From IMG/VR virus record IMGVR_UViG_3300028883_000033, positions 62,001 to 126,000 of that record: DNA of 64,000 nt. The stretch is one strand, 5' to 3'. The notes beneath the pieces were generated by a model. That model searched no databases. It worked only from the letters and a program-made list of their open reading frames with translations, and was not told the origin of the DNA. The position numbers were made by a program, and so were the translations under genes. Shown here in pieces: positions 1 through 64,000 of the stretch (position 1 is its first letter; each line of letters starts with the position of its first letter). Source of the stretch: a virus.

Positions 1-1
1 C

Positions 2-3000
2 TACACTCTATCAATTCCACCAAAACTTGCTCGGTATGATAATGAGTTCCAGTGGAAGTTTGAAATCACAACGAAGCCTCCATATACGAAGACGGTATCG
101 TATTATGATGTTCAGAATTATCAGTTCTATGCTGATCCTGATACTGATCTATGTACGATGTACTCGTGGCTAGTTGATGATATGAGCTTCTTCAACGACA
201 CGTTTACCGTTCGTGGCGATCAGACAGAATTCTTTGCAGCAAACAGAACGTTTGATGTTGTTGAGTCTACAGACAATAACGGAACGTATACTATTATTAG
301 TTCCGTATACAACGCTGTTACGGATCAGACTTTGATCCAAGTAAGTGAAAACGTTACTGGTGTTGTAAAAGATGGACGCATAATTCTTAACTATAGAGCA
401 TTGCCATGGCAGACGGGTGAAGCTGTGGTGCTGTCAACGCATGAAACATTGCCAGCTCCGTTACAAATGGATAATACTAATGGTGTATACTATTACTTCT
501 TCATTCGCGAAACCCACAACACTTTCCGTCTAGCAACAACCCGAACGGAAGCTGAAGCTGGCAATTATGTCAACATTACAACGAAGGGAAGAAGCGACCA
601 TTATGTAGGTAAAGTCCAGACGACATTCACCGACGGCGTTCAAACTTCTAAATTCTGGCGTCATTATGCACTCGACACTGCAACAGTACGTACGTTTATG
701 CCACCATATGACGTGTCCGGTTTCCAGGGCATCATTAACATCATAGATGGATACGAACAGTACACTAAGGATCAGGGCTGGAGATTTAACGTTGATGGAA
801 CATTGCGTGATCCAGGCAACACAACATATGCCGTAAACTGGCAGCACGAGCTGCGTCGGTTCATTCAGTATAACTACAACCTGCGTGCTATTCGCACAAA
901 AGTTGAAGATCGTTTCCCTGTGACTGTTAACGTTGGTTCTAATGTTTGGACGATTACTGATAACAGTCGCCCATACTTCATTACTGGGGATCCTGTAACA
1001 ATATTCTCTTCGAATGGTGTATACCCACCTCCGTTGGTTCGAGGCGGTCGTTACTACATGATTCGTGATGAAATCTCCAACTTTAGATTGGCGGCAACAA
1101 AAGCTGATGCTACTGCTGGGGTATCAATCGATATAACGGATGATGCTGGAACGGAAAAACTGTTCCTAACTAAAGCGGCAATCCTAACACAGAATGCTCC
1201 TAGGTTTGAACTTAACCCATTCAGAAATGCAGTTTGGTTCCGTCCGGAGCGTGGTATTGTTTCCAACTTACTAACCGGTCCTACAGATGATGTGTTTACA
1301 TCTCAGTTAATGGTTGATCAGTACGGTCGTCCAATGAACCAGGACGCTGTTCGCATCTTCCGTGAAGATAAAGAAACAAAGATCACCATAGAAGATCAGC
1401 TTGATAATGATGTGGAACCAATCCGCATAACTCAGAATCCGTACAACTATATTCATCTTGGTGCAGTTCATTTGTTTGTTGATACGTATGAACACGTAAT
1501 GGTGTTTAACGATAACACAACCGAAGGGCAGTTACTATACGACCCATTCGTTGGATTGAACTTGACCAAGTTCGAGATGTTGTTCAACAGGCAGTTGGAA
1601 TTTACACAACGTCCAAACGTTGGTGGTCAGTATTTGAGTACGTTCTATAACCAAGGCGCAGATCTCAATCGCAACATTGAAGCGAGCATTGAAGATTTGC
1701 GTAATCTATATGACACCTATCAAGTCATTGAGGCCAACGAACTGGTACTACAATCTCGTAAGACGATGGGGTATGAAGGTCGCGAAGACTACCTCGATAA
1801 CCTCAACCTGAACGCAAAATCACAGTTTGCATTCTGGCGTGGTCAGATACAAACCAAAGGTGCGATGAGTTCCGTTAATGCATTCGTTAACTCCCGTCGA
1901 TTCATTGATGCTAAGGTAGATGAGTTCTGGGCATATAAGATCGGTGAATTCGGTTCATCCCAGGATAAAGATTATATCGAGATGTGGTTGAAACTTAATG
2001 ACGCACGAAGTGATGAACTCCGACTGCAGTTTGTTAGTGAGGATGATTTGTGCGACTCTGGTTATGCTGCTAACGTATATGATTCTGCTTGCGGTTTTGC
2101 TTTCCCAATTTCCGGAACGGGTGTGTTGGTTGTTGAAAGTGGATGGACTGGAATTTCAATCACTGATTCATCTCGCTGGGTTAACTACCCTGATCAGTTG
2201 GCTGAGTTGAATGATAACAACGGTATCCTGTATTTTGATCTGCGGTTGCGTCCTGAGAAGATGCTTGAAGTAAGTTCGGCAGATCCTAGCGACATCATTG
2301 TTAGTACAGGATCACCAGCAACAACGGACAACTACATTCGTCACAACTTTGCTTGTGACTTCGTGACGATTACTGGCAACCTAGGTTATCCAGCAAATCA
2401 CTACATCGACAGTACTGTAGGAAGTGTGATGTATCCTATGGCGGCGGACGGTCGTAGTTCAACAGTGTCTGAATATATTCCGTTCTCTAATATGGTCCGT
2501 GTATTTAAGGGAACCTACAATACTTCAGATCCAGCATATGATCCTTCTAATCCAAGCCCTTCATTCATTGGCGAGGAGATGATCAATGGTGTTGATTATA
2601 TTGAAGTAGCATCAACGGATCCAACGGAATTGCGCACTAACCGACTGCAGTTTGCTCAAGACTTGTCTGGATATGTTGTCCGTGTGATATACGGAACTGC
2701 TACCTTGTTGTCCGGCGTGCACTATGATATGTTTAATTCCAACGTGGTGCATGTTCTATCCCCTCATGTTATTGATGGTACGTTAAATGATGCTAAGGTT
2801 TGGGGATGGACATTTGATAAAGAGTCAATTAATCCACATAAACTGATTGATACCTTATCCGAAACAGTTCTAGCTACGATACAATATTGGGACCCTGCAC
2901 GTGGGCATCATTATTACAATGGCATTCATGTAGTAGATCTACAGGGGGACACTGACCCAGCTGCTTATAGTAACACACTTGAAACAGATGAAGGCCAGTG

Positions 3001-4546
3001 CCGCCGTATTGCTGCTGGTGGTATTTGCACTGATCCAACTCGCAGAACGGCTGAAAATGATTGGAATAAGCCACGCGTTGGAACGACTTGGATGGATACA
3101 AGCCGCCTGGGTTATGTTCCATATTACGATCCTGCCGTATATGATAGTACCGACGAGCAGTACCTGCAGTGGGGAACTCTCGCGGATTGGGCCGACGTTA
3201 AGATTTACGCGTGGGTTGAGTCTGACGTTCATCCTGAAGAATGGAACGCGCTTGCTGAAGCGGAGGAAGGTAATACCACCATCGATCAGAGAAAACGTAA
3301 ATCAGGCCGTACGTTCAAAACTCTATTCCGAGATAATGGTGGAGAATGGGAAGTCGCTCGCGACACCTATGAAGAGTTTGATGTGTTGTTTGACGCACAG
3401 ACGTTTGGAACGGAAACGGAGTTCCAAGTCACTGAGTGGGTTGATGTCAATAATGTGGATCTTACAGTTTATGTCAACGGCCGTCTGGTTGATCCTCAAC
3501 CTACACCATCATCCACCACGGGTTGGAGAATTATATCACCTAACACTATTGGAATCTTCCAACTAGAAGAAACCGATCGCGTCCGGGTAGTTGAACATCG
3601 CCCAGGTTATAACCCAACTCTTGATGATGATACTAATGCAGCAAATCTTGAAGCAGCGTTGTCAGGCTCTCCACAGATGTGGATGGAAGATTATCAGTAC
3701 ACGGTCGATACGTACTATGATCGTTTTGATATCGAGCGTTCGGTGTACTACTTCTGGGTTGAAGATAAAGTAACGCGCGGCACGAAATCAATGTCACCTC
3801 AGGCGGCTCAAGATTCTATGGTTGATATTCCTATCCCATATGCATTCTATGATGATGTTCGTCAATCGCGAGTGGTTACATTTGAAGGCGAAACAGTCCA
3901 AATCCCTGTTCACTTCACCCGTTCGGTCATTCGTGGTATCCGTGATATCATTAATGATAGTGATCGGTATGCGATTCGTTGGACGCGAGACCATACTCTA
4001 CGTGATACCTTGGATACCGGAACAACAGCGCTTGAAAAGAAACAGTTACATGAACAGTGGGAGCTGATTCGTCGTGAGATGCCTTATCACATCCCTCGCG
4101 CGTTGTGGGATAAGGTGACTGAGTCTATAGTTCAGTACAAATTGAACGATCCGACTACTCGTGTTCCTTCGTATCAGCGCGAATTGTATGATGAGGAAAA
4201 CGGAACAGATACTAGGTATGGTCTGAGAGATGGACAGGCGTTCACTGATGGTACGCTAGCGCTTGCCACGATCATTGCTGACCTGAATAATCCTGATAAT
4301 GATTTTAAACCAGTGGATATCAACGTATTTTTCCAGCAACACTCATTTGATACTGCGGAAGATATCGTGGACTCCATGAACACAATTTACAACACATTCC
4401 CGTTCGTACACGTGAATAGAATGTTCTTTGATGTGCTTCTTGATGCGTTTTCCGTCAAGCGTAAATACGAGGATATATTTAAAACCTCGATGGTAGCATT
4501 GCATGGCATCAGACCATTCCAGGTTGGTGGACTATTTGACGATTAA
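2..4546 (+). CDS. Giant virion structural protein, 5' end outside the window
   Basis: The reading frame is open from base 2, 52 codons before the first internal ATG at 158, with no ribosome site there, so the gene starts upstream of the window and at least 1514 residues are seen. I do not recognise a named family. The protein is rich in Asp, Asn, Thr and Tyr, like baseplate or fibre-network proteins of T4-superfamily phages. Near its visible N-terminus it holds one copy of the beta module abundant in the next gene (ending in NNGTYTIISSVYNAVTDQT). Two further stretches share a pattern with YY, FRLA.T and AGV.I.IT, seen around 480-580 and 1040-1140. The next gene follows after two bases, so the two are co-transcribed and probably part of the same structure. 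A baseplate or tail-periphery role is inference. Confidence 0.7.
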   Translation, partial: YTLSIPPKLARYDNEFQWKFEITTKPPYTKTVSYYDVQNYQFYADPDTDLCTMYSWLVDDMSFFNDTFTVRGDQTEFFAANRTFDVVESTDNNGTYTIISSVYNAVTDQTLIQVSENVTGVVKDGRIILNYRALPWQTGEAVVLSTHETLPAPLQMDNTNGVYYYFFIRETHNTFRLATTRTEAEAGNYVNITTKGRSDHYVGKVQTTFTDGVQTSKFWRHYALDTATVRTFMPPYDVSGFQGIINIIDGYEQYTKDQGWRFNVDGTLRDPGNTTYAVNWQHELRRFIQYNYNLRAIRTKVEDRFPVTVNVGSNVWTITDNSRPYFITGDPVTIFSSNGVYPPPLVRGGRYYMIRDEISNFRLAATKADATAGVSIDITDDAGTEKLFLTKAAILTQNAPRFELNPFRNAVWFRPERGIVSNLLTGPTDDVFTSQLMVDQYGRPMNQDAVRIFREDKETKITIEDQLDNDVEPIRITQNPYNYIHLGAVHLFVDTYEHVMVFNDNTTEGQLLYDPFVGLNLTKFEMLFNRQLEFTQRPNVGGQYLSTFYNQGADLNRNIEASIEDLRNLYDTYQVIEANELVLQSRKTMGYEGREDYLDNLNLNAKSQFAFWRGQIQTKGAMSSVNAFVNSRRFIDAKVDEFWAYKIGEFGSSQDKDYIEMWLKLNDARSDELRLQFVSEDDLCDSGYAANVYDSACGFAFPISGTGVLVVESGWTGISITDSSRWVNYPDQLAELNDNNGILYFDLRLRPEKMLEVSSADPSDIIVSTGSPATTDNYIRHNFACDFVTITGNLGYPANHYIDSTVGSVMYPMAADGRSSTVSEYIPFSNMVRVFKGTYNTSDPAYDPSNPSPSFIGEEMINGVDYIEVASTDPTELRTNRLQFAQDLSGYVVRVIYGTATLLSGVHYDMFNSNVVHVLSPHVIDGTLNDAKVWGWTFDKESINPHKLIDTLSETVLATIQYWDPARGHHYYNGIHVVDLQGDTDPAAYSNTLETDEGQCRRIAAGGICTDPTRRTAENDWNKPRVGTTWMDTSRLGYVPYYDPAVYDSTDEQYLQWGTLADWADVKIYAWVESDVHPEEWNALAEAEEGNTTIDQRKRKSGRTFKTLFRDNGGEWEVARDTYEEFDVLFDAQTFGTETEFQVTEWVDVNNVDLTVYVNGRLVDPQPTPSSTTGWRIISPNTIGIFQLEETDRVRVVEHRPGYNPTLDDDTNAANLEAALSGSPQMWMEDYQYTVDTYYDRFDIERSVYYFWVEDKVTRGTKSMSPQAAQDSMVDIPIPYAFYDDVRQSRVVTFEGETVQIPVHFTRSVIRGIRDIINDSDRYAIRWTRDHTLRDTLDTGTTALEKKQLHEQWELIRREMPYHIPRALWDKVTESIVQYKLNDPTTRVPSYQRELYDEENGTDTRYGLRDGQAFTDGTLALATIIADLNNPDNDFKPVDINVFFQQHSFDTAEDIVDSMNTIYNTFPFVHVNRMFFDVLLDAFSVKRKYEDIFKTSMVALHGIRPFQVGGLFDD

Positions 4547-4548
4547 CT

Positions 4549-7500
4549 ATGGCAACAGAAAATAAGTGTACAGGTCTCAAAGTTCTCGACCCCGTCCAGG
4601 GGTTGGTGGACTACATTAACGACATTAAACCTTATCACACGAAAGTGGTTGAGGTGCTCGTTGAGTACGTCTATGGCGAGGCAGTGGACATTAACATTGA
4701 AGAGTATCTCCATACTCAAATTGATATGTTCCGTCCTGAAGAACCGGAATTTGGTTATGACTGTGTGCGAGGTTATAGCTTATTGCCTTATGGAACACCT
4801 TATGGTGGTTGGCCGATAGTTCCGCCTAACCCAGCGTTAACGGAAATAGAATATAATCAGTATCCAGCTTTCAATGCTTCGGCTGGGTCGATAACCATCC
4901 CAGGCAATCGAGTCGATGATATCAAAGTCGGGTCCCGCATTGAAGTTGTGACATGGATTGAAGATTTTACGGATCCTGAAAATGTTGTTACTCTCCCAGA
5001 CCCATCCAACAACTTTAACAAATTCTTCACCGTATCGCAGGTTGTGTATAATGGTGGTGGAATTGATCAGTGGGATAGCTTTCCTGATCCAGCAACGTAT
5101 CGCACTGGCGTAGAACCACACACAGTAGTTACCCTTTCGGAAGGGTTTGGATCCATTCCAGCATTAACACCTGAGCAGGTTTATGTAGGTGTTATTCGTT
5201 TAGCGCCAATGGAAATTGAGCGTGTGTATTCCTACAGCAATGTGGATGCTAGATTTGAAGCATCACCTCCAAACCTTATTCAGGAGCCGGATGAAGGATA
5301 TCTCCGCCGCGAGATTGTAGGCGTAGTCCTATCAACCCTTGATGGTTATGGGATCGCTATTCCAGATACAGGTAAGTTGATTGTTGGTGGCAACTTACTC
5401 AGAAGCAACATTTTTGTTGGCGATCGATTGGCCGTTTATGATTCATCCGGTAATAATGGCTTATACAACATAGCATCACTCTCGTATGATGGTGGCAACG
5501 ATGAAACGACGGTGGGTGTTGTTGAACGTGTCAGAGATCCGATAGCAGATGGTGTTATTCAGATTGACATTCCATCAAACGTATTTGTAGTTGATGGTGA
5601 CCATCGTTCGCGGTTTAAGCAGGGGTACGTATTCAATATTGCTGGCGGTTCGTTCTCTGGACGATACACCACATTAACATCTGACTTTGTAGATGGAAAA
5701 ACTCGTATTCGACCTACGAGTGATATCATCAACACCATATTTGGTATTGACATCATAGGAACGGCAACGGGTTTTGTTGTTCGAGGAAATCAAACAGGAA
5801 AGTTTGCGTCTGGTAGCCAGGTTAACGTTGTTGGATCACCTACAAATGATGGTTCATATGTTGTGGTATCATCCACATACGACAGCATCAATAATGAAAC
5901 AGAGGTTCAAGTATGCAGCGCATGCACAGGATCACCTGTAGCAGCCGATCCTGTTGATTCTGAAGCAGGTGGTCAAATATTTGCTGTTCAGATGGGTATG
6001 ATCAAAGAAGCTCTTTTCGGTTTCGGTGAAAGCTCCGACTTATGCGCCAACACGTATGGGACAATGGTTCGTGTTAAGTTTCATGAACAACTAACCTTTG
6101 ATGGTTTGGGTTTTGATGCTGCTGACGATCTGATTGTGCACAACATGGAGAATAATGATTCGTGGGGGTATGAACTTCCACTTTTCACTGCTTTCAGTTC
6201 GATGGAGCCAACGGTTACAGAAAGCACTGTTCCTCCAGCCGTTCCTTCTCTCAATGAATTTTGGTTCAACACATCAGCACCTGGCGTTTCAAGCTATGCT
6301 CGAGCTCTCCATCGTTTCAATGGCTCCGATTGGAAACCAGCGCAAACGATATACTGGTTAGATACAGACACCAAGTTGTTATACTACAGAACAAAAACCC
6401 CAACTGTCGATACGGACTGGGTACTGTACTTGGCTGAGCCTCCAGGCTTCAATGACATCCAACCTGCAGTTGGTAAAACTGAAATCATTGGCGCTGAGAC
6501 GTTCATAATTGAAGAGGTCGCACCAAACATCCCACAATCCACATTTACATTCAAATCACTATCATATGCAATATCGGGTATTGTTGACGGGGCATTAGCC
6601 GGTGTAGAAGATTACTTCCTCGTTGATGGAAATGTTCTTCATGATGCTGACGGTATTGACTTTACATCCGGATCCAGAATGTTGGAAGTTACTGGTAGTG
6701 GGTTGAATGACGGAACGTACACAATTTCTCATGTGACGTTTATTGCCGGTGATAATCAAACCAGAATTTATGTCGAAGAGAACATCCCGACGGTAGTGGT
6801 ATCTGGTGATATCACGATTGGGCCGTTGGTAGTTCCGGGTGTTGATGATACATTAATCCGCGTAACAATTAACAACGTTCCAGCACAAATTACGCTGGAC
6901 ACCGCGTCGCAGTTTACATTAATAAGTCCTGATTTTAACATTGGGGATGTTGTCAAAGCGACTGTATATGATAGAACGCGTCTCGAAACAAATGCAAATG
7001 TGAATCAGTATGGATACTCACCGCATACTATATTCCACGATAATATTACCGCAGTAGGATCGCCAGCTCATTCTTATGTTCTGTATGGTGGTGATTATGT
7101 TCACCGTATGATCCCTCAGAACGTGTTGGAAGTGTATGACGTCTCCAATAACACGTTACTAGAAAAACAACGTCCTCAAAGTTTTAATGTTTGGGATGTA
7201 GATACTACTGCGAACACTATCACGATTGATGGTGAGTATGATTGGTTCTTTACACCTGGTGTCATTCTTTCGGTGCTGACTTCCGACGGAACGCTCGAAG
7301 AGTTCACGGTAAGCTCAGGCTCACCTGGAGTTCAGGTGCAAGGGTCGCCAGCGCAGACAATCATTCCTGTAGAGGAAGACGTTATTGGACGTCTATCCAG
7401 AATAGCACCAGGGCATTTCAGAAATGCTCCTAGCTGGGATGTTTATGAGATTGATAACGTAACAAACTCAATCATCGTATATGGTGATTACCGAAACGCG

Positions 7501-9336
7501 TTCCCTGTCGGCACATTCGTCAAGGTGTTTGACTCTACTACAGGAAACAGCGATAAGTTGTTTGAGGTTGATGCTGTCACTTACGCAGCCGGTAATGGAA
7601 CAACAGTTATTAGCGTCATAGACCCGTATGCTCCAGCGTCAGACCCAATTCCGGATCCAGATCCACACACAACAACAACTGCGATTGTGGTTCCAGCTAA
7701 CCTACCATCATATCAGAATGTGTATGGCGCTGTGTATGATCCTCAGGTGGACCCATCGGTTCCTGGCGACAACGTGAAGACATATGTGTTGCCAACTACT
7801 GCAGTTCATACAGATGCTGACGCAATTTCGTACATATGGTATGGTCCACTACGTATTGAATTGGCGGTCGCGTTTGAGAACAATCTGAGAACATCTATTC
7901 TTGATGGTTTGGGAGCTTCCAATGAGCTAATGCAGGTTCCAGACCGTTACGAAATTATTGAAACCGATCGTACTGCAAATACTATAAGAATTCATCATGA
8001 TGATCCTCTAACTGGCCTACCTGTCGATTTAACAGATAGCTTCCCCGTTGGAGAAGTGATTCGCATTGCAGGGTCCGACGGTCAGTTTGAGTATCAGACA
8101 AATAACTACCAGTATGTTGTCAATTCTGTAGTGTGGGAAGAAGGTACAACCGGTGATACAATAATCACTGTAGAAACTGATTTTGATAAGCTGCCACCGT
8201 ATGTGGAGCTGAATGTTGTCAGTGCCACAAATACTGGAGGCCCTGCCAGTAATGAATCTCAGCTAGTTTTTGACCGTTTCGTTGGTTCACCTGCCTTTGA
8301 TTTGCTGAATATCGTTCATCAGTATCAGCTTGATTCGGGTCATACTGTTATTCGTTTCGACGAGCCAATCATTCACGTTTGGGGTCCTCGCAATGCGACA
8401 ACGATTACTCGTCTGGAATATGATGCAACAACAATTACGCTAACGCTCGACACTGATATTGAGGATGAAGGTTTCACCGGCGCCCTTGGTTTTGCACTGG
8501 CCACATTCATTGGTGGAATTTATTATGATTCGACTAACGTTGCTGTAGACTGGAAGGATGGTTATATCCTCCGCGAGGCATTCCGGATTGAATCAGCGAC
8601 AGAGAACTTAGCATCAACAGAGATCACAGAAAATCTCGATTTCGGTTGGGGCACCACACAACGTTGGGCTATAATTTCAACGGATGCTGCAAACAACACA
8701 ATCGTAGTTGCTGGAGACATTTCGGGTATTATTGATCCTGACGATGACGCCATCATTATTGGTTCTCAGGGCAATGACGGAATGTATGAAATCGAATCAT
8801 TCTCATATGCACCTGGCCCGGACGAAACTACGGTTGTGCTACGCAATCCTGGACTGCCTGTTGATCCTCCAGCTGGACTCGAGGGATACTTCCAATTGGA
8901 AGACATTGACATCACAAGTTGGTACCAATACCTAATAAAAGAAGCCAACTCAACGACAAATGTCTTCACGGTATACGGAAATGCTACCTTGGATGTTCAG
9001 TCTGGAATGCAGTTTAGAGTGTTTGGAACACTTAATGATGGATTGTTCACTGTAACAGCACCGCCAATATATGATGCTGCGACTACAACAACATCAATCC
9101 AAGTGGCAAATATAGATACCGACGACAATGGTGGTTGGATTGAGTCATACCGTGATTATGGTATTCGCCTCATATTCGAAGACCATGTCGGAATAGATAT
9201 AACAGAGAATGTAGATGCAGTTCTTGTCTTGACTGCTGGTTCTATGATGGATGCGTTTGATTACCCATACTTCGATATCGGCGCATTTGACGAGGACTAC
9301 AAGACGGTTGTGCATCTATATGGCAATACATTTTAA
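4549..9336 (+). CDS. Giant repeat-bearing virion structural protein (1595 aa)
   Basis: The start ATG lies two bases after the preceding stop codon. The N-terminus contains VDYINDIKPYHTK, a signature I associate with baseplate or neck-associated proteins of large myoviruses. The body carries roughly ten degenerate copies of a 50-60 residue module: a short strand N.I.V.GD, a glycine turn, a hydrophobic strand, then GS..NDG.Y.I.S..Y, and a closing T.I.V strand. Copies lie at about 4880-5140, 5340-5530, 5570-5740, 5760-5930, 6610-6800, 7210-7380, 7440-7630, 7960-8200, 8690-8850 and 8950-9110. The GSP tripeptide occurs six times. No enzymatic motif is visible. It is probably an extended beta-rich tail or baseplate component that expanded by module duplication. 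The exact structural position is unknown. Confidence 0.7.
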   Translation: MATENKCTGLKVLDPVQGLVDYINDIKPYHTKVVEVLVEYVYGEAVDINIEEYLHTQIDMFRPEEPEFGYDCVRGYSLLPYGTPYGGWPIVPPNPALTEIEYNQYPAFNASAGSITIPGNRVDDIKVGSRIEVVTWIEDFTDPENVVTLPDPSNNFNKFFTVSQVVYNGGGIDQWDSFPDPATYRTGVEPHTVVTLSEGFGSIPALTPEQVYVGVIRLAPMEIERVYSYSNVDARFEASPPNLIQEPDEGYLRREIVGVVLSTLDGYGIAIPDTGKLIVGGNLLRSNIFVGDRLAVYDSSGNNGLYNIASLSYDGGNDETTVGVVERVRDPIADGVIQIDIPSNVFVVDGDHRSRFKQGYVFNIAGGSFSGRYTTLTSDFVDGKTRIRPTSDIINTIFGIDIIGTATGFVVRGNQTGKFASGSQVNVVGSPTNDGSYVVVSSTYDSINNETEVQVCSACTGSPVAADPVDSEAGGQIFAVQMGMIKEALFGFGESSDLCANTYGTMVRVKFHEQLTFDGLGFDAADDLIVHNMENNDSWGYELPLFTAFSSMEPTVTESTVPPAVPSLNEFWFNTSAPGVSSYARALHRFNGSDWKPAQTIYWLDTDTKLLYYRTKTPTVDTDWVLYLAEPPGFNDIQPAVGKTEIIGAETFIIEEVAPNIPQSTFTFKSLSYAISGIVDGALAGVEDYFLVDGNVLHDADGIDFTSGSRMLEVTGSGLNDGTYTISHVTFIAGDNQTRIYVEENIPTVVVSGDITIGPLVVPGVDDTLIRVTINNVPAQITLDTASQFTLISPDFNIGDVVKATVYDRTRLETNANVNQYGYSPHTIFHDNITAVGSPAHSYVLYGGDYVHRMIPQNVLEVYDVSNNTLLEKQRPQSFNVWDVDTTANTITIDGEYDWFFTPGVILSVLTSDGTLEEFTVSSGSPGVQVQGSPAQTIIPVEEDVIGRLSRIAPGHFRNAPSWDVYEIDNVTNSIIVYGDYRNAFPVGTFVKVFDSTTGNSDKLFEVDAVTYAAGNGTTVISVIDPYAPASDPIPDPDPHTTTTAIVVPANLPSYQNVYGAVYDPQVDPSVPGDNVKTYVLPTTAVHTDADAISYIWYGPLRIELAVAFENNLRTSILDGLGASNELMQVPDRYEIIETDRTANTIRIHHDDPLTGLPVDLTDSFPVGEVIRIAGSDGQFEYQTNNYQYVVNSVVWEEGTTGDTIITVETDFDKLPPYVELNVVSATNTGGPASNESQLVFDRFVGSPAFDLLNIVHQYQLDSGHTVIRFDEPIIHVWGPRNATTITRLEYDATTITLTLDTDIEDEGFTGALGFALATFIGGIYYDSTNVAVDWKDGYILREAFRIESATENLASTEITENLDFGWGTTQRWAIISTDAANNTIVVAGDISGIIDPDDDAIIIGSQGNDGMYEIESFSYAPGPDETTVVLRNPGLPVDPPAGLEGYFQLEDIDITSWYQYLIKEANSTTNVFTVYGNATLDVQSGMQFRVFGTLNDGLFTVTAPPIYDAATTTTSIQVANIDTDDNGGWIESYRDYGIRLIFEDHVGIDITENVDAVLVLTAGSMMDAFDYPYFDIGAFDEDYKTVVHLYGNTF

Positions 9337-9345
9337 AATATAAAA

Positions 9346-9353
9346 AATAAATA
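9346..9353 (+). promoter_or_regulatory. T4-type late promoter AATAAATA
   Basis: AATAAATA sits in the short gap behind the second giant gene and 30 bases before the start of the 1051-residue structural gene. It matches the TATAAATA -10 element read by T4 gp55-type late sigma factors in seven of eight positions. Similar octamers precede most virion genes here. Confidence 0.55.
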
Positions 9354-9383
9354 GGGCGAATACACTCTATTTGGGGATGAGCG

Positions 9384-12300
9384 ATGGCAAGATTTAATTT
9401 TAGGCACGGGATTGCGCGTAGACAGCAAGATAGCAACAACAATCCCAATAACCTTCAGCCATCGAACGGCGGTTCATACGTTGACTTAATCGTATCACCA
9501 GATCCTACAGCCTTTCTAATTGCACACTTCGATGTCGACTACCTGGTAACTGAAAACGCCACAGTAGCAAAGGCATGGGGTCCATTTACGTCCGGAACGG
9601 ATTACTGGCTGTATTGGGATGTTGATTTTCAAACAGGTGCTCTATCTCGTGGATACACGACATTAGAACCTGAATTTGGGGCAGTGCCCCCATCTTCACC
9701 TGCTCCGGATCAACACTGGTTTGACACATCTGCGGTCGTGCAGAAAGTATGGACAGGCAGTTCGTGGATTGAAAAATTACGGGTATTTGCAGCAAAATAC
9801 CAAAGCGGTACCACGCTAATTTATTATCCGTTAGGGACACAGGTTGGGATTAGTGGCGGCGCCGTATTCGCTGGTAAAATTCTTTTTGACCCCGATCTCA
9901 ACCCGCTGCAGAAGTTCCAGCGGAACCGTCGCGGTCAATTCATTACAACAGAAACTGACCTGAACTCTCAGTTTAACCGAATTTCTAACTTTCGTGTTGA
10001 AGCTGCCGTTGTTCAGGGCGAGGCACAAGAAAACATTCCGATTCACCACGCGGTGAGTTTAAATAATTACGATACGCTAGTCCTTGCTGATCATGATAAT
10101 TCCAATCGACCAGCCATTGGTGTTGCGACCGAAGATATGTTCACGGGCGAAGTTCGTTCGTACATCACTAAGGGATTCCTCACTGATGAAGTTAATTGGG
10201 ATTGGTCGGCGTACCCAGCACAAACGGGTATCTTCCTTGGAGCTGCCGGTGAACTGGTAGCAGAACCAGACCCCCTCGTCTACCATCAGCAATTACTTGG
10301 TTATATCGTAAACCGCAACACGGTTTTCATTAACATTGAGCAGGCAATTGCTCTCGAACCGCCTGCTCAGCAGAATGAATTAGCGGTCGTAACCGACAGA
10401 AACACTGGTAAGAAAGTCGGCCGCCGGATTCCTCGGTTCCTTGAAGACCTTCAAAACGTTGATATCGCCAATCCACAAGATGGTGATGTTATCATTTGGG
10501 ATTCGAATACTAATACGTGGGTATTACAATCGAATTGTTGTGGTGGTGGAAGTGGTAGCCCTCAATCACTAAATGACCTTTCTGACGTAACCGCTGTTCC
10601 TGCTGTTGATGGATATGTTCTAGTTTACCGATCAGGTTCGCCTGGTGGGTGGGTAGCTGAACCATCAACAACAACAGATGAATTTGTAAGAGCATCCAGC
10701 ACGGATACTACAACAGGTCACCTCAACTCGAAGTTGGTGGCGGGAACTGGTATCAGTTTGAACTTATTGAATTCGGGCGGCAATGAACAGTTTGAAATTG
10801 CTCTTAGTGGTGGTGTTCCTGGTGCAGCAAGCGCCGGGCTATTTGTCACTGGTGTCTCTTCACCTGGTGGCGGCATCGTAAGTGACTTCGCCTACGTTCC
10901 AGGAACTGTTCCTTCGAACACCGTTTTGCTAGAAGCCACTTCCGATCAAGAAACAGTTCGCATCGAATTTATCGTTGAAGGAGATCAGTCCTTCTATTCA
11001 CCAACGGTCATTGTTGATGTTCCGACAGGAACGCCGGCGATTGGTGATAATGTGATAGCTACATTGACTCAAGATCCTCAAGATATTCGAACCTTCCACG
11101 GATACGCGGATATCAATATCGCTGATGGTCTAACGGCCGGCCGTATGGTTTATTTGGAAGCATCGCACGGTGCAACCGCATCGGTGTTGATCAAACGCGC
11201 GCCTGAAGCACCACAGATTCAAACGATGACGTTCAGTAGTGTATATCCTACAGTCGCTGCTGATCCAACATCAGGATATCCGGGTGGAACACAAACAACA
11301 ATTAAATCTGGAGATGTGTTCTATGTTTCAGGATCGGTGGACAACTCAGCTACACTAGTCGCCCTCAATACTGGTGGTGCTGTTGGTGGTGGAACATATA
11401 CTACTGCAACGGCTGGCGGCAACCTAGGTGCTATTGATTCCGCCGGTGCTGGTTATCGGACGTTCCTAATTCGATTCAACGCGAGTTCTGCCTCGGGCGT
11501 TCAGACTGCAACTGCAGAAGCGCAGAACAGTTTCGGTTCGTGGGGTAATCCATTTGTTACCACAAACAATGTGGTTATGGATCAGATATCTCCAAGCGTT
11601 AGCATCGGTTCGGTAAACTATCCAACACTTCAAAGTGCATTAAAATTGTCTGAGAGTGCTACCGTTACAAACACGGTATCAGGACAAGACTATGTGTATT
11701 ATTATGAAAATGGCGGTGCAGGATTCATCGACATCTCCAATCCAATAACATACGAAGCATCTAAAACAGTTACTCGTATAGGTGGTAATTACGTATACAA
11801 CGGGAACAATTTTGCTATTAAAGCATATAAGACATCGAATGGAACAACGACTACTGTTGCTACTGGGGATGTTAATATTTCTAATGTTGCACCATCTGTT
11901 GCAATCTCAGGCGCGACGATGAGATTGGTTTCTAGCCCGTCTGGCGAAAACTACGCGATTACATTGACATTCACGCAGCGGTTGCGCCAAGCACCTACGA
12001 TTGCGTCTAGTGGTGATACTACTGCTGGGGATCGTGGTTCTTGGAGCGGATCTGGCGATACTTGGTCGTTTACTCTAACTGTTGATGATGCGGATGTTAA
12101 GGGCACATATACGTGGGTAGTAAACAACGTTAATACGTTGTCCAACAATACCTACAATAACATAATCATTACCTCTGGCGTATCGTATGAGATTGGTGGA
12201 TTTACTACTCGTCTTGTTACTGTCGGCGCTCTTGAACAAGTTGTTGATCTTAATGTTGATATCACGGATCCATCAAAAGTTACCGTTAAGTATGCTGGAA

Positions 12301-12539
12301 CGACAGACAATTTGACGTATCGTGCTTCAGATCTATCACAGTTCCAGAAGGGATGGTCGACTGTCGATGATACACAGTTGGTATACACCCCAGGAGCAGA
12401 ACCGTTCCCGAACTGGTCAAATTTTGTATTCCAAGATGCGACCGTAACACCATCAAGTTGGTTATTCTTAACGGACGCCGCGTTCGCGGGGTCGAATACA
12501 ACCGGAACGTTACAACTTGAAATAGGGGAGGCTGCATAA
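9384..12539 (+). CDS. Fibre-like virion structural protein (1051 aa)
   Basis: The ATG is preceded by GGGGATGAGCG, and a late promoter lies 30 bases upstream. The N-terminal part (to about residue 320) is a mixed region with Trp-rich stretches such as DYWLYWDVD. A CCGGGSGSP linker near residue 390 introduces a fibre-like segment with LNDLSDVT, the motif that also recurs in the 1232-residue fibre downstream. The C-terminal half is Thr/Ser/Gly-rich beta sequence resembling Ig-like or fibre-shaft repeats. The stop overlaps the next start (TAATG). It is a likely tail-fibre or baseplate-attached adhesin component. The family is not recognised by name and the function is inferred from composition and neighbours. 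Confidence 0.65.
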   Translation: MARFNFRHGIARRQQDSNNNPNNLQPSNGGSYVDLIVSPDPTAFLIAHFDVDYLVTENATVAKAWGPFTSGTDYWLYWDVDFQTGALSRGYTTLEPEFGAVPPSSPAPDQHWFDTSAVVQKVWTGSSWIEKLRVFAAKYQSGTTLIYYPLGTQVGISGGAVFAGKILFDPDLNPLQKFQRNRRGQFITTETDLNSQFNRISNFRVEAAVVQGEAQENIPIHHAVSLNNYDTLVLADHDNSNRPAIGVATEDMFTGEVRSYITKGFLTDEVNWDWSAYPAQTGIFLGAAGELVAEPDPLVYHQQLLGYIVNRNTVFINIEQAIALEPPAQQNELAVVTDRNTGKKVGRRIPRFLEDLQNVDIANPQDGDVIIWDSNTNTWVLQSNCCGGGSGSPQSLNDLSDVTAVPAVDGYVLVYRSGSPGGWVAEPSTTTDEFVRASSTDTTTGHLNSKLVAGTGISLNLLNSGGNEQFEIALSGGVPGAASAGLFVTGVSSPGGGIVSDFAYVPGTVPSNTVLLEATSDQETVRIEFIVEGDQSFYSPTVIVDVPTGTPAIGDNVIATLTQDPQDIRTFHGYADINIADGLTAGRMVYLEASHGATASVLIKRAPEAPQIQTMTFSSVYPTVAADPTSGYPGGTQTTIKSGDVFYVSGSVDNSATLVALNTGGAVGGGTYTTATAGGNLGAIDSAGAGYRTFLIRFNASSASGVQTATAEAQNSFGSWGNPFVTTNNVVMDQISPSVSIGSVNYPTLQSALKLSESATVTNTVSGQDYVYYYENGGAGFIDISNPITYEASKTVTRIGGNYVYNGNNFAIKAYKTSNGTTTTVATGDVNISNVAPSVAISGATMRLVSSPSGENYAITLTFTQRLRQAPTIASSGDTTAGDRGSWSGSGDTWSFTLTVDDADVKGTYTWVVNNVNTLSNNTYNNIIITSGVSYEIGGFTTRLVTVGALEQVVDLNVDITDPSKVTVKYAGTTDNLTYRASDLSQFQKGWSTVDDTQLVYTPGAEPFPNWSNFVFQDATVTPSSWLFLTDAAFAGSNTTGTLQLEIGEAA

Positions 12540-12958
12540 TGAGTGCTTTTGAAGACTTCATTCAGGTAGAACTTCCTCGTCGCCCTTGGACGGTGGATGA
12601 TCCAGCACAGGAAACAGTTCCAGTCCGCCGTGGCGCAGGCCCCCGTCAGTTGGAATTCGTTGAGCTGTTGGACGGCCAGGTGCTTGGTAAAGTTGGTGGC
12701 GTCGTACAAGGTATCACAATCCCGGGGTTGGGTAGTGATTTAATTCCTAAGAGCTACATTCACATAGAGGATCCTCTTCCTTCAGCGCTGTGGACTATTA
12801 CTCATAATTTGGATTCGGAAGATTTTGTTATCTACGTTACCAATGCTGATGGAAATCAGATAATTCCGAATGAAATAGCTACTTTGGATGCTAACACCGT
12901 GTTGGTAGATTTTAATGTTCCAATCACAGGAAAGGCTGTGATGGTATTTGCATCATAA
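12539..12958 (+). CDS. Small virion-associated protein with HNL beta domain
   Basis: This 139-residue protein starts on the base shared with the previous stop. Its C-terminal half (from about residue 80) reads W.ITHNL, then I.P...... D.NTV.V.F, then G.AV. The same pattern closes the 1232-residue fibre at 17.4-17.58 kb and occurs inside the 333-residue protein at 35.8-36.8 kb. In phages, this kind of short beta domain is common at the tips of fibre and baseplate proteins. It is probably a fibre accessory or tip protein working with its operon neighbours. No enzyme motif is seen. Confidence 0.55.
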   Translation: MSAFEDFIQVELPRRPWTVDDPAQETVPVRRGAGPRQLEFVELLDGQVLGKVGGVVQGITIPGLGSDLIPKSYIHIEDPLPSALWTITHNLDSEDFVIYVTNADGNQIIPNEIATLDANTVLVDFNVPITGKAVMVFAS

Positions 12959-12967
12959 TATAAGCGT

Positions 12968-13414
12968 ATGAATAATAAGTATCTTAGATTATTTGTTGCA
13001 TTAACGAAATTAATGGCTGCGGAAAAAATGCGGTTGGATCGTTATTGTCAGCGCGGCGAGTACCTTGCTTATAAAGTTGCATTGCCACCAGACCCATCCG
13101 TTGTTATTGAACACGCAGACGACGTGAAGTTTGTGTTTGATGTTGAGTTGGAAACGACACAATATCATTTCACTGATGATGCCTTTGACAGTGATTCGTT
13201 TGTGTTATTCGAACAACACTTATCGACTTATCTGAATGAACTATTTCAGCGAAAAACGGACTTTGAACAGCAGAATCAAATGTTCAGGGCTGTGATGAAA
13301 AAAATACATTCTGAGTTGACGGAAGAAGAACAACAGTGTTTAGCAACAAACATAGACGCAAATACACCAACGGTTCTCAAAGAACTTGGCGTAATAACCG
13401 AAGAAAAATTTTAA
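12968..13414 (+). CDS. Hypothetical protein in virion operon (148 aa)
   Basis: An open frame of 148 residues lies nine bases after the previous stop and continues the plus-strand virion operon. The sequence is acidic and appears mainly helical in its second half (EQHLSTYLNELFQRKTDFEQ). It has no signal peptide, membrane segment or motif I recognise. Its position between fibre genes suggests a fibre assembly chaperone or small structural part, but that is only context. Confidence 0.5.
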   Translation: MNNKYLRLFVALTKLMAAEKMRLDRYCQRGEYLAYKVALPPDPSVVIEHADDVKFVFDVELETTQYHFTDDAFDSDSFVLFEQHLSTYLNELFQRKTDFEQQNQMFRAVMKKIHSELTEEEQQCLATNIDANTPTVLKELGVITEEKF

Positions 13415-13417
13415 TTT

Positions 13418-13425
13418 GATAAATA
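13418..13425 (+). promoter_or_regulatory. T4-type late promoter GATAAATA
   Basis: GATAAATA lies right after the stop of the 148-residue gene. Transcription would start near 13432, so the ATG at 13430 cannot be the start of the next gene. The ATG at 13484, with an AGGGATTGAG leader, fits. Confidence 0.55.
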
Positions 13426-13483
13426 TAAAATGCGAAAATCACCGGTGGGTGAGTCGTCATTGATACCACAAATAGGGATTGAG

Positions 13484-13714
13484 ATGAAAGATTACAAGAC
13501 AACTGATATCATTTTAGCTGCTTGCTTACGGCTGAGCGGATATGATATGACTGACATTGAGTTGAATGGGACGAAGGGAACGTTCTGTTTTGATGGTGTA
13601 GATGATAATTTTATCCAGGATTATGATCTTGGAAAATGCCGCGTCGAACCTGTTGCTTTTAACAATGCTATCAAACAGTTAACAACATCAGTGCGTAGAA
13701 TGACGCGTGGGTAA
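13484..13714 (+). CDS. DUF5659-like small protein
   Basis: This 76-residue protein starts at the ATG after AGGGATTGAG. An earlier in-frame ATG at 13430 is rejected because it would coincide with the predicted transcription start. The N-terminal phrase YKTTDIILAACLRLSGYD, followed by a strand and an F.F... segment, resembles the DUF5659 family of small phage and bacterial proteins, whose role I do not know. It lies alone between two late promoters in the virion region. The family assignment is from memory of the pattern. Confidence 0.55.
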   Translation: MKDYKTTDIILAACLRLSGYDMTDIELNGTKGTFCFDGVDDNFIQDYDLGKCRVEPVAFNNAIKQLTTSVRRMTRG

Positions 13715-13772
13715 AACCCTGAATTTTATAACCCTATAAAACATAGCTAAAACAATAGGTTATATCCTCTTT

Positions 13773-13787
13773 AAAACGGCCGTTTTT
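13773..13787 (+). terminator. Weak palindromic terminator candidate
   Basis: AAAACGGCCGTTTT is a perfect 14-base palindrome followed by one more T. It sits after the DUF5659-like gene and just before the next late promoter. The loop would have to open the central GGCC, so hairpin strength is doubtful. Confidence 0.25.
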
Positions 13788-13793
13788 GACCAT

Positions 13794-13801
13794 AATAAAT
13801 A
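13794..13801 (+). promoter_or_regulatory. T4-type late promoter AATAAATA
   Basis: AATAAATA lies 80 bases before the 1232-residue fibre gene, which has a strong GGGAGAG ribosome site. The roughly 75-base leader between them is A-rich and contains no open frame. Confidence 0.6.
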
Positions 13802-13881
13802 TAAGCGTTGAGAAACACAGTATTCAAAAGAATGCGACAATAAACAACTAACTCAAAAATTCTACCTAGGGAGAGTTAAAC

Positions 13882-16800
13882 ATGAAAATTAATGGACATT
13901 TAGAGTTCCACGTACCAGGTGGCCTATCGTCAGACGGTCAGATTAAGAACGCGATTATCGAAGTTCTGTCTGAAGCGCCTGCGACTGGTGCACAGCGTGG
14001 TCGTATCTACTACAACGACGGTCTGACGACCCCAGCCGACAAAGGCTACTGGTACCACGACGGTTCTACATGGGTGAAGTTCGCTTCTGGCGGCAACACC
14101 GCAAGTTTGCAGAATGAGATCGATGCAATCGAACTTACTATCGGAGACATGATCAACTCCGACGGAACTGCAAACACAGCAAATATGAATGCGCTGACTA
14201 ACGTCACTGGCGCAAACGATCTTTCTGACGTTCTGACGCAGTTGGACGCAGCAATCTCTAGTTCTAACGAACTGAGTGAGTTGGATGATGTTACCATCAC
14301 CGGTGCAGCAGATGGGAATATCCTATACTACGATAATGGTGAATGGGTCAACGGAGCTCCTGGTGCGACTTCTGGCGTTCAGCCATATGACGCAGGTCTG
14401 GCTAACTTGGCGACTGGTGGTTCTGGCATTGTTGTTATGGATGGTGACACTGTTTCCTTCCGTACCCTAACCGCATCAACAGCTAACGATGAACTTGGTC
14501 TGTCAATCACCAACGGCAGTGGCGTTGGCGGCCAGCCTACAATTGGTCTTGACGTTGTTGGCCTGACAGCCGTTGGCGCAGCTCCTGCTGACGACGATGC
14601 GTTGTTCATCTATGACTTGTCTACAACGACAAACAAAAAAGTTACAGTTGCTAACTTGAAATCGGCGATGGTTGGTGCTAACGCACTTGGCGATCTGTCT
14701 GACGTAACTGACGCAGCTACTGGTTCTCTGGTAACTGACGACAAATACTTCTTCAACGCAACTGGCGCTTCTGCATACGAAGTTACAGCAGCTACCCTTG
14801 GTGCTCTGAACAACGTTGCAGATGGTGTTGACTCTGCTACAACTGAAGACGTTCTGGCATTCGACGGTACACAGTGGACTGCAATCACTGTTGCTACAAT
14901 GATCGGAGATGCAAATCTGGCTGATCTTGGTGATGTTAGCATGGTTGGTTCTCCAGCTCCTGCTGACGGTGACGTTCTGCAGTACAACTCTGGCTCCGGT
15001 AACTGGGAAAATGCTTCCCTGACAGGTGCAGGCGCAGCAATGCCTTACGATGCAGGCCTGGCAGCTCTTGCAGCAGCTGGTACTGGTATCGTTTCTATGG
15101 ACGGTGACAATGTTTACTTCCGCACACTGACAGCTTCCGCTGCAGCTGGCCTGGAAGGTATCAATGTTGTTAACGCTGATGGTACAGGCGGCAATCCAAC
15201 CATCGGTATCAACATCGATACGCTGACCGACGGGGGCGTCCCAGCTTCTACTGAGAAGGTCATGGTCTTCGATGGCACTAACAACGTTACTGCTACCATC
15301 GCACAGTTGGCTGATGCTGTTATTGCAACCGACATCAACCTGAACGACCTTGCTGATGTTACAGCCGCTGGTTCAACTTCTGGTACTGGTTACATCCTGG
15401 TTGGTGATGGTGCTGGTGGTTATTCTGTTGACGAAGTAACTCCTTCTGCTCCTACAAACTTTGTGGAAGCTGTTCAGGACATGATTGGTACATTCATCGT
15501 TGATGGTACTGATACAACTGTAAACTATGCAGATGGTTCCAACACGCTAGCGATTAACGTCGATGATGTTTTCCTACGTAATACTGGCGATACGCTAGAT
15601 AGCGGTGTTCTGACAGTTGCTTCTGGTGCACAGATCACGATTGCAACAGGCGGTAAACTGGTCATCACAGACGCTCCTGTTGATCCTACTGATGCAGCTA
15701 ATAAAGCATATGTTGATTCAGCTGTTGAAGGTCTGCAGACACGTCGTTCGGTTCACGCTGCTTCTACTGGTAACTTAGCCGGTACATTCACAGCAGGTTC
15801 TGGTTCTCCATGGGCAGGCGCTACCTTAGTTGTTGCTTCTGGTTCACCAACATTTGACGGTGAAACACTAGTAATCGGCAACCGCGTTCTGTTGAAAGAT
15901 CAGACTGCCGCTGAAGAGAATGGTATTTGGTATCTGTCCGCAGGTACTGGTTCGCCAATCAACGGCTACACTCTGACTCGTTGTGATTGTACTGATGAAA
16001 GCGATGAGGTTTCTGGTGCATACACGTTCGTTGAATCTGGTAACACCTACGCGAACACTGGTTGGGTTCTGGCTGTTGACGATCCTGACACGTTCGATAT
16101 CGACAGTGATCCTATCACCGCAATCCAGTTCTCTGGTGCAGGTTCATTCACTGCAGGTGATGGTTTGGGTCAGCTTGGCACAGAAATCTTCCTGGAAATT
16201 GGTGACCTAACAAGTGCAACGATCACATTGGCTGATGGTATTGCGTTTGACGATTCATCTGTTACCGCATCTGGTAATGATGGCGCAACTCGCTACACCA
16301 CAGTTCAGCAGTTCCTCGACGATCTGGATATCCTGACCGGCGACGCTGGTGGTAATGCTATCACAGCATCTGACGGTGTTCTGATCTCTGGCCAGGATGT
16401 TCAGTTGGACATCAACGGTCTGTCTGATCTGGCAACCACAGCTGATGACTACATGGTGTTTGCTGATTATGTCGCCGGTTCTCCTGCTACATACAACAAT
16501 CACATCAAGCGTACTGTTGCGGACTTCTTGACTGATCATAACATCGTTACATCTACGGGTGGTGGTGCTCTGACTGGTTCTGATGGTATCGTTATCGACG
16601 GTTCTTCCGTGCAGATGGATATCGGTGCTCTGTCAGCTGCAGCAATCGTTAGTTCTGACGTTCTGGTATTCAACGATGGTAACATCTCAGGTGCTGGTGC
16701 AACTCACGCTAAGATCACTGCTGCTAACTTCCTGGCTCAGTTGAATGTCGTTAATGGCATCGCTGGCACAGGTCTGGTTGCAGTAACTGATGCAACATCT

Positions 16801-17580
16801 GGTGCACAGGTAATGACTAACCGTTCAATCGTTGCTTCTGCTGATAACGATCAGCTGGGTATCGAAATTGTTAATGGTAACGCAGTATCTGGTAACCCAG
16901 AAGTTGGTCTGGACATCGCTGGTCGCACAGCTCTAGGTGCAGCTCCTGCATCTGGTGACCTGTTCATGGTCTATGATCTGGACGTTACCACAAACAAGAG
17001 CGTCACAATGGCGAACTTGGCATCTGGTATCCAGGGTCTGACTGATCTGACTGATCTGGGTGATGTTGATACGACTGGTGTTACCAACGGTAACATTCTG
17101 ACGTACAGCGGTGGAACTTGGGTCGATGGTACTGACGAGTGGACCATTTCTGATGGTGTTGGTTCTACCAACATCGGTCTGGGCGACACAATGACTCTGG
17201 CAGAGGGCCCAGGTTCTGACTTCACTGTCGCAGTTGATGCTTCTAGCTCAACTGTAACTCTTGAAGTTTCTGGTGCAACCACGGCTCTGTCCGATGTTTC
17301 ATCTGATGTTGCAGATGTTGGTCAGGCGCTGGTTCATGATGGTGTTGAGTATAAGCCTGTTAAGTTCCACGCGGTTGAGCCTGGTACAGGTACAACTTGG
17401 GTTATTTCACATAACTTGGACCAGCAGTATGTTAACGTAACAGTTGTGGATGATAACGATCAGGTTATTATTCCTCAGTCTATTACAATGACAGACGCTA
17501 ACACAGTTACAATTACGTTCAACACCTCGGTTGATGGATTCGCGATCTGCACAGGTTGCCGTATCACAGTAGGATCGTAA
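13882..17580 (+). CDS. Long tail fibre protein (1232 aa)
   Basis: The start follows CCTAGGGAGAGTTAAAC. The sequence is Gly/Ala/Thr/Asp-rich shaft material. Three long repeats of about 75 residues contain FRTLTAS or a variant, a GNP.IG or GQPTIG turn, and NL...; copies are near 14.40-14.67, 15.06-15.33 and 16.80-17.03 kb. Shorter LSDLGDV and LDDVT repeats also occur. Around 15.68-16.17 kb a module with ANKAYVDSA, NRVLLKDQTAAEENGIWYL and SGAYTFVESGNTY.NTGWVL is shared with the S74 fibre at 40.3-40.8 kb. The C-terminus is the HNL beta domain also seen in the 139-residue protein. GSP occurs five times. It is a receptor-binding or shaft component, and which fibre it forms is unknown. A strong terminator follows. 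Confidence 0.75.
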   Translation: MKINGHLEFHVPGGLSSDGQIKNAIIEVLSEAPATGAQRGRIYYNDGLTTPADKGYWYHDGSTWVKFASGGNTASLQNEIDAIELTIGDMINSDGTANTANMNALTNVTGANDLSDVLTQLDAAISSSNELSELDDVTITGAADGNILYYDNGEWVNGAPGATSGVQPYDAGLANLATGGSGIVVMDGDTVSFRTLTASTANDELGLSITNGSGVGGQPTIGLDVVGLTAVGAAPADDDALFIYDLSTTTNKKVTVANLKSAMVGANALGDLSDVTDAATGSLVTDDKYFFNATGASAYEVTAATLGALNNVADGVDSATTEDVLAFDGTQWTAITVATMIGDANLADLGDVSMVGSPAPADGDVLQYNSGSGNWENASLTGAGAAMPYDAGLAALAAAGTGIVSMDGDNVYFRTLTASAAAGLEGINVVNADGTGGNPTIGINIDTLTDGGVPASTEKVMVFDGTNNVTATIAQLADAVIATDINLNDLADVTAAGSTSGTGYILVGDGAGGYSVDEVTPSAPTNFVEAVQDMIGTFIVDGTDTTVNYADGSNTLAINVDDVFLRNTGDTLDSGVLTVASGAQITIATGGKLVITDAPVDPTDAANKAYVDSAVEGLQTRRSVHAASTGNLAGTFTAGSGSPWAGATLVVASGSPTFDGETLVIGNRVLLKDQTAAEENGIWYLSAGTGSPINGYTLTRCDCTDESDEVSGAYTFVESGNTYANTGWVLAVDDPDTFDIDSDPITAIQFSGAGSFTAGDGLGQLGTEIFLEIGDLTSATITLADGIAFDDSSVTASGNDGATRYTTVQQFLDDLDILTGDAGGNAITASDGVLISGQDVQLDINGLSDLATTADDYMVFADYVAGSPATYNNHIKRTVADFLTDHNIVTSTGGGALTGSDGIVIDGSSVQMDIGALSAAAIVSSDVLVFNDGNISGAGATHAKITAANFLAQLNVVNGIAGTGLVAVTDATSGAQVMTNRSIVASADNDQLGIEIVNGNAVSGNPEVGLDIAGRTALGAAPASGDLFMVYDLDVTTNKSVTMANLASGIQGLTDLTDLGDVDTTGVTNGNILTYSGGTWVDGTDEWTISDGVGSTNIGLGDTMTLAEGPGSDFTVAVDASSSTVTLEVSGATTALSDVSSDVADVGQALVHDGVEYKPVKFHAVEPGTGTTWVISHNLDQQYVNVTVVDDNDQVIIPQSITMTDANTVTITFNTSVDGFAICTGCRITVGS

Positions 17581-17616
17581 TAAAGCTGTAAACCAATCCT
17601 AATGTAAATTAGGATG

Positions 17617-17643
17617 AAAAGGGGGCTTCGGCCCCCTTTTTTA
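17617..17643 (+). terminator. Rho-independent terminator after the 1232-residue fibre
   Basis: AAAAGGGGGC TTCG GCCCCCTTTT followed by TT. A second, weaker hairpin (AATCCTAAT GTAA ATTAGGAT) lies immediately before it at 17595-17615. Confidence 0.85.
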
Positions 17644-17661
17644 TGCCCCATATCCCGTAAA

Positions 17662-17687
17662 CATAAATAGTTACAACAGCATAAATA
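17662..17687 (+). promoter_or_regulatory. Tandem late promoters CATAAATA
   Basis: Two exact CATAAATA octamers, at 17662-17669 and 17680-17687, are spaced 18 bases apart. They lie before the 414-residue structural gene, whose ATG at 17719 has a CAGGAG ribosome site. A doubled late promoter suggests high late expression. Confidence 0.55.
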
Positions 17688-17718
17688 CTGTATATCTGAA
17701 TATCAGGAGCTTGAAACA

Positions 17719-18963
17719 ATGGCAAAAGATTTATTTTCCACTACCGTCAAAGGACATGTTAACATCCGGGATGACCTGGGTAATGTTCTTCTTGACAAGG
17801 GTAACGCAGTCCATCCCCAAAACATGGCTCGCGTTATTGCACGTGCTCTGTCAAATGAAAATAATTACCACATTCACCGCATTGCTTTCGGTAACGGTGG
17901 TACGCTGACAGACGCTGCATACACGATTACATATAACACTCCTAATGACGGTCAGCCGCCTGATGTAAGTACTTGGGACTCTCGTTTGTATAATGAGACA
18001 TACAGTGAAATCATCGATGAAGGCACCCCTACTCTGAATCCGGAATTGGGCACCGACCCAGGTTCTGCTGGTCCAAATGCAGGCACTCGTCCAGGCGGCG
18101 GCGCTGATCCTTCTGGTGATCCAGCTTCAATTCCACACGTTTCTGGCCCAGGCGTTCGTAGTAATGAACTTGGCTTGACGTCTGAAGTTGTTATCACAGC
18201 GGTTCTAAACCCAGGTGAGCCTACAGGTCAGTTTAGCTCAGATAACCAAGCTCCTTCTGAGTATACTGAATCTTCATTCACCTTCGATGAAATCGGCCTT
18301 TATACTACCGGTGCTCCTGCTATCGATTCTAACGGTTCTCAGGACGTTGATGTCAGTAACCGCACATCTGAAGATGATACAGGTTTGTCAGGTTCAACCC
18401 CATATGACTTTACCATTTCTATCGATGGTGGTGCTGCACAGAACATCTGGTTCCAGACCCCAGCGGGTGGTTCAGGTCCAGGAGGCGAAATCCTCTATGG
18501 TGATTTGTGTGAAGCAATCAACACTGGCGCTGCGGGATGGACTTTCCATGTTGGCGGGCCTCCAGGCACGGGTACTCCAGTAACTGGCTCTAGCCCACTT
18601 CCTGGCGTTGGAACAACGGTTTCAATCACAGATAACACACTAGCGTTTCCATCAATCACAGCATCACAGACGTTTGGTTACTTACGTTTCACTAGTGGTT
18701 CAACGGGAGCTACTTCAACAGTTCTGTTGACAAATGGTTCTGTTAATGACATGTTTGCAGCTCTAAACCCACCAACTGGTGGAACGCTGCTAACACCCGA
18801 AGATGGCGAAGATGCCGGCGTTCAAAACGATCCAGTTAATCCTTTAACTGAGCGTGAGCGTTTGCTGACTCACATCATTTTCTCTCCGGTACTCAAGTCT
18901 GCTAACCGTACACTGACTATTACGTACACACTAACAGTATCGGTCGCTCGTACGCAATCATAA
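17719..18963 (+). CDS. Virion structural protein (414 aa)
   Basis: The start is preceded by CAGGAGCTTGAAACA. The N-terminal 60 residues are well structured (KGHVNIRDDLGNVLL, MARVIARALSNE, HRIAFGNGGT). The remainder is Gly/Pro/Thr-rich with several strands and ends in a short beta segment (RTLTITYTLTVS). No catalytic motif is visible. It sits in a monocistronic unit between its own tandem late promoters and a bidirectional terminator, as expected for a late structural protein made in quantity. I do not recognise the family. Confidence 0.6.
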   Translation: MAKDLFSTTVKGHVNIRDDLGNVLLDKGNAVHPQNMARVIARALSNENNYHIHRIAFGNGGTLTDAAYTITYNTPNDGQPPDVSTWDSRLYNETYSEIIDEGTPTLNPELGTDPGSAGPNAGTRPGGGADPSGDPASIPHVSGPGVRSNELGLTSEVVITAVLNPGEPTGQFSSDNQAPSEYTESSFTFDEIGLYTTGAPAIDSNGSQDVDVSNRTSEDDTGLSGSTPYDFTISIDGGAAQNIWFQTPAGGSGPGGEILYGDLCEAINTGAAGWTFHVGGPPGTGTPVTGSSPLPGVGTTVSITDNTLAFPSITASQTFGYLRFTSGSTGATSTVLLTNGSVNDMFAALNPPTGGTLLTPEDGEDAGVQNDPVNPLTERERLLTHIIFSPVLKSANRTLTITYTLTVSVARTQS

Positions 18964-18992
18964 TAAAGAGTTAAGTTGTTTCTCTCCAAAAG

Positions 18993-19020
18993 AAAAGGCC
19001 CGCTTTAGCGGGCCTTTTTA
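18993..19020. terminator. Bidirectional terminator between convergent genes
   Basis: AAAAGGCCCGC TTTA GCGGGCCTTTTTA is a near-perfect hairpin with A and T runs on both sides. It sits between the convergent 414-residue gene (plus) and the 179-residue gene (minus) and serves both. Confidence 0.85.
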
Positions 19021-19048
19021 TTTCCTATCGTATTACTAAGGGAGTTGC

Positions 19049-19588
19049 TTATTCAGCGGACTTCTTTGTTGTACGACGCTTTGGCGCAGGAGCTGGAGCT
19101 TCTGCGGCAGCTGGAGCAGGGGCAGGTGCCGCCTGTGTGCCACGAATAGCAGCAGCTGCAGCATCGGCAGCCGCATTTGCAGCGGCCCGAGCTGCGATCT
19201 GAGCCTGTTCTTCCATAGCAGCGCGTGCCTCTTTACCGCGAGTATCAATAATACCTTCAGTACCGATAACACCTTCACGTGGTCTCATGCGCTTACCGTT
19301 AGGGGTAATCAGTTCAACGAGCTGGTGGAAGTAGGTTAGGGCATTAACGCCGTTATTCAGTGTAATCTGACTCATCAGATCCCAAAGCTCGAACGTGTTT
19401 GCGTTGCGGTTAGAAAGGATACGTGCAAGACGTCCTTTATCAATCTTATCCAGAGCGTTCAGTGGAAAGAAATAAATGTTACCAAGGCCGTCCTTTTTCA
19501 TAACGGCACATTCAGTGTATATACCGTCATTGGCAAGGTCAATCCAAAACAGATGCGGCATATTTCCAGGTTGCATACTTACGGCCAT
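19049..19588 (-). CDS. Hypothetical protein with Ala-rich tail (179 aa)
   Basis: The ATG at 19588 is chosen over the longer frame because AGGAG stands nine bases upstream. The first 110 residues form a compact domain (PHLFWIDLANDG, IYFFPLNALDKIDK, ELWDLMSQITLNNGVNAL). After residue 120 comes a long alanine-rich segment ending in proline-alanine and a basic KRRTTKKSAE tail. I do not recognise the family. It follows the PAAR-peptidase gene in the same late direction, so a tail or baseplate role is plausible. The low-complexity tail could bind nucleic acid or be disordered. Confidence 0.5.
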   Translation of the reverse strand: MAVSMQPGNMPHLFWIDLANDGIYTECAVMKKDGLGNIYFFPLNALDKIDKGRLARILSNRNANTFELWDLMSQITLNNGVNALTYFHQLVELITPNGKRMRPREGVIGTEGIIDTRGKEARAAMEEQAQIAARAAANAAADAAAAAIRGTQAAPAPAPAAAEAPAPAPKRRTTKKSAE

Positions 19589-19676
19589 CGTAAAATCTCC
19601 TATGTTTGTTATTATACAATTGGTTCGTTGGAAATATTTACGGTCGAACTTTAGGTGGGTAACCAATCAATTTGGG

Positions 19677-20762
19677 TTACCCCAGGCGCCTAAGACCGGG
19701 GGCATAAGATGAAGATGATACCTGAGTTAGAACTGATTTTCTATGTCCTGATGAGTTTGTACTGATGTGAATCCATGGGTTTTTTCCGAACCACTCTAAG
19801 ATAATCTGATCGTAGTCAAAATTGTCACGAATGTACTGTGCCAGATCATAATATTGCTGTCCGGTATTTCCTGTTCCGTGGAATGAGAAGAACTGAAGAT
19901 CAGTAGCTTGACCCTTATTATGCTGGCTACCGCCTGATTTGTTACGCCACCCTGACGTTATAACAAAGGGAGGAACGTTGGAATCGGCACGCAGCGGCTC
20001 GAGAACAGTTTTTGCGTGGAAGCACAGGTTTTGCAGTATCTGCTTCTGTGATAAACCACATGGCTGTGTTACAGCAGACGAGAACCTGTATGTACTCACT
20101 GCAGGGCCAATTGTAAGATCATATGCTGTGTAATTTGCTGATAATGCAACGCTTGACGCAAACGTGTCAAAATCGGGGTATGGTGGAGATCCAGTTGCCC
20201 AGCTAAAGCTAGCACTGAGATTATCAATGTCTGTGCAATTTGCTGCGGGTGGTATATTAGGCGGAGGTTGAACTGAATCCTGTTCTTGCTCGGTTATGGG
20301 TTTTACCTCAGAACTTGTGAATACTGTTTCGGCACCAGGATTAATCTCTTCAGGAACGTCATTGTTTTCGAATACGTATCGATCTTGTTCGGTTGGAATT
20401 ATCTTTCGTCCAGTACCCAAAGTTATGATTGGTGCCCCTGCCAGTGGTTCGCTGTTATCGAAAATCGCACCGCCACCGCCTCCATCGGTGAATACATTAG
20501 GAGAGCCAGCAACTCGGGGGTGCCCGCACGTGTCTGGATCGCCAGCACTATTCACCGGAATGTTTTCAGCAAATACCGTAGGACCGCCGTTCGCGGTGTT
20601 GGGGGAGCAGTGGATATTGCCATTGCTACATGCGGCGTCGGGAGATACGGAAGACCCGTCCGTTGAAACCAGCAGATTGTTAGCATACACGGTTCCTTGT
20701 GTGGTTCCGGTGACTGAGCCACCAGCGCTATTGGAATCTGTTAATCTGTGAGTTCTTGGCAT
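19677..20762 (-). CDS. PAAR-repeat spike tip fused to M15 peptidase
   Basis: Residues about 10-95 contain PAAR-like repeats: short V...G turns, the pair TVFAENIPVNSAGDP and TCGHPRVAGSPNVFTDG, and cysteines. This is the pattern of the sharp cone that caps membrane-piercing spikes. A Pro/Glu-rich linker (about 100-175) leads to an M15/VanY-type zinc peptidase at about 235-345, with SQHNKGQATD supplying His281 and Asp288 and WIHIS supplying His332. M15 enzymes cleave peptidoglycan cross-links. An AGGAGC ribosome site lies ten bases before the ATG, and a late promoter (minus, 20789-20796) precedes it. Together this suggests a spike that both pierces and digests the envelope during infection. Tip and enzyme are separate genes in T4. 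Confidence 0.7.
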   Translation of the reverse strand: MPRTHRLTDSNSAGGSVTGTTQGTVYANNLLVSTDGSSVSPDAACSNGNIHCSPNTANGGPTVFAENIPVNSAGDPDTCGHPRVAGSPNVFTDGGGGGAIFDNSEPLAGAPIITLGTGRKIIPTEQDRYVFENNDVPEEINPGAETVFTSSEVKPITEQEQDSVQPPPNIPPAANCTDIDNLSASFSWATGSPPYPDFDTFASSVALSANYTAYDLTIGPAVSTYRFSSAVTQPCGLSQKQILQNLCFHAKTVLEPLRADSNVPPFVITSGWRNKSGGSQHNKGQATDLQFFSFHGTGNTGQQYYDLAQYIRDNFDYDQIILEWFGKNPWIHISTNSSGHRKSVLTQVSSSSYAPGLRRLG

Positions 20763-20788
20763 GTATGGTTATGCTCCTATTTTGCCCC

Positions 20789-20803
20789 TATTTATCATAA
20801 ATA
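20789..20803. promoter_or_regulatory. Palindromic divergent late promoter pair
   Basis: TATTTATCATAAATA is a perfect 7+1+7 inverted repeat. Read on the minus strand it gives GATAAATA in front of the PAAR-peptidase gene. Read on the plus strand it gives CATAAATA in front of the holin-like gene. Both start codons lie within 35 bases. Confidence 0.6.
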
Positions 20804-20835
20804 ATTTCACGCTAATAACATATGGAGATGATAAA

Positions 20836-21294
20836 ATGAGCGGTCTAAAGGATATAGACAGTTGGCGCAAAGTACACCTAGCTGTCGCAGAATTTGTGGA
20901 TGCATGGCGAATAATTCCACGTGCCGTTGTTGTAGTGTTTAGTTATGGCGTATACGGCGTAACAACATGGTACATGAATCTAAAACCTTACATACTCGAA
21001 GGGTGTGTTAAGGCAGCAGAATCTGTTCCTACTGAGTGCATCGTTCAAGCCCCAACAACACAACATACAGCACTATTAACGGCAATGTTCGCGTTGGCGG
21101 CAGCGGTGTTCGCTTTTTATTCAAACAACGGTAGAAAGTGGAATGGATTTTCCCATTGGAATACCAACGAGTCGAAGACGTCAGAAAGTGTGTATTGGCG
21201 CGAGGGCGAAGAGAAGCCAGTTCAGGACGAGCGTAAGGACGCGGATCGTCAGGGCCGCGCTGTTATAGAGAATGCGCGCGGGAATGGCGGTTAA
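20836..21294 (+). CDS. Holin-like two-helix membrane protein (152 aa)
   Basis: The ATG at 20836 is preceded by TGGAGATGATAAA; the longer frame from 20761 has no ribosome site and would begin inside the divergent promoter region. Two hydrophobic helices are seen: IIPRAVVVVFSYGVYGVTTW and ALLTAMFALAAAVFAFYS. Between them is a short loop with PTTQHTA, and the charged C-terminal tail is typical of small phage membrane proteins. The pattern (DSWRK, DAWR.IPR, then PTTQ..A, then A..FA.Y.N.GRKW) recurs in many marine and soil phages and is sometimes annotated as holin. Its divergent pairing with a peptidoglycan peptidase fits lysis or entry, but the holin function is inference. Confidence 0.5.
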   Translation: MSGLKDIDSWRKVHLAVAEFVDAWRIIPRAVVVVFSYGVYGVTTWYMNLKPYILEGCVKAAESVPTECIVQAPTTQHTALLTAMFALAAAVFAFYSNNGRKWNGFSHWNTNESKTSESVYWREGEEKPVQDERKDADRQGRAVIENARGNGG

Positions 21295-22208
21295 CGACTA
21301 AACATCGGAACAAATTGTTCCGCTTGGTCTGCTACCTTCTTTAGCTCATACTTTCCAAGAAATTTCATAAAATGGAAGTATGAGAAAGTTCCAGGATCGT
21401 TAAGACCCGTTAGTACGGTCTTAACGATCCTTTCTTGTATGTCGTCTGGCTGGCTTTCAAGGTCCATCAGAAGCATGTTTTCATTGAACAGCTCTCTGAC
21501 TACAAACTCTTTTCCCGTCTGGTCCGTCCAACGTTCCATTAATAGATTGGCACGTTCGTATTCATCCTGATACGCTTTCAGAATTCGGGTTTTGCGTACG
21601 CGTGGTAGAGCGGATTGAACATTATCTCCCATATCACCACGCAGACACTTTTCAAACATGAATAGATCAGCGTCTCCGCCCCATTCATCAAGAGTCCTGT
21701 TCTTTCCTGTGGCTGGATCAATTAGTACTGTGTTCTTATGTCTGAGGAGCTGGATCATATCCTTATCTCCGCTAACAATAACGAACTCAGCATCATCATC
21801 AGTAACACTCAAAGTCTGGACGGCACCAGCGACTAGATCATCCGCCTCTAATCCATCACCAGCCAGAGTGATGATTGTAGTATGATCACGAATCATATCT
21901 TCAAAATCCCCGAGATGGCTGAGGAATAGCTCAAAGCGTTCCTTCTCTTTCGGAGTCATTTTTTGACGTCGTGTGCCTTTATACGGCTTTCCAGAAATAC
22001 ACACATCGGATGCGGTATATTCCTTTCGCCATGAGCTGCGGTCAAAGCACATAATGATCTTATGTGGCTTATAGTGCTTGAAGTATTTGTTGATTGTTAC
22101 TAACGCGGTGTGAGACGCCAGGCCTGCGACCGTGATATCATCTTCAGTTTTATGAGCGAAGAATGTGCGATATAGAATGTTCGTTACGTCGAGAACAAGG
22201 TATTTCAC
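21291..22208 (-). CDS. rnh: T4-type RNase H, 5'-3' exonuclease
   Basis: This 305-residue protein belongs to the FEN/5'-nuclease family. LVLDVTNILYR holds the first metal-binding Asp, IMCFDR the second, and AGDGLEADDLVAG with VIVSGDKDMIQLL the acidic clusters that bind two metal ions. LRGDMGDNVQSALPRV is the helix-hairpin motif that grips DNA. The enzyme removes RNA primers and flaps from lagging-strand fragments beside the clamp and polymerase. The length matches T4 RNase H (305 residues). It starts four bases inside the end of the upstream 127-residue gene, and its stop overlaps the convergent holin-like gene. Confidence 0.9.
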   Translation of the reverse strand: MKYLVLDVTNILYRTFFAHKTEDDITVAGLASHTALVTINKYFKHYKPHKIIMCFDRSSWRKEYTASDVCISGKPYKGTRRQKMTPKEKERFELFLSHLGDFEDMIRDHTTIITLAGDGLEADDLVAGAVQTLSVTDDDAEFVIVSGDKDMIQLLRHKNTVLIDPATGKNRTLDEWGGDADLFMFEKCLRGDMGDNVQSALPRVRKTRILKAYQDEYERANLLMERWTDQTGKEFVVRELFNENMLLMDLESQPDDIQERIVKTVLTGLNDPGTFSYFHFMKFLGKYELKKVADQAEQFVPMFSR

Positions 22209-22588
22209 TGAAACTCCCCATCTCCGTCAGCCTTTTCATCCATCTGATTTGCCATATCATAAAGGAGCATAGCAACCCAACGCTGAACGACTTGATCATC
22301 GTCAGCACCAGTTATTCCTTGTGTGCGGAGATATTCAACAAACGCATCATTCCACTCAAGTTCAACTCGAACACCTTGAGCGGTTTCAACCCAACCCTCA
22401 ATTTCGACCCACGGATCGTCGGATGCTTTCATCATCTCAACGTACTCGTCGTGTTCCTTCTTTTGTTGTTCGCGGCGAATCTTCGCTTCTTCTCTCTTGC
22501 GAGTTTCTTCGCTCTTCATCTCCTGAATGACCTGCGCCTTAATAGCAGCGATCATATCCTGGTCGATTTGTTTGTTGTCTTCGCTCAT
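22205..22588 (-). CDS. Hypothetical charged protein between clamp and RNase H
   Basis: This is a 127-residue protein with a long charged helix (KSEETRKREEAKIRREQQKK) followed by a compact acidic domain. Its final ATGA overlaps the RNase H start. No family is recognised. Its location between clamp and RNase H suggests a replication accessory function, for which the sequence itself gives no proof. Confidence 0.55.
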   Translation of the reverse strand: MSEDNKQIDQDMIAAIKAQVIQEMKSEETRKREEAKIRREQQKKEHDEYVEMMKASDDPWVEIEGWVETAQGVRVELEWNDAFVEYLRTQGITGADDDQVVQRWVAMLLYDMANQMDEKADGDGEFQ

Positions 22589-22594
22589 AATACA

Positions 22595-23317
22595 TTATAC
22601 CTGTGGTAGTACGTACACCGTCAAACCGTTAACAGGAAAGCTCAGAATGCCTTTTTGACCGATACTGAAAGTACCTTCCGGGTTGCTACGGAACAGTGCA
22701 AGTAGTGTCTTTGCGGGATATCTATGGGCAAATTTCGTTGTGGAGGCCACGTTGCCGTCATCATCCGGAACCAATTGAGCATCATCAGCGAATGTATGTT
22801 TAAACACATCATTGTTAACATCAACTAGCTCAAACGACACACCTTCGTTGCTAATGATGGATACGTTCTCGGCAGCCATCGCAGCTGCACCCTTCTGTAA
22901 GAGAGTTACAGCTTCGGAAGTTAGGTTCACTTGGTAACGGAGAACGTCATTGATTGAACGAGGCGCGTTGATTTTTGAAGGGTCGGCACAGCGATAATCA
23001 ATCTTAGTGCCTTTGCCTTTCAAAATTAGTGAAGTAGCAAATTCGCTATCGCCTTCATTCTTCGTGCTGTATTCGACTGAAAAGTTCTGGGTGGAGTTGG
23101 CGATTTCATATCGAGCCATCAACACATCAATTCGGTTGATACCGATGGAGTTAAACTCCATAGCTGGCACATCTTCATTCTGGAAGACTACAACTGTACG
23201 AGCATCATCCATTGCACGCACGGTGTTTGGTTCAATGATGATGTTGTCAATGCCAACAAGTTTAGCCGTTCTAACAACATTCAGAACGTAGGCAAGAGAT
23301 TCGGGTTTTAGTTTCAT
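22595..23317 (-). CDS. 45: Sliding clamp, gp45-like
   Basis: This 240-residue protein is close to the 228 residues of T4 gp45. The best anchor is CADPSKINAPRSI, matching the ADPS..AP segment of T4 gp45. The alternating strand-helix layout fits the two-domain clamp protomer, three of which would make a ring. It tethers the polymerase to DNA and, in T4 relatives, also activates late transcription from TATAAATA-type promoters. Gene order polymerase, DUF488 protein, clamp on the minus strand keeps the replisome genes together. The clamp loader genes are not in this window. Confidence 0.75.
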   Translation of the reverse strand: MKLKPESLAYVLNVVRTAKLVGIDNIIIEPNTVRAMDDARTVVVFQNEDVPAMEFNSIGINRIDVLMARYEIANSTQNFSVEYSTKNEGDSEFATSLILKGKGTKIDYRCADPSKINAPRSINDVLRYQVNLTSEAVTLLQKGAAAMAAENVSIISNEGVSFELVDVNNDVFKHTFADDAQLVPDDDGNVASTTKFAHRYPAKTLLALFRSNPEGTFSIGQKGILSFPVNGLTVYVLPQV

Positions 23318-23359
23318 CGGTATTATGTCCTATAGTTATAATTTTGTGGCGTTATTGTA

Positions 23360-23776
23360 CTAAAAGTCCAGCAGATCGTCAACTACACGTCCCTGCTGCT
23401 CTGCAGCTAATTCTGCTTCATTCTTCCATTCCGGTATCCACCACCCTGTTCGGTGTTCGATCCATTGAGTAAACAGGTGTCGGTGACAGAAATCGCGAGG
23501 CGATTCGTAGCAAAGAAAGAACGTGGGGTCTGGAGTACTATTCAGCCAAGAGATCAGTTTATCTGAATCGTAATTGAGGTTGGTAAGAAGTTTAAAGTAC
23601 AACCTTGTATATTCTTGATGATCAATTTTTCCTTCACGTAGGTTCATTATCATGTCCCACGTGGGAGCAAACTCCGGCATATGCTCGCCTTGAAACCAGT
23701 CAGGTGGTTTGCGACTAATTGAAATTGCATTGGGGTGTGACCCCTTCCGGGCATAATTTGAAGTGTATATTGCCAT
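23360..23776 (-). CDS. DUF488 protein with clamp-binding C-terminus
   Basis: This 138-residue protein contains FFLCYESPRDFCHRHLF, matching the C.E....CHR core of the DUF488 family, whose activity is not established. The last residues, RVVDDLLDF, nearly repeat the polymerase C-terminus (LLVDDLLDF). In RB69 and T4 the last residues of the polymerase are the peptide that binds the sliding clamp. The gene overlaps the polymerase stop (TGATG) and precedes the clamp gene by 43 bases. A protein that docks on the clamp through a copied tail is a strong inference. What the DUF488 domain does at the fork is unknown. Confidence 0.75.
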   Translation of the reverse strand: MAIYTSNYARKGSHPNAISISRKPPDWFQGEHMPEFAPTWDMIMNLREGKIDHQEYTRLYFKLLTNLNYDSDKLISWLNSTPDPTFFLCYESPRDFCHRHLFTQWIEHRTGWWIPEWKNEAELAAEQQGRVVDDLLDF

Positions 23777-26451
23777 CAGAAATCCAATAAATCATCCACC
23801 AGTAATTCTTGTCGGGACGGTGCCTTTTTTCCAATTGCCCTGAAAATGTTGTTCAGGGGATTATCGACGAGGCGCTGTATATGTGCATCACGGTCGATAG
23901 TGTACTTCTCTAAGAACCATTCAGGCACTTGTTCAATATCAACAGGAATGGCGATGCTCTTGAACTTACCATACTTCTGAGTCAGGTAGAAGACCTTGAT
24001 CTTCATCCCTGTCATAATTCGCATGCTCTCTTTATCGCCATATTCATCCAGACATTGGTTATAAAAGATTGATGCAGCTACATGCCCGGGTAACCGAGTA
24101 CCTTCGCCGTGGATCTTATACTCTTGCGTGTAGTGTTCAACTTTCTTAACGCCCTTTGGAAGTCCAATGGACATTACGTCATCAGTAGTTTTAATTGAGT
24201 CTTTATAGTCGACAATATCTTTAGCAATATCATCCCACTGATCGCCTTTCAGGTACCGTTCAACAAATCCGTTGAGCACTTTCGATACTTCTTTTGGAAG
24301 GGTGGTTTTCTTGGTGTCAAGACCCATTACCTTCATCTTGTCAACTTTATCGCCTTCGTTGTCGACGATATGTAAGATGTATCGTTTCTTATCCACAAAG
24401 ATGCCACGATCGGATACGATCTCACGACCACAGGCAATCTTGTCGTTGAATCCTTCAGTACTAAGGAATGTGTCTTCCATGAACCCCTGAAACGAATCGC
24501 TAACAAGCTCACCAACTTTATCAGCAAATTTTACTGCTTCGTCAATGTTCTCGGCGCGTGTAACAAAATAGCTGGAATCGGTATCGCCGTATACGACAGA
24601 CCATTTATCAGAATAACCAAAATGATCACGACCCTCATCGTCTTTAACATGAACGTCGGGTAGTGTGTATTCCCCATCAAGAATTTCACATGCCTTGGCG
24701 CACTGATGCAGAAGAATCATTCGTCCTGTGCCAGTAGTACTCTCTCCCATTCGCAGATCATAGAATCGGAAATACGCGTTTGTTAGAGCGCCGTAGAATG
24801 AGTTTAACTTGATCTTGTATACGTACTGGAGCTTATCATAATATGTTGCTTTAACTTTATCACCAGCTTCTTTTGCTTCGGCTTTCAGCCGCTGATATTT
24901 TTTGCGGGTAGCATACCAGTCTTCCAGGATCTTAGGAATAATTCCTTGCTTTTCTTGGCTGAACACTGTTCCATATCCACTAACAGCCCAGCCTTTCTCG
25001 ATGAACGTGTCACGCCACTCATCTGCAGTTGCTGTTATGGTTTGTCCTCGTAATCTTGGAGGAACTTGTGTCGCGTCATCAAACGTACACGTTAATGCAG
25101 CAGCGGATCCCTTTGCTATTTCTTCGCACGCTTTGATTCGCTCATCAAACTGACCCATTAATGTTTCCGGACTGATGTTGATAGCGCGAATAGCGGAAGG
25201 GTATAGAGAGTTGATGTCGATTGAACCTACATTCTCATGTAGACCAATCTGTGGTAGCAATACGAATGCGCCTTGGATACTCCCAGAGTCTTCAGACTTA
25301 TGGAAGTCGTTTACTATCAAACCACCTAGTTCATGATGGCAGTAGTTGACGGCAGCATATTCAGCGAGCTTCAGGGTTCCTGTGACGTACTTCCAGACGC
25401 CAGTAGATAGATGCATCATTTGGTTAGCAAGTTCAACATATCCTAGACGTTCTTCGAGACCCTGTAGGATCTCAGTATCACGGATGTTGTACCGAACGAA
25501 CCATGCAAAGTTATCGCGGTATAGTTTGGCTAATGACCCTTCATATTCCAACTTAGGTAAGTCGGTTAACATTTCATCGGCAATAGCTTCCAACTTGTAT
25601 GATGGGCGTTCAGCCATTTCATACTTACGAAACAGTACCATATAGTCAGCAGCAATACGTCCAAACGTATCGAGGGTGACGTTGATGTTACCCATCACCT
25701 CAACTTCGCGGAATTTTGGATCGGGTGCACCAGGGAACGACATCTTGCGGAAATACTTCTTGCCGAGTCTAAGCAATCGTTTTGCGATGTATGGGTGGTC
25801 AAAGAAGTCTGAGTTCCAACCACATATTACATCACTGTCCTCAATCTCATCGATCAAGTACATCAGCAGCTCTGTTTCATTTGCACAGAAGATAATCTCA
25901 AGCTCCATATCCGGAGGGAGCTTGGCTATGCTGTGCATCTGCTGAACGAAATCCTCAGGGGCTTCCCCCGCTTCCCAAGTATCGTCTGTTGGGTTCATTG
26001 TTGCAAGGTTTGGAGGAATTGCAAGAACAACATACTTGCGTTTCCACATATGCACCAATGCCACTGAGTTGATCACTGCATATGGATTTTGTATTGAAGC
26101 GAATCCGATTTCGGGTGAGTAATCCACCTCGATATCGAGAAATGTCATGTTTAACTTTGGTGCAGGAACGTTGTAGTAGTGCTCGGATAGCACTTTCATT
26201 TCCATTGGGATGTCAGATTCGAAAAGCTCAATGCCATCTGACTCAAGCCGCTCACGAGCTTGTTGGAATGTTCTTGTATCAGGAAACTCGTGACGTTTTA
26301 ACTTATCGCCATACATGCTGGTGTATGGTCCGTCGGGATCGCGGGTGTAGAAGTAATATGGAGCTCGAAATGTTTTCAGCTCTCTACCTTGATCGGTACG
26401 CTCCCAAACGAGAACGTCGTCTCTTATTCTTACGGCGTCTATGTAACTCAT
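23776..26451 (-). CDS. 43: DNA polymerase, family B, gp43-like
   Basis: This 891-residue protein matches T4 gp43 in length. The proofreading exonuclease shows Exo I (FLDIEVDY, Asp106 and Glu108), Exo II (CGWNSDFFDHPY) and Exo III (YNIRDTEIL). The polymerase shows motif A (DINSLYPSAI), motif B (KLNSFYGALTN) and motif C (VYGDTDSSYF). The C-terminal LLVDDLLDF is the expected clamp-binding tail. No intein or split is visible. A 58-residue gene ends five bases upstream, and the next gene overlaps the stop. Confidence 0.97.
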   Translation of the reverse strand: MSYIDAVRIRDDVLVWERTDQGRELKTFRAPYYFYTRDPDGPYTSMYGDKLKRHEFPDTRTFQQARERLESDGIELFESDIPMEMKVLSEHYYNVPAPKLNMTFLDIEVDYSPEIGFASIQNPYAVINSVALVHMWKRKYVVLAIPPNLATMNPTDDTWEAGEAPEDFVQQMHSIAKLPPDMELEIIFCANETELLMYLIDEIEDSDVICGWNSDFFDHPYIAKRLLRLGKKYFRKMSFPGAPDPKFREVEVMGNINVTLDTFGRIAADYMVLFRKYEMAERPSYKLEAIADEMLTDLPKLEYEGSLAKLYRDNFAWFVRYNIRDTEILQGLEERLGYVELANQMMHLSTGVWKYVTGTLKLAEYAAVNYCHHELGGLIVNDFHKSEDSGSIQGAFVLLPQIGLHENVGSIDINSLYPSAIRAINISPETLMGQFDERIKACEEIAKGSAAALTCTFDDATQVPPRLRGQTITATADEWRDTFIEKGWAVSGYGTVFSQEKQGIIPKILEDWYATRKKYQRLKAEAKEAGDKVKATYYDKLQYVYKIKLNSFYGALTNAYFRFYDLRMGESTTGTGRMILLHQCAKACEILDGEYTLPDVHVKDDEGRDHFGYSDKWSVVYGDTDSSYFVTRAENIDEAVKFADKVGELVSDSFQGFMEDTFLSTEGFNDKIACGREIVSDRGIFVDKKRYILHIVDNEGDKVDKMKVMGLDTKKTTLPKEVSKVLNGFVERYLKGDQWDDIAKDIVDYKDSIKTTDDVMSIGLPKGVKKVEHYTQEYKIHGEGTRLPGHVAASIFYNQCLDEYGDKESMRIMTGMKIKVFYLTQKYGKFKSIAIPVDIEQVPEWFLEKYTIDRDAHIQRLVDNPLNNIFRAIGKKAPSRQELLVDDLLDF

Positions 26452-26456
26452 GAATA

Positions 26457-26633
26457 TTAATGCATACTATCTTCGTCTGGATCAATCAACAGCAGTTCCA
26501 GACGAGCTTTATAATCCTCAACGATCTGCGAGAGGGTTTTTATTATTTCTCGTTGCTCGAGGTAGAGCTCGGCCCATAGTTCGGGATCGAGCTCCATATC
26601 CTCGGCAATCTCTTCCTTTGTTTGTGCTACCAT
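26457..26633 (-). CDS. Small acidic helical protein (58 aa)
   Basis: This short frame was found by reading the gap between polymerase and GroES. Its ATG lies one base after the GroES stop (TGAtATG), so it is probably translationally coupled. It is strongly acidic and helical (TKEEIAEDMELDPELWAELY) with a heptad-like C-terminal half and no recognised family. It fills the gap exactly, ending five bases before the polymerase start, which supports it being real. Confidence 0.6.
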   Translation of the reverse strand: MVAQTKEEIAEDMELDPELWAELYLEQREIIKTLSQIVEDYKARLELLLIDPDEDSMH

Positions 26634-26634
26634 A

Positions 26635-26916
26635 TCAGCCGTGAATGGCGAGAATTGCTTCTTCAGTTAGCACTAATAACTTCTCACCATCAACCTCAAT
26701 CTCTTCAGCATTAGCACTCATGTATGACACATGCTCACCAACTGCAATGGTTACAGGTGTGAACTTGCCTTTATCGTCATACTTGCCAGGACCGACATGA
26801 GTGATTGTTCCTGTGGATACTTTATCGGGAGTGACTAAAGCAATGCCACCTTTAGATTCGGTGGCTTCTTTATCAGGACGAATAGCGATTCTATCAGCTA
26901 GTAAACGCAAGCCCAT
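26635..26916 (-). CDS. GroES-type co-chaperonin
   Basis: This 93-residue protein matches GroES along its whole length. It starts with LLADRIAIRPDK, has a mobile loop with ESKGGIAL, then GTITHVGPGKYDDKGK, IAVGEHVSY and a closing KLLVLTEEAILAI. It caps GroEL and would let the host chaperonin fold phage proteins, as gp31 does for the T4 major capsid protein. Unlike gp31, it is readily recognisable as cellular-type GroES. It starts one base after the DsbA-like stop, in the polymerase operon. Confidence 0.9.
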   Translation of the reverse strand: MGLRLLADRIAIRPDKEATESKGGIALVTPDKVSTGTITHVGPGKYDDKGKFTPVTIAVGEHVSYMSANAEEIEVDGEKLLVLTEEAILAIHG

Positions 26917-26917
26917 C

Positions 26918-27214
26918 TTACGCAGCCTCGGAGTCGTTGGTCTTGCGACCCTCCACTACACTCTCGTACAGGAATTCGAAATGTTCATTTTCAGCCTGAA
27001 CGTCAGCATAGTTGTGCTTATACATCGTGGAAGCGAGTTTGCGAGTAACTTTTGCTTTGATCTCGAACTCTTCCTCAACCATCTTGGTGATGTCTTTGAT
27101 GTGCTCACGCTCATCGTCCATGCGCTGCATGCATGCAGTGATCTCAGCGAGCGCCTGCTTAAACTTCTGGCGGTCTTTGTCGTTTGTTGGAATTGGTAGG
27201 TGATGATCTGACAT
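26918..27214 (-). CDS. DsbA-like dsDNA-binding late regulator
   Basis: This 98-residue, mostly helical, charged protein has a core (REHIKDITKMVEEEFEIKAK, then KLASTMYKHNY, then EFLYESV) resembling T4 DsbA, a small double-stranded-DNA-binding protein bound near late promoters. A GGAGAATAATAAAA leader precedes the ATG. It is followed directly by GroES. The assignment is by remembered pattern, without alignment. The alternative is an unrelated small coiled-coil protein. Confidence 0.6.
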   Translation of the reverse strand: MSDHHLPIPTNDKDRQKFKQALAEITACMQRMDDEREHIKDITKMVEEEFEIKAKVTRKLASTMYKHNYADVQAENEHFEFLYESVVEGRKTNDSEAA

Positions 27215-27241
27215 TTTTATTATTCTCCGTGTTGTTATACG

Positions 27242-27907
27242 TCATTTGTAGAATATGTGATCGTCAATTTGAGCAACCATTTCGTAGTCATCGCTCCAGT
27301 ACGGTGTCACATAATCAGCATGATAGTGAGTAGCACCTTCCGTGAAGTCGATGAAATTGTCAAGGGTGGCCCCGGCAAGCATAGCCTCCGCAATCTTGTA
27401 AATTTCCTCATATGCAGCTTTGTTGGCGATTTTGTCTGATTTGCCGTCAAGAGTCCAGGAAAAGTGTGCTGTCATTTTTCCTGTTTTTTTGCTACGTGCT
27501 TGGAACCAAACAACCTCACATATGCTATCTTTGAAGTGTTTGCTCTTGACGCGGTTGATGGTCGTTAGTCCAATTCCAACCTTGCCCTGCATGGACTGAT
27601 TCCGGCCCTCGAAGTATATGTTGTCTGCGAGACATTTGACCTCATCTTTTAGACTATCATATTTCCAACGCGATGCCTCAATAGGCACAGGTTCCCCGAA
27701 TGAGCCAGGCATATATGGGTGGACTTTGGGGTTGTCTGGAATTGGAACGATAATCATCGTCGGAGGACCAGCTGGTGGTGCTGAAACAGCAACAGCAATG
27801 CCGAACACGAAACCAACGAACATGAAAGCCAAAGCTACTAGGCTAGCCAATGTCCATTTAAGAGGACGTGAAAGAATCTCGTACCTGATTACAGGGGTCT
27901 TCACCAT
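27242..27907 (-). CDS. SleB-type cell wall hydrolase with N-terminal anchor
   Basis: Residues about 15-40 form one hydrophobic helix (LASLVALAFMFVGFVFGIAV), followed by a Pro-rich stretch. The C-terminal domain from about 90 matches the Hydrolase_2 (SleB/CwlJ) family: CLADNIYFEGRNQSMQGK with the catalytic Glu, IGLTTINRV, and GATHYHADYVTPYW. These enzymes cut peptidoglycan glycan strands. The single N-terminal helix without a clear cleavage site suggests a signal-arrest-release endolysin exported by the host Sec system. The ribosome site is GGAG. It is the likely lysis enzyme of this phage. Confidence 0.85.
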   Translation of the reverse strand: MVKTPVIRYEILSRPLKWTLASLVALAFMFVGFVFGIAVAVSAPPAGPPTMIIVPIPDNPKVHPYMPGSFGEPVPIEASRWKYDSLKDEVKCLADNIYFEGRNQSMQGKVGIGLTTINRVKSKHFKDSICEVVWFQARSKKTGKMTAHFSWTLDGKSDKIANKAAYEEIYKIAEAMLAGATLDNFIDFTEGATHYHADYVTPYWSDDYEMVAQIDDHIFYK

Positions 27908-27967
27908 AGGGGGTCTCCGTCAATATCGGGCCCTATTATCCCACGACCCTAATTAAAGTTCAACTAC

Positions 27968-28588
27968 TTATAGGCCCTTAAACCACGAGTGGTAATCGCC
28001 AGGAAATTGCGAAGGATCATAAAGATACGGCAGTTTTGTTGCCATGTGGATACGTGCTTGGAACAGGTCGCCGGAAAGGACCGTCGTTGACGCATTAATA
28101 AAATGAGGTCCACTTGGATATACGATCAGAGTTCCACGTTGGGGGTTGAACCCAAAACCGTGCTGTGGAAATTCCAACTTCCCGCCATAACACTCATATT
28201 CGCTATCGAATGGTGGGTTGTCGTTATAGTCGCTAAGAAACAACACGCCAGTAATGTCACGATCTTTTGTTCGTACCCACTTCTTGCGAAGATAATCACT
28301 ATTCTCGCAAATTGGTTCGGCAGCGACACCAGCGGCAAAGTATTCGAATTGAATCGTTTCAGTTGCTCGGTACTCCGCCCCGTAATATTCCATCAGGTTA
28401 GGAATCAAAGGTTGCAGCCGATTGAAAACAGTCATTTCTGACTCTTCTCGATATCGGTACATTTTTACTGGATTACCATCCCGATCAAAGTCGGGTGAAT
28501 AAAAATCGAGGTCATCCACGATCTTCTCACACTGTTTGGGTGAGAGAAAGTTTTGAATGACATAAAAGGGGGATTTAGCTACTGCCAT
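27968..28588 (-). CDS. 2OG-Fe(II) oxygenase-like protein, HxD motif not seen
   Basis: This 206-residue protein has a C-terminal half (GVLFLSDYN, YGGKLEFPQHGFGFNPQRG, YPSGPHFINAST, ARIHM) with the double-stranded beta-helix pattern of prolyl-hydroxylase-like 2-oxoglutarate oxygenases common in T4-like phages. GPHF can supply the distal iron-binding His. The usual proximal His-x-Asp is not visible; the matching place reads TKDRDITG. It may have altered metal binding or have lost activity. Its start overlaps the stop of the 80-residue gene upstream (TAATG). Confidence 0.6.
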   Translation of the reverse strand: MAVAKSPFYVIQNFLSPKQCEKIVDDLDFYSPDFDRDGNPVKMYRYREESEMTVFNRLQPLIPNLMEYYGAEYRATETIQFEYFAAGVAAEPICENSDYLRKKWVRTKDRDITGVLFLSDYNDNPPFDSEYECYGGKLEFPQHGFGFNPQRGTLIVYPSGPHFINASTTVLSGDLFQARIHMATKLPYLYDPSQFPGDYHSWFKGL

Positions 28589-28830
28589 TAGTCTGTGAAT
28601 ATCTCTGGCAAACGACCATAACGATCAGAACGATAGTCATGGTCGTTTGCGTGGTTTTCTAAACTAAACCTAATGATAGACAGACGTCCGAGTTCGCGTG
28701 CGAGCTCGTCCGCTATTTCTTCTTGATTCTTTGTCTGTGCTTCTTTCAGTTGTCGTTTGACTAAGTCTTCACGGCATCTAACAGAGTAGATCAAATCCTC
28801 TACTTCTAGTGCGCTGTTTGGTGTGTACAT
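28588..28830 (-). CDS. Hypothetical helical protein (80 aa)
   Basis: This 80-residue protein has two predicted helices rich in Lys, Glu and Leu (REDLVKRQLKEAQTKNQEE, DELARELGRL) and an acidic, Tyr-containing tail. It starts one base after the retropepsin-like gene stop and overlaps the oxygenase-like gene start. No family is recognised, and nothing beyond operon membership indicates a role. Confidence 0.55.
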   Translation of the reverse strand: MYTPNSALEVEDLIYSVRCREDLVKRQLKEAQTKNQEEIADELARELGRLSIIRFSLENHANDHDYRSDRYGRLPEIFTD

Positions 28831-28831
28831 T

Positions 28832-29773
28832 TTAGTACGTCAATTCCTCAAATCTTTCTACTGCTTTCGTGCGAACGTGTCTGAACAGATCGCTTATGGT
28901 TATATTGGCGTTATCCAGAGCTTCATACAATTTTGCTACTTCCTCTGGATCAGGACCATTCCCCAAATCAATCTGCGGGGAGACGTCCTCAACGAGCGAC
29001 ATGATAATATCATCTGTAATTTCAGACAACTCTTCATCTGTTAGCCACTCTTCATCTTCTTTGATTCCGTCCTGTTTTGGGTTGACTAAGAAATTTGTTT
29101 TCTCGAGAACATTCTGACCTATCAGAACAGGATACTCCATCTCCGAACGATCATTAAGGTTAAACAATGCCTTGGTGACACGTTTTCCGTTTATTTCAAT
29201 GTCAAGCTCAATAACCGGACGATACTCGGTTCCACCATCAGCTGACGACACAGCTTGCTGATCGACTAAGCGTGCTTGAATAGCATTTGGAGAAGCGTTG
29301 CGGTTAAAAAATTGAACCACCTGGCCGACAATCTTCGGAGTTCCGTCAACATGCAAAGAGCTAATTTCCGCTCCAGTATCCACTTTGCCTTTCAGAGCAA
29401 TGACACCTGAAGGAAGCGCAATCTTGAGGAGAGCGACATCACCGATAGTTTCCACTTGTTCGTACATAACCTTCCCGCGCGCAACGGACGTGGTTCGGAC
29501 GTCGTATGGCATTAAAGTCAAACCATCGGAAGTACCCCACAACATCACAATCCACTGCTGAAGGTCTTGCTTCAATGCATCTTCTTTGTTTGTTGCTGCG
29601 GTTGTGTAAATTACATATGGATTCCTACCATCACGAACGGCTTCAGCAAAATCCCATGAAGATGATCTGATATAAGTGTAATGAATTCCACCGATCATGA
29701 AGTCTTTTGGGTACTTAAACTCCCCAGAAGCCCAAGCCGATCGTAGTTCTTGTAAGTCAGCATATTCATTCAT
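28832..29773 (-). CDS. Retropepsin-like protease domain protein (313 aa)
   Basis: The central domain (about 110-235) carries KGKVDTGAEISSLH with the catalytic Asp132 of an aspartic-protease half, then RPVIELDIEINGKR and EYPVLIGQNVL. This is the arrangement of the RimB/Zn_protease family (retropepsin-like, often mislabelled ATP-dependent zinc protease). The N-terminal 100 residues are a separate domain (GGIHYTYIRSSSWDFAEAVR), and the C-terminus is acidic and helical. Retropepsins work as dimers. The substrate here is unknown; trimming of host or capsid proteins is possible. The start overlaps the stop of the nuclease gene (ATGA). Confidence 0.75.
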   Translation of the reverse strand: MNEYADLQELRSAWASGEFKYPKDFMIGGIHYTYIRSSSWDFAEAVRDGRNPYVIYTTAATNKEDALKQDLQQWIVMLWGTSDGLTLMPYDVRTTSVARGKVMYEQVETIGDVALLKIALPSGVIALKGKVDTGAEISSLHVDGTPKIVGQVVQFFNRNASPNAIQARLVDQQAVSSADGGTEYRPVIELDIEINGKRVTKALFNLNDRSEMEYPVLIGQNVLEKTNFLVNPKQDGIKEDEEWLTDEELSEITDDIIMSLVEDVSPQIDLGNGPDPEEVAKLYEALDNANITISDLFRHVRTKAVERFEELTY

Positions 29774-30438
29774 TTTTGGTGTGCCTTTTCGTATTCTCTA
29801 ACGCGTTCCAGTAACGGTTTTACGTATTTATCAATCTTTTCTCTGAAAACCAGCGGAACCATACCTTTCTCAACAGTCATTAGAATAACAACATCTTCTA
29901 TTGGCTCACCAGTTAATTCGTGCCACATAATAGCGTAAGCAGTGGTTTGTAGGAAATAATCTTCGATCATGTCCTTATCTTTGTTGTTATTTGACGTTTT
30001 GAAATCAATGATTGCTAAAGTTCCGTCGTATTCACCGATACAGTCAACGCGACCAGCCACTCGCAGTTTATCACTCCAAAGAGCGATTTCTTGGGCGCGA
30101 ATGTTATCAATGTGATTCACTCGCATCTTTAGCTGGTTGAACCCACGAACGTGTTCCTGTGCGTATCCTTTTGTGAAATCATCCTCGTTATTGAGGTAGC
30201 GCTCGATCATCTCATGGATTGCAGTTCCACGATCTGCGCAGCGTTTCTGCTCTTTGGCGGCTTTATCTGGGCCCAGCATATTTTGCCACTCTTTAAGCCA
30301 CGGCTTTTCTTTATGGCCAAGGACGGTGGTAATTGAAGGGTATACAATACCTTCAGGAGTCGTATAGTGTCGGACGCCCGTGGGTGAAGTATTAGACTTT
30401 AAGTCAGGTAAGTTAGGTGCACCTTGGTGTATAAACAT
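29770..30438 (-). CDS. PD-(D/E)XK exonuclease, RecB/Cas4-like
   Basis: This protein of about 222 residues starts at the ATG at 30438. An in-frame TTG further up lies inside the promoter. Motifs of the RecB-type nuclease fold are clear: ADRGTAIHEMIERYL holds the first His, GRVDCIGEYDGTLAIIDFKT holds Asp, Asp and the catalytic Lys, and YFLQTTAYA is the Q-Y box. No helicase domain or iron-sulphur cysteines are seen. It could degrade host DNA or process ends for recombination-dependent replication. A TATAAATA late promoter stands nine bases before the ATG, leaving almost no leader. Confidence 0.8.
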   Translation of the reverse strand: MFIHQGAPNLPDLKSNTSPTGVRHYTTPEGIVYPSITTVLGHKEKPWLKEWQNMLGPDKAAKEQKRCADRGTAIHEMIERYLNNEDDFTKGYAQEHVRGFNQLKMRVNHIDNIRAQEIALWSDKLRVAGRVDCIGEYDGTLAIIDFKTSNNNKDKDMIEDYFLQTTAYAIMWHELTGEPIEDVVILMTVEKGMVPLVFREKIDKYVKPLLERVREYEKAHQK

Positions 30439-30446
30439 AGCAGAAG

Positions 30447-30454
30447 TATTTATA
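30447..30454 (-). promoter_or_regulatory. Perfect T4-type late promoter TATAAATA
   Basis: An exact TATAAATA on the minus strand, only nine bases before the nuclease ATG. With T4 spacing the transcript would begin about three bases before the start codon, so a nearly leaderless message is predicted. Confidence 0.5.
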
Positions 30455-30480
30455 CACAAAAATTACACAAAATTCAACGG

Positions 30481-30744
30481 TTAGTCGAATTTTCCGCCTT
30501 CGTATTCATACCCCATTACAAGGTCACTAAGGTGTTGATATACTATGGATTTTGCGTGCTCTTTGCCGGCAATTTGAGATAGGCGGTCTATAGTTGCTGC
30601 CACCACATGATCAATATCATTGAATTGGCGTTCTTTCGCCTGCTGAATTTGCTTATTAGTGTCGGAAATCTGCTGTTCGTGCTTCTTATGACGAAACGCG
30701 CCGATATCTGTAACGTCAGCTTCGGTGATATCTCTGAATCTCAT
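30481..30744 (-). CDS. Candidate internal head protein (87 aa)
   Basis: This 87-residue helical protein starts on the overlapping TAATG of the upstream gene. Its N-terminus MRFRDITEADVTD contains ITE|A, which fits the (I/L)-x-E cleavage rule of the T4 prohead protease gp21. The remainder is a Gln/Lys-rich helix (DTNKQIQQAKERQFND) and a second helix. It is the third of three consecutive genes with such beginnings, after an acidic repeat protein that could be a scaffold. Packaging in the head is inference. Confidence 0.5.
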   Translation of the reverse strand: MRFRDITEADVTDIGAFRHKKHEQQISDTNKQIQQAKERQFNDIDHVVAATIDRLSQIAGKEHAKSIVYQHLSDLVMGYEYEGGKFD

Positions 30745-31073
30745 TACGCTTTTCCGGACAGGCGTTTGTTCATCTTTGCTACTAACCGTGAGATGGACTT
30801 ACGCTTCGTGATACCAGCTTTGCGTTTGATCGTACCTTTCTTTGACCGCATGACTTTACGGCCGCGACGCACGTTCTTAGGATCTTTACGAGTAGCGCAC
30901 TTTCCAGGTTCGGAAACGAGTTTGCCAGCCTTTGGGCCACCTACGCAACGGTACCGCTTTTTAATTTCATTACCAACGCGCTTGAACTGACGTTTTGCTG
31001 CTTCGTTGAGAATGTTGCCATCCTCATCTAACCAAACTTCTTCGCATTCATTAATTACTTCAAACAGTTTCAT
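30744..31073 (-). CDS. Basic candidate internal head protein (109 aa)
   Basis: The N-terminus MKLFEVINECEE resembles a T4 capsid-targeting peptide, and LNE|A at about residue 23 is a second good prohead-protease site. Everything after it is strongly basic (KRQFKRVGNEIKKRYRC, KNVRRGRKVMRSKKGTIKRK) with two cysteines. After cleavage the product would be a DNA-compacting or injected protein. The gene overlaps its upstream neighbour by 14 bases and its downstream neighbour by one. Nothing rules out a cytoplasmic DNA-binding role. Confidence 0.55.
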   Translation of the reverse strand: MKLFEVINECEEVWLDEDGNILNEAAKRQFKRVGNEIKKRYRCVGGPKAGKLVSEPGKCATRKDPKNVRRGRKVMRSKKGTIKRKAGITKRKSISRLVAKMNKRLSGKA

Positions 31074-31326
31074 CTTGCTGATCTCCAGCCATCAGTTCCT
31101 TGATGCGGCGTTGGATGTCTGCTTTCGCGCGTGGGTCGGCTGTGTTTTGAAGTCGCTTACGCAAAGCCATCATTTGCTTACGTTTTGCCATTTCAGGATT
31201 GTTGCGCTTCAGTTGAGCCAGACGACGCATTTCCATTGACTGTTTCTCCATTTCTTCTGGAGGCATATCTTCTGGATCGTTCTGATCGGGAGCGCCTTCA
31301 ATCAAATATTGTTTGAACGTTAACAT
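31060..31326 (-). CDS. Candidate internal head protein, CTS-like N-terminus (88 aa)
   Basis: MLTFKQYLIE|GAPDQ aligns position by position with the T4 internal-protein leader MKTYQEFIAE|A, which targets proteins into the prohead and is cut after x-x-Glu. The rest is a very charged, Met-rich helix (PPEEMEKQSMEMRRLAQLKR, MAKRKQMMALRKRL). It starts on the base shared with the stop of the acidic repeat protein. It is the clearest of three adjacent genes with such leaders. The function after packaging is unknown. Confidence 0.55.
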   Translation of the reverse strand: MLTFKQYLIEGAPDQNDPEDMPPEEMEKQSMEMRRLAQLKRNNPEMAKRKQMMALRKRLQNTADPRAKADIQRRIKELMAGDQQDETV

Positions 31327-32459
31327 TATCGAATACTTCCTTGTAGTCTGCGGATTAACTCATCGGCCAATGATTGGACGGAAATTGGCTGTGTCTGCTG
31401 AGCCTGATTAGCTTCGCGTTCCTGTCGAACAGTTTCCTCTTCTTCAGCCATTTTGACCTCAGCTGATTGAGCCTGGTCATGCTTCCACTTGGCAAGTTGT
31501 GCTAAGCGTTTGGCTTCCTCTTCTTCAGCCTTCTTTTGCTCGTTATATGCTTCCATATCGAGCACTTGTTCTTCTTGTTTGACTTTATTAGCAGCGGCGT
31601 TTGCGTTTGCTTCAGCGGCGCGTGCTTCAGCTTCCTTAGCGCGTGCTTCGGATTCTGCCTTGCGTGCTTCTGCATCTGCTTTTAGCATGTCGATAACTTG
31701 TTGCAGAGCAGACTCAGTTCCGCCTTCGGGTTCCATTTCCATATCACCCTCGCCTTCCATGTCACCACCTTCGAGATCACCAAGGTCTTCCATGTCACCG
31801 CCTTCCATGTCGCCTTCGGCTCCACCTTCATCGCCACCAACAGCATCCATGAAGCTATCGCCGCCTTCCATGTCGCCTTCGGCTCCACCTTCAAGCTCTT
31901 GCTCTTCTTCTTCGTCGCCTTCGATTTGTGGCCATTCGACATCAACAATGTCAAACTTATCTTTCAACTGGAAGAGAACTTCAGCGATCTCAACTCCTTC
32001 AAGAGCACCATCCTCATCCTCATCAGCGTCTTCGCCAGCTAGCATGGATGCTAGAGTGCTTTCGAATTCATCCGCTTGTTCGGCACGAACGTAAACTTTT
32101 ACGAGGTTGCCGTCTTCGTCTTCCATACCAAAAGGAACAGTGTCGTCTTCTGCTTTTACGCGGCTTTCGGCATCTTTGAGTTTGGAGATGACGTCAGCTG
32201 GATCAAAAGTCGTTTCTTCGCGCTGGCCTTTACCCATTTCCATCATTTCGCCGATCACGCGCCAGCTCCAAGCGTTCTTGTGCTTTGGCAGAGTAACTTC
32301 GGCTGGGTCGAGGCGGTACGCCTCTTTGACTTTCTTCCTTTTCTTATTGCGCTGAACGACACCACCGCCAAAAAGCGAGCCGTGAGTGGCTGCAACCGCA
32401 CCTGCGCTTGTAGCACCAGCAGCGGCCATTTCTTTTAATAGATCCTGAAGTAAAGACAT
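31326..32459 (-). CDS. Acidic repeat protein, possible scaffold or core protein (377 aa)
   Basis: The N-terminus has LLQDLLKE and a Gly/Ala stretch (AGATSAGAVAATHGSLFGGG) followed by a basic patch. The centre (about 155-240) is extremely acidic with tandem GGAEGDMEGGD and related units encoded by a 33-base direct repeat. The C-terminal third is a long Ala/Glu/Lys coiled coil (KADAEARKAESEARAKEAEA). Composition and a late promoter 33 bases upstream fit a prohead core or other bulk virion-assembly protein. I do not recognise a named family. Confidence 0.55.
   Translation of the reverse strand: MSLLQDLLKEMAAAGATSAGAVAATHGSLFGGGVVQRNKKRKKVKEAYRLDPAEVTLPKHKNAWSWRVIGEMMEMGKGQREETTFDPADVISKLKDAESRVKAEDDTVPFGMEDEDGNLVKVYVRAEQADEFESTLASMLAGEDADEDEDGALEGVEIAEVLFQLKDKFDIVDVEWPQIEGDEEEEQELEGGAEGDMEGGDSFMDAVGGDEGGAEGDMEGGDMEDLGDLEGGDMEGEGDMEMEPEGGTESALQQVIDMLKADAEARKAESEARAKEAEARAAEANANAAANKVKQEEQVLDMEAYNEQKKAEEEEAKRLAQLAKWKHDQAQSAEVKMAEEEETVRQEREANQAQQTQPISVQSLADELIRRLQGSIR
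31798..31893 (-). repeat. 33-base direct repeat inside the acidic gene
   Basis: Positions 31798-31830 and 31861-31893 are identical over 33 bases and encode the same acidic glycine unit of the acidic repeat protein. Such exact copies permit slippage and length change of the acidic segment. Confidence 0.7.
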
Positions 32460-32491
32460 AGCATTTTCCCTTTGTATTAACGCTTTAGCGT

Positions 32492-32499
32492 TATTTATT
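32492..32499 (-). promoter_or_regulatory. T4-type late promoter AATAAATA
   Basis: Minus-strand AATAAATA, 33 bases before the acidic repeat protein and overlapping the end of the upstream RNA-ligase-like gene. An AAAGGGAAA ribosome site lies between the promoter and the ATG. Confidence 0.6.
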
Positions 32500-33730
32500 A
32501 GTCTGGGAAGGCTAACTGCATTTGTTTTCCGTATATGGCCCGTGCTAACTCATTCCAATTGGTGGATTGTGCAATATTTTGTCGTATCACATTCAATTCA
32601 CGGAGGATTTCGGCAAATACTACCAAAGTTCTCTTGTAAATCTCTTCCGTGTATCTAATGACCTTTCCTGATGTTAATACGAGTTCATATGTTGTCCACT
32701 GTCGTTTAAAAGCACCTCGGGCTGTATCTAACCGACCCAACGCACTATTGACGGCATGATCAAACACAGCCTTTGCAGCATCAAGGTCATATAAATTCCA
32801 GTCCGCGAGAAATTGTTCGACCGTTTCGTACTTTTTAAGTGTACGAGTAATCGTCATATATTTCCCAAGGCCCGTAATGCCAATCAGCTCTGCAATCTCT
32901 GATAGCATGTTATCGTATATTGATGTTTTTTGATACCCAACAGTGGCCGCAAACGTGTCATACAGATGTTTGTTGTTTGCTGGATTGAATCGAGGACCAG
33001 CCGACTTGAGCTCATTGCGGATAGCAAAATTGAACTGATTGATTAACGTAAATGTATGTTTATCAACCAGCTTTACAGTTACTCCCGTCTTTGGGTCTTG
33101 TATTACAATTCCTTCTACTCCAAAATCTTCGTGCGGCTCTACATTCGCGGCGTCGCGGAAGACAGGTTTGATGTTACGGAGAATTTGATCCACGAGCATG
33201 GTTTTTAGTTCGTCCTTGGAAGTACTATCGCTGATGTATACGTTATCCACCATGATTGAAGGAACATCATGAAACGTCCATGAAGAGGTCACGCGTTCAC
33301 TGTATGTCTCAATCCCATCATCTGAGAATATCATATTCGTACTAACTTCCACGGGTCCTTTGGGAAGGGGCTTTGGATATTTGTTGATGAACACTATACG
33401 ATTTGAACCATACACCACAGCATTTGGCTGACGTCCATATAGGATTTCAATCTCATACTGCGTTCCGGGGATGGGCTGTCGACTCAACTTGGCTGATAAT
33501 GCAACATGCGCTGCTTTGAACGTATTGTTGACGGGAATGTCTTCATAGTCGGCATGCGTGTAATATAGCTCGGCCCGACCCTTGTTCATGCGTGTTGTAT
33601 AAAATCTACCACTGTCATCAAAACCAAAGACTAGATTCGAACCGTCAATCTTTTCAGTAACCCTCATGTTGCGGAGGTTCTTCACCATATGCATCATCTG
33701 ATCTTTGGGTAATTCTTCGATATGCTTCAT
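32498..33730 (-). CDS. RNA ligase-like nucleotidyltransferase (410 aa)
   Basis: The covalent nucleotidyltransferase motifs are present in order: motif I TEKIDGSNL (Lys-x-Asp-Gly, site of AMP attachment) near residue 27, a motif III-like YEIEILYG near 97, motif IV GVEGIVIQD near 205 and motif V VKLVDK near 218. The C-terminal half is helical and does not look like the OB fold of DNA ligases. This suggests an ATP-dependent RNA ligase, perhaps for tRNA or RNA repair against host anticodon nucleases. It is a single gene between two hairpin or promoter elements, next to virion-assembly genes. The substrate is unknown. Confidence 0.7.
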   Translation of the reverse strand: MKHIEELPKDQMMHMVKNLRNMRVTEKIDGSNLVFGFDDSGRFYTTRMNKGRAELYYTHADYEDIPVNNTFKAAHVALSAKLSRQPIPGTQYEIEILYGRQPNAVVYGSNRIVFINKYPKPLPKGPVEVSTNMIFSDDGIETYSERVTSSWTFHDVPSIMVDNVYISDSTSKDELKTMLVDQILRNIKPVFRDAANVEPHEDFGVEGIVIQDPKTGVTVKLVDKHTFTLINQFNFAIRNELKSAGPRFNPANNKHLYDTFAATVGYQKTSIYDNMLSEIAELIGITGLGKYMTITRTLKKYETVEQFLADWNLYDLDAAKAVFDHAVNSALGRLDTARGAFKRQWTTYELVLTSGKVIRYTEEIYKRTLVVFAEILRELNVIRQNIAQSTNWNELARAIYGKQMQLAFPD

Positions 33731-33746
33731 TTATTATTGTCCTTAA

Positions 33747-33776
33747 ACGAAAAAGCCCGGCAGGCGCCGGGCTTTA
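33747..33776 (-). terminator. Minus-strand terminator after the 105-residue gene
   Basis: On the minus strand, AAAGCCCGGC GCCT GCCGGGCTTTTT forms a ten-pair hairpin followed by T residues. It separates the helicase-side operon from the RNA-ligase-like gene. Confidence 0.8.
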
Positions 33777-33800
33777 TTCTACGTTGGTTCAATGAAACAG

Positions 33801-34118
33801 TCAATCAAGAATTTCAGTGTTGTCTTTCTTGAACGTCCGCCACTTTGCGGAAACAGTCTTGCCGGTAGAATGTTCTACCCACGTTTCGAAATCGAACAGT
33901 GCAGCAACAGCAGTCTGGTAGTATGACTGATAGTCAGCCCAAAGCTGCTGAAACTCATCTCGCTCTTCTTCCGTTAGGGTTGTAACATCAATTGCCTTGA
34001 TGTTGTCCTGTGGGATGAAGGTCGGAATAATGTACCGTTCGGTGACTTCACCTTGTTCACCACCTCCTAGGCTGGTGGCTCTTTTATACTTGATATGCGT
34101 TATTTCGTTCTGTTTCAT
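33801..34118 (-). CDS. Hypothetical protein (105 aa)
   Basis: This 105-residue protein begins with a beta segment (ITHIKYKRA, TERYIIPTFIPQDNIKAIDV), followed by a helical region with LTEEERDEFQQLWADYQSYY and a final WRTFKKDN. The first part resembles the short strand-turn pattern of WYL-like domains sometimes annotated in large phages, which is a weak resemblance. It is the last gene before a terminator. I do not know its function. Confidence 0.5.
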   Translation of the reverse strand: MKQNEITHIKYKRATSLGGGEQGEVTERYIIPTFIPQDNIKAIDVTTLTEEERDEFQQLWADYQSYYQTAVAALFDFETWVEHSTGKTVSAKWRTFKKDNTEILD

Positions 34119-34126
34119 CTCAAGGA

Positions 34127-34417
34127 TTACTCACCGTCTGGCGAGGCCTCGGTTGTAGCTTCTACTGCTTCCTCGGCTGCTGCTTCAGCATCCCCTGCTT
34201 CAGCTTCTTCCTTCTCCTTGCGGACCTGAAGAATGATCTGACGGGAGAGATCGTTCTTTGCTGCACTGATCTGCATCAGGCGGCCGCGGGCATCAGCTTC
34301 ATCCTGCGCCCACTCATTAAAGATCTCGACCATTGCCTTAACTTCATTAGACATACCGTCGACTGCGTAAGGGGTTCCGTCGATGTTAAGAACCTTGATA
34401 TCTTCTACTTTTGGCAT
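34127..34417 (-). CDS. DUF6447-like small protein (96 aa)
   Basis: VLNIDGTPYAVDGMSNEVK at the N-terminus matches the DUF6447 pattern of small phage and bacterial proteins, a short strand pair followed by a helix. The remainder is a helix with RLMQISAAKNDLSRQI and a very acidic, alanine-rich tail. The ribosome site is GGAG before the ATG. It lies between the helicase and the 105-residue gene. The function is unknown. Confidence 0.55.
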   Translation of the reverse strand: MPKVEDIKVLNIDGTPYAVDGMSNEVKAMVEIFNEWAQDEADARGRLMQISAAKNDLSRQIILQVRKEKEEAEAGDAEAAAEEAVEATTEASPDGE

Positions 34418-34470
34418 TTTAGTTTCTCCTATTGCTAGCTATAGTTGTAGTTATAAAACTCAGACCTGCG

Positions 34471-35799
34471 TCATACCGAGGACATCAGATCCAAGAGTGA
34501 GTTTCCACCATTTGTGCTGGAAGAGTCAACGAAGTCGCTCTTATCGTCTTTCTTTTTGAATTCCAATTTGTTGGGGGTGCCCCTGTCATCTTCGTCGACA
34601 ATTCGTAGGTGACTGCCAATCCATTTCATATAAACGGTTTGACCGACACCATCACTGTTACGTGTTTTCTGGAACGTAAACGCACAAACGCCTTGCGCCT
34701 TCATTGCTTCGGTTAGCTGAATGGTCCACCAAGTGTCACATTCGTTAATTTTACTAACACCTCCAGCAATGTGTTCATGACCGACGCGTGTTGCTTTATG
34801 TGCTTCTCTATTTAGCTGTGAAGCTGTCGCGATTGCCATATTGTATTCAATACCCAAATCGCGGGCCTGTTCAGATACGAGTTTGTCCTTTGTCCACACG
34901 TCGCTCATGTCAATGTTTTGATTCGGACTCATTTTATCAATATAGTCAATGATCAGAACATCAGGCATGATACCGTAGTGTAAACTGTATTCTTTCAGAT
35001 ACGCTTTGATCTGGTTTGCTTTAGTTCCTGAAGGCATTAACTTGATATCGAGTACCCCAATGCCCTCGGTTTGTTCAGCCATTGCCAAACGGGTGGTAAT
35101 TTCACTAACGTGTTGTTTCCATACCTTACGGCTGACACCTGTAAACATGGTATCAAAGCGTTGAGCAACAACATCCTCTGCAAGCTCAAGCGATAGGTAC
35201 AGAATGTTATACCCTTGATGTATCATGTTGAACGCAAGGTTGGATAGGGTGATAGATTTACCACCACCTGATGTTGCGGATACCAACAACAGTTCCTTGC
35301 GAGAAATTCCACCAAACAACATTTCGTCAACATCTTTCCAACCTGTTGATAGTACAGGACTCTCTGTCAGCATGCGTTGCAGTCGAGCTTCTGGATCTTC
35401 AAAGTATCGTAAACCGAGGTTTCGGTTGAGAGATATCAGGACGGCATCGCGTATAATGCTCTCCATTTTACCATAATCGCCTTCCTCAATTAACTTAGGG
35501 GTTGCGAGCACGGCTTTTTCGATTGCACGTCGCCTACAGAAAGTCTCAATTTCGTTTGTTGTGTATTCTAGTTGGTCTTTTGTTACTTCTTTCTTCGAGA
35601 GATGAACACCCGTTTCTGCTTCCACCTGCGATGGATCTGGCGTGGTGTTATACTCTTCGAAGTAGTCCTTCATGAATCGAACAGCATTCTTATATTCCGG
35701 ATCAAAATAATCCGGTTCAACAATAGCCTGACAGATGCCAAACGTGTCGGTGGAAGAGATGAGATATTCGATTAAGAGTTTCTGCTTATTATTATCCAT
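34471..35799 (-). CDS. 41: Replicative DNA helicase, gp41/DnaB-like
   Basis: This 442-residue protein is of the DnaB/gp41 family. An N-terminal helical domain precedes a RecA-type motor with Walker A SATSGGGKS (Lys181), Walker B VLIIDYIDKM, and TASQLNREA as the sensor segment. QKTRNSDGVG matches the arginine-finger region. It unwinds DNA 5' to 3' as a hexameric ring at the fork and works with the gp61-like primase at 55.1-56.1 kb. The length is close to T4 gp41 (475 residues). The C-terminus SLLDLMSSV is not a clear clamp-binding peptide. Confidence 0.92.
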   Translation of the reverse strand: MDNNKQKLLIEYLISSTDTFGICQAIVEPDYFDPEYKNAVRFMKDYFEEYNTTPDPSQVEAETGVHLSKKEVTKDQLEYTTNEIETFCRRRAIEKAVLATPKLIEEGDYGKMESIIRDAVLISLNRNLGLRYFEDPEARLQRMLTESPVLSTGWKDVDEMLFGGISRKELLLVSATSGGGKSITLSNLAFNMIHQGYNILYLSLELAEDVVAQRFDTMFTGVSRKVWKQHVSEITTRLAMAEQTEGIGVLDIKLMPSGTKANQIKAYLKEYSLHYGIMPDVLIIDYIDKMSPNQNIDMSDVWTKDKLVSEQARDLGIEYNMAIATASQLNREAHKATRVGHEHIAGGVSKINECDTWWTIQLTEAMKAQGVCAFTFQKTRNSDGVGQTVYMKWIGSHLRIVDEDDRGTPNKLEFKKKDDKSDFVDSSSTNGGNSLLDLMSSV

Positions 35800-35840
35800 A
35801 GAACGGAATTATAAAGACAATTTGTGGTGAACGTCAACCG

Positions 35841-36842
35841 TTATACGGAGCGAATAAGAGGGTAAACGTCGCGAGGAACCTCTGGCACAACAAAAAATTC
35901 GCCGTTGTTGTAATAGAATCCGCTTGGATTCTTTTCGGAGGTTACATCCGTTACATCGACGTACTGGTTGAGAATCTTATCAACTGGCTGATACGGCGAC
36001 CCAGCGAGGAGAACAAGTATATCCCCAGTTGCTATGGGAGATGGTGTTCCTGTTCCCCCGGAACTATCAACGCCGGTAAATTTGAAAGTAGACCCAGATC
36101 CGATTGCTCCGAATGTCATCTCGGGGACGATTCCATTGAATGACCGAACACTGTAGATTTGTCCCTTAACAATGACTCCTTGGTCGTAATCCACCCATGG
36201 TGATGCGAGAGATGGCTCAGTATCGATTGAGTACTGAACAGTGTCAGTGATACCTGATGGTGTTGTAAATTCAACTTCCAGCGAAATCGCTGAAGTAGCA
36301 TTAAATGACCCAATCCTTGTTGCAATGGAGATTTCACCTCCACTGGAGAATTGTATTGGGGATTCCACTTCAACGGCCTCTCTGATTGTGGGTTTAAACA
36401 GATCAGGATCTGATTGTCTGGCAACGAGTTGAGCAATACCTGACCACGACCTACTAAAGACCAACCTGATTGTGTTGTCGTTGACGATAATAATATCGTC
36501 TGGTGTAATCTCTTCGCGGTTGTCTAGGTTACCCTCAATCGGGCGGTCAACGAAAACGGATACGATGGGAACAGCGCCCATGTTATGAACAATGATCCAC
36601 TCGTCACGCTCGACAGCCTGAGCGTGATTGTGTAATACTTTTCGGCTTTTCCAATCATCTAACCCCGAAACAGGATCGGGAATTGTTCCTCTGATGTAAT
36701 CAGGCAACAGTCGTACTTGGTATAGTTTACCACGACACCCATGAGTGATATTGCAGCGACCTACGTGCTCCAACCCCTCTATGTTGCGTTGTAATTCAAT
36801 TTCACGCTTACACGTGTCGCATTTGTAAACTACGATTGCCAT
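35841..36842 (-). CDS. Virion-linked protein with zinc ribbon and HNL domain (333 aa)
   Basis: The N-terminus holds two Cys pairs (CDTC and CNITHGC) arranged as a zinc ribbon. Around residues 75-145 is the domain with W.IVHNMG, V.VFVD, I.VNDNTIRLVF and GIAQLVA, matching the HNL domain of the 139-residue protein and of the 1232-residue fibre tip. The C-terminal half is beta-rich and includes one GSP. This suggests a minor tail or baseplate component. It starts six bases after the Sm-like gene. Confidence 0.55.
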   Translation of the reverse strand: MAIVVYKCDTCKREIELQRNIEGLEHVGRCNITHGCRGKLYQVRLLPDYIRGTIPDPVSGLDDWKSRKVLHNHAQAVERDEWIIVHNMGAVPIVSVFVDRPIEGNLDNREEITPDDIIIVNDNTIRLVFSRSWSGIAQLVARQSDPDLFKPTIREAVEVESPIQFSSGGEISIATRIGSFNATSAISLEVEFTTPSGITDTVQYSIDTEPSLASPWVDYDQGVIVKGQIYSVRSFNGIVPEMTFGAIGSGSTFKFTGVDSSGGTGTPSPIATGDILVLLAGSPYQPVDKILNQYVDVTDVTSEKNPSGFYYNNGEFFVVPEVPRDVYPLIRSV

Positions 36843-36848
36843 TTAGTG

Positions 36849-37136
36849 TTACAGTCCTGTTGCTAACTGGATGCCTGAAGTCTGCTGCAGGTACCCATCT
36901 TCCAATTCCTTTGGAACATTCGTTGCACGGTGCATAATATCAACCTTTCGTAGTGGAATTTCATCGTCCGGTACGGTAGCCATCCATGGAACCATCACGA
37001 GGCCTACTTGCCCCGGCCCGGTCGGTTGCATAATCAGCACCCGTGCATTTTTTATGGTTAGTGTGTTTTCGGTGTTTTCGGTTACTTTAGCGATAACTTC
37101 TTCGCCACTAACCAGTTTCATTAGTGCTATTTCCAT
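36849..37136 (-). CDS. Sm-like (LSM) domain protein (95 aa)
   Basis: MKLVSGEEVIAKVTE, then LTIKNARVLIM, then VPWMATVPDDEIPL and VDIMHRA, matches the five-strand barrel pattern of Sm-like proteins of myoviruses and cyanophages. Hfq and Lsm relatives bind RNA as rings. Whether this one binds RNA or serves in assembly cannot be read from the sequence. AGGAGATAAAG precedes the ATG. It overlaps the end of the membrane protein gene. Confidence 0.6.
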   Translation of the reverse strand: MEIALMKLVSGEEVIAKVTENTENTLTIKNARVLIMQPTGPGQVGLVMVPWMATVPDDEIPLRKVDIMHRATNVPKELEDGYLQQTSGIQLATGL

Positions 37137-37386
37137 CTTTATCTCCTATCTCTTTATTTAGTCTGATGTATATTGCGTAAAAATCCACGAAAATGAACGA
37201 GACGTTGAGCCATAGTAGGGCCCATTCTTTCATCTGCCACGAAGCGACTGACCAAATAATATGACCAACAAGAAAACCAACATATGCCCACCACTCAGTC
37301 GCCCACCGTATATTAAACGATACTAGAATGGCACTGATAGTAATGAACGCGGTGGCGCTCCATTTAAAAATCTCAAATTCACTCAT
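37108..37386 (-). CDS. Small three-helix membrane protein (92 aa)
   Basis: Hydrophobic segments ATAFITISAILVSF, WAYVGFLVGHIIWSVASW and LLWLNVSFIFVDFYAIYI make three membrane helices, followed by a charged tail. The start overlaps the end of the LysM-like gene by eight bases. It belongs to no recognised family. Membrane-remodelling, lysis-timing or superinfection roles are possible, and none is shown. Confidence 0.6.
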   Translation of the reverse strand: MSEFEIFKWSATAFITISAILVSFNIRWATEWWAYVGFLVGHIIWSVASWQMKEWALLWLNVSFIFVDFYAIYIRLNKEIGDKDGNSTNETG

Positions 37387-38029
37387 CGGTGAAAATCTTG
37401 TGGTTGTTTTCGTGTCTGTAGCAGAAAGGTAGCAACACAGGGACTTGAACAGTCTGCCCTAGTTTCGGTGGTAGTGATTCCACATTAATGCGAGAAAATT
37501 CATATACCAGTTTATCAATCACCTGCCGGCTAACGCTCATGTCATTGTATAGACGAATCACAGCTTCGATGGTTTCGTTCGGACGTGCAAACGTATACGG
37601 GTACAGACGAACGCTAAGGGCTCCCAATTTTTTGACTGGAGGTTTGTTATCCTCGGGGTCCGGTTCCGGTTTAGCCGGTTCTGGTTTTGGCTCAGGCTCC
37701 GCTTCGGTTGGTTTAACTTCTCGGGTTACTTGAGGTTCTGGTTTTGGCTCCTCGACCGGCGGCAACTCTTCTTTAATTTCAACCGGTTTTTGGGGGACGA
37801 AATCTTCTCGTGATAATAGATCGCTGTGATTTTTATGAAACGGTGGTAAGATGGGAATGTAGACCTCAGTTCCCGGAACCACTCGTAGGTGCTTGTTCGA
37901 TCGATTGAACTCTTCAACAATTTTTTCTACTATACTGCCTGGCAGTTTTGGATTGTTAAAAGCAGCTACTTGGGTGTTCACTGGTTCGCTAGTAAACGTA
38001 GCCTGCTTATATTTGAAGTCAATCGACAT
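37379..38029 (-). CDS. Two LysM/tail-X-like domains with Pro-Glu linker (216 aa)
   Basis: The ATG at 38029 is chosen because GAGG stands nine bases upstream; the longer frame begins with TTG. Two similar domains, FNRSNKHLRVVPGTEVYIPI.. and FSRINVESLPPKLGQTVQVP.., each end in a proline-rich LPPF or LLPF. A repetitive Pro/Glu linker (EPKPEPQVTREVKPTEAEP) separates them. The pattern recalls phage tail protein X and LysM modules that sit at the baseplate hub or bind peptidoglycan. The long linker would make it a flexible two-handed adaptor. Confidence 0.55.
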   Translation of the reverse strand: MSIDFKYKQATFTSEPVNTQVAAFNNPKLPGSIVEKIVEEFNRSNKHLRVVPGTEVYIPILPPFHKNHSDLLSREDFVPQKPVEIKEELPPVEEPKPEPQVTREVKPTEAEPEPKPEPAKPEPDPEDNKPPVKKLGALSVRLYPYTFARPNETIEAVIRLYNDMSVSRQVIDKLVYEFSRINVESLPPKLGQTVQVPVLLPFCYRHENNHKIFTDE

Positions 38030-38630
38030 TTTGTAGTTCCTCAATCTCTTTTAGAAGATTTTCGTAATTATCAACGGTTGATGTGCGGATGGCGTAGAAG
38101 TACGGTATGTTGTACAGGATGATTTCGGATCCGGATTCTATTCCTTCGTGTAGTTTCTCGGAAGTGTATGTAAATTTCAACAGATCTGTTATTACGCTAT
38201 TTCCCCGATCCGACCCAAACTCTTCGAATATGGCATCAAAAACAGTTTTGTAATCTTGGCTGGAATTCTCGACTTCACGCGAATACATGAACTGATAACC
38301 GTCGATGGGGAATACGTAAAAGGGTTCAAGATCATCATGGTCGGCTGGTTCAAACGATAACTCACCATTTGCGAATATCGCTCGTTCGCGTAAGTTTCGC
38401 ATCTCGTTTTCGAATGCTTCATTGAATGCTTCCGAGAATTCACCGGATGGATCGGATTTCCGTTGTTTGCGCTTTCGCACCTTTACTTTATGAAAATCAC
38501 CGTAATTGCTCGAGAGATTTTTGAGCAAAGCACGACCTTCAGCCTCCTCGAAGAATTGGGAGCACCGTTCAGCGAGAATCTGAAGTTCTTCGCGAGAATC
38601 GTCGGTTTGTATTAGATCATCTACACGCAT
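38019..38630 (-). CDS. Hypothetical acidic protein (203 aa)
   Basis: This 203-residue protein is rich in Glu, Asp, Phe and Tyr. It has a charged patch KVKVRKRKQRK near residue 50 and repeated aromatic acidic segments. The stop overlaps the LysM-like gene start by 11 bases. It is the first gene of the minus-strand block, and the divergent S74 fibre starts 70 bases away. No family or motif is recognised. Confidence 0.5.
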   Translation of the reverse strand: MRVDDLIQTDDSREELQILAERCSQFFEEAEGRALLKNLSSNYGDFHKVKVRKRKQRKSDPSGEFSEAFNEAFENEMRNLRERAIFANGELSFEPADHDDLEPFYVFPIDGYQFMYSREVENSSQDYKTVFDAIFEEFGSDRGNSVITDLLKFTYTSEKLHEGIESGSEIILYNIPYFYAIRTSTVDNYENLLKEIEELQNVD

Positions 38631-38660
38631 GGGTATATTTAGACGTCATCAAGCCGAAGG

Positions 38661-38668
38661 AATAAATA
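38661..38668 (+). promoter_or_regulatory. T4-type late promoter AATAAATA
   Basis: AATAAATA stands 32 bases before the S74 fibre gene and is followed by TTGGAGAG as ribosome site. It is the only promoter signal for this isolated plus-strand gene. Confidence 0.6.
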
Positions 38669-38699
38669 CACGAAAATCATATATTGGAGAGAATGCACC

Positions 38700-41600
38700 A
38701 TGAAGCATTACGGTTTTGAGAACCCTGAAGGCAGTAGCCTAAAAAATATAACAGCCCCTAGCGGAACGGCGTTTCCTAGTGGAACGGAGAATGCTGGTGA
38801 ATTATTTTTCCGAACCGACGAAAGCAAACTGTATTGTTATAATGGGTCTGGTTGGGTAGATTTAGCTGCAAGCGCTGTTGGAATTTCGGACATTGTTAGT
38901 GATACAACACCACAACTTGGTGGTGATTTGGACCTCAATGGGCATAATATTACAGGTGACGCCACCTTTACTGGTGTTGTGACCATTGAACAGGCATCTC
39001 CTGCAATCAAGATTATTGATACAGACAACGCAACTGCTGGGTATCACACGATCAATACTACTGGTACGAATGGGCAGAACTTTAACATTTCTATCGACCC
39101 TACCAATGAAGAAACGAATTCAAAACTCAACGTATGGATCGATGGTACAACAGTATTCACCATTGCGAATGACGGTACCCTCGAAGCAGTAACTCCCACA
39201 TACGAAAACCTTGTACTGGACGATAATGATATTCCGAACAAGAAGTACGTTGATGATAAGGTTATATCAGGAGCTCTGCAGAACGTCGTAGAGGATACCA
39301 GTCCACAGCTTGGTGGTGACCTGGACGTAAACGGAAATTCAATAATTAGTTCTCTCCAGGGCGGCAATATTGCAGTTGTAAGTGGTGATAATGCGAGCGG
39401 ATCTGCAGGAAGTGTTATAATTTCAACGGGCTTTGGCACTGCGGATAATGGAACGATTGAGTTTAATATTGGTAGCACATTAGCACTAGAAATCGAAACC
39501 GACGGAACCCTATCTACAAATGTTGTTTCGTATGAATCGCTAATCGTTGATAACAATGACATACCAAATAAAAAGTATGTTGACGATGCTATTGACACTG
39601 CTGTTGACACTGCCGTAACTGCAAATCCATTTGTTATCAGCGGTCTTATCCCCACTTTGAAAATTATCGAAACTGATGCAACAGCCGATAATAAGAATTG
39701 GTCATTGAAAGCCAACGACGAGGAACTATATTTCCAAGCTCTTACTGATGCTGACTCTGGTGGTGGAAATGTTATTGCAATTACGCGGGCTGCGCAGCAA
39801 ATCAACACACTCGAATTCCGCCAGGCTGGTGTTACTTGGGCCAAATTTGACAACGTGGATAAAGAGGTCACAATTACGGGGTCTGTTTGGATAGATGATC
39901 CAAACGTTCTGTTTAACCTAGATGATATTGTTGCACCAGATGGATATGCGTTTAAACGCATAACAACAAATGATGGCGGTGGCAACCTCAATATACGTAA
40001 CGGTATCTACTACGATGGTGGGTTCAAATACGCTACAGCAGCAGACGGTGGAGCGTTTTTAACTCTTGGTGGTGAGCTTGCCACCGGAGATGATCATGGA
40101 ACGGTAACGCTTGGTGCATACAAAGCCAACACAGGGTCGGCAGGTGATGCTGCCGGGAACCCAACAACCCGCTTGTCGCTTCGTGACGTTATTCGAATGA
40201 GTATGGACGACACGGATGTGTTCAAAGTTGATACTGACGGAACAATATCTGCAGGCGACACGGTAAACTACAAAGACCTTGTTATTGATGATAATGATAT
40301 CCCAAACAAAGCATATGTTGATGCTGTGGCTCAGGGATTAAGTACTCGCGCCGCAGCTAATGCAGCGACGACGGCAGCAATAACCGCCACGTACAGTGCT
40401 GGAACTGGCTCCCCCGAAATTGGTATTGGTTCTACACTAACAGGAACGAGCAACGGAGCACTCCCAGCACAAGACGGTGTTACGCTTGGACTGAATGATC
40501 GCTTGTTGGTCAAAAACCAAGGTGGCGGTTCGCCTGACCTAAGCTACCAGAACGGCATCTATTACTTGTCGCAAGTTGGTGATGCTGGCAATCCATTTAT
40601 CCTAACGCGATGCTTATGCACCGATGAGAATGATGAAGTGTCGGGAGCATATACGTTTATCCAGGATGGTAACACATACCAGAGCACTGGATGGGTTCTG
40701 CAAGTCGATGATCCCACAACGTTCCAAATTGGAACTGACGCAATTACTGCTGTGCAATTCTCGGCTGCTGGTTCATACACGGCAGGGTCGAATATTGATA
40801 TAACAGGCAACGCTATCAGCGTTGTGGATGGTTCTGGTTCTGGTCTTGATGCTGATACTGTTGATGGTATTGAAGCAGCATCATTCTTGCGTTCTGATAC
40901 TTCCGACACTGCAATAGGCACTCTAACGTTTACCAACACGGTTAGCTTGGAACGTGCTAATCCGTTCATACAGTTTGTTGATACCGATGGGGTGGTTGAT
41001 GATAAGACGGCTAGACTGTACTGGTATGAGAATGGTTTCCTGTTCCGTTCAATGTACGACAACAACACAACCAAAGCCAACATACTTAAACTTGATGATA
41101 GTGCTTTTCTATACCTAGACAATGTAATTTGGCACGCTGGTAATGATGGTTCTGGTTCTGGTTTGGATGCTGATACCGTTGATGGTCTGGAAGCATCACA
41201 ACTCGTTCGTGGAGATGCTGTAGATCACGCCGCTGATGTAATCATTCGTGTTGATGACGCAGACTTTGCTGTTGAAGATAGTACAGAAACGACATTCAAA
41301 TATATTTTCCGCGATCATTCTGCTGGCCTTCTGTATCTTGGCCTAGAGCCTAGTGAGAGTGTGGGTACTGGCGCCTTCTTAACATTCCGCTCCGGTGTTG
41401 ATTTTGGTGGGTATGATTCATATGGAATGAACTTCCTAACTTTCACCAACAGTGAGCCATCACAACTAACAGCGGACGGTCAAGTTGGATTCGATAGTTC
41501 TCGGGGACTCATACTCTATCGCACACAGCACGTGGGCCAAGAATCTGGTGATGGTGGTTACACGGTTCTCGATACTTCAAATATTACTGGTGGGACAAAC

Positions 41601-42743
41601 ATCGAAATCACCAACACAGCAGCTAACACAGCTGGTACAGAAGCGATCACTTTCAATGTAACTCAGGGTTCCGGTTCAGGTCTTGATGCTGATACGGTTG
41701 ATGGTGTTGAAGCAGCTGATATCGCACAACTGGATGTGGCAAACATATTCACTGAAGACCAGGCAATCAGAAACACATCTCCGGAGTTGAAACTTCAGAA
41801 TACCGACGTAACCGGTAACTCTGTCATTTGGTTCCAAGACGCTACGGGGGCGGTGGCTGGTGATGCAGCGATTTTCTACAATCCTCCTGGAGATTTCTTG
41901 CGCGAACAAGTATATACATCTAATCATACTGACCTGGCGACATACATCACGCAGTACAGGTCTGGTATTATTACGTTCGGCGCTGGTGGGTCGAACGGAT
42001 CCAATGCTACTGAAGTAATGCGGATCAACGCCAATGGTGAGCTGCAGATTGGTAACGCCACTGACCTGGGCGATTACAAACTCCAGGTTACAGGCGATAT
42101 CTACTCCACGACCAATGTGCGCACTAATAACTATGCGATGATCGGATCGGATAGTGGTAATGGGTTCCACATGGAATGGGATACCACCAATTCTCGCTTC
42201 AAGCACCACTTGACGTACAATGACGGTGGCGGTAACTGGAATATGCGCATTGGTCACATATACTCCGGTGGCTTGGTTTGTACTGAAGCATCATACCCGT
42301 TCGCTATGGTTCATAATCAGACCAACGGCAATATGATCTTCTATACTACCAGCACAGCATATGCTGTTAACGATTCCGTAGCATTTAACAACACATTTAC
42401 GTTTGCCCCCACTGGTGACTTTACGGCATCGGGCAACGTAACGGCTTATTCTGACATTCGTCACAAAACAGCAATTGAAAACATCGACAATGCGTTGGAT
42501 AAAGTCAAAGCTATCCGTGGCGTCACGTATGAACGTATTCACGGCAACAAAGGCGAAAGAGAAGCAGGTGTTATTGCTCAGGAAGTCGAGAAAGTGTTGC
42601 CCGAAGTCATCCGCGAAGATGGAGATGGCATGAAGTCAGTTGCTTATGGCAATATGGTTGGTTTGCTAATTGAAGCAATCAAAGAACAGCAGGAACAGAT
42701 TGACGCATTGAAAGCAGAAGTCGCCTCTCTGAAAGGAGAATAA
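38700..42743 (+). CDS. Tail fibre with S74 intramolecular chaperone (1347 aa)
   Basis: The C-terminal 100 residues are a Peptidase_S74 chaperone: SDIRHKTAIENI with Ser1251 as the expected self-cleavage site, then GVTYERIHG, GVIAQEVEKVLPEVI, VAYGNMVGLLIEAI and a coiled coil. This domain trimerises the fibre and cuts itself off. The shaft holds three LGGDLD or DNDIPNKKYVDD units, three SGLDADTVDG units, and the module with RLLVKNQGGGS and SGAYTFIQDGNTYQSTGWVL shared with the 1232-residue fibre. It is a receptor-binding fibre in its own transcription unit among minus-strand genes, which suggests module exchange. Confidence 0.88.
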   Translation: MKHYGFENPEGSSLKNITAPSGTAFPSGTENAGELFFRTDESKLYCYNGSGWVDLAASAVGISDIVSDTTPQLGGDLDLNGHNITGDATFTGVVTIEQASPAIKIIDTDNATAGYHTINTTGTNGQNFNISIDPTNEETNSKLNVWIDGTTVFTIANDGTLEAVTPTYENLVLDDNDIPNKKYVDDKVISGALQNVVEDTSPQLGGDLDVNGNSIISSLQGGNIAVVSGDNASGSAGSVIISTGFGTADNGTIEFNIGSTLALEIETDGTLSTNVVSYESLIVDNNDIPNKKYVDDAIDTAVDTAVTANPFVISGLIPTLKIIETDATADNKNWSLKANDEELYFQALTDADSGGGNVIAITRAAQQINTLEFRQAGVTWAKFDNVDKEVTITGSVWIDDPNVLFNLDDIVAPDGYAFKRITTNDGGGNLNIRNGIYYDGGFKYATAADGGAFLTLGGELATGDDHGTVTLGAYKANTGSAGDAAGNPTTRLSLRDVIRMSMDDTDVFKVDTDGTISAGDTVNYKDLVIDDNDIPNKAYVDAVAQGLSTRAAANAATTAAITATYSAGTGSPEIGIGSTLTGTSNGALPAQDGVTLGLNDRLLVKNQGGGSPDLSYQNGIYYLSQVGDAGNPFILTRCLCTDENDEVSGAYTFIQDGNTYQSTGWVLQVDDPTTFQIGTDAITAVQFSAAGSYTAGSNIDITGNAISVVDGSGSGLDADTVDGIEAASFLRSDTSDTAIGTLTFTNTVSLERANPFIQFVDTDGVVDDKTARLYWYENGFLFRSMYDNNTTKANILKLDDSAFLYLDNVIWHAGNDGSGSGLDADTVDGLEASQLVRGDAVDHAADVIIRVDDADFAVEDSTETTFKYIFRDHSAGLLYLGLEPSESVGTGAFLTFRSGVDFGGYDSYGMNFLTFTNSEPSQLTADGQVGFDSSRGLILYRTQHVGQESGDGGYTVLDTSNITGGTNIEITNTAANTAGTEAITFNVTQGSGSGLDADTVDGVEAADIAQLDVANIFTEDQAIRNTSPELKLQNTDVTGNSVIWFQDATGAVAGDAAIFYNPPGDFLREQVYTSNHTDLATYITQYRSGIITFGAGGSNGSNATEVMRINANGELQIGNATDLGDYKLQVTGDIYSTTNVRTNNYAMIGSDSGNGFHMEWDTTNSRFKHHLTYNDGGGNWNMRIGHIYSGGLVCTEASYPFAMVHNQTNGNMIFYTTSTAYAVNDSVAFNNTFTFAPTGDFTASGNVTAYSDIRHKTAIENIDNALDKVKAIRGVTYERIHGNKGEREAGVIAQEVEKVLPEVIREDGDGMKSVAYGNMVGLLIEAIKEQQEQIDALKAEVASLKGE
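40828..41710 (+). repeat. Three dispersed copies of a 40-base fibre repeat
   Basis: Near-identical segments at about 40828-40873, 41145-41190 and 41668-41710 encode SGSGLDADTVDG followed by I, L or V and EA. They separate shaft modules and offer homology for internal recombination. Differences are mostly at third codon positions, so the repeat is held at protein level. Confidence 0.7.
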
Positions 42744-42763
42744 GGGGCCGAAGCCCCTTATTC
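42739..42763 (+). terminator. Hairpin terminator after the S74 fibre
   Basis: AATAAGGGGC CGAA GCCCCTTATT forms a ten-pair stem with the stop codon inside its left arm. There is no long T run, so efficiency is uncertain. It also lies at the end of the convergent 82-residue gene. Confidence 0.65.
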
Positions 42764-42766
42764 CGA

Positions 42767-43015
42767 TCATTTCTCGTTTTCGAGCTTTTCGATCAGTGCG
42801 TTAGCTTCCTGGATCGTTTTAGGAGTGCTATACGCAGGATCGCATTGAATGCTATTGATCAAATAGCAGAAGTCTACTTGGTAGTCGTAGAACACCGAGC
42901 CTTTGGGTTCAGACATTTTCCCGCCGGCCTTGTAAAGTGCGTTAGCAAACGCACGGTTGAGATATTCGACAACACGATCGGTGTCGATTTTCTTTTCGCC
43001 TCTGTTCGGCTTCAT
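42767..43015 (-). CDS. Hypothetical protein (82 aa)
   Basis: This 82-residue protein has an AAAAGGAGATTCGGT ribosome site before the ATG. It begins with a basic stretch (KPNRGEKKIDTDRVVEYLNR) followed by a helix, a strand region with FYDYQVDFCYLIN and a closing acidic helix. No family is recognised. It forms a small unit with the 55-residue membrane protein just upstream. Confidence 0.55.
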   Translation of the reverse strand: MKPNRGEKKIDTDRVVEYLNRAFANALYKAGGKMSEPKGSVFYDYQVDFCYLINSIQCDPAYSTPKTIQEANALIEKLENEK

Positions 43016-43048
43016 ACCGAATCTCCTTTTGTTTAGAGGTGAGTGGGA

Positions 43049-43216
43049 TTACCAGAAGAATTTCTTCAGGCGGTGAAGCGGTTGGTATTTTCCGTCTTCT
43101 TTTTCGCCAAAGGCAACGATCAGAAGCACCGAGCCGATGACGGCCCCGAAAAATAAACCCATGTGACCAGCAATAAACGCACCAGCTTGTGCATCGGTGA
43201 AAAGTAGGTTCTCCAT
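43049..43216 (-). CDS. Small membrane protein (55 aa)
   Basis: Found by reading the gap. AGGAACATATAG precedes the ATG. One long hydrophobic segment, AGAFIAGHMGLFFGAVIGSV plus LLIVAF, is followed by a basic tail (HRLKKFFW). It is a single-span or hairpin membrane protein with a positively charged inside end. It lies next to the 82-residue gene. The role is unknown; small phage membrane proteins often affect lysis or superinfection. Confidence 0.65.
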   Translation of the reverse strand: MENLLFTDAQAGAFIAGHMGLFFGAVIGSVLLIVAFGEKEDGKYQPLHRLKKFFW

Positions 43217-43296
43217 CTATATGTTCCTATGTGATTATGAACCCTTGACACTAGTGGTAGTGCCCCCAACGCGCCATTCGCGCGATATATCTATTA

Positions 43297-43509
43297 TCAG
43301 TTTTTCTTATTCGATGTCAACGGCTTTCTGTGTTCCAAAAACATTTGTGTTTCAAGGGTATTCTCAAAATCCGCAAGGATTGCATAGGCCCTATCATACA
43401 TGTCCCCTATAACATCGGGGTCAGAAACCACTTGTTCTGTTTCTTCCACGAATGTTAGAAGATGGAACTCTAGGTAGCCGAGAAAGGCTTCAATTTGATT
43501 TGCATTCAT
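43297..43509 (-). CDS. Hypothetical acidic protein (about 70 aa)
   Basis: An open frame read from the ATG at 43509 (MNANQIEAFLGYLEFH). An in-frame start at 43545 would add 12 residues. Neither has a strong ribosome site. The protein is helical and acidic (TFVEETEQVVSDPDVIGDMY). A GATAAATA late promoter lies 70 bases upstream on the same strand. No family is recognised. Confidence 0.45.
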   Translation of the reverse strand: MNANQIEAFLGYLEFHLLTFVEETEQVVSDPDVIGDMYDRAYAILADFENTLETQMFLEHRKPLTSNKKN

Positions 43510-43579
43510 GTAAAGTACATTACTCAAAATTATATTAGTGTTCAACGATCACAATACCGTTGATTAAAAACACAAAAAT

Positions 43580-43587
43580 ATTTATCA
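43580..43587 (-). promoter_or_regulatory. T4-type late promoter GATAAATA
   Basis: Minus-strand GATAAATA in the gap between the 70-residue gene (minus) and the dCMP deaminase (plus). It would serve the minus-strand small gene. No matching plus-strand late element is seen for the early-type nucleotide genes. Confidence 0.4.
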
Positions 43588-43631
43588 TTGACAGATATAA
43601 CAACAATAAGTAAATAGGACTCACGCATCAT

Positions 43632-44045
43632 ATGAAAGAAAAGCACAAACATGCTCACATGCGTTCGGCGTTTGTATATGCTGACCTATCCTACTGCAAA
43701 AGAAAGCAGGTAGGATGTGTGATTGTTAAGGATGACAATCCAATTGCAGTGGGCTACAACGGTACACCATCAGGAGAGGAAAATGTCTGCGAGGATGATG
43801 AAGGATTCACTAAACCAAACGTTATTCATGCAGAGGATAACGCTCTTCGTAAACTTACCCGAAGTCACGAATCTTCTGTAGGCGCGCACGTGTTTATCAC
43901 GGCAGCGCCTTGCATTCGTTGTGCTGAAAAACTGAAGGATGCTAAAGTAGCAAAAGTATATTACGCCGAGGTATATGGAGGCCACACGGAAGGGCTGGTA
44001 TATCTCGAGAAACACAACATAGAAACTGAATTAGTAGAACAATAA
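43632..44045 (+). CDS. cd: dCMP deaminase
   Basis: This 137-residue zinc-dependent cytidine/dCMP deaminase has HAEDNAL (zinc His and catalytic Glu) and APCIRCAEKL (PCxxC zinc ligands). The nucleotide pocket shows VGYNGTPSGEENVCEDDEG. It converts dCMP to dUMP, the substrate for thymidylate synthase at the window end. It is the first gene of the plus-strand nucleotide operon, followed by nrdA after 19 bases. Confidence 0.92.
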   Translation: MKEKHKHAHMRSAFVYADLSYCKRKQVGCVIVKDDNPIAVGYNGTPSGEENVCEDDEGFTKPNVIHAEDNALRKLTRSHESSVGAHVFITAAPCIRCAEKLKDAKVAKVYYAEVYGGHTEGLVYLEKHNIETELVEQ

Positions 44046-44064
44046 TAAAACGGGAGCCGCATAG

Positions 44065-46407
44065 ATGGTATTTGATGACTTGACCGTCACTAAGCGTGAC
44101 GGGCGCGTTGAACCTTTTGACCTAGAAAAGATTCACAAAGTGTTATTCTGGGCATGTGAAGACATAGCCAACGTGTCCGTATCGGAAATTGAAGTCCGAA
44201 CGCACATGCAACTGTACAACAAAATCCCCACTTCTGAGATCCATGAAACTATTATCAAGTCGGCCGCCGACCTGATATCTGAAGAATATCCTAATTATCA
44301 ATTTGTAGCAGCACGTTTGGTTCTGTTTACGCTGCGCAAACAGGTATATCATAGGTTTGAACCCCCATATCTCGTTGATCATGTTAAGAAGAACGTAGGC
44401 CTTGGAGTGTATGATGGGGCACTGTTGGACAAATACGATGAGTCTGAATGGGAAAAGCTCGATAAGATAGTAAACCACAATCGTGATTGGTTGTTGACAT
44501 ACGCCGCAACAGAACAATTCCGAGGAAAGTATCTTGTTCAAGATCGTACGACACATACGTATTATGAAACCCCTCAGATGGCGTATATCTTAATTGCAGC
44601 CACCCTTTTTGCTGATTATCCTAGTGACATTCGGCTGCAATATATCAAAGATTATTATGATGCAATCTCTAAAGGACCAAAGTCGACAATTACACTACCT
44701 ACGCCAATTCTCGCCGGCGTCCGCACGCCAACGCGTCAATTCAGTTCTTGTGTGTTAATTGAATCTGGTGACAGCCTTGACAGTATCAACGAAACTGCAT
44801 CGGCTATTGTGGATTATGCATCGCGCCGTGCTGGCATTGGCATTAACGCTGGTCGGATTCGCGCAAAAGGATCCAAAGTGCGAGGGGGTGAAATCTTTCA
44901 CACAGGTAACATTCCATTCTACAAATATTTCCATGCGGCACTGAAGTCCTGCTCACAGGGCGGTGTGCGTGGAGCTTCTGCCACTACATATTACCCTTTG
45001 TGGCACCTGGAAGCTGAAGATTTAATCGTTCTAAAGAACAACAAAGGAACAGACGAATCTCGTGTTCGTCACATGGACTATGGTGTTCAGCTGAACGGAT
45101 ACCTGTATCAGCGGTTGATCAAGAATGAACAAATTACTTTGTTCAGTCCTAATGAAGTTCCAGATCTGTATGACGCATTCTTTACTGACCAGAAAAAATT
45201 TGCCGAACTGTATGAAAAGTATGAGCGAGCGCATTCAGTCCGTAAAAAAGTAGTTCCAGCGCTTGAACATTTCAATAACATGTTAATAGAGCGCAATAAT
45301 ACAGGCCGCATTTACATCCACAATGTTGATCATACAAACGAGCACGGCGCCTTTTTGGACACCAGCCCGGTCCGTATGTCCAACCTATGTGTTGAAATTA
45401 CCCTACCAACCGAACAGCTAACACGCAAGAGTCGTATTCCGTTCATCAAGAAATTTGTAGAGGATGTGTGGGATCTGTCTTGTCAGGATTTTCGTAAGGA
45501 ATACGGTGAGATCGCTCTCTGTACCCTAAGTTCCCTCAACTGGGGCGCAATGTCTTCACCGGCTGATTTCGAAAAGCCAGCTGAGTTAGCAGTAAGAGCT
45601 CTTGAAGAGTTGTTGGATTATCAGGACTATCCTATGCTCGCAGCAGGTGTTCCAGCCAAGAAACGCAGATCGTTGGGGGTTGGCGTAAGTAACCTAGCGT
45701 ACTTCCTTGCTAAGCATGGCCGCAAATATTCTGATGGATCTGCGAATGACTTGGTTAATGAATATGCTGAAGCAATGTCGTACTATTTGATCAAAGCATC
45801 CGTCACGCTTGCCAAAGAAAAGGGCGCATGTGATTGGTTTGATGAAACCAAATATTCTAAGGGTATTCTTCCAATTGACACATATAAAGCGGCAGTTAAT
45901 GACATAGTCGGTTCTGAGCTAAAATGTGATTGGGAGGCTCTCAGAAAAGATATTGCCGAATTTGGTATGCGGCACTCAACACTGATGGCACTAATGCCTG
46001 TTGAATCTAGTTCACAGGTTATCAACGCTACAAACGGTATGGAGCCACCTCGAAGCATGGTATCAATTAAGGGATCTAAAGACGGAACACTCCGTCAAGT
46101 TGTTCCGGAGATTATGCGACTAAAGAACAAGTATGAGTACCTGTGGGATATGCCACATACTCGTGGCTACTTAGAAATCGCCGCTATATTCCAGAAATAT
46201 ACTGACCAGTCGATTTCCACCAATACATCATATAATCCAGCAAATTATCCAGGAAACAAGGTCCCGATGTCTGAACTAATAAAGGACCTAGTTTATGCAT
46301 ACAAGCTGGGCATTAAAACATTATATTACCAAAACACAGACGACGGCTCTGGCGACGTGTGGGATCCTGATAAGAAACAGGATGACTGCGAATCGTGCAA
46401 GCTGTAA
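44065..46407 (+). CDS. nrdA: Ribonucleotide reductase large subunit, class Ia
   Basis: This 780-residue protein has an N-terminal ATP-cone (VTKRDGRVEPFDLEKIHKVL) for dATP/ATP regulation. Active-site cysteines sit in FSSCVLIESGDS and SNLCVEITLP, the finger-loop segment is intact, and SSSQVINATNGMEPPRS is the substrate-binding signature. The C-terminal CESCKL pair accepts electrons from glutaredoxin, encoded two genes downstream. It reduces ribonucleoside diphosphates to deoxy forms for phage DNA synthesis. GGGAGCCGCATAG precedes the ATG. No intron, intein or split is seen, in contrast to several T4 relatives. Confidence 0.96.
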   Translation: MVFDDLTVTKRDGRVEPFDLEKIHKVLFWACEDIANVSVSEIEVRTHMQLYNKIPTSEIHETIIKSAADLISEEYPNYQFVAARLVLFTLRKQVYHRFEPPYLVDHVKKNVGLGVYDGALLDKYDESEWEKLDKIVNHNRDWLLTYAATEQFRGKYLVQDRTTHTYYETPQMAYILIAATLFADYPSDIRLQYIKDYYDAISKGPKSTITLPTPILAGVRTPTRQFSSCVLIESGDSLDSINETASAIVDYASRRAGIGINAGRIRAKGSKVRGGEIFHTGNIPFYKYFHAALKSCSQGGVRGASATTYYPLWHLEAEDLIVLKNNKGTDESRVRHMDYGVQLNGYLYQRLIKNEQITLFSPNEVPDLYDAFFTDQKKFAELYEKYERAHSVRKKVVPALEHFNNMLIERNNTGRIYIHNVDHTNEHGAFLDTSPVRMSNLCVEITLPTEQLTRKSRIPFIKKFVEDVWDLSCQDFRKEYGEIALCTLSSLNWGAMSSPADFEKPAELAVRALEELLDYQDYPMLAAGVPAKKRRSLGVGVSNLAYFLAKHGRKYSDGSANDLVNEYAEAMSYYLIKASVTLAKEKGACDWFDETKYSKGILPIDTYKAAVNDIVGSELKCDWEALRKDIAEFGMRHSTLMALMPVESSSQVINATNGMEPPRSMVSIKGSKDGTLRQVVPEIMRLKNKYEYLWDMPHTRGYLEIAAIFQKYTDQSISTNTSYNPANYPGNKVPMSELIKDLVYAYKLGIKTLYYQNTDDGSGDVWDPDKKQDDCESCKL

Positions 46408-46419
46408 GAGGATAGAGAC

Positions 46420-47541
46420 ATGACAAGTGTAGTTTTTAATCAGGATGCTACTGACCATCTCAAGGCAAAATTATTCCTTGATGAAGGTGGAAACCCTGAA
46501 ATTCAGCGGTACGAACAAGTACGCTACGACACGTTGGAAAATTTTGTTGATAAGCAGCTGAGTTTTTTCTGGCGCCCTGAAGAAGTCGACCTATCGAAAG
46601 ATAAGAACGACTTCCGTGATTTGCCGGAAGCTCAACAGCATATTTTTACGTCGAATCTATTCCGTCAGATCCTCCTAGACAGTGTCCAGGGCCGCGGCCC
46701 TAATATGACGCTGTTGCCGATCTGTTCTCTGCCAGAAATGGAAGATTGGATCACGAACTGGTCCTTCAATGAGACGCTACATTCGCGTGCATACACCCAC
46801 GTTATCCGCAATGTATATTCAAACCCATCGCAAGTGATTGACGAAATTACGAAGATTCCCGAGATCCTGCAATGTGCCGCTGCTGTATCCAAGCACTACG
46901 ATCAGCTGGCATATTGGAACGCAATCTGGCAAGCACGCCGGTTGGGCGTTGATGTTAATTCAGCATATGACGAATACGAACACAAGAAGTCGCTGTGGAT
47001 GACTTTAAATTCTATCAATGCTCTGGAAGGTCTTCGGTTTTATGTATCGTTCGCATGCTCGTGGAATTTCGCCGAACAGAAAAAGATGGAAGGAAATGCA
47101 AAAATTATCCGATTGATTTGTCGGGATGAAAATCTGCATCTCGGCAGCACACAATATATACTACGTACCCTTCCTAAGGATGACAAAATATACAAGGATA
47201 TTGCTGCAAAAACAAAAGATGATGTAATGCAGTTATTCTTGGATGTTGTCCAGCAGGAGAAGGACTGGGCCACATACCTGTTCAAGTACGGCTCGATGAT
47301 TGGATTGAATGCTGAGATTCTTCATCAGTACGTGGAGTGGATTGCTTCTCGCCGTATGAGAACAATCGATTTGGACGTACCGTTCAATCATCCAACATCT
47401 GATCCACTACCTTGGACGAAAAACTGGATTTCTGGCAAAGAAGTGCAGTATGCCCCACAAGAATCGGAGATTGCGTCCTACTTGATCTCCGATGTTGAAC
47501 AAGACGTTGACGCATCCACACTGGATGGACTAAGTTTATAA
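46420..47541 (+). CDS. nrdB: Ribonucleotide reductase small subunit, class Ia
   Basis: This 373-residue di-iron radical subunit has LLDSVQGRGPN and SFNETLHSRAYTH, containing metal ligands and the radical tyrosine, as in E. coli NrdB. The later ligands are in CRDENLHLGSTQ. It pairs with NrdA, twelve bases upstream. AGAGGATAGAGAC is the ribosome site. No intron is present. Confidence 0.95.
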   Translation: MTSVVFNQDATDHLKAKLFLDEGGNPEIQRYEQVRYDTLENFVDKQLSFFWRPEEVDLSKDKNDFRDLPEAQQHIFTSNLFRQILLDSVQGRGPNMTLLPICSLPEMEDWITNWSFNETLHSRAYTHVIRNVYSNPSQVIDEITKIPEILQCAAAVSKHYDQLAYWNAIWQARRLGVDVNSAYDEYEHKKSLWMTLNSINALEGLRFYVSFACSWNFAEQKKMEGNAKIIRLICRDENLHLGSTQYILRTLPKDDKIYKDIAAKTKDDVMQLFLDVVQQEKDWATYLFKYGSMIGLNAEILHQYVEWIASRRMRTIDLDVPFNHPTSDPLPWTKNWISGKEVQYAPQESEIASYLISDVEQDVDASTLDGLSL

Positions 47542-47555
47542 GGAGATTAACACAA

Positions 47556-47816
47556 ATGGATATCACTGTTTTCGGAACCCCTATTTGCCCCAACTGCAAG
47601 AATGTAACATCATTCCTCGATTCCGCTGGTGTAGGATACAAATACAAAACGATTGGTGAGGATGTTGATAAATCGGATGTTGATGCGTTGGTGGGCCGTT
47701 CTGTGCGATCCGTGCCTGTGATTGTCTCTAACGGTTCTGAAGTGTCATTTGAGGACCTACGCCGCCAGGTTTCAGTGTCTGAAATGACGAGTACGTTAGC
47801 TGCATTGGAGTTATAA
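47556..47816 (+). CDS. nrdC: Glutaredoxin
   Basis: This 86-residue thioredoxin-fold protein has the redox pair Cys11-Pro-Asn-Cys14 (TPICPNCKNVTSFL) and the cis-proline segment SVRSVPVIV. It donates electrons to ribonucleotide reductase, whose genes precede it. The AAGGAG ribosome site is clear. Its stop overlaps the convergent HAD gene by six bases, ending the plus-strand operon. Confidence 0.9.
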   Translation: MDITVFGTPICPNCKNVTSFLDSAGVGYKYKTIGEDVDKSDVDALVGRSVRSVPVIVSNGSEVSFEDLRRQVSVSEMTSTLAALEL

Positions 47817-48332
47817 TCCAATTTCCTTTAATTGACGTATGGTGTCCTCAGCTGATGTGTGGAGGACACCAATCCCTCCAGCCTCCATCCAAGGATTGAT
47901 AGCTTTCATTTTATCGTCTATGAGGATGTGATTAGGCGCGGCGTGTTGAGCCTTCTCCGCAGCACGTATGGTCGTATTGACGACAACGTCCTCGCCAAGA
48001 TAGTTATTGACCCATCGACGCTTTTGGTCATGCCCTCCGAACTTTGGATCGCCTGTGGCTGACAAAATTTCAGCAGGCCCGTGTGGAGAAATATATTCCC
48101 ACAACTGGAAAGCGTCTTCCATAGGCTGAGCATCATACCACAATTCCCCTCCGTGGGTGAATTGGTATTCGGTGGCGACGTGCCACATCATATCTCGAGT
48201 GGCTTGATCTGTTTCGTATAGTTTTTCTGAATACGGAAGACGGTAGCCGAGAACAACATCCATAATGCGGCCGACCCCGCCCGCGAAGTCCACAAGGACT
48301 CCGTCCATATCACAGAAAATTTTATACTGCAT
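47811..48332 (-). CDS. HAD-family 5'-nucleotidase-like phosphatase
   Basis: This protein of about 173 residues starts at the ATG overlapping the upstream stop (TGATG). FCDMDGVLVDF is the HAD motif I with nucleophile and acid Asp. SATGDP is the motif II area. KAQHAAPNHILIDDK carries the downstream acidic motif. The compact size and DMDGVLVDF wording match the NT5C-like phage nucleotidases. It probably dephosphorylates nucleotides, complementing the dNTP genes next door. The exact substrate is unknown. Confidence 0.8.
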   Translation of the reverse strand: MQYKIFCDMDGVLVDFAGGVGRIMDVVLGYRLPYSEKLYETDQATRDMMWHVATEYQFTHGGELWYDAQPMEDAFQLWEYISPHGPAEILSATGDPKFGGHDQKRRWVNNYLGEDVVVNTTIRAAEKAQHAAPNHILIDDKMKAINPWMEAGGIGVLHTSAEDTIRQLKEIGL

Positions 48333-48583
48333 CAATAATAGTCGTCGTATGTTTGCTTTCCGTGTCCGAAACCTTCGGTGTAATCCATTTCGTCCTGTTC
48401 GAAGCTGAAGTCAGCCCACTCTCCTATGGAGATGAACGAACGATTATATGTTGGATCGAAGACTGAACCGTCCTCTTTGATTTCGATACCGTAAATTCTT
48501 TCTACTTCATCACGAGAAAGATTTTTTACGTCATTGACCACATGCGTCACTTCGTGCGCGTGAATGTGGTGGTGTCGGCTCAT
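48332..48583 (-). CDS. Histidine-rich hypothetical protein (83 aa)
   Basis: AGAGGTGCATA precedes the ATG. The N-terminus is His-rich (SRHHHIHAHEVTHVVNDV) and could bind metal. Then come a helix with LSRDEVERIYGI and an acidic tail ending YDDYY. The stop overlaps the HAD gene start. HEVTH looks like a metalloprotease HExxH, but the protein is too short and no support is seen. The function is unknown. Confidence 0.55.
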   Translation of the reverse strand: MSRHHHIHAHEVTHVVNDVKNLSRDEVERIYGIEIKEDGSVFDPTYNRSFISIGEWADFSFEQDEMDYTEGFGHGKQTYDDYY

Positions 48584-48609
48584 TATGCACCTCTGCGTTA
48601 GCCTTAGGG

Positions 48610-48867
48610 TTACAGTGCCAGGATCGTTAGGATTCCGGCGGATACGGCAAGGTTGATGATACCCAAAATGAGGTTAACAGTCAACAGCTTGCGGTTTTTG
48701 GAAAGTAGTTCAGTGGTCTCAATGTGGCGTGCCTCTGAGTTCCGGGCTAGGTCCTCGGCAACAGCCAGTGTTGTTAGTGATACGTCGACAGCTTCGCGAG
48801 CTGTATTCGCAGCACGTTGAACTTCTTCTTTAGTGACATTCGGTAGGTCGTCCGAATATGATTTCAT
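48610..48867 (-). CDS. Tail-anchored small membrane protein (85 aa)
   Basis: An N-terminal helical region (VTKEEVQRAANTAREAVD) is followed by one C-terminal membrane helix (LLTVNLILGIINLAVSAGIL). The start overlaps the upstream stop (ATGA), so the two genes are coupled. It forms a three-gene cluster with an 81-residue helical protein and a lipoprotein, suggesting a shared envelope task. No family is recognised. Confidence 0.6.
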   Translation of the reverse strand: MKSYSDDLPNVTKEEVQRAANTAREAVDVSLTTLAVAEDLARNSEARHIETTELLSKNRKLLTVNLILGIINLAVSAGILTILAL

Positions 48868-49109
48868 TTTGCGAGTACTCCAACTATAGTCTTTAGTATA
48901 TTGAATGCTTGTATGATTTTTATCTTGCGTTCTAACGTGTCCGACATCCGTCGAACTTCGTCCACTTCGAGTAGATCGTTGACCAACTCTTCGAACTGTT
49001 CTTTTGACAGATCGTCGTTATATAGGCCATCATTTAAAACAGAAATTTGTTGCGCAGCTTCGCGTATAATAGGGTCTTCGTGATTGAGAAAATCTTCTAA
49101 ACGTTCCAT
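48864..49109 (-). CDS. Small helical protein of the envelope cluster (81 aa)
   Basis: GAGGTAAGTCAAC precedes the ATG. The protein is an acidic helical bundle (LSKEQFEELVNDLLEVDEVR) ending in an amphipathic or hydrophobic helix (IIQAFNILKTIVGVLAK) that could lie on a membrane. It is coupled to the tail-anchored protein downstream and six bases after the lipoprotein gene. The function is unknown. Confidence 0.55.
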   Translation of the reverse strand: MERLEDFLNHEDPIIREAAQQISVLNDGLYNDDLSKEQFEELVNDLLEVDEVRRMSDTLERKIKIIQAFNILKTIVGVLAK

Positions 49110-49115
49110 GTTGAC

Positions 49116-49511
49116 TTACCTCGCCTTTTGGGCAACAGCTTCCAGAGCCGTGCGAACTTTCTTCAAGAACAGCTGAGATTTTAGCGTGCAGTAGGTCTTG
49201 GTGGCTGCGTCCTTTTCGTATTGCGCCTTGAACTCTAAAACATCACCCTTGAGAATGTCAGCAATTCCATAAACTTCAGTGTTTCGGGGGGTGTAGAAAG
49301 TATATGTGTGGAGCAGGCGAGCGTTGTATTCAAGCTCGGGAATATAAGACCGCACGACATCGTTATTGCCGCAGTTCTCGTTAATTAGAACCACCGAAGT
49401 TTCTAAACGAGCGAGAATTTCATACTCGTTGTTATCGTAGCTCTGCGGGACCATAGCACATCCCGATAGCACTGTAACCGCTAGAATGGTGGAAAGTAGT
49501 ATGTTCTTCAT
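49116..49511 (-). CDS. Lipoprotein (131 aa)
   Basis: A type II signal peptide with lipobox LSGC (SCILA-like stretch ILLSTILAVTVLSGCAM) gives a mature lipoprotein starting at Cys18. The mature part has two more Cys and is mostly helical and charged. An outer-membrane lipoprotein next to two small helical membrane-associated proteins could be an outer spanin or a superinfection-exclusion factor, but no classic inner spanin is seen beside it. Confidence 0.7.
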   Translation of the reverse strand: MKNILLSTILAVTVLSGCAMVPQSYDNNEYEILARLETSVVLINENCGNNDVVRSYIPELEYNARLLHTYTFYTPRNTEVYGIADILKGDVLEFKAQYEKDAATKTYCTLKSQLFLKKVRTALEAVAQKAR

Positions 49512-49519
49512 ACAACTAT

Positions 49520-49738
49520 TTAGTCGATTCGATTACCATCTTCATCGTAATGTCCGAGAACTTGCTGTTTTCCCGCCAGAACGGCACTTCGCAACTTCAT
49601 CTCAGCGCGGTTTAGGTTCCCATCACAATCATCCAGATCGATAAAGAACACCCATCTCCACTCCCCATCAGACAGAATCTGTTTCTGCGCGATCAGATCG
49701 CCGTTACCATCTTCGACTATACGGTAACTATACATCAT
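49520..49738 (-). CDS. Hypothetical protein (72 aa)
   Basis: The start at 49738 is chosen because AGGAAGAAAAAGT precedes it; a longer in-frame start lies inside topoisomerase. It is a compact beta-strand protein (SYRIVEDGNGDLIAQKQI, EWRWVFFIDLDDCDG) with a final helix. It overlaps the end of the topoisomerase subunit by 11 bases. No family is recognised. Confidence 0.5.
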   Translation of the reverse strand: MMYSYRIVEDGNGDLIAQKQILSDGEWRWVFFIDLDDCDGNLNRAEMKLRSAVLAGKQQVLGHYDEDGNRID

Positions 49739-51074
49739 ACTTTTTCTTCCTGTAGTTTGTAAGAACGTCTTTGAGTTCTTCAACGTAGACGTCCTTTCGC
49801 CTTTTTGGTGACTTGAGCAGCGACCGGTATTCCTTCATCAGAGCTTCAGCATCTTTCAGTTTCTGCTCCACCTTATTCTTCTCTTCTTCGGTGAAACGGT
49901 AAACAGGAAGATCGGCGATGTAGTCAATATAAACAATACCAATTTCCGTCAGGAACTCTTTGAGTTCGGACCGCGACCCAATTTTCTTCGCAACACCGCC
50001 CACGTTGCGGTTAATGGCTCGAAGTACATCTTTGTAGCGTTGGATATCAATTTCCAAAAGCCCGGCCAATCGTTCGTATCGTTTGACATACCAGCTTAAC
50101 CTCCAATCACAGAAATCTTGAATGATTTCTTGATAGTTAGTTGACCATACACTCTCGCCGTCAAAGTTAATGACGTTCATGTTTTCGCCAACGTTGTTTA
50201 ACAAACCCAAATAATTCAGAACGCCCATCTCATCTTTCATGGATTCATGTGATAGTGTTCCTTTTTTAAAGCGAACCTCGATGTTGTATGAGTCTCGAGA
50301 GTTGTCAGTATATTCCTGAATCTTTCCATCTTCCTCGAGCTTGTTGAGTTTCTCAACGTACTTTTCGTGAGTGGTTCCGTATGGAAGATTGGTAATACGA
50401 ATGGTTGTTGCATTAACCTTTTCATATTCGCCCAGGAAGGTATACTTGTACCCGCCAGTGCCAGTTTCTACCCAATCAACCGCCTTCTGTTTAATCGGAA
50501 CGAGCTCGGGCAGGTCTTCGTAAAAATCTCTACCTTCAAGATAATCTATTTGAGCCTTAATGATGCTGGGGAGGGAACGGGGGAGAATGCTCGAAGCAAA
50601 ACCTACTGCGATACCGTCTTGCGGATTCAGGAGGACAATAGGGATAAGCGGTAGGAAATGCTTCGGCTCCTCTAAAGTGCCATCATAATTTTCTTGCAGG
50701 GGAACTATTTCAATGTCACGAAAAACAACATCCTTTGTAAACTCACTAACCTTGACGCTAGTGTATCGAGCAGCACCATATGCTGTGGGCGCGAGCAGCG
50801 TACCGAATGCACCATCTCCATTAAGGAGTGGAATGTTGTTGCCGTAGGGAGCAGCTAATGTGTTAACAGCCCCCTCAGGAGATTGGTGAGGATGGATAGG
50901 CATTGTTGCGCCAGCAAGCGTTGCAGACTTGAACTTGCTTCCGTTTCTAGCTGTCCACAGCACTCTTCGCGCAGCAGCCTTTAGTCCATCCGCTGCGTGA
51001 GGAATAGCTCTCGATTGTAGAACGTATAGTGAATAATCTCTACGTTCATTGTTCACATATTCAGAACTTTTCAT
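49728..51074 (-). CDS. 52: Type II topoisomerase, DNA-cleaving subunit (gp52-like)
   Basis: This 448-residue protein matches T4 gp52 (442). The winged-helix catalytic part shows the DNA-binding segment ADGLKAAARRVLW and AYGAARYTSVKV with Tyr104, which attaches to DNA. The tower and coiled-coil regions follow (IVLLNPQDGIAVGFASS is the conserved glycine segment). With the ATPase subunit at 52.8-54.7 kb it relaxes and untangles phage DNA. The start overlaps the small upstream gene (ATGA). Confidence 0.93.
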   Translation of the reverse strand: MKSSEYVNNERRDYSLYVLQSRAIPHAADGLKAAARRVLWTARNGSKFKSATLAGATMPIHPHQSPEGAVNTLAAPYGNNIPLLNGDGAFGTLLAPTAYGAARYTSVKVSEFTKDVVFRDIEIVPLQENYDGTLEEPKHFLPLIPIVLLNPQDGIAVGFASSILPRSLPSIIKAQIDYLEGRDFYEDLPELVPIKQKAVDWVETGTGGYKYTFLGEYEKVNATTIRITNLPYGTTHEKYVEKLNKLEEDGKIQEYTDNSRDSYNIEVRFKKGTLSHESMKDEMGVLNYLGLLNNVGENMNVINFDGESVWSTNYQEIIQDFCDWRLSWYVKRYERLAGLLEIDIQRYKDVLRAINRNVGGVAKKIGSRSELKEFLTEIGIVYIDYIADLPVYRFTEEEKNKVEQKLKDAEALMKEYRSLLKSPKRRKDVYVEELKDVLTNYRKKKYDV

Positions 51075-51265
51075 AAGATTGTCATAGCTCTATCATAATC
51101 ATCTTCAGGATCGTGCGAATGTTGCCTGAGGTACCTAGTCAGCCGATCAGCCATTTCGGCATGCTGTTCATCTCGAACTTCTTCGATAAATTCAAGAACA
51201 TCATCAGGTACGTGGTCGACACCATTCAATTCAATTTCGGTTGAGATAACTAGTTTAACTGACAT
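51071..51265 (-). CDS. Hypothetical acidic protein (64 aa)
   Basis: The start ATG at 51265 lies inside the end of the phosphoesterase gene, with GGGAG 11 bases upstream. The protein is acidic with one strand and a long helix (PDDVLEFIEEVRDEQHAEMA). It overlaps the topoisomerase start by four bases. No family is recognised. Confidence 0.5.
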   Translation of the reverse strand: MSVKLVISTEIELNGVDHVPDDVLEFIEEVRDEQHAEMADRLTRYLRQHSHDPEDDYDRAMTIL

Positions 51266-51929
51266 GTTCCATACTCTCCCATCGCGTTCTTGCAATTTCT
51301 ATCAAGCGGTGCCAATGCATTGGCTTATATTCGATAACCTCTACGCTAACATTTATGTGTCGTAGGCTGTTGGTGTCATACGCGTTGTGGATGTGTCCAT
51401 GAACATTAATCCAATCAGCTGGGCAGGTTTCGAACGGGAAGTGCGTAAACACCAAAGGTGGGCTCAACCCAGGGAGTGCGTAGATTAGATGTTTTTCCTT
51501 GAAGTGAAGATTCTTAACTTTACCTTTATTGATATCGTGGTTGCCAATAATAAGGATTCTATCGCCGTTGAGATTAGCAAGGATTTCATTTGCCCGCTGA
51601 TCCCCCATAAACGCAACGTCGCCAACCCATATGACAAGATCATCATCTCCAACCGTTTCGTTGTGATTTGTAATCAGTTGTTGAGACATATCATCTAAAT
51701 CGCAGAAAGGACGGTTGCAGTACTTGATGATATTTTTGTGTCCGAAGTGAGTATCACTCCACACCCAAATATTTTCATATTGAGGAGTGTGGTCAGCTTC
51801 CATTAGAGGAATTTGTTCGTAATGTGATACCTTTCGTACGCGCGGTCGCTTAGTCTTTCCACCATCATAAGAAACAAGTTTCTTTAGATCGTCTATGTAT
51901 AACTGACGTAAATGTTCAATCTCGTTCAT
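51255..51929 (-). CDS. Calcineurin-like metallophosphoesterase
   Basis: The start at 51929 lies two bases after the previous stop. The full set of metallophosphoesterase motifs is present: VWSDTHFGHKN, VGDVAFMGD, IIGNHD, FTHFPFE and HGHIHN. An N-terminal extension of about 60 residues precedes the domain. Members hydrolyse phosphodiesters or nucleotides with two metal ions. The substrate here is unknown; RNA repair or cyclic-nucleotide turnover are options. Confidence 0.85.
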   Translation of the reverse strand: MNEIEHLRQLYIDDLKKLVSYDGGKTKRPRVRKVSHYEQIPLMEADHTPQYENIWVWSDTHFGHKNIIKYCNRPFCDLDDMSQQLITNHNETVGDDDLVIWVGDVAFMGDQRANEILANLNGDRILIIGNHDINKGKVKNLHFKEKHLIYALPGLSPPLVFTHFPFETCPADWINVHGHIHNAYDTNSLRHINVSVEVIEYKPMHWHRLIEIARTRWESMEHVS

Positions 51930-51931
51930 TG

Positions 51932-52639
51932 TTATGACCAATAAGTGTATATCATTGGTTGAAGCTGCCATATTGTTTTTTCGTCAGTGAACATTTCCGT
52001 ATACCGGAAGAACTCAACCAAAACTTCGGGGATGACAACGTTGTATTTCTCAGTCCAGTGCAATTCGCACCCAAGTTTTTCTAAGGCCACTAATTGCAAA
52101 TCAAATTTATCTTCCCCGGCTGCGTTTCGGTACAAGTAAATTAACTGTTCGATTGTCCGATCAGCACGTTCGCCAGTTTCGTTGTTAATGTACCCATCGT
52201 AAGGGTATAACGGAACGTCGAGAACCTTCACTGAAGGCTCAATACCAATCCCAGCGTCATAGTAGTCGATGGTATCGTCGTATCGAGTCCACCTATTATC
52301 CGTGAATGGGGTAAAAGTTACAACATCCGGCAGCCCGCCTTCGTTTTCATATGATACGCAGTAGTGAATGTCTCTGAAGTGGCTCTCTTCGAAATCTCTT
52401 TGGAGCATTAATGCTAACGCGAAATGTTCGTATGGATCACTTTCATCGACTAATCGTTGGCAGTGTTGTTTAAACCCTTCTGTCGTCCAACGGTCTTCCC
52501 TCTCGGACCAGTCTGTGTGCCACCAACCATTGGGATTAAAGCGAGGGTCGTCAACTTCTCTTGTTCCGTACTTGTCGACCTCTTTGGTTTTTAGGTCAAC
52601 TAACCCATACCCAAGAACTTTATGAATTCGGATTCCCAT
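51932..52639 (-). CDS. Hypothetical protein (235 aa)
   Basis: This 235-residue protein is rich in Trp, Tyr and acidic residues (GWWHTDWSEREDRW, YDDTIDYYDAGIG). It begins IRIHKVLGYGLVDLKTKEVD, a beta pattern I have the impression recurs in large myoviruses, but I cannot name a family. It overlaps the 62-residue gene by 20 bases and is followed by the phosphoesterase. The function is unknown. Confidence 0.55.
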   Translation of the reverse strand: MGIRIHKVLGYGLVDLKTKEVDKYGTREVDDPRFNPNGWWHTDWSEREDRWTTEGFKQHCQRLVDESDPYEHFALALMLQRDFEESHFRDIHYCVSYENEGGLPDVVTFTPFTDNRWTRYDDTIDYYDAGIGIEPSVKVLDVPLYPYDGYINNETGERADRTIEQLIYLYRNAAGEDKFDLQLVALEKLGCELHWTEKYNVVIPEVLVEFFRYTEMFTDEKTIWQLQPMIYTYWS

Positions 52640-52805
52640 CTTTTTCTTTTAGCCTCTTTTCCAGTTGTCGAATTCTCCAATACATCCACACTGCACAACT
52701 ACGGTCGTGGAAATGGGGGTCGGGTGTTTTTGTCAAACAAGTACAGCCGCCGACGGGGTATTCGGGATCCTCATCTGGTAAATCTTCGTAGTCAATTTTC
52801 TTCAT
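52620..52805 (-). CDS. Cys/His-containing small protein (61 aa)
   Basis: Read from the ATG at 52805 inside the end of the topoisomerase gene. CTC, HFHDRSC and a basic helix (RIRQLEKRLKEKD) suggest a small zinc-binding protein. The ribosome site is weak, and coupling to topoisomerase termination is likely. No family is recognised. Confidence 0.45.
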   Translation of the reverse strand: MKKIDYEDLPDEDPEYPVGGCTCLTKTPDPHFHDRSCAVWMYWRIRQLEKRLKEKDGNPNS

Positions 52806-54675
52806 TTGTTTGTAGCCACTCTTTTCTGGCATCGGAATCGTTGCTAAACAACAACTTCAACGTATCTTGCATTTTACCATCATCGGTAATTGGTATCAAG
52901 GTATTAGTTTCGCCTGAAAGAATCATCTCCCAGTCTTTCTGGACCATACTGCCAAGACCCTTATAGTAGCTTATCGACCAGCCCTTGTGTTTAGATTTTG
53001 CTTGTTCGAATTCATTCCGTGTTGGGAAGTGAATCCTTTTATCTCCTTTCACTGCACATACGTTTGGTGCTACCAACCGATAGACGAAAGGATCGTAGTT
53101 GGGGTCGAATAGTTCAGGCCAATACGTGTAGAATAGATTAACAAGAAGGGTAAAGATATCACCACCGTCTACATCAGCATCTGTGGCGATGACGACCCGC
53201 CCATAGTTCAACTCACTCCTCAATGCTCGCTGGCCAGGAACCAAACCAATGGCAGTAATCAGGTCAGTAACCTTACCCATCTTCAATAGCTGTGCTACAG
53301 TAGACCCATATACGTTATTAATCTTACCTGTTAAAGGGTAGGATGCGTGTATCCTAGGATCTCTCGCTTGGGTAATCATACTGGCCGCAGAAAGCCCTTC
53401 CGTAACCAACAATTGAGTTTCCCACCGGTTCTTGCTTGTAGCATCAATCAAACCTGGAACTTTTTTCTTGAGGTTCTTTTGGTGTTCTTTAACGGCTTTC
53501 TTGTTGGCGTTAGCGTGGTACCGAACCATCGCCCGTTCGAGAACGGTTGATAGCCAGTCCTTATTCTTGCGCATAAAGGATGCCCACTGAGCATCAATCA
53601 TGTCACTAACTTCTTTGCGTAAGTTAGGACCCGTTAGTCGCGTTTTCGATTGTGCGTCGTATTGAGGGTCCGACAACCGAAGATTTCCGATGACCAGTAA
53701 GTGGTTACGGACATCGTTCTTGGTAACTTCGCATTTTGCTTTTTTTGCTTCTCTTGAGAGCTGGTTGATTGTTCTGTCGTAGAACGCATTAAGAAATTGC
53801 GTGTTACATAATCCACCATCGAAGAGAAGCGAGCTGTTAACCCACGAATATACTTGTTCATCCAATCCCTCGTTTACGTCGAACACGACGTAGAATTCCA
53901 TTCCATCTGCTTCGAACTTGAAATAGTCCTTTGAAATCTTTTTGATAATTTCCTCGAAGCCCTTTCGGTACTTATATCGTTTGCCGTTGTATTCGGCTGT
54001 AACGCCTGGGTTGGTTAGAGCGATTTCGATCGCCCTATTTTCCATCAACTGCTCTGGTAGTGTAATATCGTCAAATACCTCAGGGTCGAGCTGAAACTCG
54101 ATCGTGGTACCAGACTTTGCGCTTCCTTTGCGAATTGAGGGCTTGGTGACGTGATTCGCTCCGTTGCTAAACGTTTGGCGGTACCGCTTATTGTCGCGAT
54201 GAATGTCAATCTTGAATTCAGTGCTACAGAAATTAACACAAGCGGATCCGACGCCATTCTGACCAATAACTCCAGCCTCTTTATCATCGTCAAAGTTGCG
54301 GCCAGAACGCAATTGACCAAATACTACTTCTGGTGTGTGTGGTCCAGTTTCGTGCTTGCTAATTGGAACACCTCGACCATTGTCAGAAATTGTGTACATC
54401 CCAAGAACTGGATGAGCATCGATCGTAATGTGTTTGCCAGCTAGAGACGTCTGAGCGAATTCATCCAAGCAGTTATCAATGATTTCGCCGACCGCTTTAT
54501 ACACGGCAGGAATGAATGTGATGTTTTGAACAGAAAACGTGTTGTTGAGAAACGACGGGACGGAGTAAGTCGTCTCTTTCATATTCCCAAGATAAATTTG
54601 TGTCCGCAATCTGACGTGATCGCGATCCGACAACACCTTAATGTCGTCTGCGGTATAGTTATTTTTGCGAGCCAT
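52792..54675 (-). CDS. 39: Type II topoisomerase ATPase subunit (gp39/60-like)
   Basis: This single 627-residue protein combines the GHKL ATPase (GEIIDNCLDEFA, ISDNGRGVPIS, GQNGVGSACVN), the transducer, and the TOPRIM domain (LLVTEGLSAASM and VIATDADVDGGDI, with the DxD metal site). In T4 itself this polypeptide is split into gp39 and gp60; here it is whole, as in most relatives. It partners the gp52-like subunit downstream. It begins three bases after the SprT-like gene stop. Confidence 0.94.
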   Translation of the reverse strand: MARKNNYTADDIKVLSDRDHVRLRTQIYLGNMKETTYSVPSFLNNTFSVQNITFIPAVYKAVGEIIDNCLDEFAQTSLAGKHITIDAHPVLGMYTISDNGRGVPISKHETGPHTPEVVFGQLRSGRNFDDDKEAGVIGQNGVGSACVNFCSTEFKIDIHRDNKRYRQTFSNGANHVTKPSIRKGSAKSGTTIEFQLDPEVFDDITLPEQLMENRAIEIALTNPGVTAEYNGKRYKYRKGFEEIIKKISKDYFKFEADGMEFYVVFDVNEGLDEQVYSWVNSSLLFDGGLCNTQFLNAFYDRTINQLSREAKKAKCEVTKNDVRNHLLVIGNLRLSDPQYDAQSKTRLTGPNLRKEVSDMIDAQWASFMRKNKDWLSTVLERAMVRYHANANKKAVKEHQKNLKKKVPGLIDATSKNRWETQLLVTEGLSAASMITQARDPRIHASYPLTGKINNVYGSTVAQLLKMGKVTDLITAIGLVPGQRALRSELNYGRVVIATDADVDGGDIFTLLVNLFYTYWPELFDPNYDPFVYRLVAPNVCAVKGDKRIHFPTRNEFEQAKSKHKGWSISYYKGLGSMVQKDWEMILSGETNTLIPITDDGKMQDTLKLLFSNDSDARKEWLQTNEEN

Positions 54676-54678
54676 GTA

Positions 54679-55101
54679 TTAGTCGTCTATGTATTCTGAT
54701 AATGGTAGGTTTAGTTCACGCTTTATTAGTGGTGCCCATTCATAAAAATTTTGTCCGTGTGACATTCTTCGGTGATACACCCATTCATATTGATGAACCA
54801 TCTCATGAACCAAGACGGTAATAAACTGTTTTCGATCTTCCAACTGTCGCCGGACACCCATGATAACATCATCAGTTCGAAGGACTGGCGATGTCCATCC
54901 GTATGAACCATCACGAAAGTTTCTGCACACAATATCTTTCGGTGGGTAGAGTATACCTCTGAAAACTGCGTGGTTCAACTGATACCACCAATGCAGTACG
55001 AACGTAGGGGTGACGTCGAGAAGTTCTTCCCCCCGTTTCTTGAGGTGTGATTTAATGCGTTTCCTGGCCGCTATTGTTTTTGTTGTGGCCTCGTTCGTCA
55101 C
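54679..55101 (-). CDS. SprT-like zinc metalloprotease
   Basis: This 140-residue protein has VLVHEMVHQYEWVYH, the HExxH zinc site (His99, Glu100, His103), and HGQNFYEWA (His115) as third ligand. HAVFRGILYPP matches the start of the SprT/Spartan fold. Cellular relatives cut proteins cross-linked to DNA. Lying between primase and topoisomerase, it could clear topoisomerase-DNA adducts, which is an inference. The start overlaps the primase stop. Confidence 0.85.
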   Translation of the reverse strand: MTNEATTKTIAARKRIKSHLKKRGEELLDVTPTFVLHWWYQLNHAVFRGILYPPKDIVCRNFRDGSYGWTSPVLRTDDVIMGVRRQLEDRKQFITVLVHEMVHQYEWVYHRRMSHGQNFYEWAPLIKRELNLPLSEYIDD

Positions 55102-56126
55102 TCTTTGCAGTATATCCTAGCGTTCAGCTCAGCCTCAAACCCCGAAGCTGTGTGTTGAGCAAGTGTCTGCATTACATACAACTTGCCATACTTTTGGACT
55201 GCCGCGCTAACATCTTTACAATCACCGAAGTCTGGTGTGCTTATACTCCAGCCGGCATCGATAGCCTGTTTCGCTGCACGGAATCCATCTCCGAATTGGT
55301 CTGGGATGTACACTTTCTTGCGCCTGGAACGATTTAACCATTTGATTTTCGTAGAAGAAAATTCGTTTCCGAATATTGCAACTCCATCTATAACGAAAGC
55401 ATCAAACCAGCCCTCTACTATGTATAGGGGGAGGTCATTATTTTCAAAAAGTTTGTCAAACCCATAAATGACGCGATCTCGACTAACTGCCGGACTTTCG
55501 TACTTTTTCAGTGCTTTTCCAGTTAAATCTCGACCAGTGTAAAAGATCACCTTATTGTCTTTGTAAATTGGGATAATTACACGTCCAAACCATTTCTTTA
55601 AGTGTGGGATGTCTGTCTTTTTGGACAGCATAAAGGGGTAACTGCTGGGATCTATCTCCCGGTCTTCGAGGTAGTATCGAGCAATCATCGCCCACTTATC
55701 ATCTTCGGTGGCTTCAGTAAGTGGGTAAAATGTATCAGGAAGTGGGACTTCCATGGGCTCGATTGACGTTTGGACTTCGCTAGCTTTTGCCGGTACAACT
55801 CCACTATCACGGTTCTTTAGCGCAGACCACAGCACTTGTTGCCATTCATCTTCGGGAATATTGAAATCCGCCATCACCTGCTGCATGTTGTTTGACATCA
55901 ACGGCTGCCCTTCTCGTCCTATGTGATTAGGATCATAAACAGCTTTGAGGGGGCAGTTGAAACAGTGGAATGCGACTTTATCGCCATCAAACTTGAATGC
56001 TGCTCGAGGGCCTTTCTTTCCATGATCGCAAGCAGTATGGAGCACAGGATACCATCCAGTGCCTGAAGGCATAGACGGTAGATGAACATATTGGCGAATT
56101 AGTTGTTCTAGGGTTACAGAGTCCAT
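55098..56126 (-). CDS. 61: DNA primase, gp61-like
   Basis: This 342-residue protein matches T4 gp61 (342). A zinc ribbon at about 30-60 has HTACDHG and FHCFNC. The TOPRIM-like core carries IVEGWFDAFVIDG and an acidic FGDCKD segment. YTGRDLTGKALKKYESP matches the basic RNA-polymerase part. It makes short primers with the gp41-like helicase. No gene lies in the 133 bases upstream, which may hold an early promoter. Confidence 0.9.
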   Translation of the reverse strand: MDSVTLEQLIRQYVHLPSMPSGTGWYPVLHTACDHGKKGPRAAFKFDGDKVAFHCFNCPLKAVYDPNHIGREGQPLMSNNMQQVMADFNIPEDEWQQVLWSALKNRDSGVVPAKASEVQTSIEPMEVPLPDTFYPLTEATEDDKWAMIARYYLEDREIDPSSYPFMLSKKTDIPHLKKWFGRVIIPIYKDNKVIFYTGRDLTGKALKKYESPAVSRDRVIYGFDKLFENNDLPLYIVEGWFDAFVIDGVAIFGNEFSSTKIKWLNRSRRKKVYIPDQFGDGFRAAKQAIDAGWSISTPDFGDCKDVSAAVQKYGKLYVMQTLAQHTASGFEAELNARIYCKE

Positions 56127-56259
56127 CCGGTAATTATACCGAACGCAGAAAAGACAATCAACTCACTCCCAACTATCATCCATAAACCGGTAAATCCACA
56201 TATAACGATTTTTTGTACCCTTCATTTAGTACAATGTTTTTATTATTTGCATTTATCTA

Positions 56260-56607
56260 TCAACTTGGCCAATTGACGTCGGTTGAAGGGTCGTAAGCCT
56301 CGACCTGTGCAATTGGTACAGTCTGTACCTGATTGATCTTGTTTTTTGCATAAAGGTAAATGTCTTTTACCAGTGTGCCAGTTGCTGTTGGCGTAAATAA
56401 CGGAAAGATCATTTTCAACATCTTCACCTCCTCAAAGGTATCTACGTCTGGTAATACTGCTTGAATGCGTGTTAACGCATTAACCTTTATCTCTAATTTC
56501 TTTTCAGCACGGATACTTTCTTCCATGTCCGCTGCTATTTGAGCTAACTCCTCTGCTGTTTCTTCTACGAGTGTACTAGAGCCATCTTCATTAATTATTT
56601 GTTTCAT
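56260..56607 (-). CDS. Small protein downstream of minus-strand fibre (115 aa)
   Basis: AGGAGAATATGGT precedes the ATG, eleven bases after the fibre stop. The protein is helical, with a charged first half (EETAEELAQIAADMEESIRA) and a hydrophobic middle (VKMLKMIFPLFTPTATGTL). It has the size and place of a fibre assembly chaperone, but no recognised family. The terminal region is Pro/Asp/Trp-containing. Confidence 0.5.
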   Translation of the reverse strand: MKQIINEDGSSTLVEETAEELAQIAADMEESIRAEKKLEIKVNALTRIQAVLPDVDTFEEVKMLKMIFPLFTPTATGTLVKDIYLYAKNKINQVQTVPIAQVEAYDPSTDVNWPS

Positions 56608-56618
56608 ACCATATTCTC

Positions 56619-59600
56619 CTATATTCCTGCTGTTTTAATGCCATATAAATAGTAATTTCCACTCACAAAATTGCCGCTACTCCATAGTAATTGGCAACCA
56701 TCAACCTTACCATTTTGTGGTGAAGCTATACGTTTTCCCCACATATGGGTAGCTGCTTGGGCGCTATTGAAGGCGGTCTCGTAAGAACTATACGACCACC
56801 ATGTTGATGATATACCATTTACATCAGCAGCATGGCAATGTATAACCGCATTGGTTCTGTCACCTGTATCTGTGCCTGCCCCAGTAGTTATCTGGAACGC
56901 GGTCTGGTTTGTGGAGTAAGTTGGTGCTGTCGCTACACTCTGTTCAGTATAGTCGTAAGTGGAAAGTGTTTTCACAGTACCGTTCTCTCGCGTTCTTAAC
57001 AGCAACTTAGCATTATTGGATGATGGGTGTGCATTGATTATTACGATCTTTAGCTCTGTGTAATCAGATGGGAAGGGGATAGTAATTGAAGATACTGCTC
57101 CTATCGCACCACTAGATATTACCTCCCATGCACCACCGCCACCAGATGATACTGCATCATCAACATATTTCTTATTAGGGATGTCGTCATCATCAGTAAC
57201 AAGTGTTTCATAGTCAGTTGTACCTGAAACATTTAATGTTCCATTATCCTCAATTATTAACGCTGTAGTTAAACTGCTACTAGTTTTAAAATGCAACTGT
57301 CCTTGAGTAGAACTTGCACCACGATAACTTGTGATTTCTGCCATAGAGTTGCCAGCAAGATCACGGAAGCGAATTGCAGCTTTATCAGAACTGTTTGCAT
57401 TGTTAGCACCATAAAGGTCTAACTCTCTTGCAGGACTTGCAATAGCACCTATAGCACACCTACTAGCAACGGCTATTTGCTGCGAACTATTAATTACTAA
57501 TGCTTCGGTTTTAGTACCTGTTCCAGTATAGAAGGTTGCATTGCCAGCCGATTCATCCCACTTAAAGAAGACATCAGCACCATTTCTCAACAGTAGATCG
57601 CCACCATTAGTGTGTGATGCACCATACGCAACCATATTCGCACCAGCTGCAGAACCACTTCCACCTGACAGTACTATTGCCGCATCACCATCTCTATGTA
57701 CTATAGAAAAGGTTCCACCATTACCAACATCCAATATGCTACCAGATAACTCAAACATAGGAGTCTTAGCAGCAGTACCAGTAGATATAGTTAAGGAGCC
57801 AGCTGACTCATCCCATTCAAAGAAAGGATTGTTGTTAGCTTGCAGTATGACATCATTCGCCAGCGTAGCGTGGGTGCTACCATACATGATAAGGCTTGAT
57901 GAGTTTGCTGAACTTCCTCCACTTCGAATAGTAAGAGACCCATCATTGACATACTTGTTGATGACAGTTCCACTTGCAGCGGTTAGCCCACCGACCGAGA
58001 TAATGTTATCAACAACCTGTATCATTTCAAAAGTAGCATTATCATCTATACCAATTGAAGTGAATGTTCCTGTTGATAACGAAGTGGTTACCAAATCAGG
58101 ATTAACTCTCAACCCAGCAGTTGAATTTTGCAATAATGTGCTATCAGTTTTAATATACAACTTAGCGTCTGTTCCGGTACTTGATGCGGAACCGTTTTCA
58201 GTTAATATCAAACCACCATTAGTTGCATCATATAAATCAATTCCAATCTCATCGCTCGGAAGTTCTTTAATACCGGCGCCAAGATTTGCGTTGATCGTCT
58301 CGCCGCTAATTTCTAAACCAACACCTGCTGTGATTGTACCAGGACCAGAAATAATTACCCATACGTCAGTATCATTGTGATACAAGTACGACTGACCGAA
58401 ATGAGAACAATCAGAGTTGTTACATAATACTGTAATACCGTCACGGATTTCTGGTTCCGCTGTACCGCCTGTAGAAACAACAGTTGCCTCTTCGACAGTA
58501 ACAGTTGCACCTGAAACGTTGGAAATAGTATACACACCGTTGCCAGCAGAACCACCAGCATATGTGAAAGTATTACCGACTTTCATCGAACGTGACTGAT
58601 CTGCAGCCATCGTAAAGTTGCTCGATGCATCGACAGAAGTTACAGCAAATGTAACTCCACCGGCACGACCGTGTGGGAAATCCCAGTTTGCAATCTGTCT
58701 TGGATCAGCACTAGTAGCACCAACGTAAACAGCAATGTCATCTTTGACCATACCAGAAGGAAGGGTTCCTTCGTTGTCTACAGATGCAACGTTGAACCCA
58801 ACGCCAATGCGTGTTTCGACGCCATCAATGTTACCATCAACTTCCCAGTGATAACCACCAGCACCGTCTGATGTCCAGTGAACCATGTCATATTCATTAA
58901 CTGATACACCACCAGTCCATGTTTGTGAATATGTACCACCATAAGCAATGTACATACCAGAAACGATAGGAGTTGATGGTTCTGATGAAACGATATCAAC
59001 TAAATCAGGCTGTGCAACAGGATCTTGCCATACCACACTACTTGAAACTAATGCATCAACATATGCTTTTGACGTTGCAGATGTAGCTCCTGAAGGAGTT
59101 GTAGGAAGACCGCTTACTTCACCACCACCTGTAAAGATCAAATTTGCGGCTGAATTCATAGTATCGCCAGCCTTCTCGACCCATACGTCACCAGCACCAC
59201 CTGCTTCTAACCCAGCGAGTTTTGTTTCCTCGGCAGATGTATATGATGCTGTAGTGTTTTGAAGAATCGTTGAGAATGCTTGGATTGTAGATCCGATATC
59301 AGCATCTTTGAGAATTGTGGCATCAGCTGGCTCGTAGTTGCTTGCAGCCGCTGCAATACCATTATCCACATATTGTTTGGTTGCAGCATCGTTGTTTGAT
59401 GCGGGGGCGGCAAGACCTGTGATTGATTCGCCGTTCATATTGAAACCGACCTGAACCTGGATTGGATTCGCGTCGGATGATGTCAGGTTATTTCCCGCTT
59501 GCAGTGAAAGAGTACCCTTCATTTGAATGATACCTGTTCCATCTGGCAAGAATTCAATATCTCCAGACCCTTGTGATTTTACCTGGATATTCTGATCATC

Positions 59601-59891
59601 ATCCGCAGATAGTACGATCGTTCCAGAACTCTCTTCGATAACCTTCTGGCCATTAACATATAACGATCCTGGGCCGATGAACACGTCCTGCCACATATGA
59701 GTAGCAGATCCTAGAGATCTGGTGTTATCAACATCAGGGATGATGTCCTGGCTTACCGCTGACAGATCCAACGCGTTGCTGATATCTGATATTGTTGTTT
59801 TGTAGGTAGTGCCGCCCTGGACTATTACAAGTTCTTCTGTTCCTGAAAGGGTACCGGCAGCCGGCAGCTCACTAATTTTTTTAGATGCCAT
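56619..59891 (-). CDS. Minus-strand tail fibre (1090 aa)
   Basis: MASKKISELPAAGTLSGTEE is a common start of tail-fibre proteins. The shaft includes AATKQYVDNG, ATSKAYVDAL and DDDIPNKKYVDD units, the last also present in the S74 fibre. A probable Trp-rich attachment region lies near residues 300-420. The C-terminal 170 residues form a different domain (ITIPFPSDYTELKIVIINAH, THMWGKRIASPQ) likely to be the receptor-binding head; there is no S74 chaperone. GSP does not occur, unlike the other structural proteins. AGGAACTTTCAC precedes the ATG. Confidence 0.8.
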   Translation of the reverse strand: MASKKISELPAAGTLSGTEELVIVQGGTTYKTTISDISNALDLSAVSQDIIPDVDNTRSLGSATHMWQDVFIGPGSLYVNGQKVIEESSGTIVLSADDDQNIQVKSQGSGDIEFLPDGTGIIQMKGTLSLQAGNNLTSSDANPIQVQVGFNMNGESITGLAAPASNNDAATKQYVDNGIAAAASNYEPADATILKDADIGSTIQAFSTILQNTTASYTSAEETKLAGLEAGGAGDVWVEKAGDTMNSAANLIFTGGGEVSGLPTTPSGATSATSKAYVDALVSSSVVWQDPVAQPDLVDIVSSEPSTPIVSGMYIAYGGTYSQTWTGGVSVNEYDMVHWTSDGAGGYHWEVDGNIDGVETRIGVGFNVASVDNEGTLPSGMVKDDIAVYVGATSADPRQIANWDFPHGRAGGVTFAVTSVDASSNFTMAADQSRSMKVGNTFTYAGGSAGNGVYTISNVSGATVTVEEATVVSTGGTAEPEIRDGITVLCNNSDCSHFGQSYLYHNDTDVWVIISGPGTITAGVGLEISGETINANLGAGIKELPSDEIGIDLYDATNGGLILTENGSASSTGTDAKLYIKTDSTLLQNSTAGLRVNPDLVTTSLSTGTFTSIGIDDNATFEMIQVVDNIISVGGLTAASGTVINKYVNDGSLTIRSGGSSANSSSLIMYGSTHATLANDVILQANNNPFFEWDESAGSLTISTGTAAKTPMFELSGSILDVGNGGTFSIVHRDGDAAIVLSGGSGSAAGANMVAYGASHTNGGDLLLRNGADVFFKWDESAGNATFYTGTGTKTEALVINSSQQIAVASRCAIGAIASPARELDLYGANNANSSDKAAIRFRDLAGNSMAEITSYRGASSTQGQLHFKTSSSLTTALIIEDNGTLNVSGTTDYETLVTDDDDIPNKKYVDDAVSSGGGGAWEVISSGAIGAVSSITIPFPSDYTELKIVIINAHPSSNNAKLLLRTRENGTVKTLSTYDYTEQSVATAPTYSTNQTAFQITTGAGTDTGDRTNAVIHCHAADVNGISSTWWSYSSYETAFNSAQAATHMWGKRIASPQNGKVDGCQLLWSSGNFVSGNYYLYGIKTAGI

Positions 59892-59906
59892 GTGAAAGTT
59901 CCTGAA

Positions 59907-60011
59907 TTAATAGATTAAAAGATCACCGGATTCTGTCGTTAACATGAAACCGTCTTCGGTTAGCAGAATGAGCTCACCGTATCCCTGCTTATATTGAAAA
60001 ATTAAAAACAT
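59907..60011 (-). CDS. 34-residue DG-repeat peptide
   Basis: Found by reading the gap upstream of the fibre gene. TTTGGAGCATTTATA precedes the ATG, and a late promoter lies 30 bases further up. The peptide reads GELILLTEDGFMLTTESGDL, two copies of a (L/M)LTEDG-like turn seen in many short phage fibre-associated peptides. It is probably a fibre or baseplate accessory. It is too short for a family call. Confidence 0.55.
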   Translation of the reverse strand: MFLIFQYKQGYGELILLTEDGFMLTTESGDLLIY

Positions 60012-60040
60012 TATAAATGCTCCAAACGAATAGTTTAGGG

Positions 60041-60048
60041 TATTTATT
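60041..60048 (-). promoter_or_regulatory. T4-type late promoter AATAAATA
   Basis: Minus-strand AATAAATA, 30 bases before the 34-residue gene and 150 bases before the 1090-residue fibre, which would be co-transcribed from it. Confidence 0.6.
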
Positions 60049-60141
60049 GTATGTTAAATTGTGGTCGGTAATATACGTTAAACGCGTGTTAAATCTCGTA
60101 AAATACTGCTGCTACTTGAACTTGTGCGGCACTTAGCACAA

Positions 60142-60807
60142 TTATACCTTTCTGCTGCTGCTTTTTTTCTTAGCAACTCGTTTTTTGCGTGGTGTTTTTG
60201 GTTTGTGATCGACGCCTTCAGCAGCTGCTTTTTCTTCAGCTTCCTGTTCCGCTATCATGATCTCAACCATATTAACAAGCCTTTCGCGGATTTCTGGGGG
60301 ATGCATATAAACATCCGCTCCAGCAATCACCCTATCAACTTCCTCTTCGGAAAGGAATGGGATGTACATTCGATGCATAAAATCACGCGACCATGTTGTT
60401 GCAGATTCAAGTGCAGCGATTTGCTCATGTCCCTTTCCAAACACCCCACCGGAATAGTTGTGGATCATCATTGAACTATTGTCATGGACAATAAATTCAT
60501 CTGCAGCAAGGAAAATAAAAGTTCCCATCGACGACACCTCGCCTTCGATTGAGGCGATGACGTGAGCGTTGGACGACTTCATTGCGTTTATGATTTGAAT
60601 TCCGGCGTCCATATACCCACCAACGGTGTTCAAATGCATAAAAATTACATCATCAGGTCCAGCAGTTTGGATCCTGAAAACCATGTCCGTATACTTCAGA
60701 GCTTCTTCGATTAAACTGCTGACGTAGAAGTGGTGAACGGTTCGAACAATCTGTTGTTGCTTGTATGCGTAAGGTAAGTATTCCAGCTCGTCGTCTTTTT
60801 CTGCCAT
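60142..60807 (-). CDS. ClpP-like serine protease
   Basis: This 221-residue protein has the ClpP/crotonase-like fold: DVIFMHLNTVGGYMDAG is the strand and oxyanion helix, GEVSSMGTFIFLAA holds the nucleophile Ser93, and SSMMIHNYSGG holds His116. The C-terminus is a basic tail (KTPRKKRVAKKKSSSRK). No Clp ATPase is seen in the window. It may use the host ATPase or act alone on virion or host proteins. It lies four bases after the stop of the 46-residue membrane gene. Confidence 0.85.
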   Translation of the reverse strand: MAEKDDELEYLPYAYKQQQIVRTVHHFYVSSLIEEALKYTDMVFRIQTAGPDDVIFMHLNTVGGYMDAGIQIINAMKSSNAHVIASIEGEVSSMGTFIFLAADEFIVHDNSSMMIHNYSGGVFGKGHEQIAALESATTWSRDFMHRMYIPFLSEEEVDRVIAGADVYMHPPEIRERLVNMVEIMIAEQEAEEKAAAEGVDHKPKTPRKKRVAKKKSSSRKV

Positions 60808-60811
60808 GTGA

Positions 60812-60952
60812 TTATTCTTCTGTGTTGGTTTTGCCTGTGAAGGCTTTCCACTTATTTACGATCCAATCTTGTACCCATTTTGCATAGAAAGGTTGAGGGA
60901 AATTCCATCCAATAAAGGCGCCAACTGCAATCCAGAATAGTGTGTCTAACAT
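60812..60952 (-). CDS. Small single-span membrane protein (46 aa)
   Basis: The start at 60952 follows CAGGAGAATGATA; a longer frame has no ribosome site. LDTLFWIAVGAFIGWNFPQP is one membrane span followed by an amphipathic KWVQDWIVNKWKAF segment. A CATAAATA late promoter lies 30 bases upstream, just behind the tmRNA terminator. The function is unknown. Confidence 0.6.
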   Translation of the reverse strand: MLDTLFWIAVGAFIGWNFPQPFYAKWVQDWIVNKWKAFTGKTNTEE

Positions 60953-60981
60953 TATCATTCTCCTGTGTTGATTGTGTGTAT

Positions 60982-60989
60982 TATTTATG
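60982..60989 (-). promoter_or_regulatory. T4-type late promoter CATAAATA
   Basis: Minus-strand CATAAATA between the tmRNA terminator and the 46-residue gene; it restarts transcription toward the ClpP-like gene. Confidence 0.55.
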
Positions 60990-60992
60990 GAA

Positions 60993-61023
60993 AACAAAAG
61001 AGGCGCCGAAGCGCCTCTTTTTA
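60993..61023. terminator. Terminator of the tmRNA gene
   Basis: On the minus strand, AAAAGAGGCGC TTCG GCGCCTCTTTTG forms an eleven-pair UUCG hairpin followed by TTTTGTTTT. The plus strand also ends in T residues, so it could work in both directions. Confidence 0.85.
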
Positions 61024-61331
61024 CGGTTTGTTAACAAGGCCTATTTGCCCCGTACGCGACTGTTTCTTAGGCAGCCATTGCGTAGTCGTAGTAATCGTCG
61101 TTTGCGTTTACTTTAATTTGTGCTGATTACGTCAGTCACCTGTCGATCATCTCGTCTCATCTTCGCCCGCCCCGTCGAAACTGGTTCGGGCCCATCAAAA
61201 GTCCTCTCGGCGGTATAAGGAAATGAAATGCTCACATTTCCCCAGTGTCCGGAGCATCGGAGTAGGACTTTTGGTGGACCCGGCCGGCACTGCCCCGGCG
61301 TCCGCAACGTCTCCAACTTGAGTCATCAACG
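61024..61331 (-). ncRNA. ssrA: Permuted (two-piece) tmRNA
   Basis: Read on the minus strand, the acceptor part comes first: GCGGAC, a 5-pair T stem (GCCGG/CCGGC), then CGGGTCC ACCA ending at 61272. After a 78-base spacer the coding part starts at 61193 with GGGCCCG, which pairs with CGGGTCC to give a complete 7-pair acceptor stem with one G-U. It continues with TTTCGACGGGG (tmRNA D region) and, at 61105-61067, the reading frame ANDDYYDYAMAA plus TAA, preceded by TAAAC as resume signal. The spacer ends are complementary (61264-61272 with 61197-61205), so the precursor folds back. tmRNA rescues stalled ribosomes with SmpB and tags the products. The gene has its own late promoter and terminator. 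The T loop GGCAGTG departs from the usual UUCRANY. The outer limits are approximate. Confidence 0.88.
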
Positions 61332-61338
61332 ATAGTGT

Positions 61339-61346
61339 TATTTATA
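61339..61346 (-). promoter_or_regulatory. Perfect T4-type late promoter for the tmRNA
   Basis: An exact TATAAATA on the minus strand, with the acceptor part of the tmRNA starting within about 20-40 bases. It predicts that the RNA accumulates late in infection. Confidence 0.65.
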
Positions 61347-61374
61347 CGCGAACTGCGTTAAAAATTCAACAGGT

Positions 61375-61719
61375 TCAATATCCGTTGTGGAGGCAAGCTG
61401 CTATTTCCTGTATAGCCTCTTCCTCGGCCGCTTCTAGTGAGATTGGGTCCTCACGGTAAGCATCACGGACGATTCGCTGCATGTCAATATACGTAGCTCG
61501 TTTGATCCCTTTTAGGGAATAAGATTCCTTCCAATCCCGTTCAAGAACTTGTAGAGCCTTTTCTAGTGGAATCTTATCGCGGTATTGTTGTGTGAACAGT
61601 ACAGCATCTCCTTTGGCGAAACATGCAGGAGGGATGATAATGTTTCCGTTTTCATCCGTAGGGTACGCAAATACTGTTGAGGTTATTAGCAGTAAACTAG
61701 CTAGCGTCCAAATCTTCAC
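61375..61719 (-). CDS. Exported hypothetical protein (114 aa)
   Basis: The GTG at 61719 is the likely start (GGAGAG six bases upstream); a TTG at 61731 would overlap that site. The first residues after GTG (KIWTLASLLLITSTVFA) are a signal peptide, probably cut before YPTDE. The mature protein has two Cys, is helical and charged. It overlaps the end of the Acb1-like gene by 23 bases. The function is unknown; it acts in the periplasm or outside. Confidence 0.6.
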   Translation of the reverse strand: MKIWTLASLLLITSTVFAYPTDENGNIIIPPACFAKGDAVLFTQQYRDKIPLEKALQVLERDWKESYSLKGIKRATYIDMQRIVRDAYREDPISLEAAEEEAIQEIAACLHNGY

Positions 61720-62158
61720 TGTACTCTCCAATGATCTTAATCTTACTTTTGAACTCAGGCAAAGACTCTAAGTCGATATCTTTTGCGTCGTATGATAATG
61801 TGACGTGGGGCTCATACAAATCAAAGTCATATGTAGCTCCGTGCTGCTGCATCAGTTTGTGGTGGCGTTGATACAATTGCGGACAAGAAAATTTCACAAC
61901 AAGCGCATTCTTTTCGGGGCCAAATAAGTCTAGTCCTATTGGCGTACCTATAAATGGTTTTGTGTATTTTTCGATTGGTTGATAGTTTGGCAGGTGTTTT
62001 CTGCTATAGAGCAGGGTGGCATGCCAGTTATCATAATCACCAGCGACGCCAACCTTTTCGGCAAACTTCTTTAGTGCGTTGATTGTGCGTTTATCGAAAC
62101 GGACCGCTGCGTAGGTCCCCGGTTCGCCCTCTTTCTCTATAACTTCGCTCAGTTTCAT
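61697..62158 (-). CDS. Acb1-like 2H phosphodiesterase (anti-CBASS)
   Basis: This 153-residue protein has two HxT motifs, WHATLLYSRKHLP (His46, Thr48) and EPHVTLSYD (His118, Thr120), the catalytic pairs of 2H (LigT-like) phosphoesterases. GTYAAVRFD, PFIGTPIGLDLFG and HGATYDFDLY match my memory of phage Acb1 (T4 gp57B-like), which degrades cyclic oligonucleotide signals of CBASS immunity. The size matches T4 Acb1. A generic 2'-5' RNA ligase-like enzyme is the alternative. The N-terminus MKLSEVIEKEG resembles a capsid-targeting leader, so injection with the DNA is conceivable. Confidence 0.72.
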   Translation of the reverse strand: MKLSEVIEKEGEPGTYAAVRFDKRTINALKKFAEKVGVAGDYDNWHATLLYSRKHLPNYQPIEKYTKPFIGTPIGLDLFGPEKNALVVKFSCPQLYQRHHKLMQQHGATYDFDLYEPHVTLSYDAKDIDLESLPEFKSKIKIIGEYSEDLDAS

Positions 62159-62306
62159 GTTCTATCCATTTTGATGCGGCCTTCCAAGTACCGAATGTTT
62201 GTTCTTTATTATTTACAGTGGCTTTAATTTCGCCGTTTTGTTTTTCCATGATAAAGAACAGTGCTCCCTTGCACCATCCAGAACTTGCAGTCAATGTCAC
62301 TACCAT
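62091..62306 (-). CDS. Hypothetical protein overlapping DHFR and Acb1-like genes (71 aa)
   Basis: AAAGGAGA stands just before ATGGTAG, where the DHFR stop TAG lies inside the start region. The middle (NGEIKATVNNKEQTFGTWKA) looks like a strand pair and helix of a small folded protein. The last 22 residues, Arg-rich, overlap the start of the Acb1-like gene in another frame. It fills the gap and is probably real, but the family is unknown. Confidence 0.5.
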   Translation of the reverse strand: MVVTLTASSGWCKGALFFIMEKQNGEIKATVNNKEQTFGTWKAASKWIEHETERSYRERGRTGDLRSGPFR

Positions 62307-62809
62307 CTTCTCCTTTTGTATGTTACAAATTTGAGACCATCGCCGAGTTTTCCATCAACGATAGCAAACTTTTCGAGTGTTTTGATGGGAAAGAACCTAT
62401 CACAATCATAATCACCGTCCATGATGGTCATGTGTATAGTTTCAGTCCAGGCCAGGGCCTCTATGAACAGCTTCTCTCCGCCGAGAACAAATACGGGGCG
62501 GTGATCATTTCCGTCAAGAGATTGAACAGCGGCACGCAGCCCATTAACTACGGTTGCGCCAGGTGCTTCAAACTCGTTATTACTTGTAACGACAAATGAT
62601 TGTCGGCCAGGAAGGATCTCTTTAATATTGTCCTTATCTTTTTTCATGGCCAGCATATCCTCGTAGGTCTTACGACCCATAACACAAGGATGTCCTTTGG
62701 TGACCTCTTTAAAGTGTGCAAAATCTTCCTTGCTGTGCCAAGGAATCTTTCCATCTTTACCAAAACCACCGGACTCATCAACAGCAACAATGATTGCCAT
62801 TGGCCTCAT
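62300..62809 (-). CDS. frd: Dihydrofolate reductase
   Basis: AIIVAVDESGGFGKDGKIPWH at the N-terminus, CVMGRKTYEDML, RQSFVVTSN, and VFVLGGEKLFIEAL are the DHFR substrate and NADPH signatures. It regenerates tetrahydrofolate used up by thymidylate synthase, encoded three genes upstream. In-frame starts at 62827, 62809 and 62800 are all possible; 62809 has AGAGAAAAT before it. The length of about 169 residues is normal for the family. Confidence 0.92.
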   Translation of the reverse strand: MRPMAIIVAVDESGGFGKDGKIPWHSKEDFAHFKEVTKGHPCVMGRKTYEDMLAMKKDKDNIKEILPGRQSFVVTSNNEFEAPGATVVNGLRAAVQSLDGNDHRPVFVLGGEKLFIEALAWTETIHMTIMDGDYDCDRFFPIKTLEKFAIVDGKLGDGLKFVTYKRRRW

Positions 62810-62832
62810 ATTTTCTCTAAAGCTCATATATA

Positions 62833-63303
62833 TCACCCATAGCGGTACTCTTGATTTCTCAGATTAATTTCAAAGAGTTCGCGTTCATAATCCCATTCTG
62901 TGTCTGGCGTAAGGTCAACAAAGATTCGGCTAAACATGTACCCATAGAACCTCCGCTCGAATCCTCTATACGGATGCGCGAATGTGAACGTCATATCAGT
63001 ATTTTCGATATGCAACTGTTGCCTCTGCCGCCTCGGTTTGACGGTGAACCCCTCTTGGGTTAGAACATTGTACATTGGGCGGATAGCATATAACTCGGTT
63101 GCAATATCAGTCTGGCCGATGTATAGATAGTGGTTACCATGATCCCCTTGAAGCACCTCGTGGATCATGCGTATAAACACACCGAACGTATTACCAGCAC
63201 CACGAACCCACTTATACCTGCCCTCTATCACCGCATGGAGGCGATCGATATCCATCTTGCGGTCAAGCCACAGTTCCTCGAAAGAGTGTGTTTGTGGTAG
63301 CAT
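62833..63303 (-). CDS. Hypothetical protein with degenerate P-loop (156 aa)
   Basis: This 156-residue protein contains VRGAGNTFGVFIRMIHEVL, which resembles a phosphate-binding loop but lacks the Lys-Ser/Thr pair, and YLYIGQTDIATELYAIRPM. The C-terminal half is rich in Arg and aromatic residues. It overlaps the upstream gene stop (TAATG) and ends just before DHFR. It may be an NTPase remnant or a DNA-binding protein. No family is recognised. Confidence 0.5.
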   Translation of the reverse strand: MLPQTHSFEELWLDRKMDIDRLHAVIEGRYKWVRGAGNTFGVFIRMIHEVLQGDHGNHYLYIGQTDIATELYAIRPMYNVLTQEGFTVKPRRQRQQLHIENTDMTFTFAHPYRGFERRFYGYMFSRIFVDLTPDTEWDYERELFEINLRNQEYRYG

Positions 63304-63653
63304 TACATTACAAAATCGATGGTTAAATCACCATCATCTTCAATTTCGTAGTGGAGCGTTGTTGTGTTAAGACAGTGGCGCTGTTTATATACAACATCCA
63401 TTACATATTTTCCGTTACTCATATCGGATGCTTTGTTGTTGCGGCCATCGCAGCGAACGTCCCATTGTTCGATTTTACCTTCATCAGCAAGCTCCATCAT
63501 GTAGTCTTCAATAAACTCCACAAACGAATCGCGCTGAACATCGCTACTCCAGTTGACGCCGGTTTCGGTCATTCCCTCGACAACAATTTCGTGGACCTCC
63601 GCTAGCAGTGATTTGCTATTCACTGCTTTGCTCGTGAGCTTCCAGTTTATCAT
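63303..63653 (-). CDS. Small protein resembling a tail-sheath C-terminal domain (116 aa)
   Basis: The C-terminal half ([13 protein letters not shown], then [19 protein letters not shown]) follows the pattern V.CD..NN......DV..K....N..TL.Y, which resembles the C-terminal domain of phage tail sheath proteins. The N-terminal half is helical ([18 protein letters not shown]), as in that domain. It is free-standing and co-transcribed with thymidylate synthase (ATGA overlap). The resemblance is by eye only. Confidence 0.45.
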
Positions 63654-64000
63654 ACAGCAACCTCCATTTTAATTGTTGGGTGGTAGTTATCATAGCCAAC
63701 AATCTCGATGTCTTCAAAGGTGAAATCATCAATCTCTTCGACTTTGGGATTCAGTCTTAGGGTTGGTGATGGATATGGCGTCCGATCGAGTTGTTCATAC
63801 AATTGTTCGCGGTGGTTATTGTAGATATGAACATCGCCACCAGTCCATACAAATTCAGTTGCTACATGATTAGTCACATGAGCAATCATGTGTGTTAGTA
63901 TGCTGTACTGAACTATATTGAAAGGAACTCCCAGACCAACATCGCAGCTTCGTTGGTAGAGATGACATTTTAGGCCACGCGTTGGGATGTTGTAGTTATC
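63650..64000 (-). CDS. td: Thymidylate synthase, 3' part only
   Basis: The frame runs off the window end; 116 C-terminal residues are seen. [18 protein letters not shown] carries the phosphate-binding Arg and the conserved Asp region, [13 protein letters not shown] the dUMP-binding Asn/His/Tyr segment, and the C-terminus (IKMEVAV) is the usual closing tail. The catalytic Cys lies upstream, outside the window. It methylates dUMP to dTMP using the folate recycled by DHFR. No intron is seen in this part, unlike T4 td. Confidence 0.93.

Follow-up and report, generated by a model that had tools for sequence, protein, structure and literature searches.

The open reading frame analysed here raises the question of whether a phage has placed a cell wall enzyme on the very tip of its tail spike, or whether the gene encodes an enzyme used elsewhere in infection. 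The window is the whole stretch of 64,000 nucleotides that was analysed, bases 62001-126000 of the 147,644-base IMG/VR record G000, which is possibly a fragment. The initial annotation had described a single protein (P0001 in this work) combining PAAR-like repeats with an M15 zinc peptidase, and had seen in it a self-contained piercing and digesting spike tip. The extent given there for the open reading frame was exact, and the gene lies on the minus strand (Table 1).

Table 1. Features of the P0001 locus and of a second wall enzyme gene, in positions of the window.
Feature	Position	Strand	Size or basis
P0001 (PAAR-M15 fusion gene)	19677..20762	minus	361 aa
PAAR cone of P0001, residues 2-94	20481..20759	minus	VIA-align and phrog_281
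Low-confidence linker of P0001, residues 95-168	20259..20480	minus	pLDDT <50 in residues 94-133 and 135-168
M15-type zinc peptidase domain of P0001, residues 169-359	19686..20258	minus	1lbu (Z 9.7) and conserved residues
M15 residues His281, Asp288, Glu323 and His332 of P0001		minus	at least 90% conserved in alignment A4
AGGAG, likely ribosome-binding site of P0001	20774..20778	minus	read from the sequence
ATAAATA, presumed T4-type late-promoter core, 33 nt ahead of the P0001 start codon	20789..20795	minus	
Gene downstream of P0001	19049..19591	minus	180 aa, counted from the first ATG
Small divergent protein beside P0001	20836..21294	plus	phrog_10198; hydrophobic stretches by eye
Separate endolysin-like enzyme	27242..27907	minus	hydrophobic N-terminus (by eye) and Hydrolase_2, E 1e-18

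The PAAR family phrog_281 (PHROGs) matched residues 11-110 of P0001 (E 8.6e-9). The Pfam PAAR motif PF05488 scored 19.2 bits on P0001, below its cut-off of 27, and the relatives L023, L025, L037 and L065 exceed this cut-off. An AlphaFold2 model of P0001 was built from a 35-row alignment (mean pLDDT 71.7, residues 94-168 mostly below 50). Its first 94 residues aligned to six PAAR structures with Z-scores of 11.7-14.3 in VIA-align, among them 6p1z (phiKZ gp163.1, 14.3), 4jiw (13.7), 4jiv (13.4) and 4ku0 (T4 gp5.4, 13.2); the six derive from phiKZ, E. coli c1882, V. cholerae VCA0105, T4, KP1 and P1. The same six entries and 1lbu formed the top seven rows of a Foldseek search with the model, at modest E-values (2.7e-4 for 4jiw, 2.2e-3 for 1lbu). 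PAAR chains were also found in the PDB by profile A4 (4jiw, E 9e-9; T4 gp5.4, E 0.003). Six residues of the cone (His5, Cys45, His51, Cys52, Cys79 and His81) are invariant across three close sequences only. The PAAR-like N-terminus first proposed is thus borne out by the predicted fold and by the family match.

The C-terminal half was assigned to the M15 peptidases by structure and by conserved residues. Residues 169-359 of the model aligned to the zinc DD-peptidase of Streptomyces albus, 1lbu (Z 9.7, 127 aligned residues, rmsd 3.3), and phrog_894, an 'endolysin' family of PHROGs, matched residues 232-358 (E 4e-10). Arg273, His281, Asp288, Glu323 and His332 are conserved at 90% or more in the 35-row alignment A4, which spans PAAR-fused, gp5-fused and other M15 domains; His281, Asp288 and His332 had been named in the initial annotation and their positions were right. 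The Pfam M15 models gave no match to P0001, and PF08291 matched relatives of the same architecture below its cut-off of 23.2 bits only (best L065, 22.6 bits). This Pfam result and the appearance of Hedgehog signalling domains in the VIA-align ranking (Z 5-5.7) would suit an inactive M15 domain that only binds the wall. We consider such a loss of activity very unlikely, as the zinc ligands and the glutamate are conserved and the enzyme 1lbu scores far above the Hedgehog chains. OB, helix or lysozyme families had no match in P0001 (Pfam, PHROGs).

Record G000 belongs to a large myovirus. Its DNA polymerase is closest to those of the jumbo phages XacN1 (46%) and CM1/RAS14 (44%), and tail tube, sheath, portal, major head protein and baseplate hub protein were identified. 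A gp5-like spike, sought with or without a lysozyme, was found at record position 50291-51871, followed by gp25- and gp6-like genes. It consists of an OB domain and a DUF2345 beta-helix, and no enzyme domain was recognised on scanning it. Since neither this gp5 carries a recognised enzyme domain nor P0001 matches OB, helix or lysozyme families, P0001 is not a tail lysozyme of the T4 gp5 type. Phage_lysozyme, Amidase_2, M23 and SLT_3 were sought across the whole record and gave no match, and phrog_894 and A4 found no second M15 of the P0001 kind. Peptidase_M15_3 likewise had no match in the record; this null is uninformative on other M15 domains, because the M15 of P0001 itself escapes that search. 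The absence of further wall enzymes is provisional, because the record may be incomplete.

Some 30 kb of the record separate P0001 from gp5, and the gene is outside the baseplate cluster, which speaks against a place on the spike. The M15 half of P0001 matches a family named for endolysins. P0001 could be the lysis endolysin of the phage, with the PAAR part as a leftover or as an export or anchoring device, and the small divergent neighbour with hydrophobic stretches could be its holin (by eye). XacN1 and RAS14 have a similar divergent open reading frame in the matching slot (by eye). Against this reading, the Hydrolase_2 enzyme with a hydrophobic N-terminus (Table 1) argues against P0001 as the sole lysis enzyme, the PAAR fold of P0001 is intact in the model, and the corresponding genes of several relatives are located inside baseplate operons. 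A role as lysis endolysin therefore appears unlikely.

Expression was approached through the heptamer ATAAATA, taken as the T4 late-promoter core. In the whole record, window included, it is the most frequent 7-mer at 19-46 nt ahead of open reading frames of at least 80 aa (20 of 139); in 2000 shifted controls its count averaged 0.44 and never rose above 4. The 20 genes include those for tail tube, portal, baseplate hub and gp25-like proteins, and P0001 (at -33). The sheath gene has the heptamer at -59, and the major head protein gene has none within 100 nt. A caspase gene is also preceded by it, and ATAAATA does not mark virion genes cleanly. No signal was seen for the exact T4 late promoter TATAAATA in the window alone (3 matches vs. 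2.3 expected); the signal emerged with the shorter core over the whole record. Ahead of P0001 the heptamer makes up one half of a near-palindrome, which faces the divergent gene at 20836 as well. None of the PAAR genes of the relatives (0 of 21) had ATAAATA within 100 nt upstream, nor did these genes have a motif of their own. P0001 is probably a late gene, judging by its upstream sequence. Late expression is typical of virion and lysis genes alike, and a late promoter suits a lysis role too. The downstream gene, a conserved neighbour (53% identity over 122 aa in L023, related open reading frames in XacN1, CM1 and RAS14), is probably co-transcribed with P0001. The caspase gene lies beyond the window, at record 145999-147075 on the minus strand (L014:5999-7075), and encodes a 358-aa protein with a Peptidase_C14 domain (E 2e-35); with ATAAATA at -38, it may be a late-expressed caspase-like phage protein.

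The reading we prefer, and regard as likely, is that P0001 is the tip of the central spike of a large T4-related myovirus and carries a wall peptidase. We infer its position in the virion, a single copy per particle, its enzymatic activity, the bond cut and its use at entry; computed are the two folds, the conserved active-site residues, the late-promoter core, the gp5 without a recognised enzyme and the separate endolysin-like enzyme. One copy of the PAAR cone would cap the end of the trimeric gp5 beta-helix, and the M15 zinc peptidase would hang from this cone by a flexible linker of about 75 residues. When the tail contracts, the cone would breach the outer membrane, and the tethered peptidase would then cut peptide links of the peptidoglycan and let the tube pass, doing the job of the lysozyme of T4 gp5. 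To call such a tip 'self-contained' was an overstatement, as a PAAR cone is a cap and needs the gp5 helix as its base.

In T4, the lysozyme domain sits inside gp5. T4 gp5.4 and the T6SS PAARs are the paradigm for such cones, reportedly since the work of Shneider et al. in 2013. T4 gp5.4 and phiKZ gp163.1 have a PAAR fold like that of residues 2-94 of P0001, and the record also has a gp5-type spike of OB domain and beta-helix. However, the 97 aa of T4 gp5.4 form a bare cone, whereas P0001 has a peptidase fused behind the cone. The T4 gp5 lysozyme and P0001 share a presumed job, the opening of peptidoglycan during passage of the tail tube, but the enzyme is part of gp5 in T4 and an M15 domain on the predicted tip here, where gp5 has no recognised enzyme. 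T6SS PAAR proteins combine a cone with covalently attached enzyme extensions; P0001 is likewise a fusion, but has a phage gene set around it and bears a wall enzyme. If confirmed, this arrangement would put a wall enzyme on a monomeric needle point rather than on a trimeric shaft, altering how many enzyme copies there are and when the wall is breached, and would suggest that PAAR-tip cargo is not exclusively a T6SS invention.

The architecture was also found in other phages. A tblastn search with P0001 matched 123 phage records, in 13 of which at least 80% of the protein was covered in one place. PAAR-M15 fusions were read in PA5oct (EST35_0245), in 1.244.A and 207E48.1 (Vibrio Ackermannviridae), in the P. 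putida phage Peetri, in Astolliot (Otagovirus), in Milchi and in IMG/VR loci. PA5oct EST35_0245 and its homologues in the named phages have the same architecture as P0001 at about 28-33% identity, and are annotated variously as hub/lysozyme, PAAR motif, endolysin or hypothetical. The fusion is, on sequence, not unique to this record and is present, poorly annotated, in deposited phages. In 1.244.A, Peetri, Astolliot and Milchi the gene is located between gp5 and a baseplate-wedge gene, and in 207E48.1 it is just behind gp5. The PA5oct gene lies behind nrdA-nrdB, whereas in the window the nrdA-nrdB-like open reading frames (44065-47541) are far from P0001. PAAR-enzyme genes shortly behind nrdA-nrdB were seen, besides PA5oct, at 11 of the 18 viral-contig loci examined (L001, L002, L020, L021, L027, L037-L039, L042, L052 and L065; L037-L039 are near copies). 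The note 'ESI-MS/MS' on the PA5oct homologue was rejected as proof of a virion protein, the adjoining nrdA and nrdB bearing an identical note. At L001:4123-4431, just before the PAAR gene, a 102-aa protein is encoded, and at other loci of the nrdA-nrdB type proteins with similar C-termini were seen by eye, likewise immediately ahead of the PAAR gene.

The M15 family of P0001 also occurs on other carriers. In Caulobacter phage Cr30, Methylophilales phage Melnitz and pf16 it is found at the C-terminus of gp5, and in Cr30 and Melnitz a bare PAAR gene follows directly downstream. These two phages share the M15 family with P0001 at the tail spike, but have it on gp5, presumably in three copies per spike, with a separate PAAR, whereas P0001 has it on the PAAR protein. 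At some other loci the M15 domain is on proteins without a recognised tail domain. In the M15 proteins of about 300 aa at L094:3072-3956, L095:4524-5471 and L072:4177-5079, the N-terminal stretch resembles half a PAAR repeat (by eye). A scan of bacterial genomes yielded nine distant M15 loci, which match only beyond residue 200.

A comparative study of 224 jumbo phages (PMC7824862) describes the PAAR proteins of jumbo myoviruses as standalone, with no effector domain fused to them, and takes this as the ancestral state; the PAAR-M15 phages reported here would be exceptions to that rule as given there. The terms M15, M23, VanY and peptidoglycan are absent from the main text of a PAAR survey (PMC8651086), and an engineering paper (PMC12173070) describes phage PAAR proteins joined artificially to wall-lytic domains. 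The literature searched, in which subscription journals are mostly outside coverage, yielded no paper on a PAAR-M15 protein occurring naturally in a phage. The architecture is thus deposited in databases, though apparently without a published description.

Is the enzyme on the tip a substitute for one on gp5? Among 11 scanned PAAR-M15 phages, gp5 had no enzyme domain in nine (this record, G004, PA5oct, 1.244.A, 207E48.1, Peetri, Astolliot, L032 and L035), several of which are close kin and so do not count as nine independent cases; the 11 do not include L025, L027, L033, L034, L042, L052, L065 and Milchi. The other two gp5s carry an enzyme, M15_4 in G006/L037 and Hydrolase_2 in G008/L055, the latter a phage whose PAAR-like N-terminus is short and missed by phrog_281. 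Strict complementarity, in which PAAR enzymes would be confined to phages whose gp5 lacks one, had been expected and was rejected on these two cases. Judging from these genes, the tip enzyme would often, not always, replace that of gp5, and the relation is not a simple replacement.

The complete genomes of XacN1 and RAS14 had no match to phrog_281 or A4, and the open reading frames in the slot corresponding to P0001 matched no PAAR or M15 family. Their gp5s bear an SLT_3 lysozyme-like domain, and the gene after gp5 in XacN1 encodes an M23 peptidase. Such a tip may, by these genomes, be dispensable in the XacN1/RAS14 group, and tail-tip wall enzymes appear to be exchanged within one phage group. 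The last 77 residues of the gp5 of record G000 match the C-terminus of the XacN1 M23 protein (42%, E 2e-6), and its residues 454-525 match the corresponding RAS14 gene product (38%, E 6e-5). This tail, with an HEPW motif, is on gp5 in record G000 (L011:10291-11871) and in XacN1 on the neighbouring M23 peptidase (L104:7902-11536), not on its gp5.

What is new here is that cone and enzyme seem, from their sequences, to shuffle. L023 comes from the nearest relative, record G004, and shares its gene order with the window (identities of 54% for the polymerase, 49% for the clamp, 60% for the RNase H-like protein, 53% for the downstream gene and 64% for a further gene); the gp5 of G004 is 43% identical to that of record G000, with no enzyme domain, and the PAAR-M15 gene of L023 occupies the same place as P0001. 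The M15 halves of the two proteins are 60% identical, while the cones differ in type and are about 27% identical over 83 residues. The P0001 cone shares 53% identity with the cone of L001, an 823-aa protein in which M23 precedes the cone and CHAP follows it, and the L023 cone is nearest, within the compared set, to that of PA5oct. For this one pair of loci we favour recombination that exchanged the cone, because faster evolution of the cone would not explain the 53% match to L001, an otherwise different protein.

The M23-PAAR-CHAP proteins of the IMG/VR contigs L001, L002, L020 and L021 had the closest PAAR domains found (48-53% identity across the entire cone in L001, L002 and L020). M23 and CHAP flank the cone in L001 and L020, as against M15 in P0001; in L021 CHAP was just under the cut-off. 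The proximity of the P0001 cone to that of L001 resembles the swapping of T6SS cargo, and would also fit a C-terminal domain that is a payload like those of T6SS PAAR effectors. Delivered to the periplasm by the cone, it would detach there or attack the host wall once entry is over, perhaps to exclude other phages. We hold this to be quite unlikely, for the payload domains recognised (M15, M23 and CHAP) are wall hydrolases, for which a role at entry suffices. Returning to the spike tip with an entry enzyme, the PAAR cone of large myoviruses might serve as an interchangeable carrier of enzymes, the linker being the place where cone and wall enzyme recombine, a proposal to which we give an even chance. 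Were it true, a change of enzyme on the needle point would let phages retune how they breach the wall, much as T6SS changes its warheads, and some may depend on a single enzyme copy per virion. PAAR-tip enzymes would, if confirmed, be a natural set of swappable wall-lytic modules.

A tree of the M15 domains (64 rows, from 89 domains, 68 of them distinct, with four long rows dropped) bears on the origin of the fusion. The pf16 copy L031 and the stop-broken L085 were excluded, the fragments L045, L064, L082 and L090 were unlabelled, and the carrier labels of several gp5 fusions were assigned by hand. On this tree the carrier changes six times (the minimum possible is two), the PAAR label needs four changes, and none of 200 bootstrap trees unites the PAAR fusions on one branch. 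The well-supported branches alone force only one PAAR change, so the tree is compatible with a single origin.

At L021:3723-6737, a tip protein of 1004 aa has M23 and a CHAP-like domain, and an inserted module splits its PAAR cone between the two halves. This module was considered as a source of further cone fusions and rejected, as cone pieces were found only on L021's own contig (L130), one of 59 loci. It has the pattern H-x3-R-A-x-D...H-x-H and occurs otherwise in proteins without cone matches.
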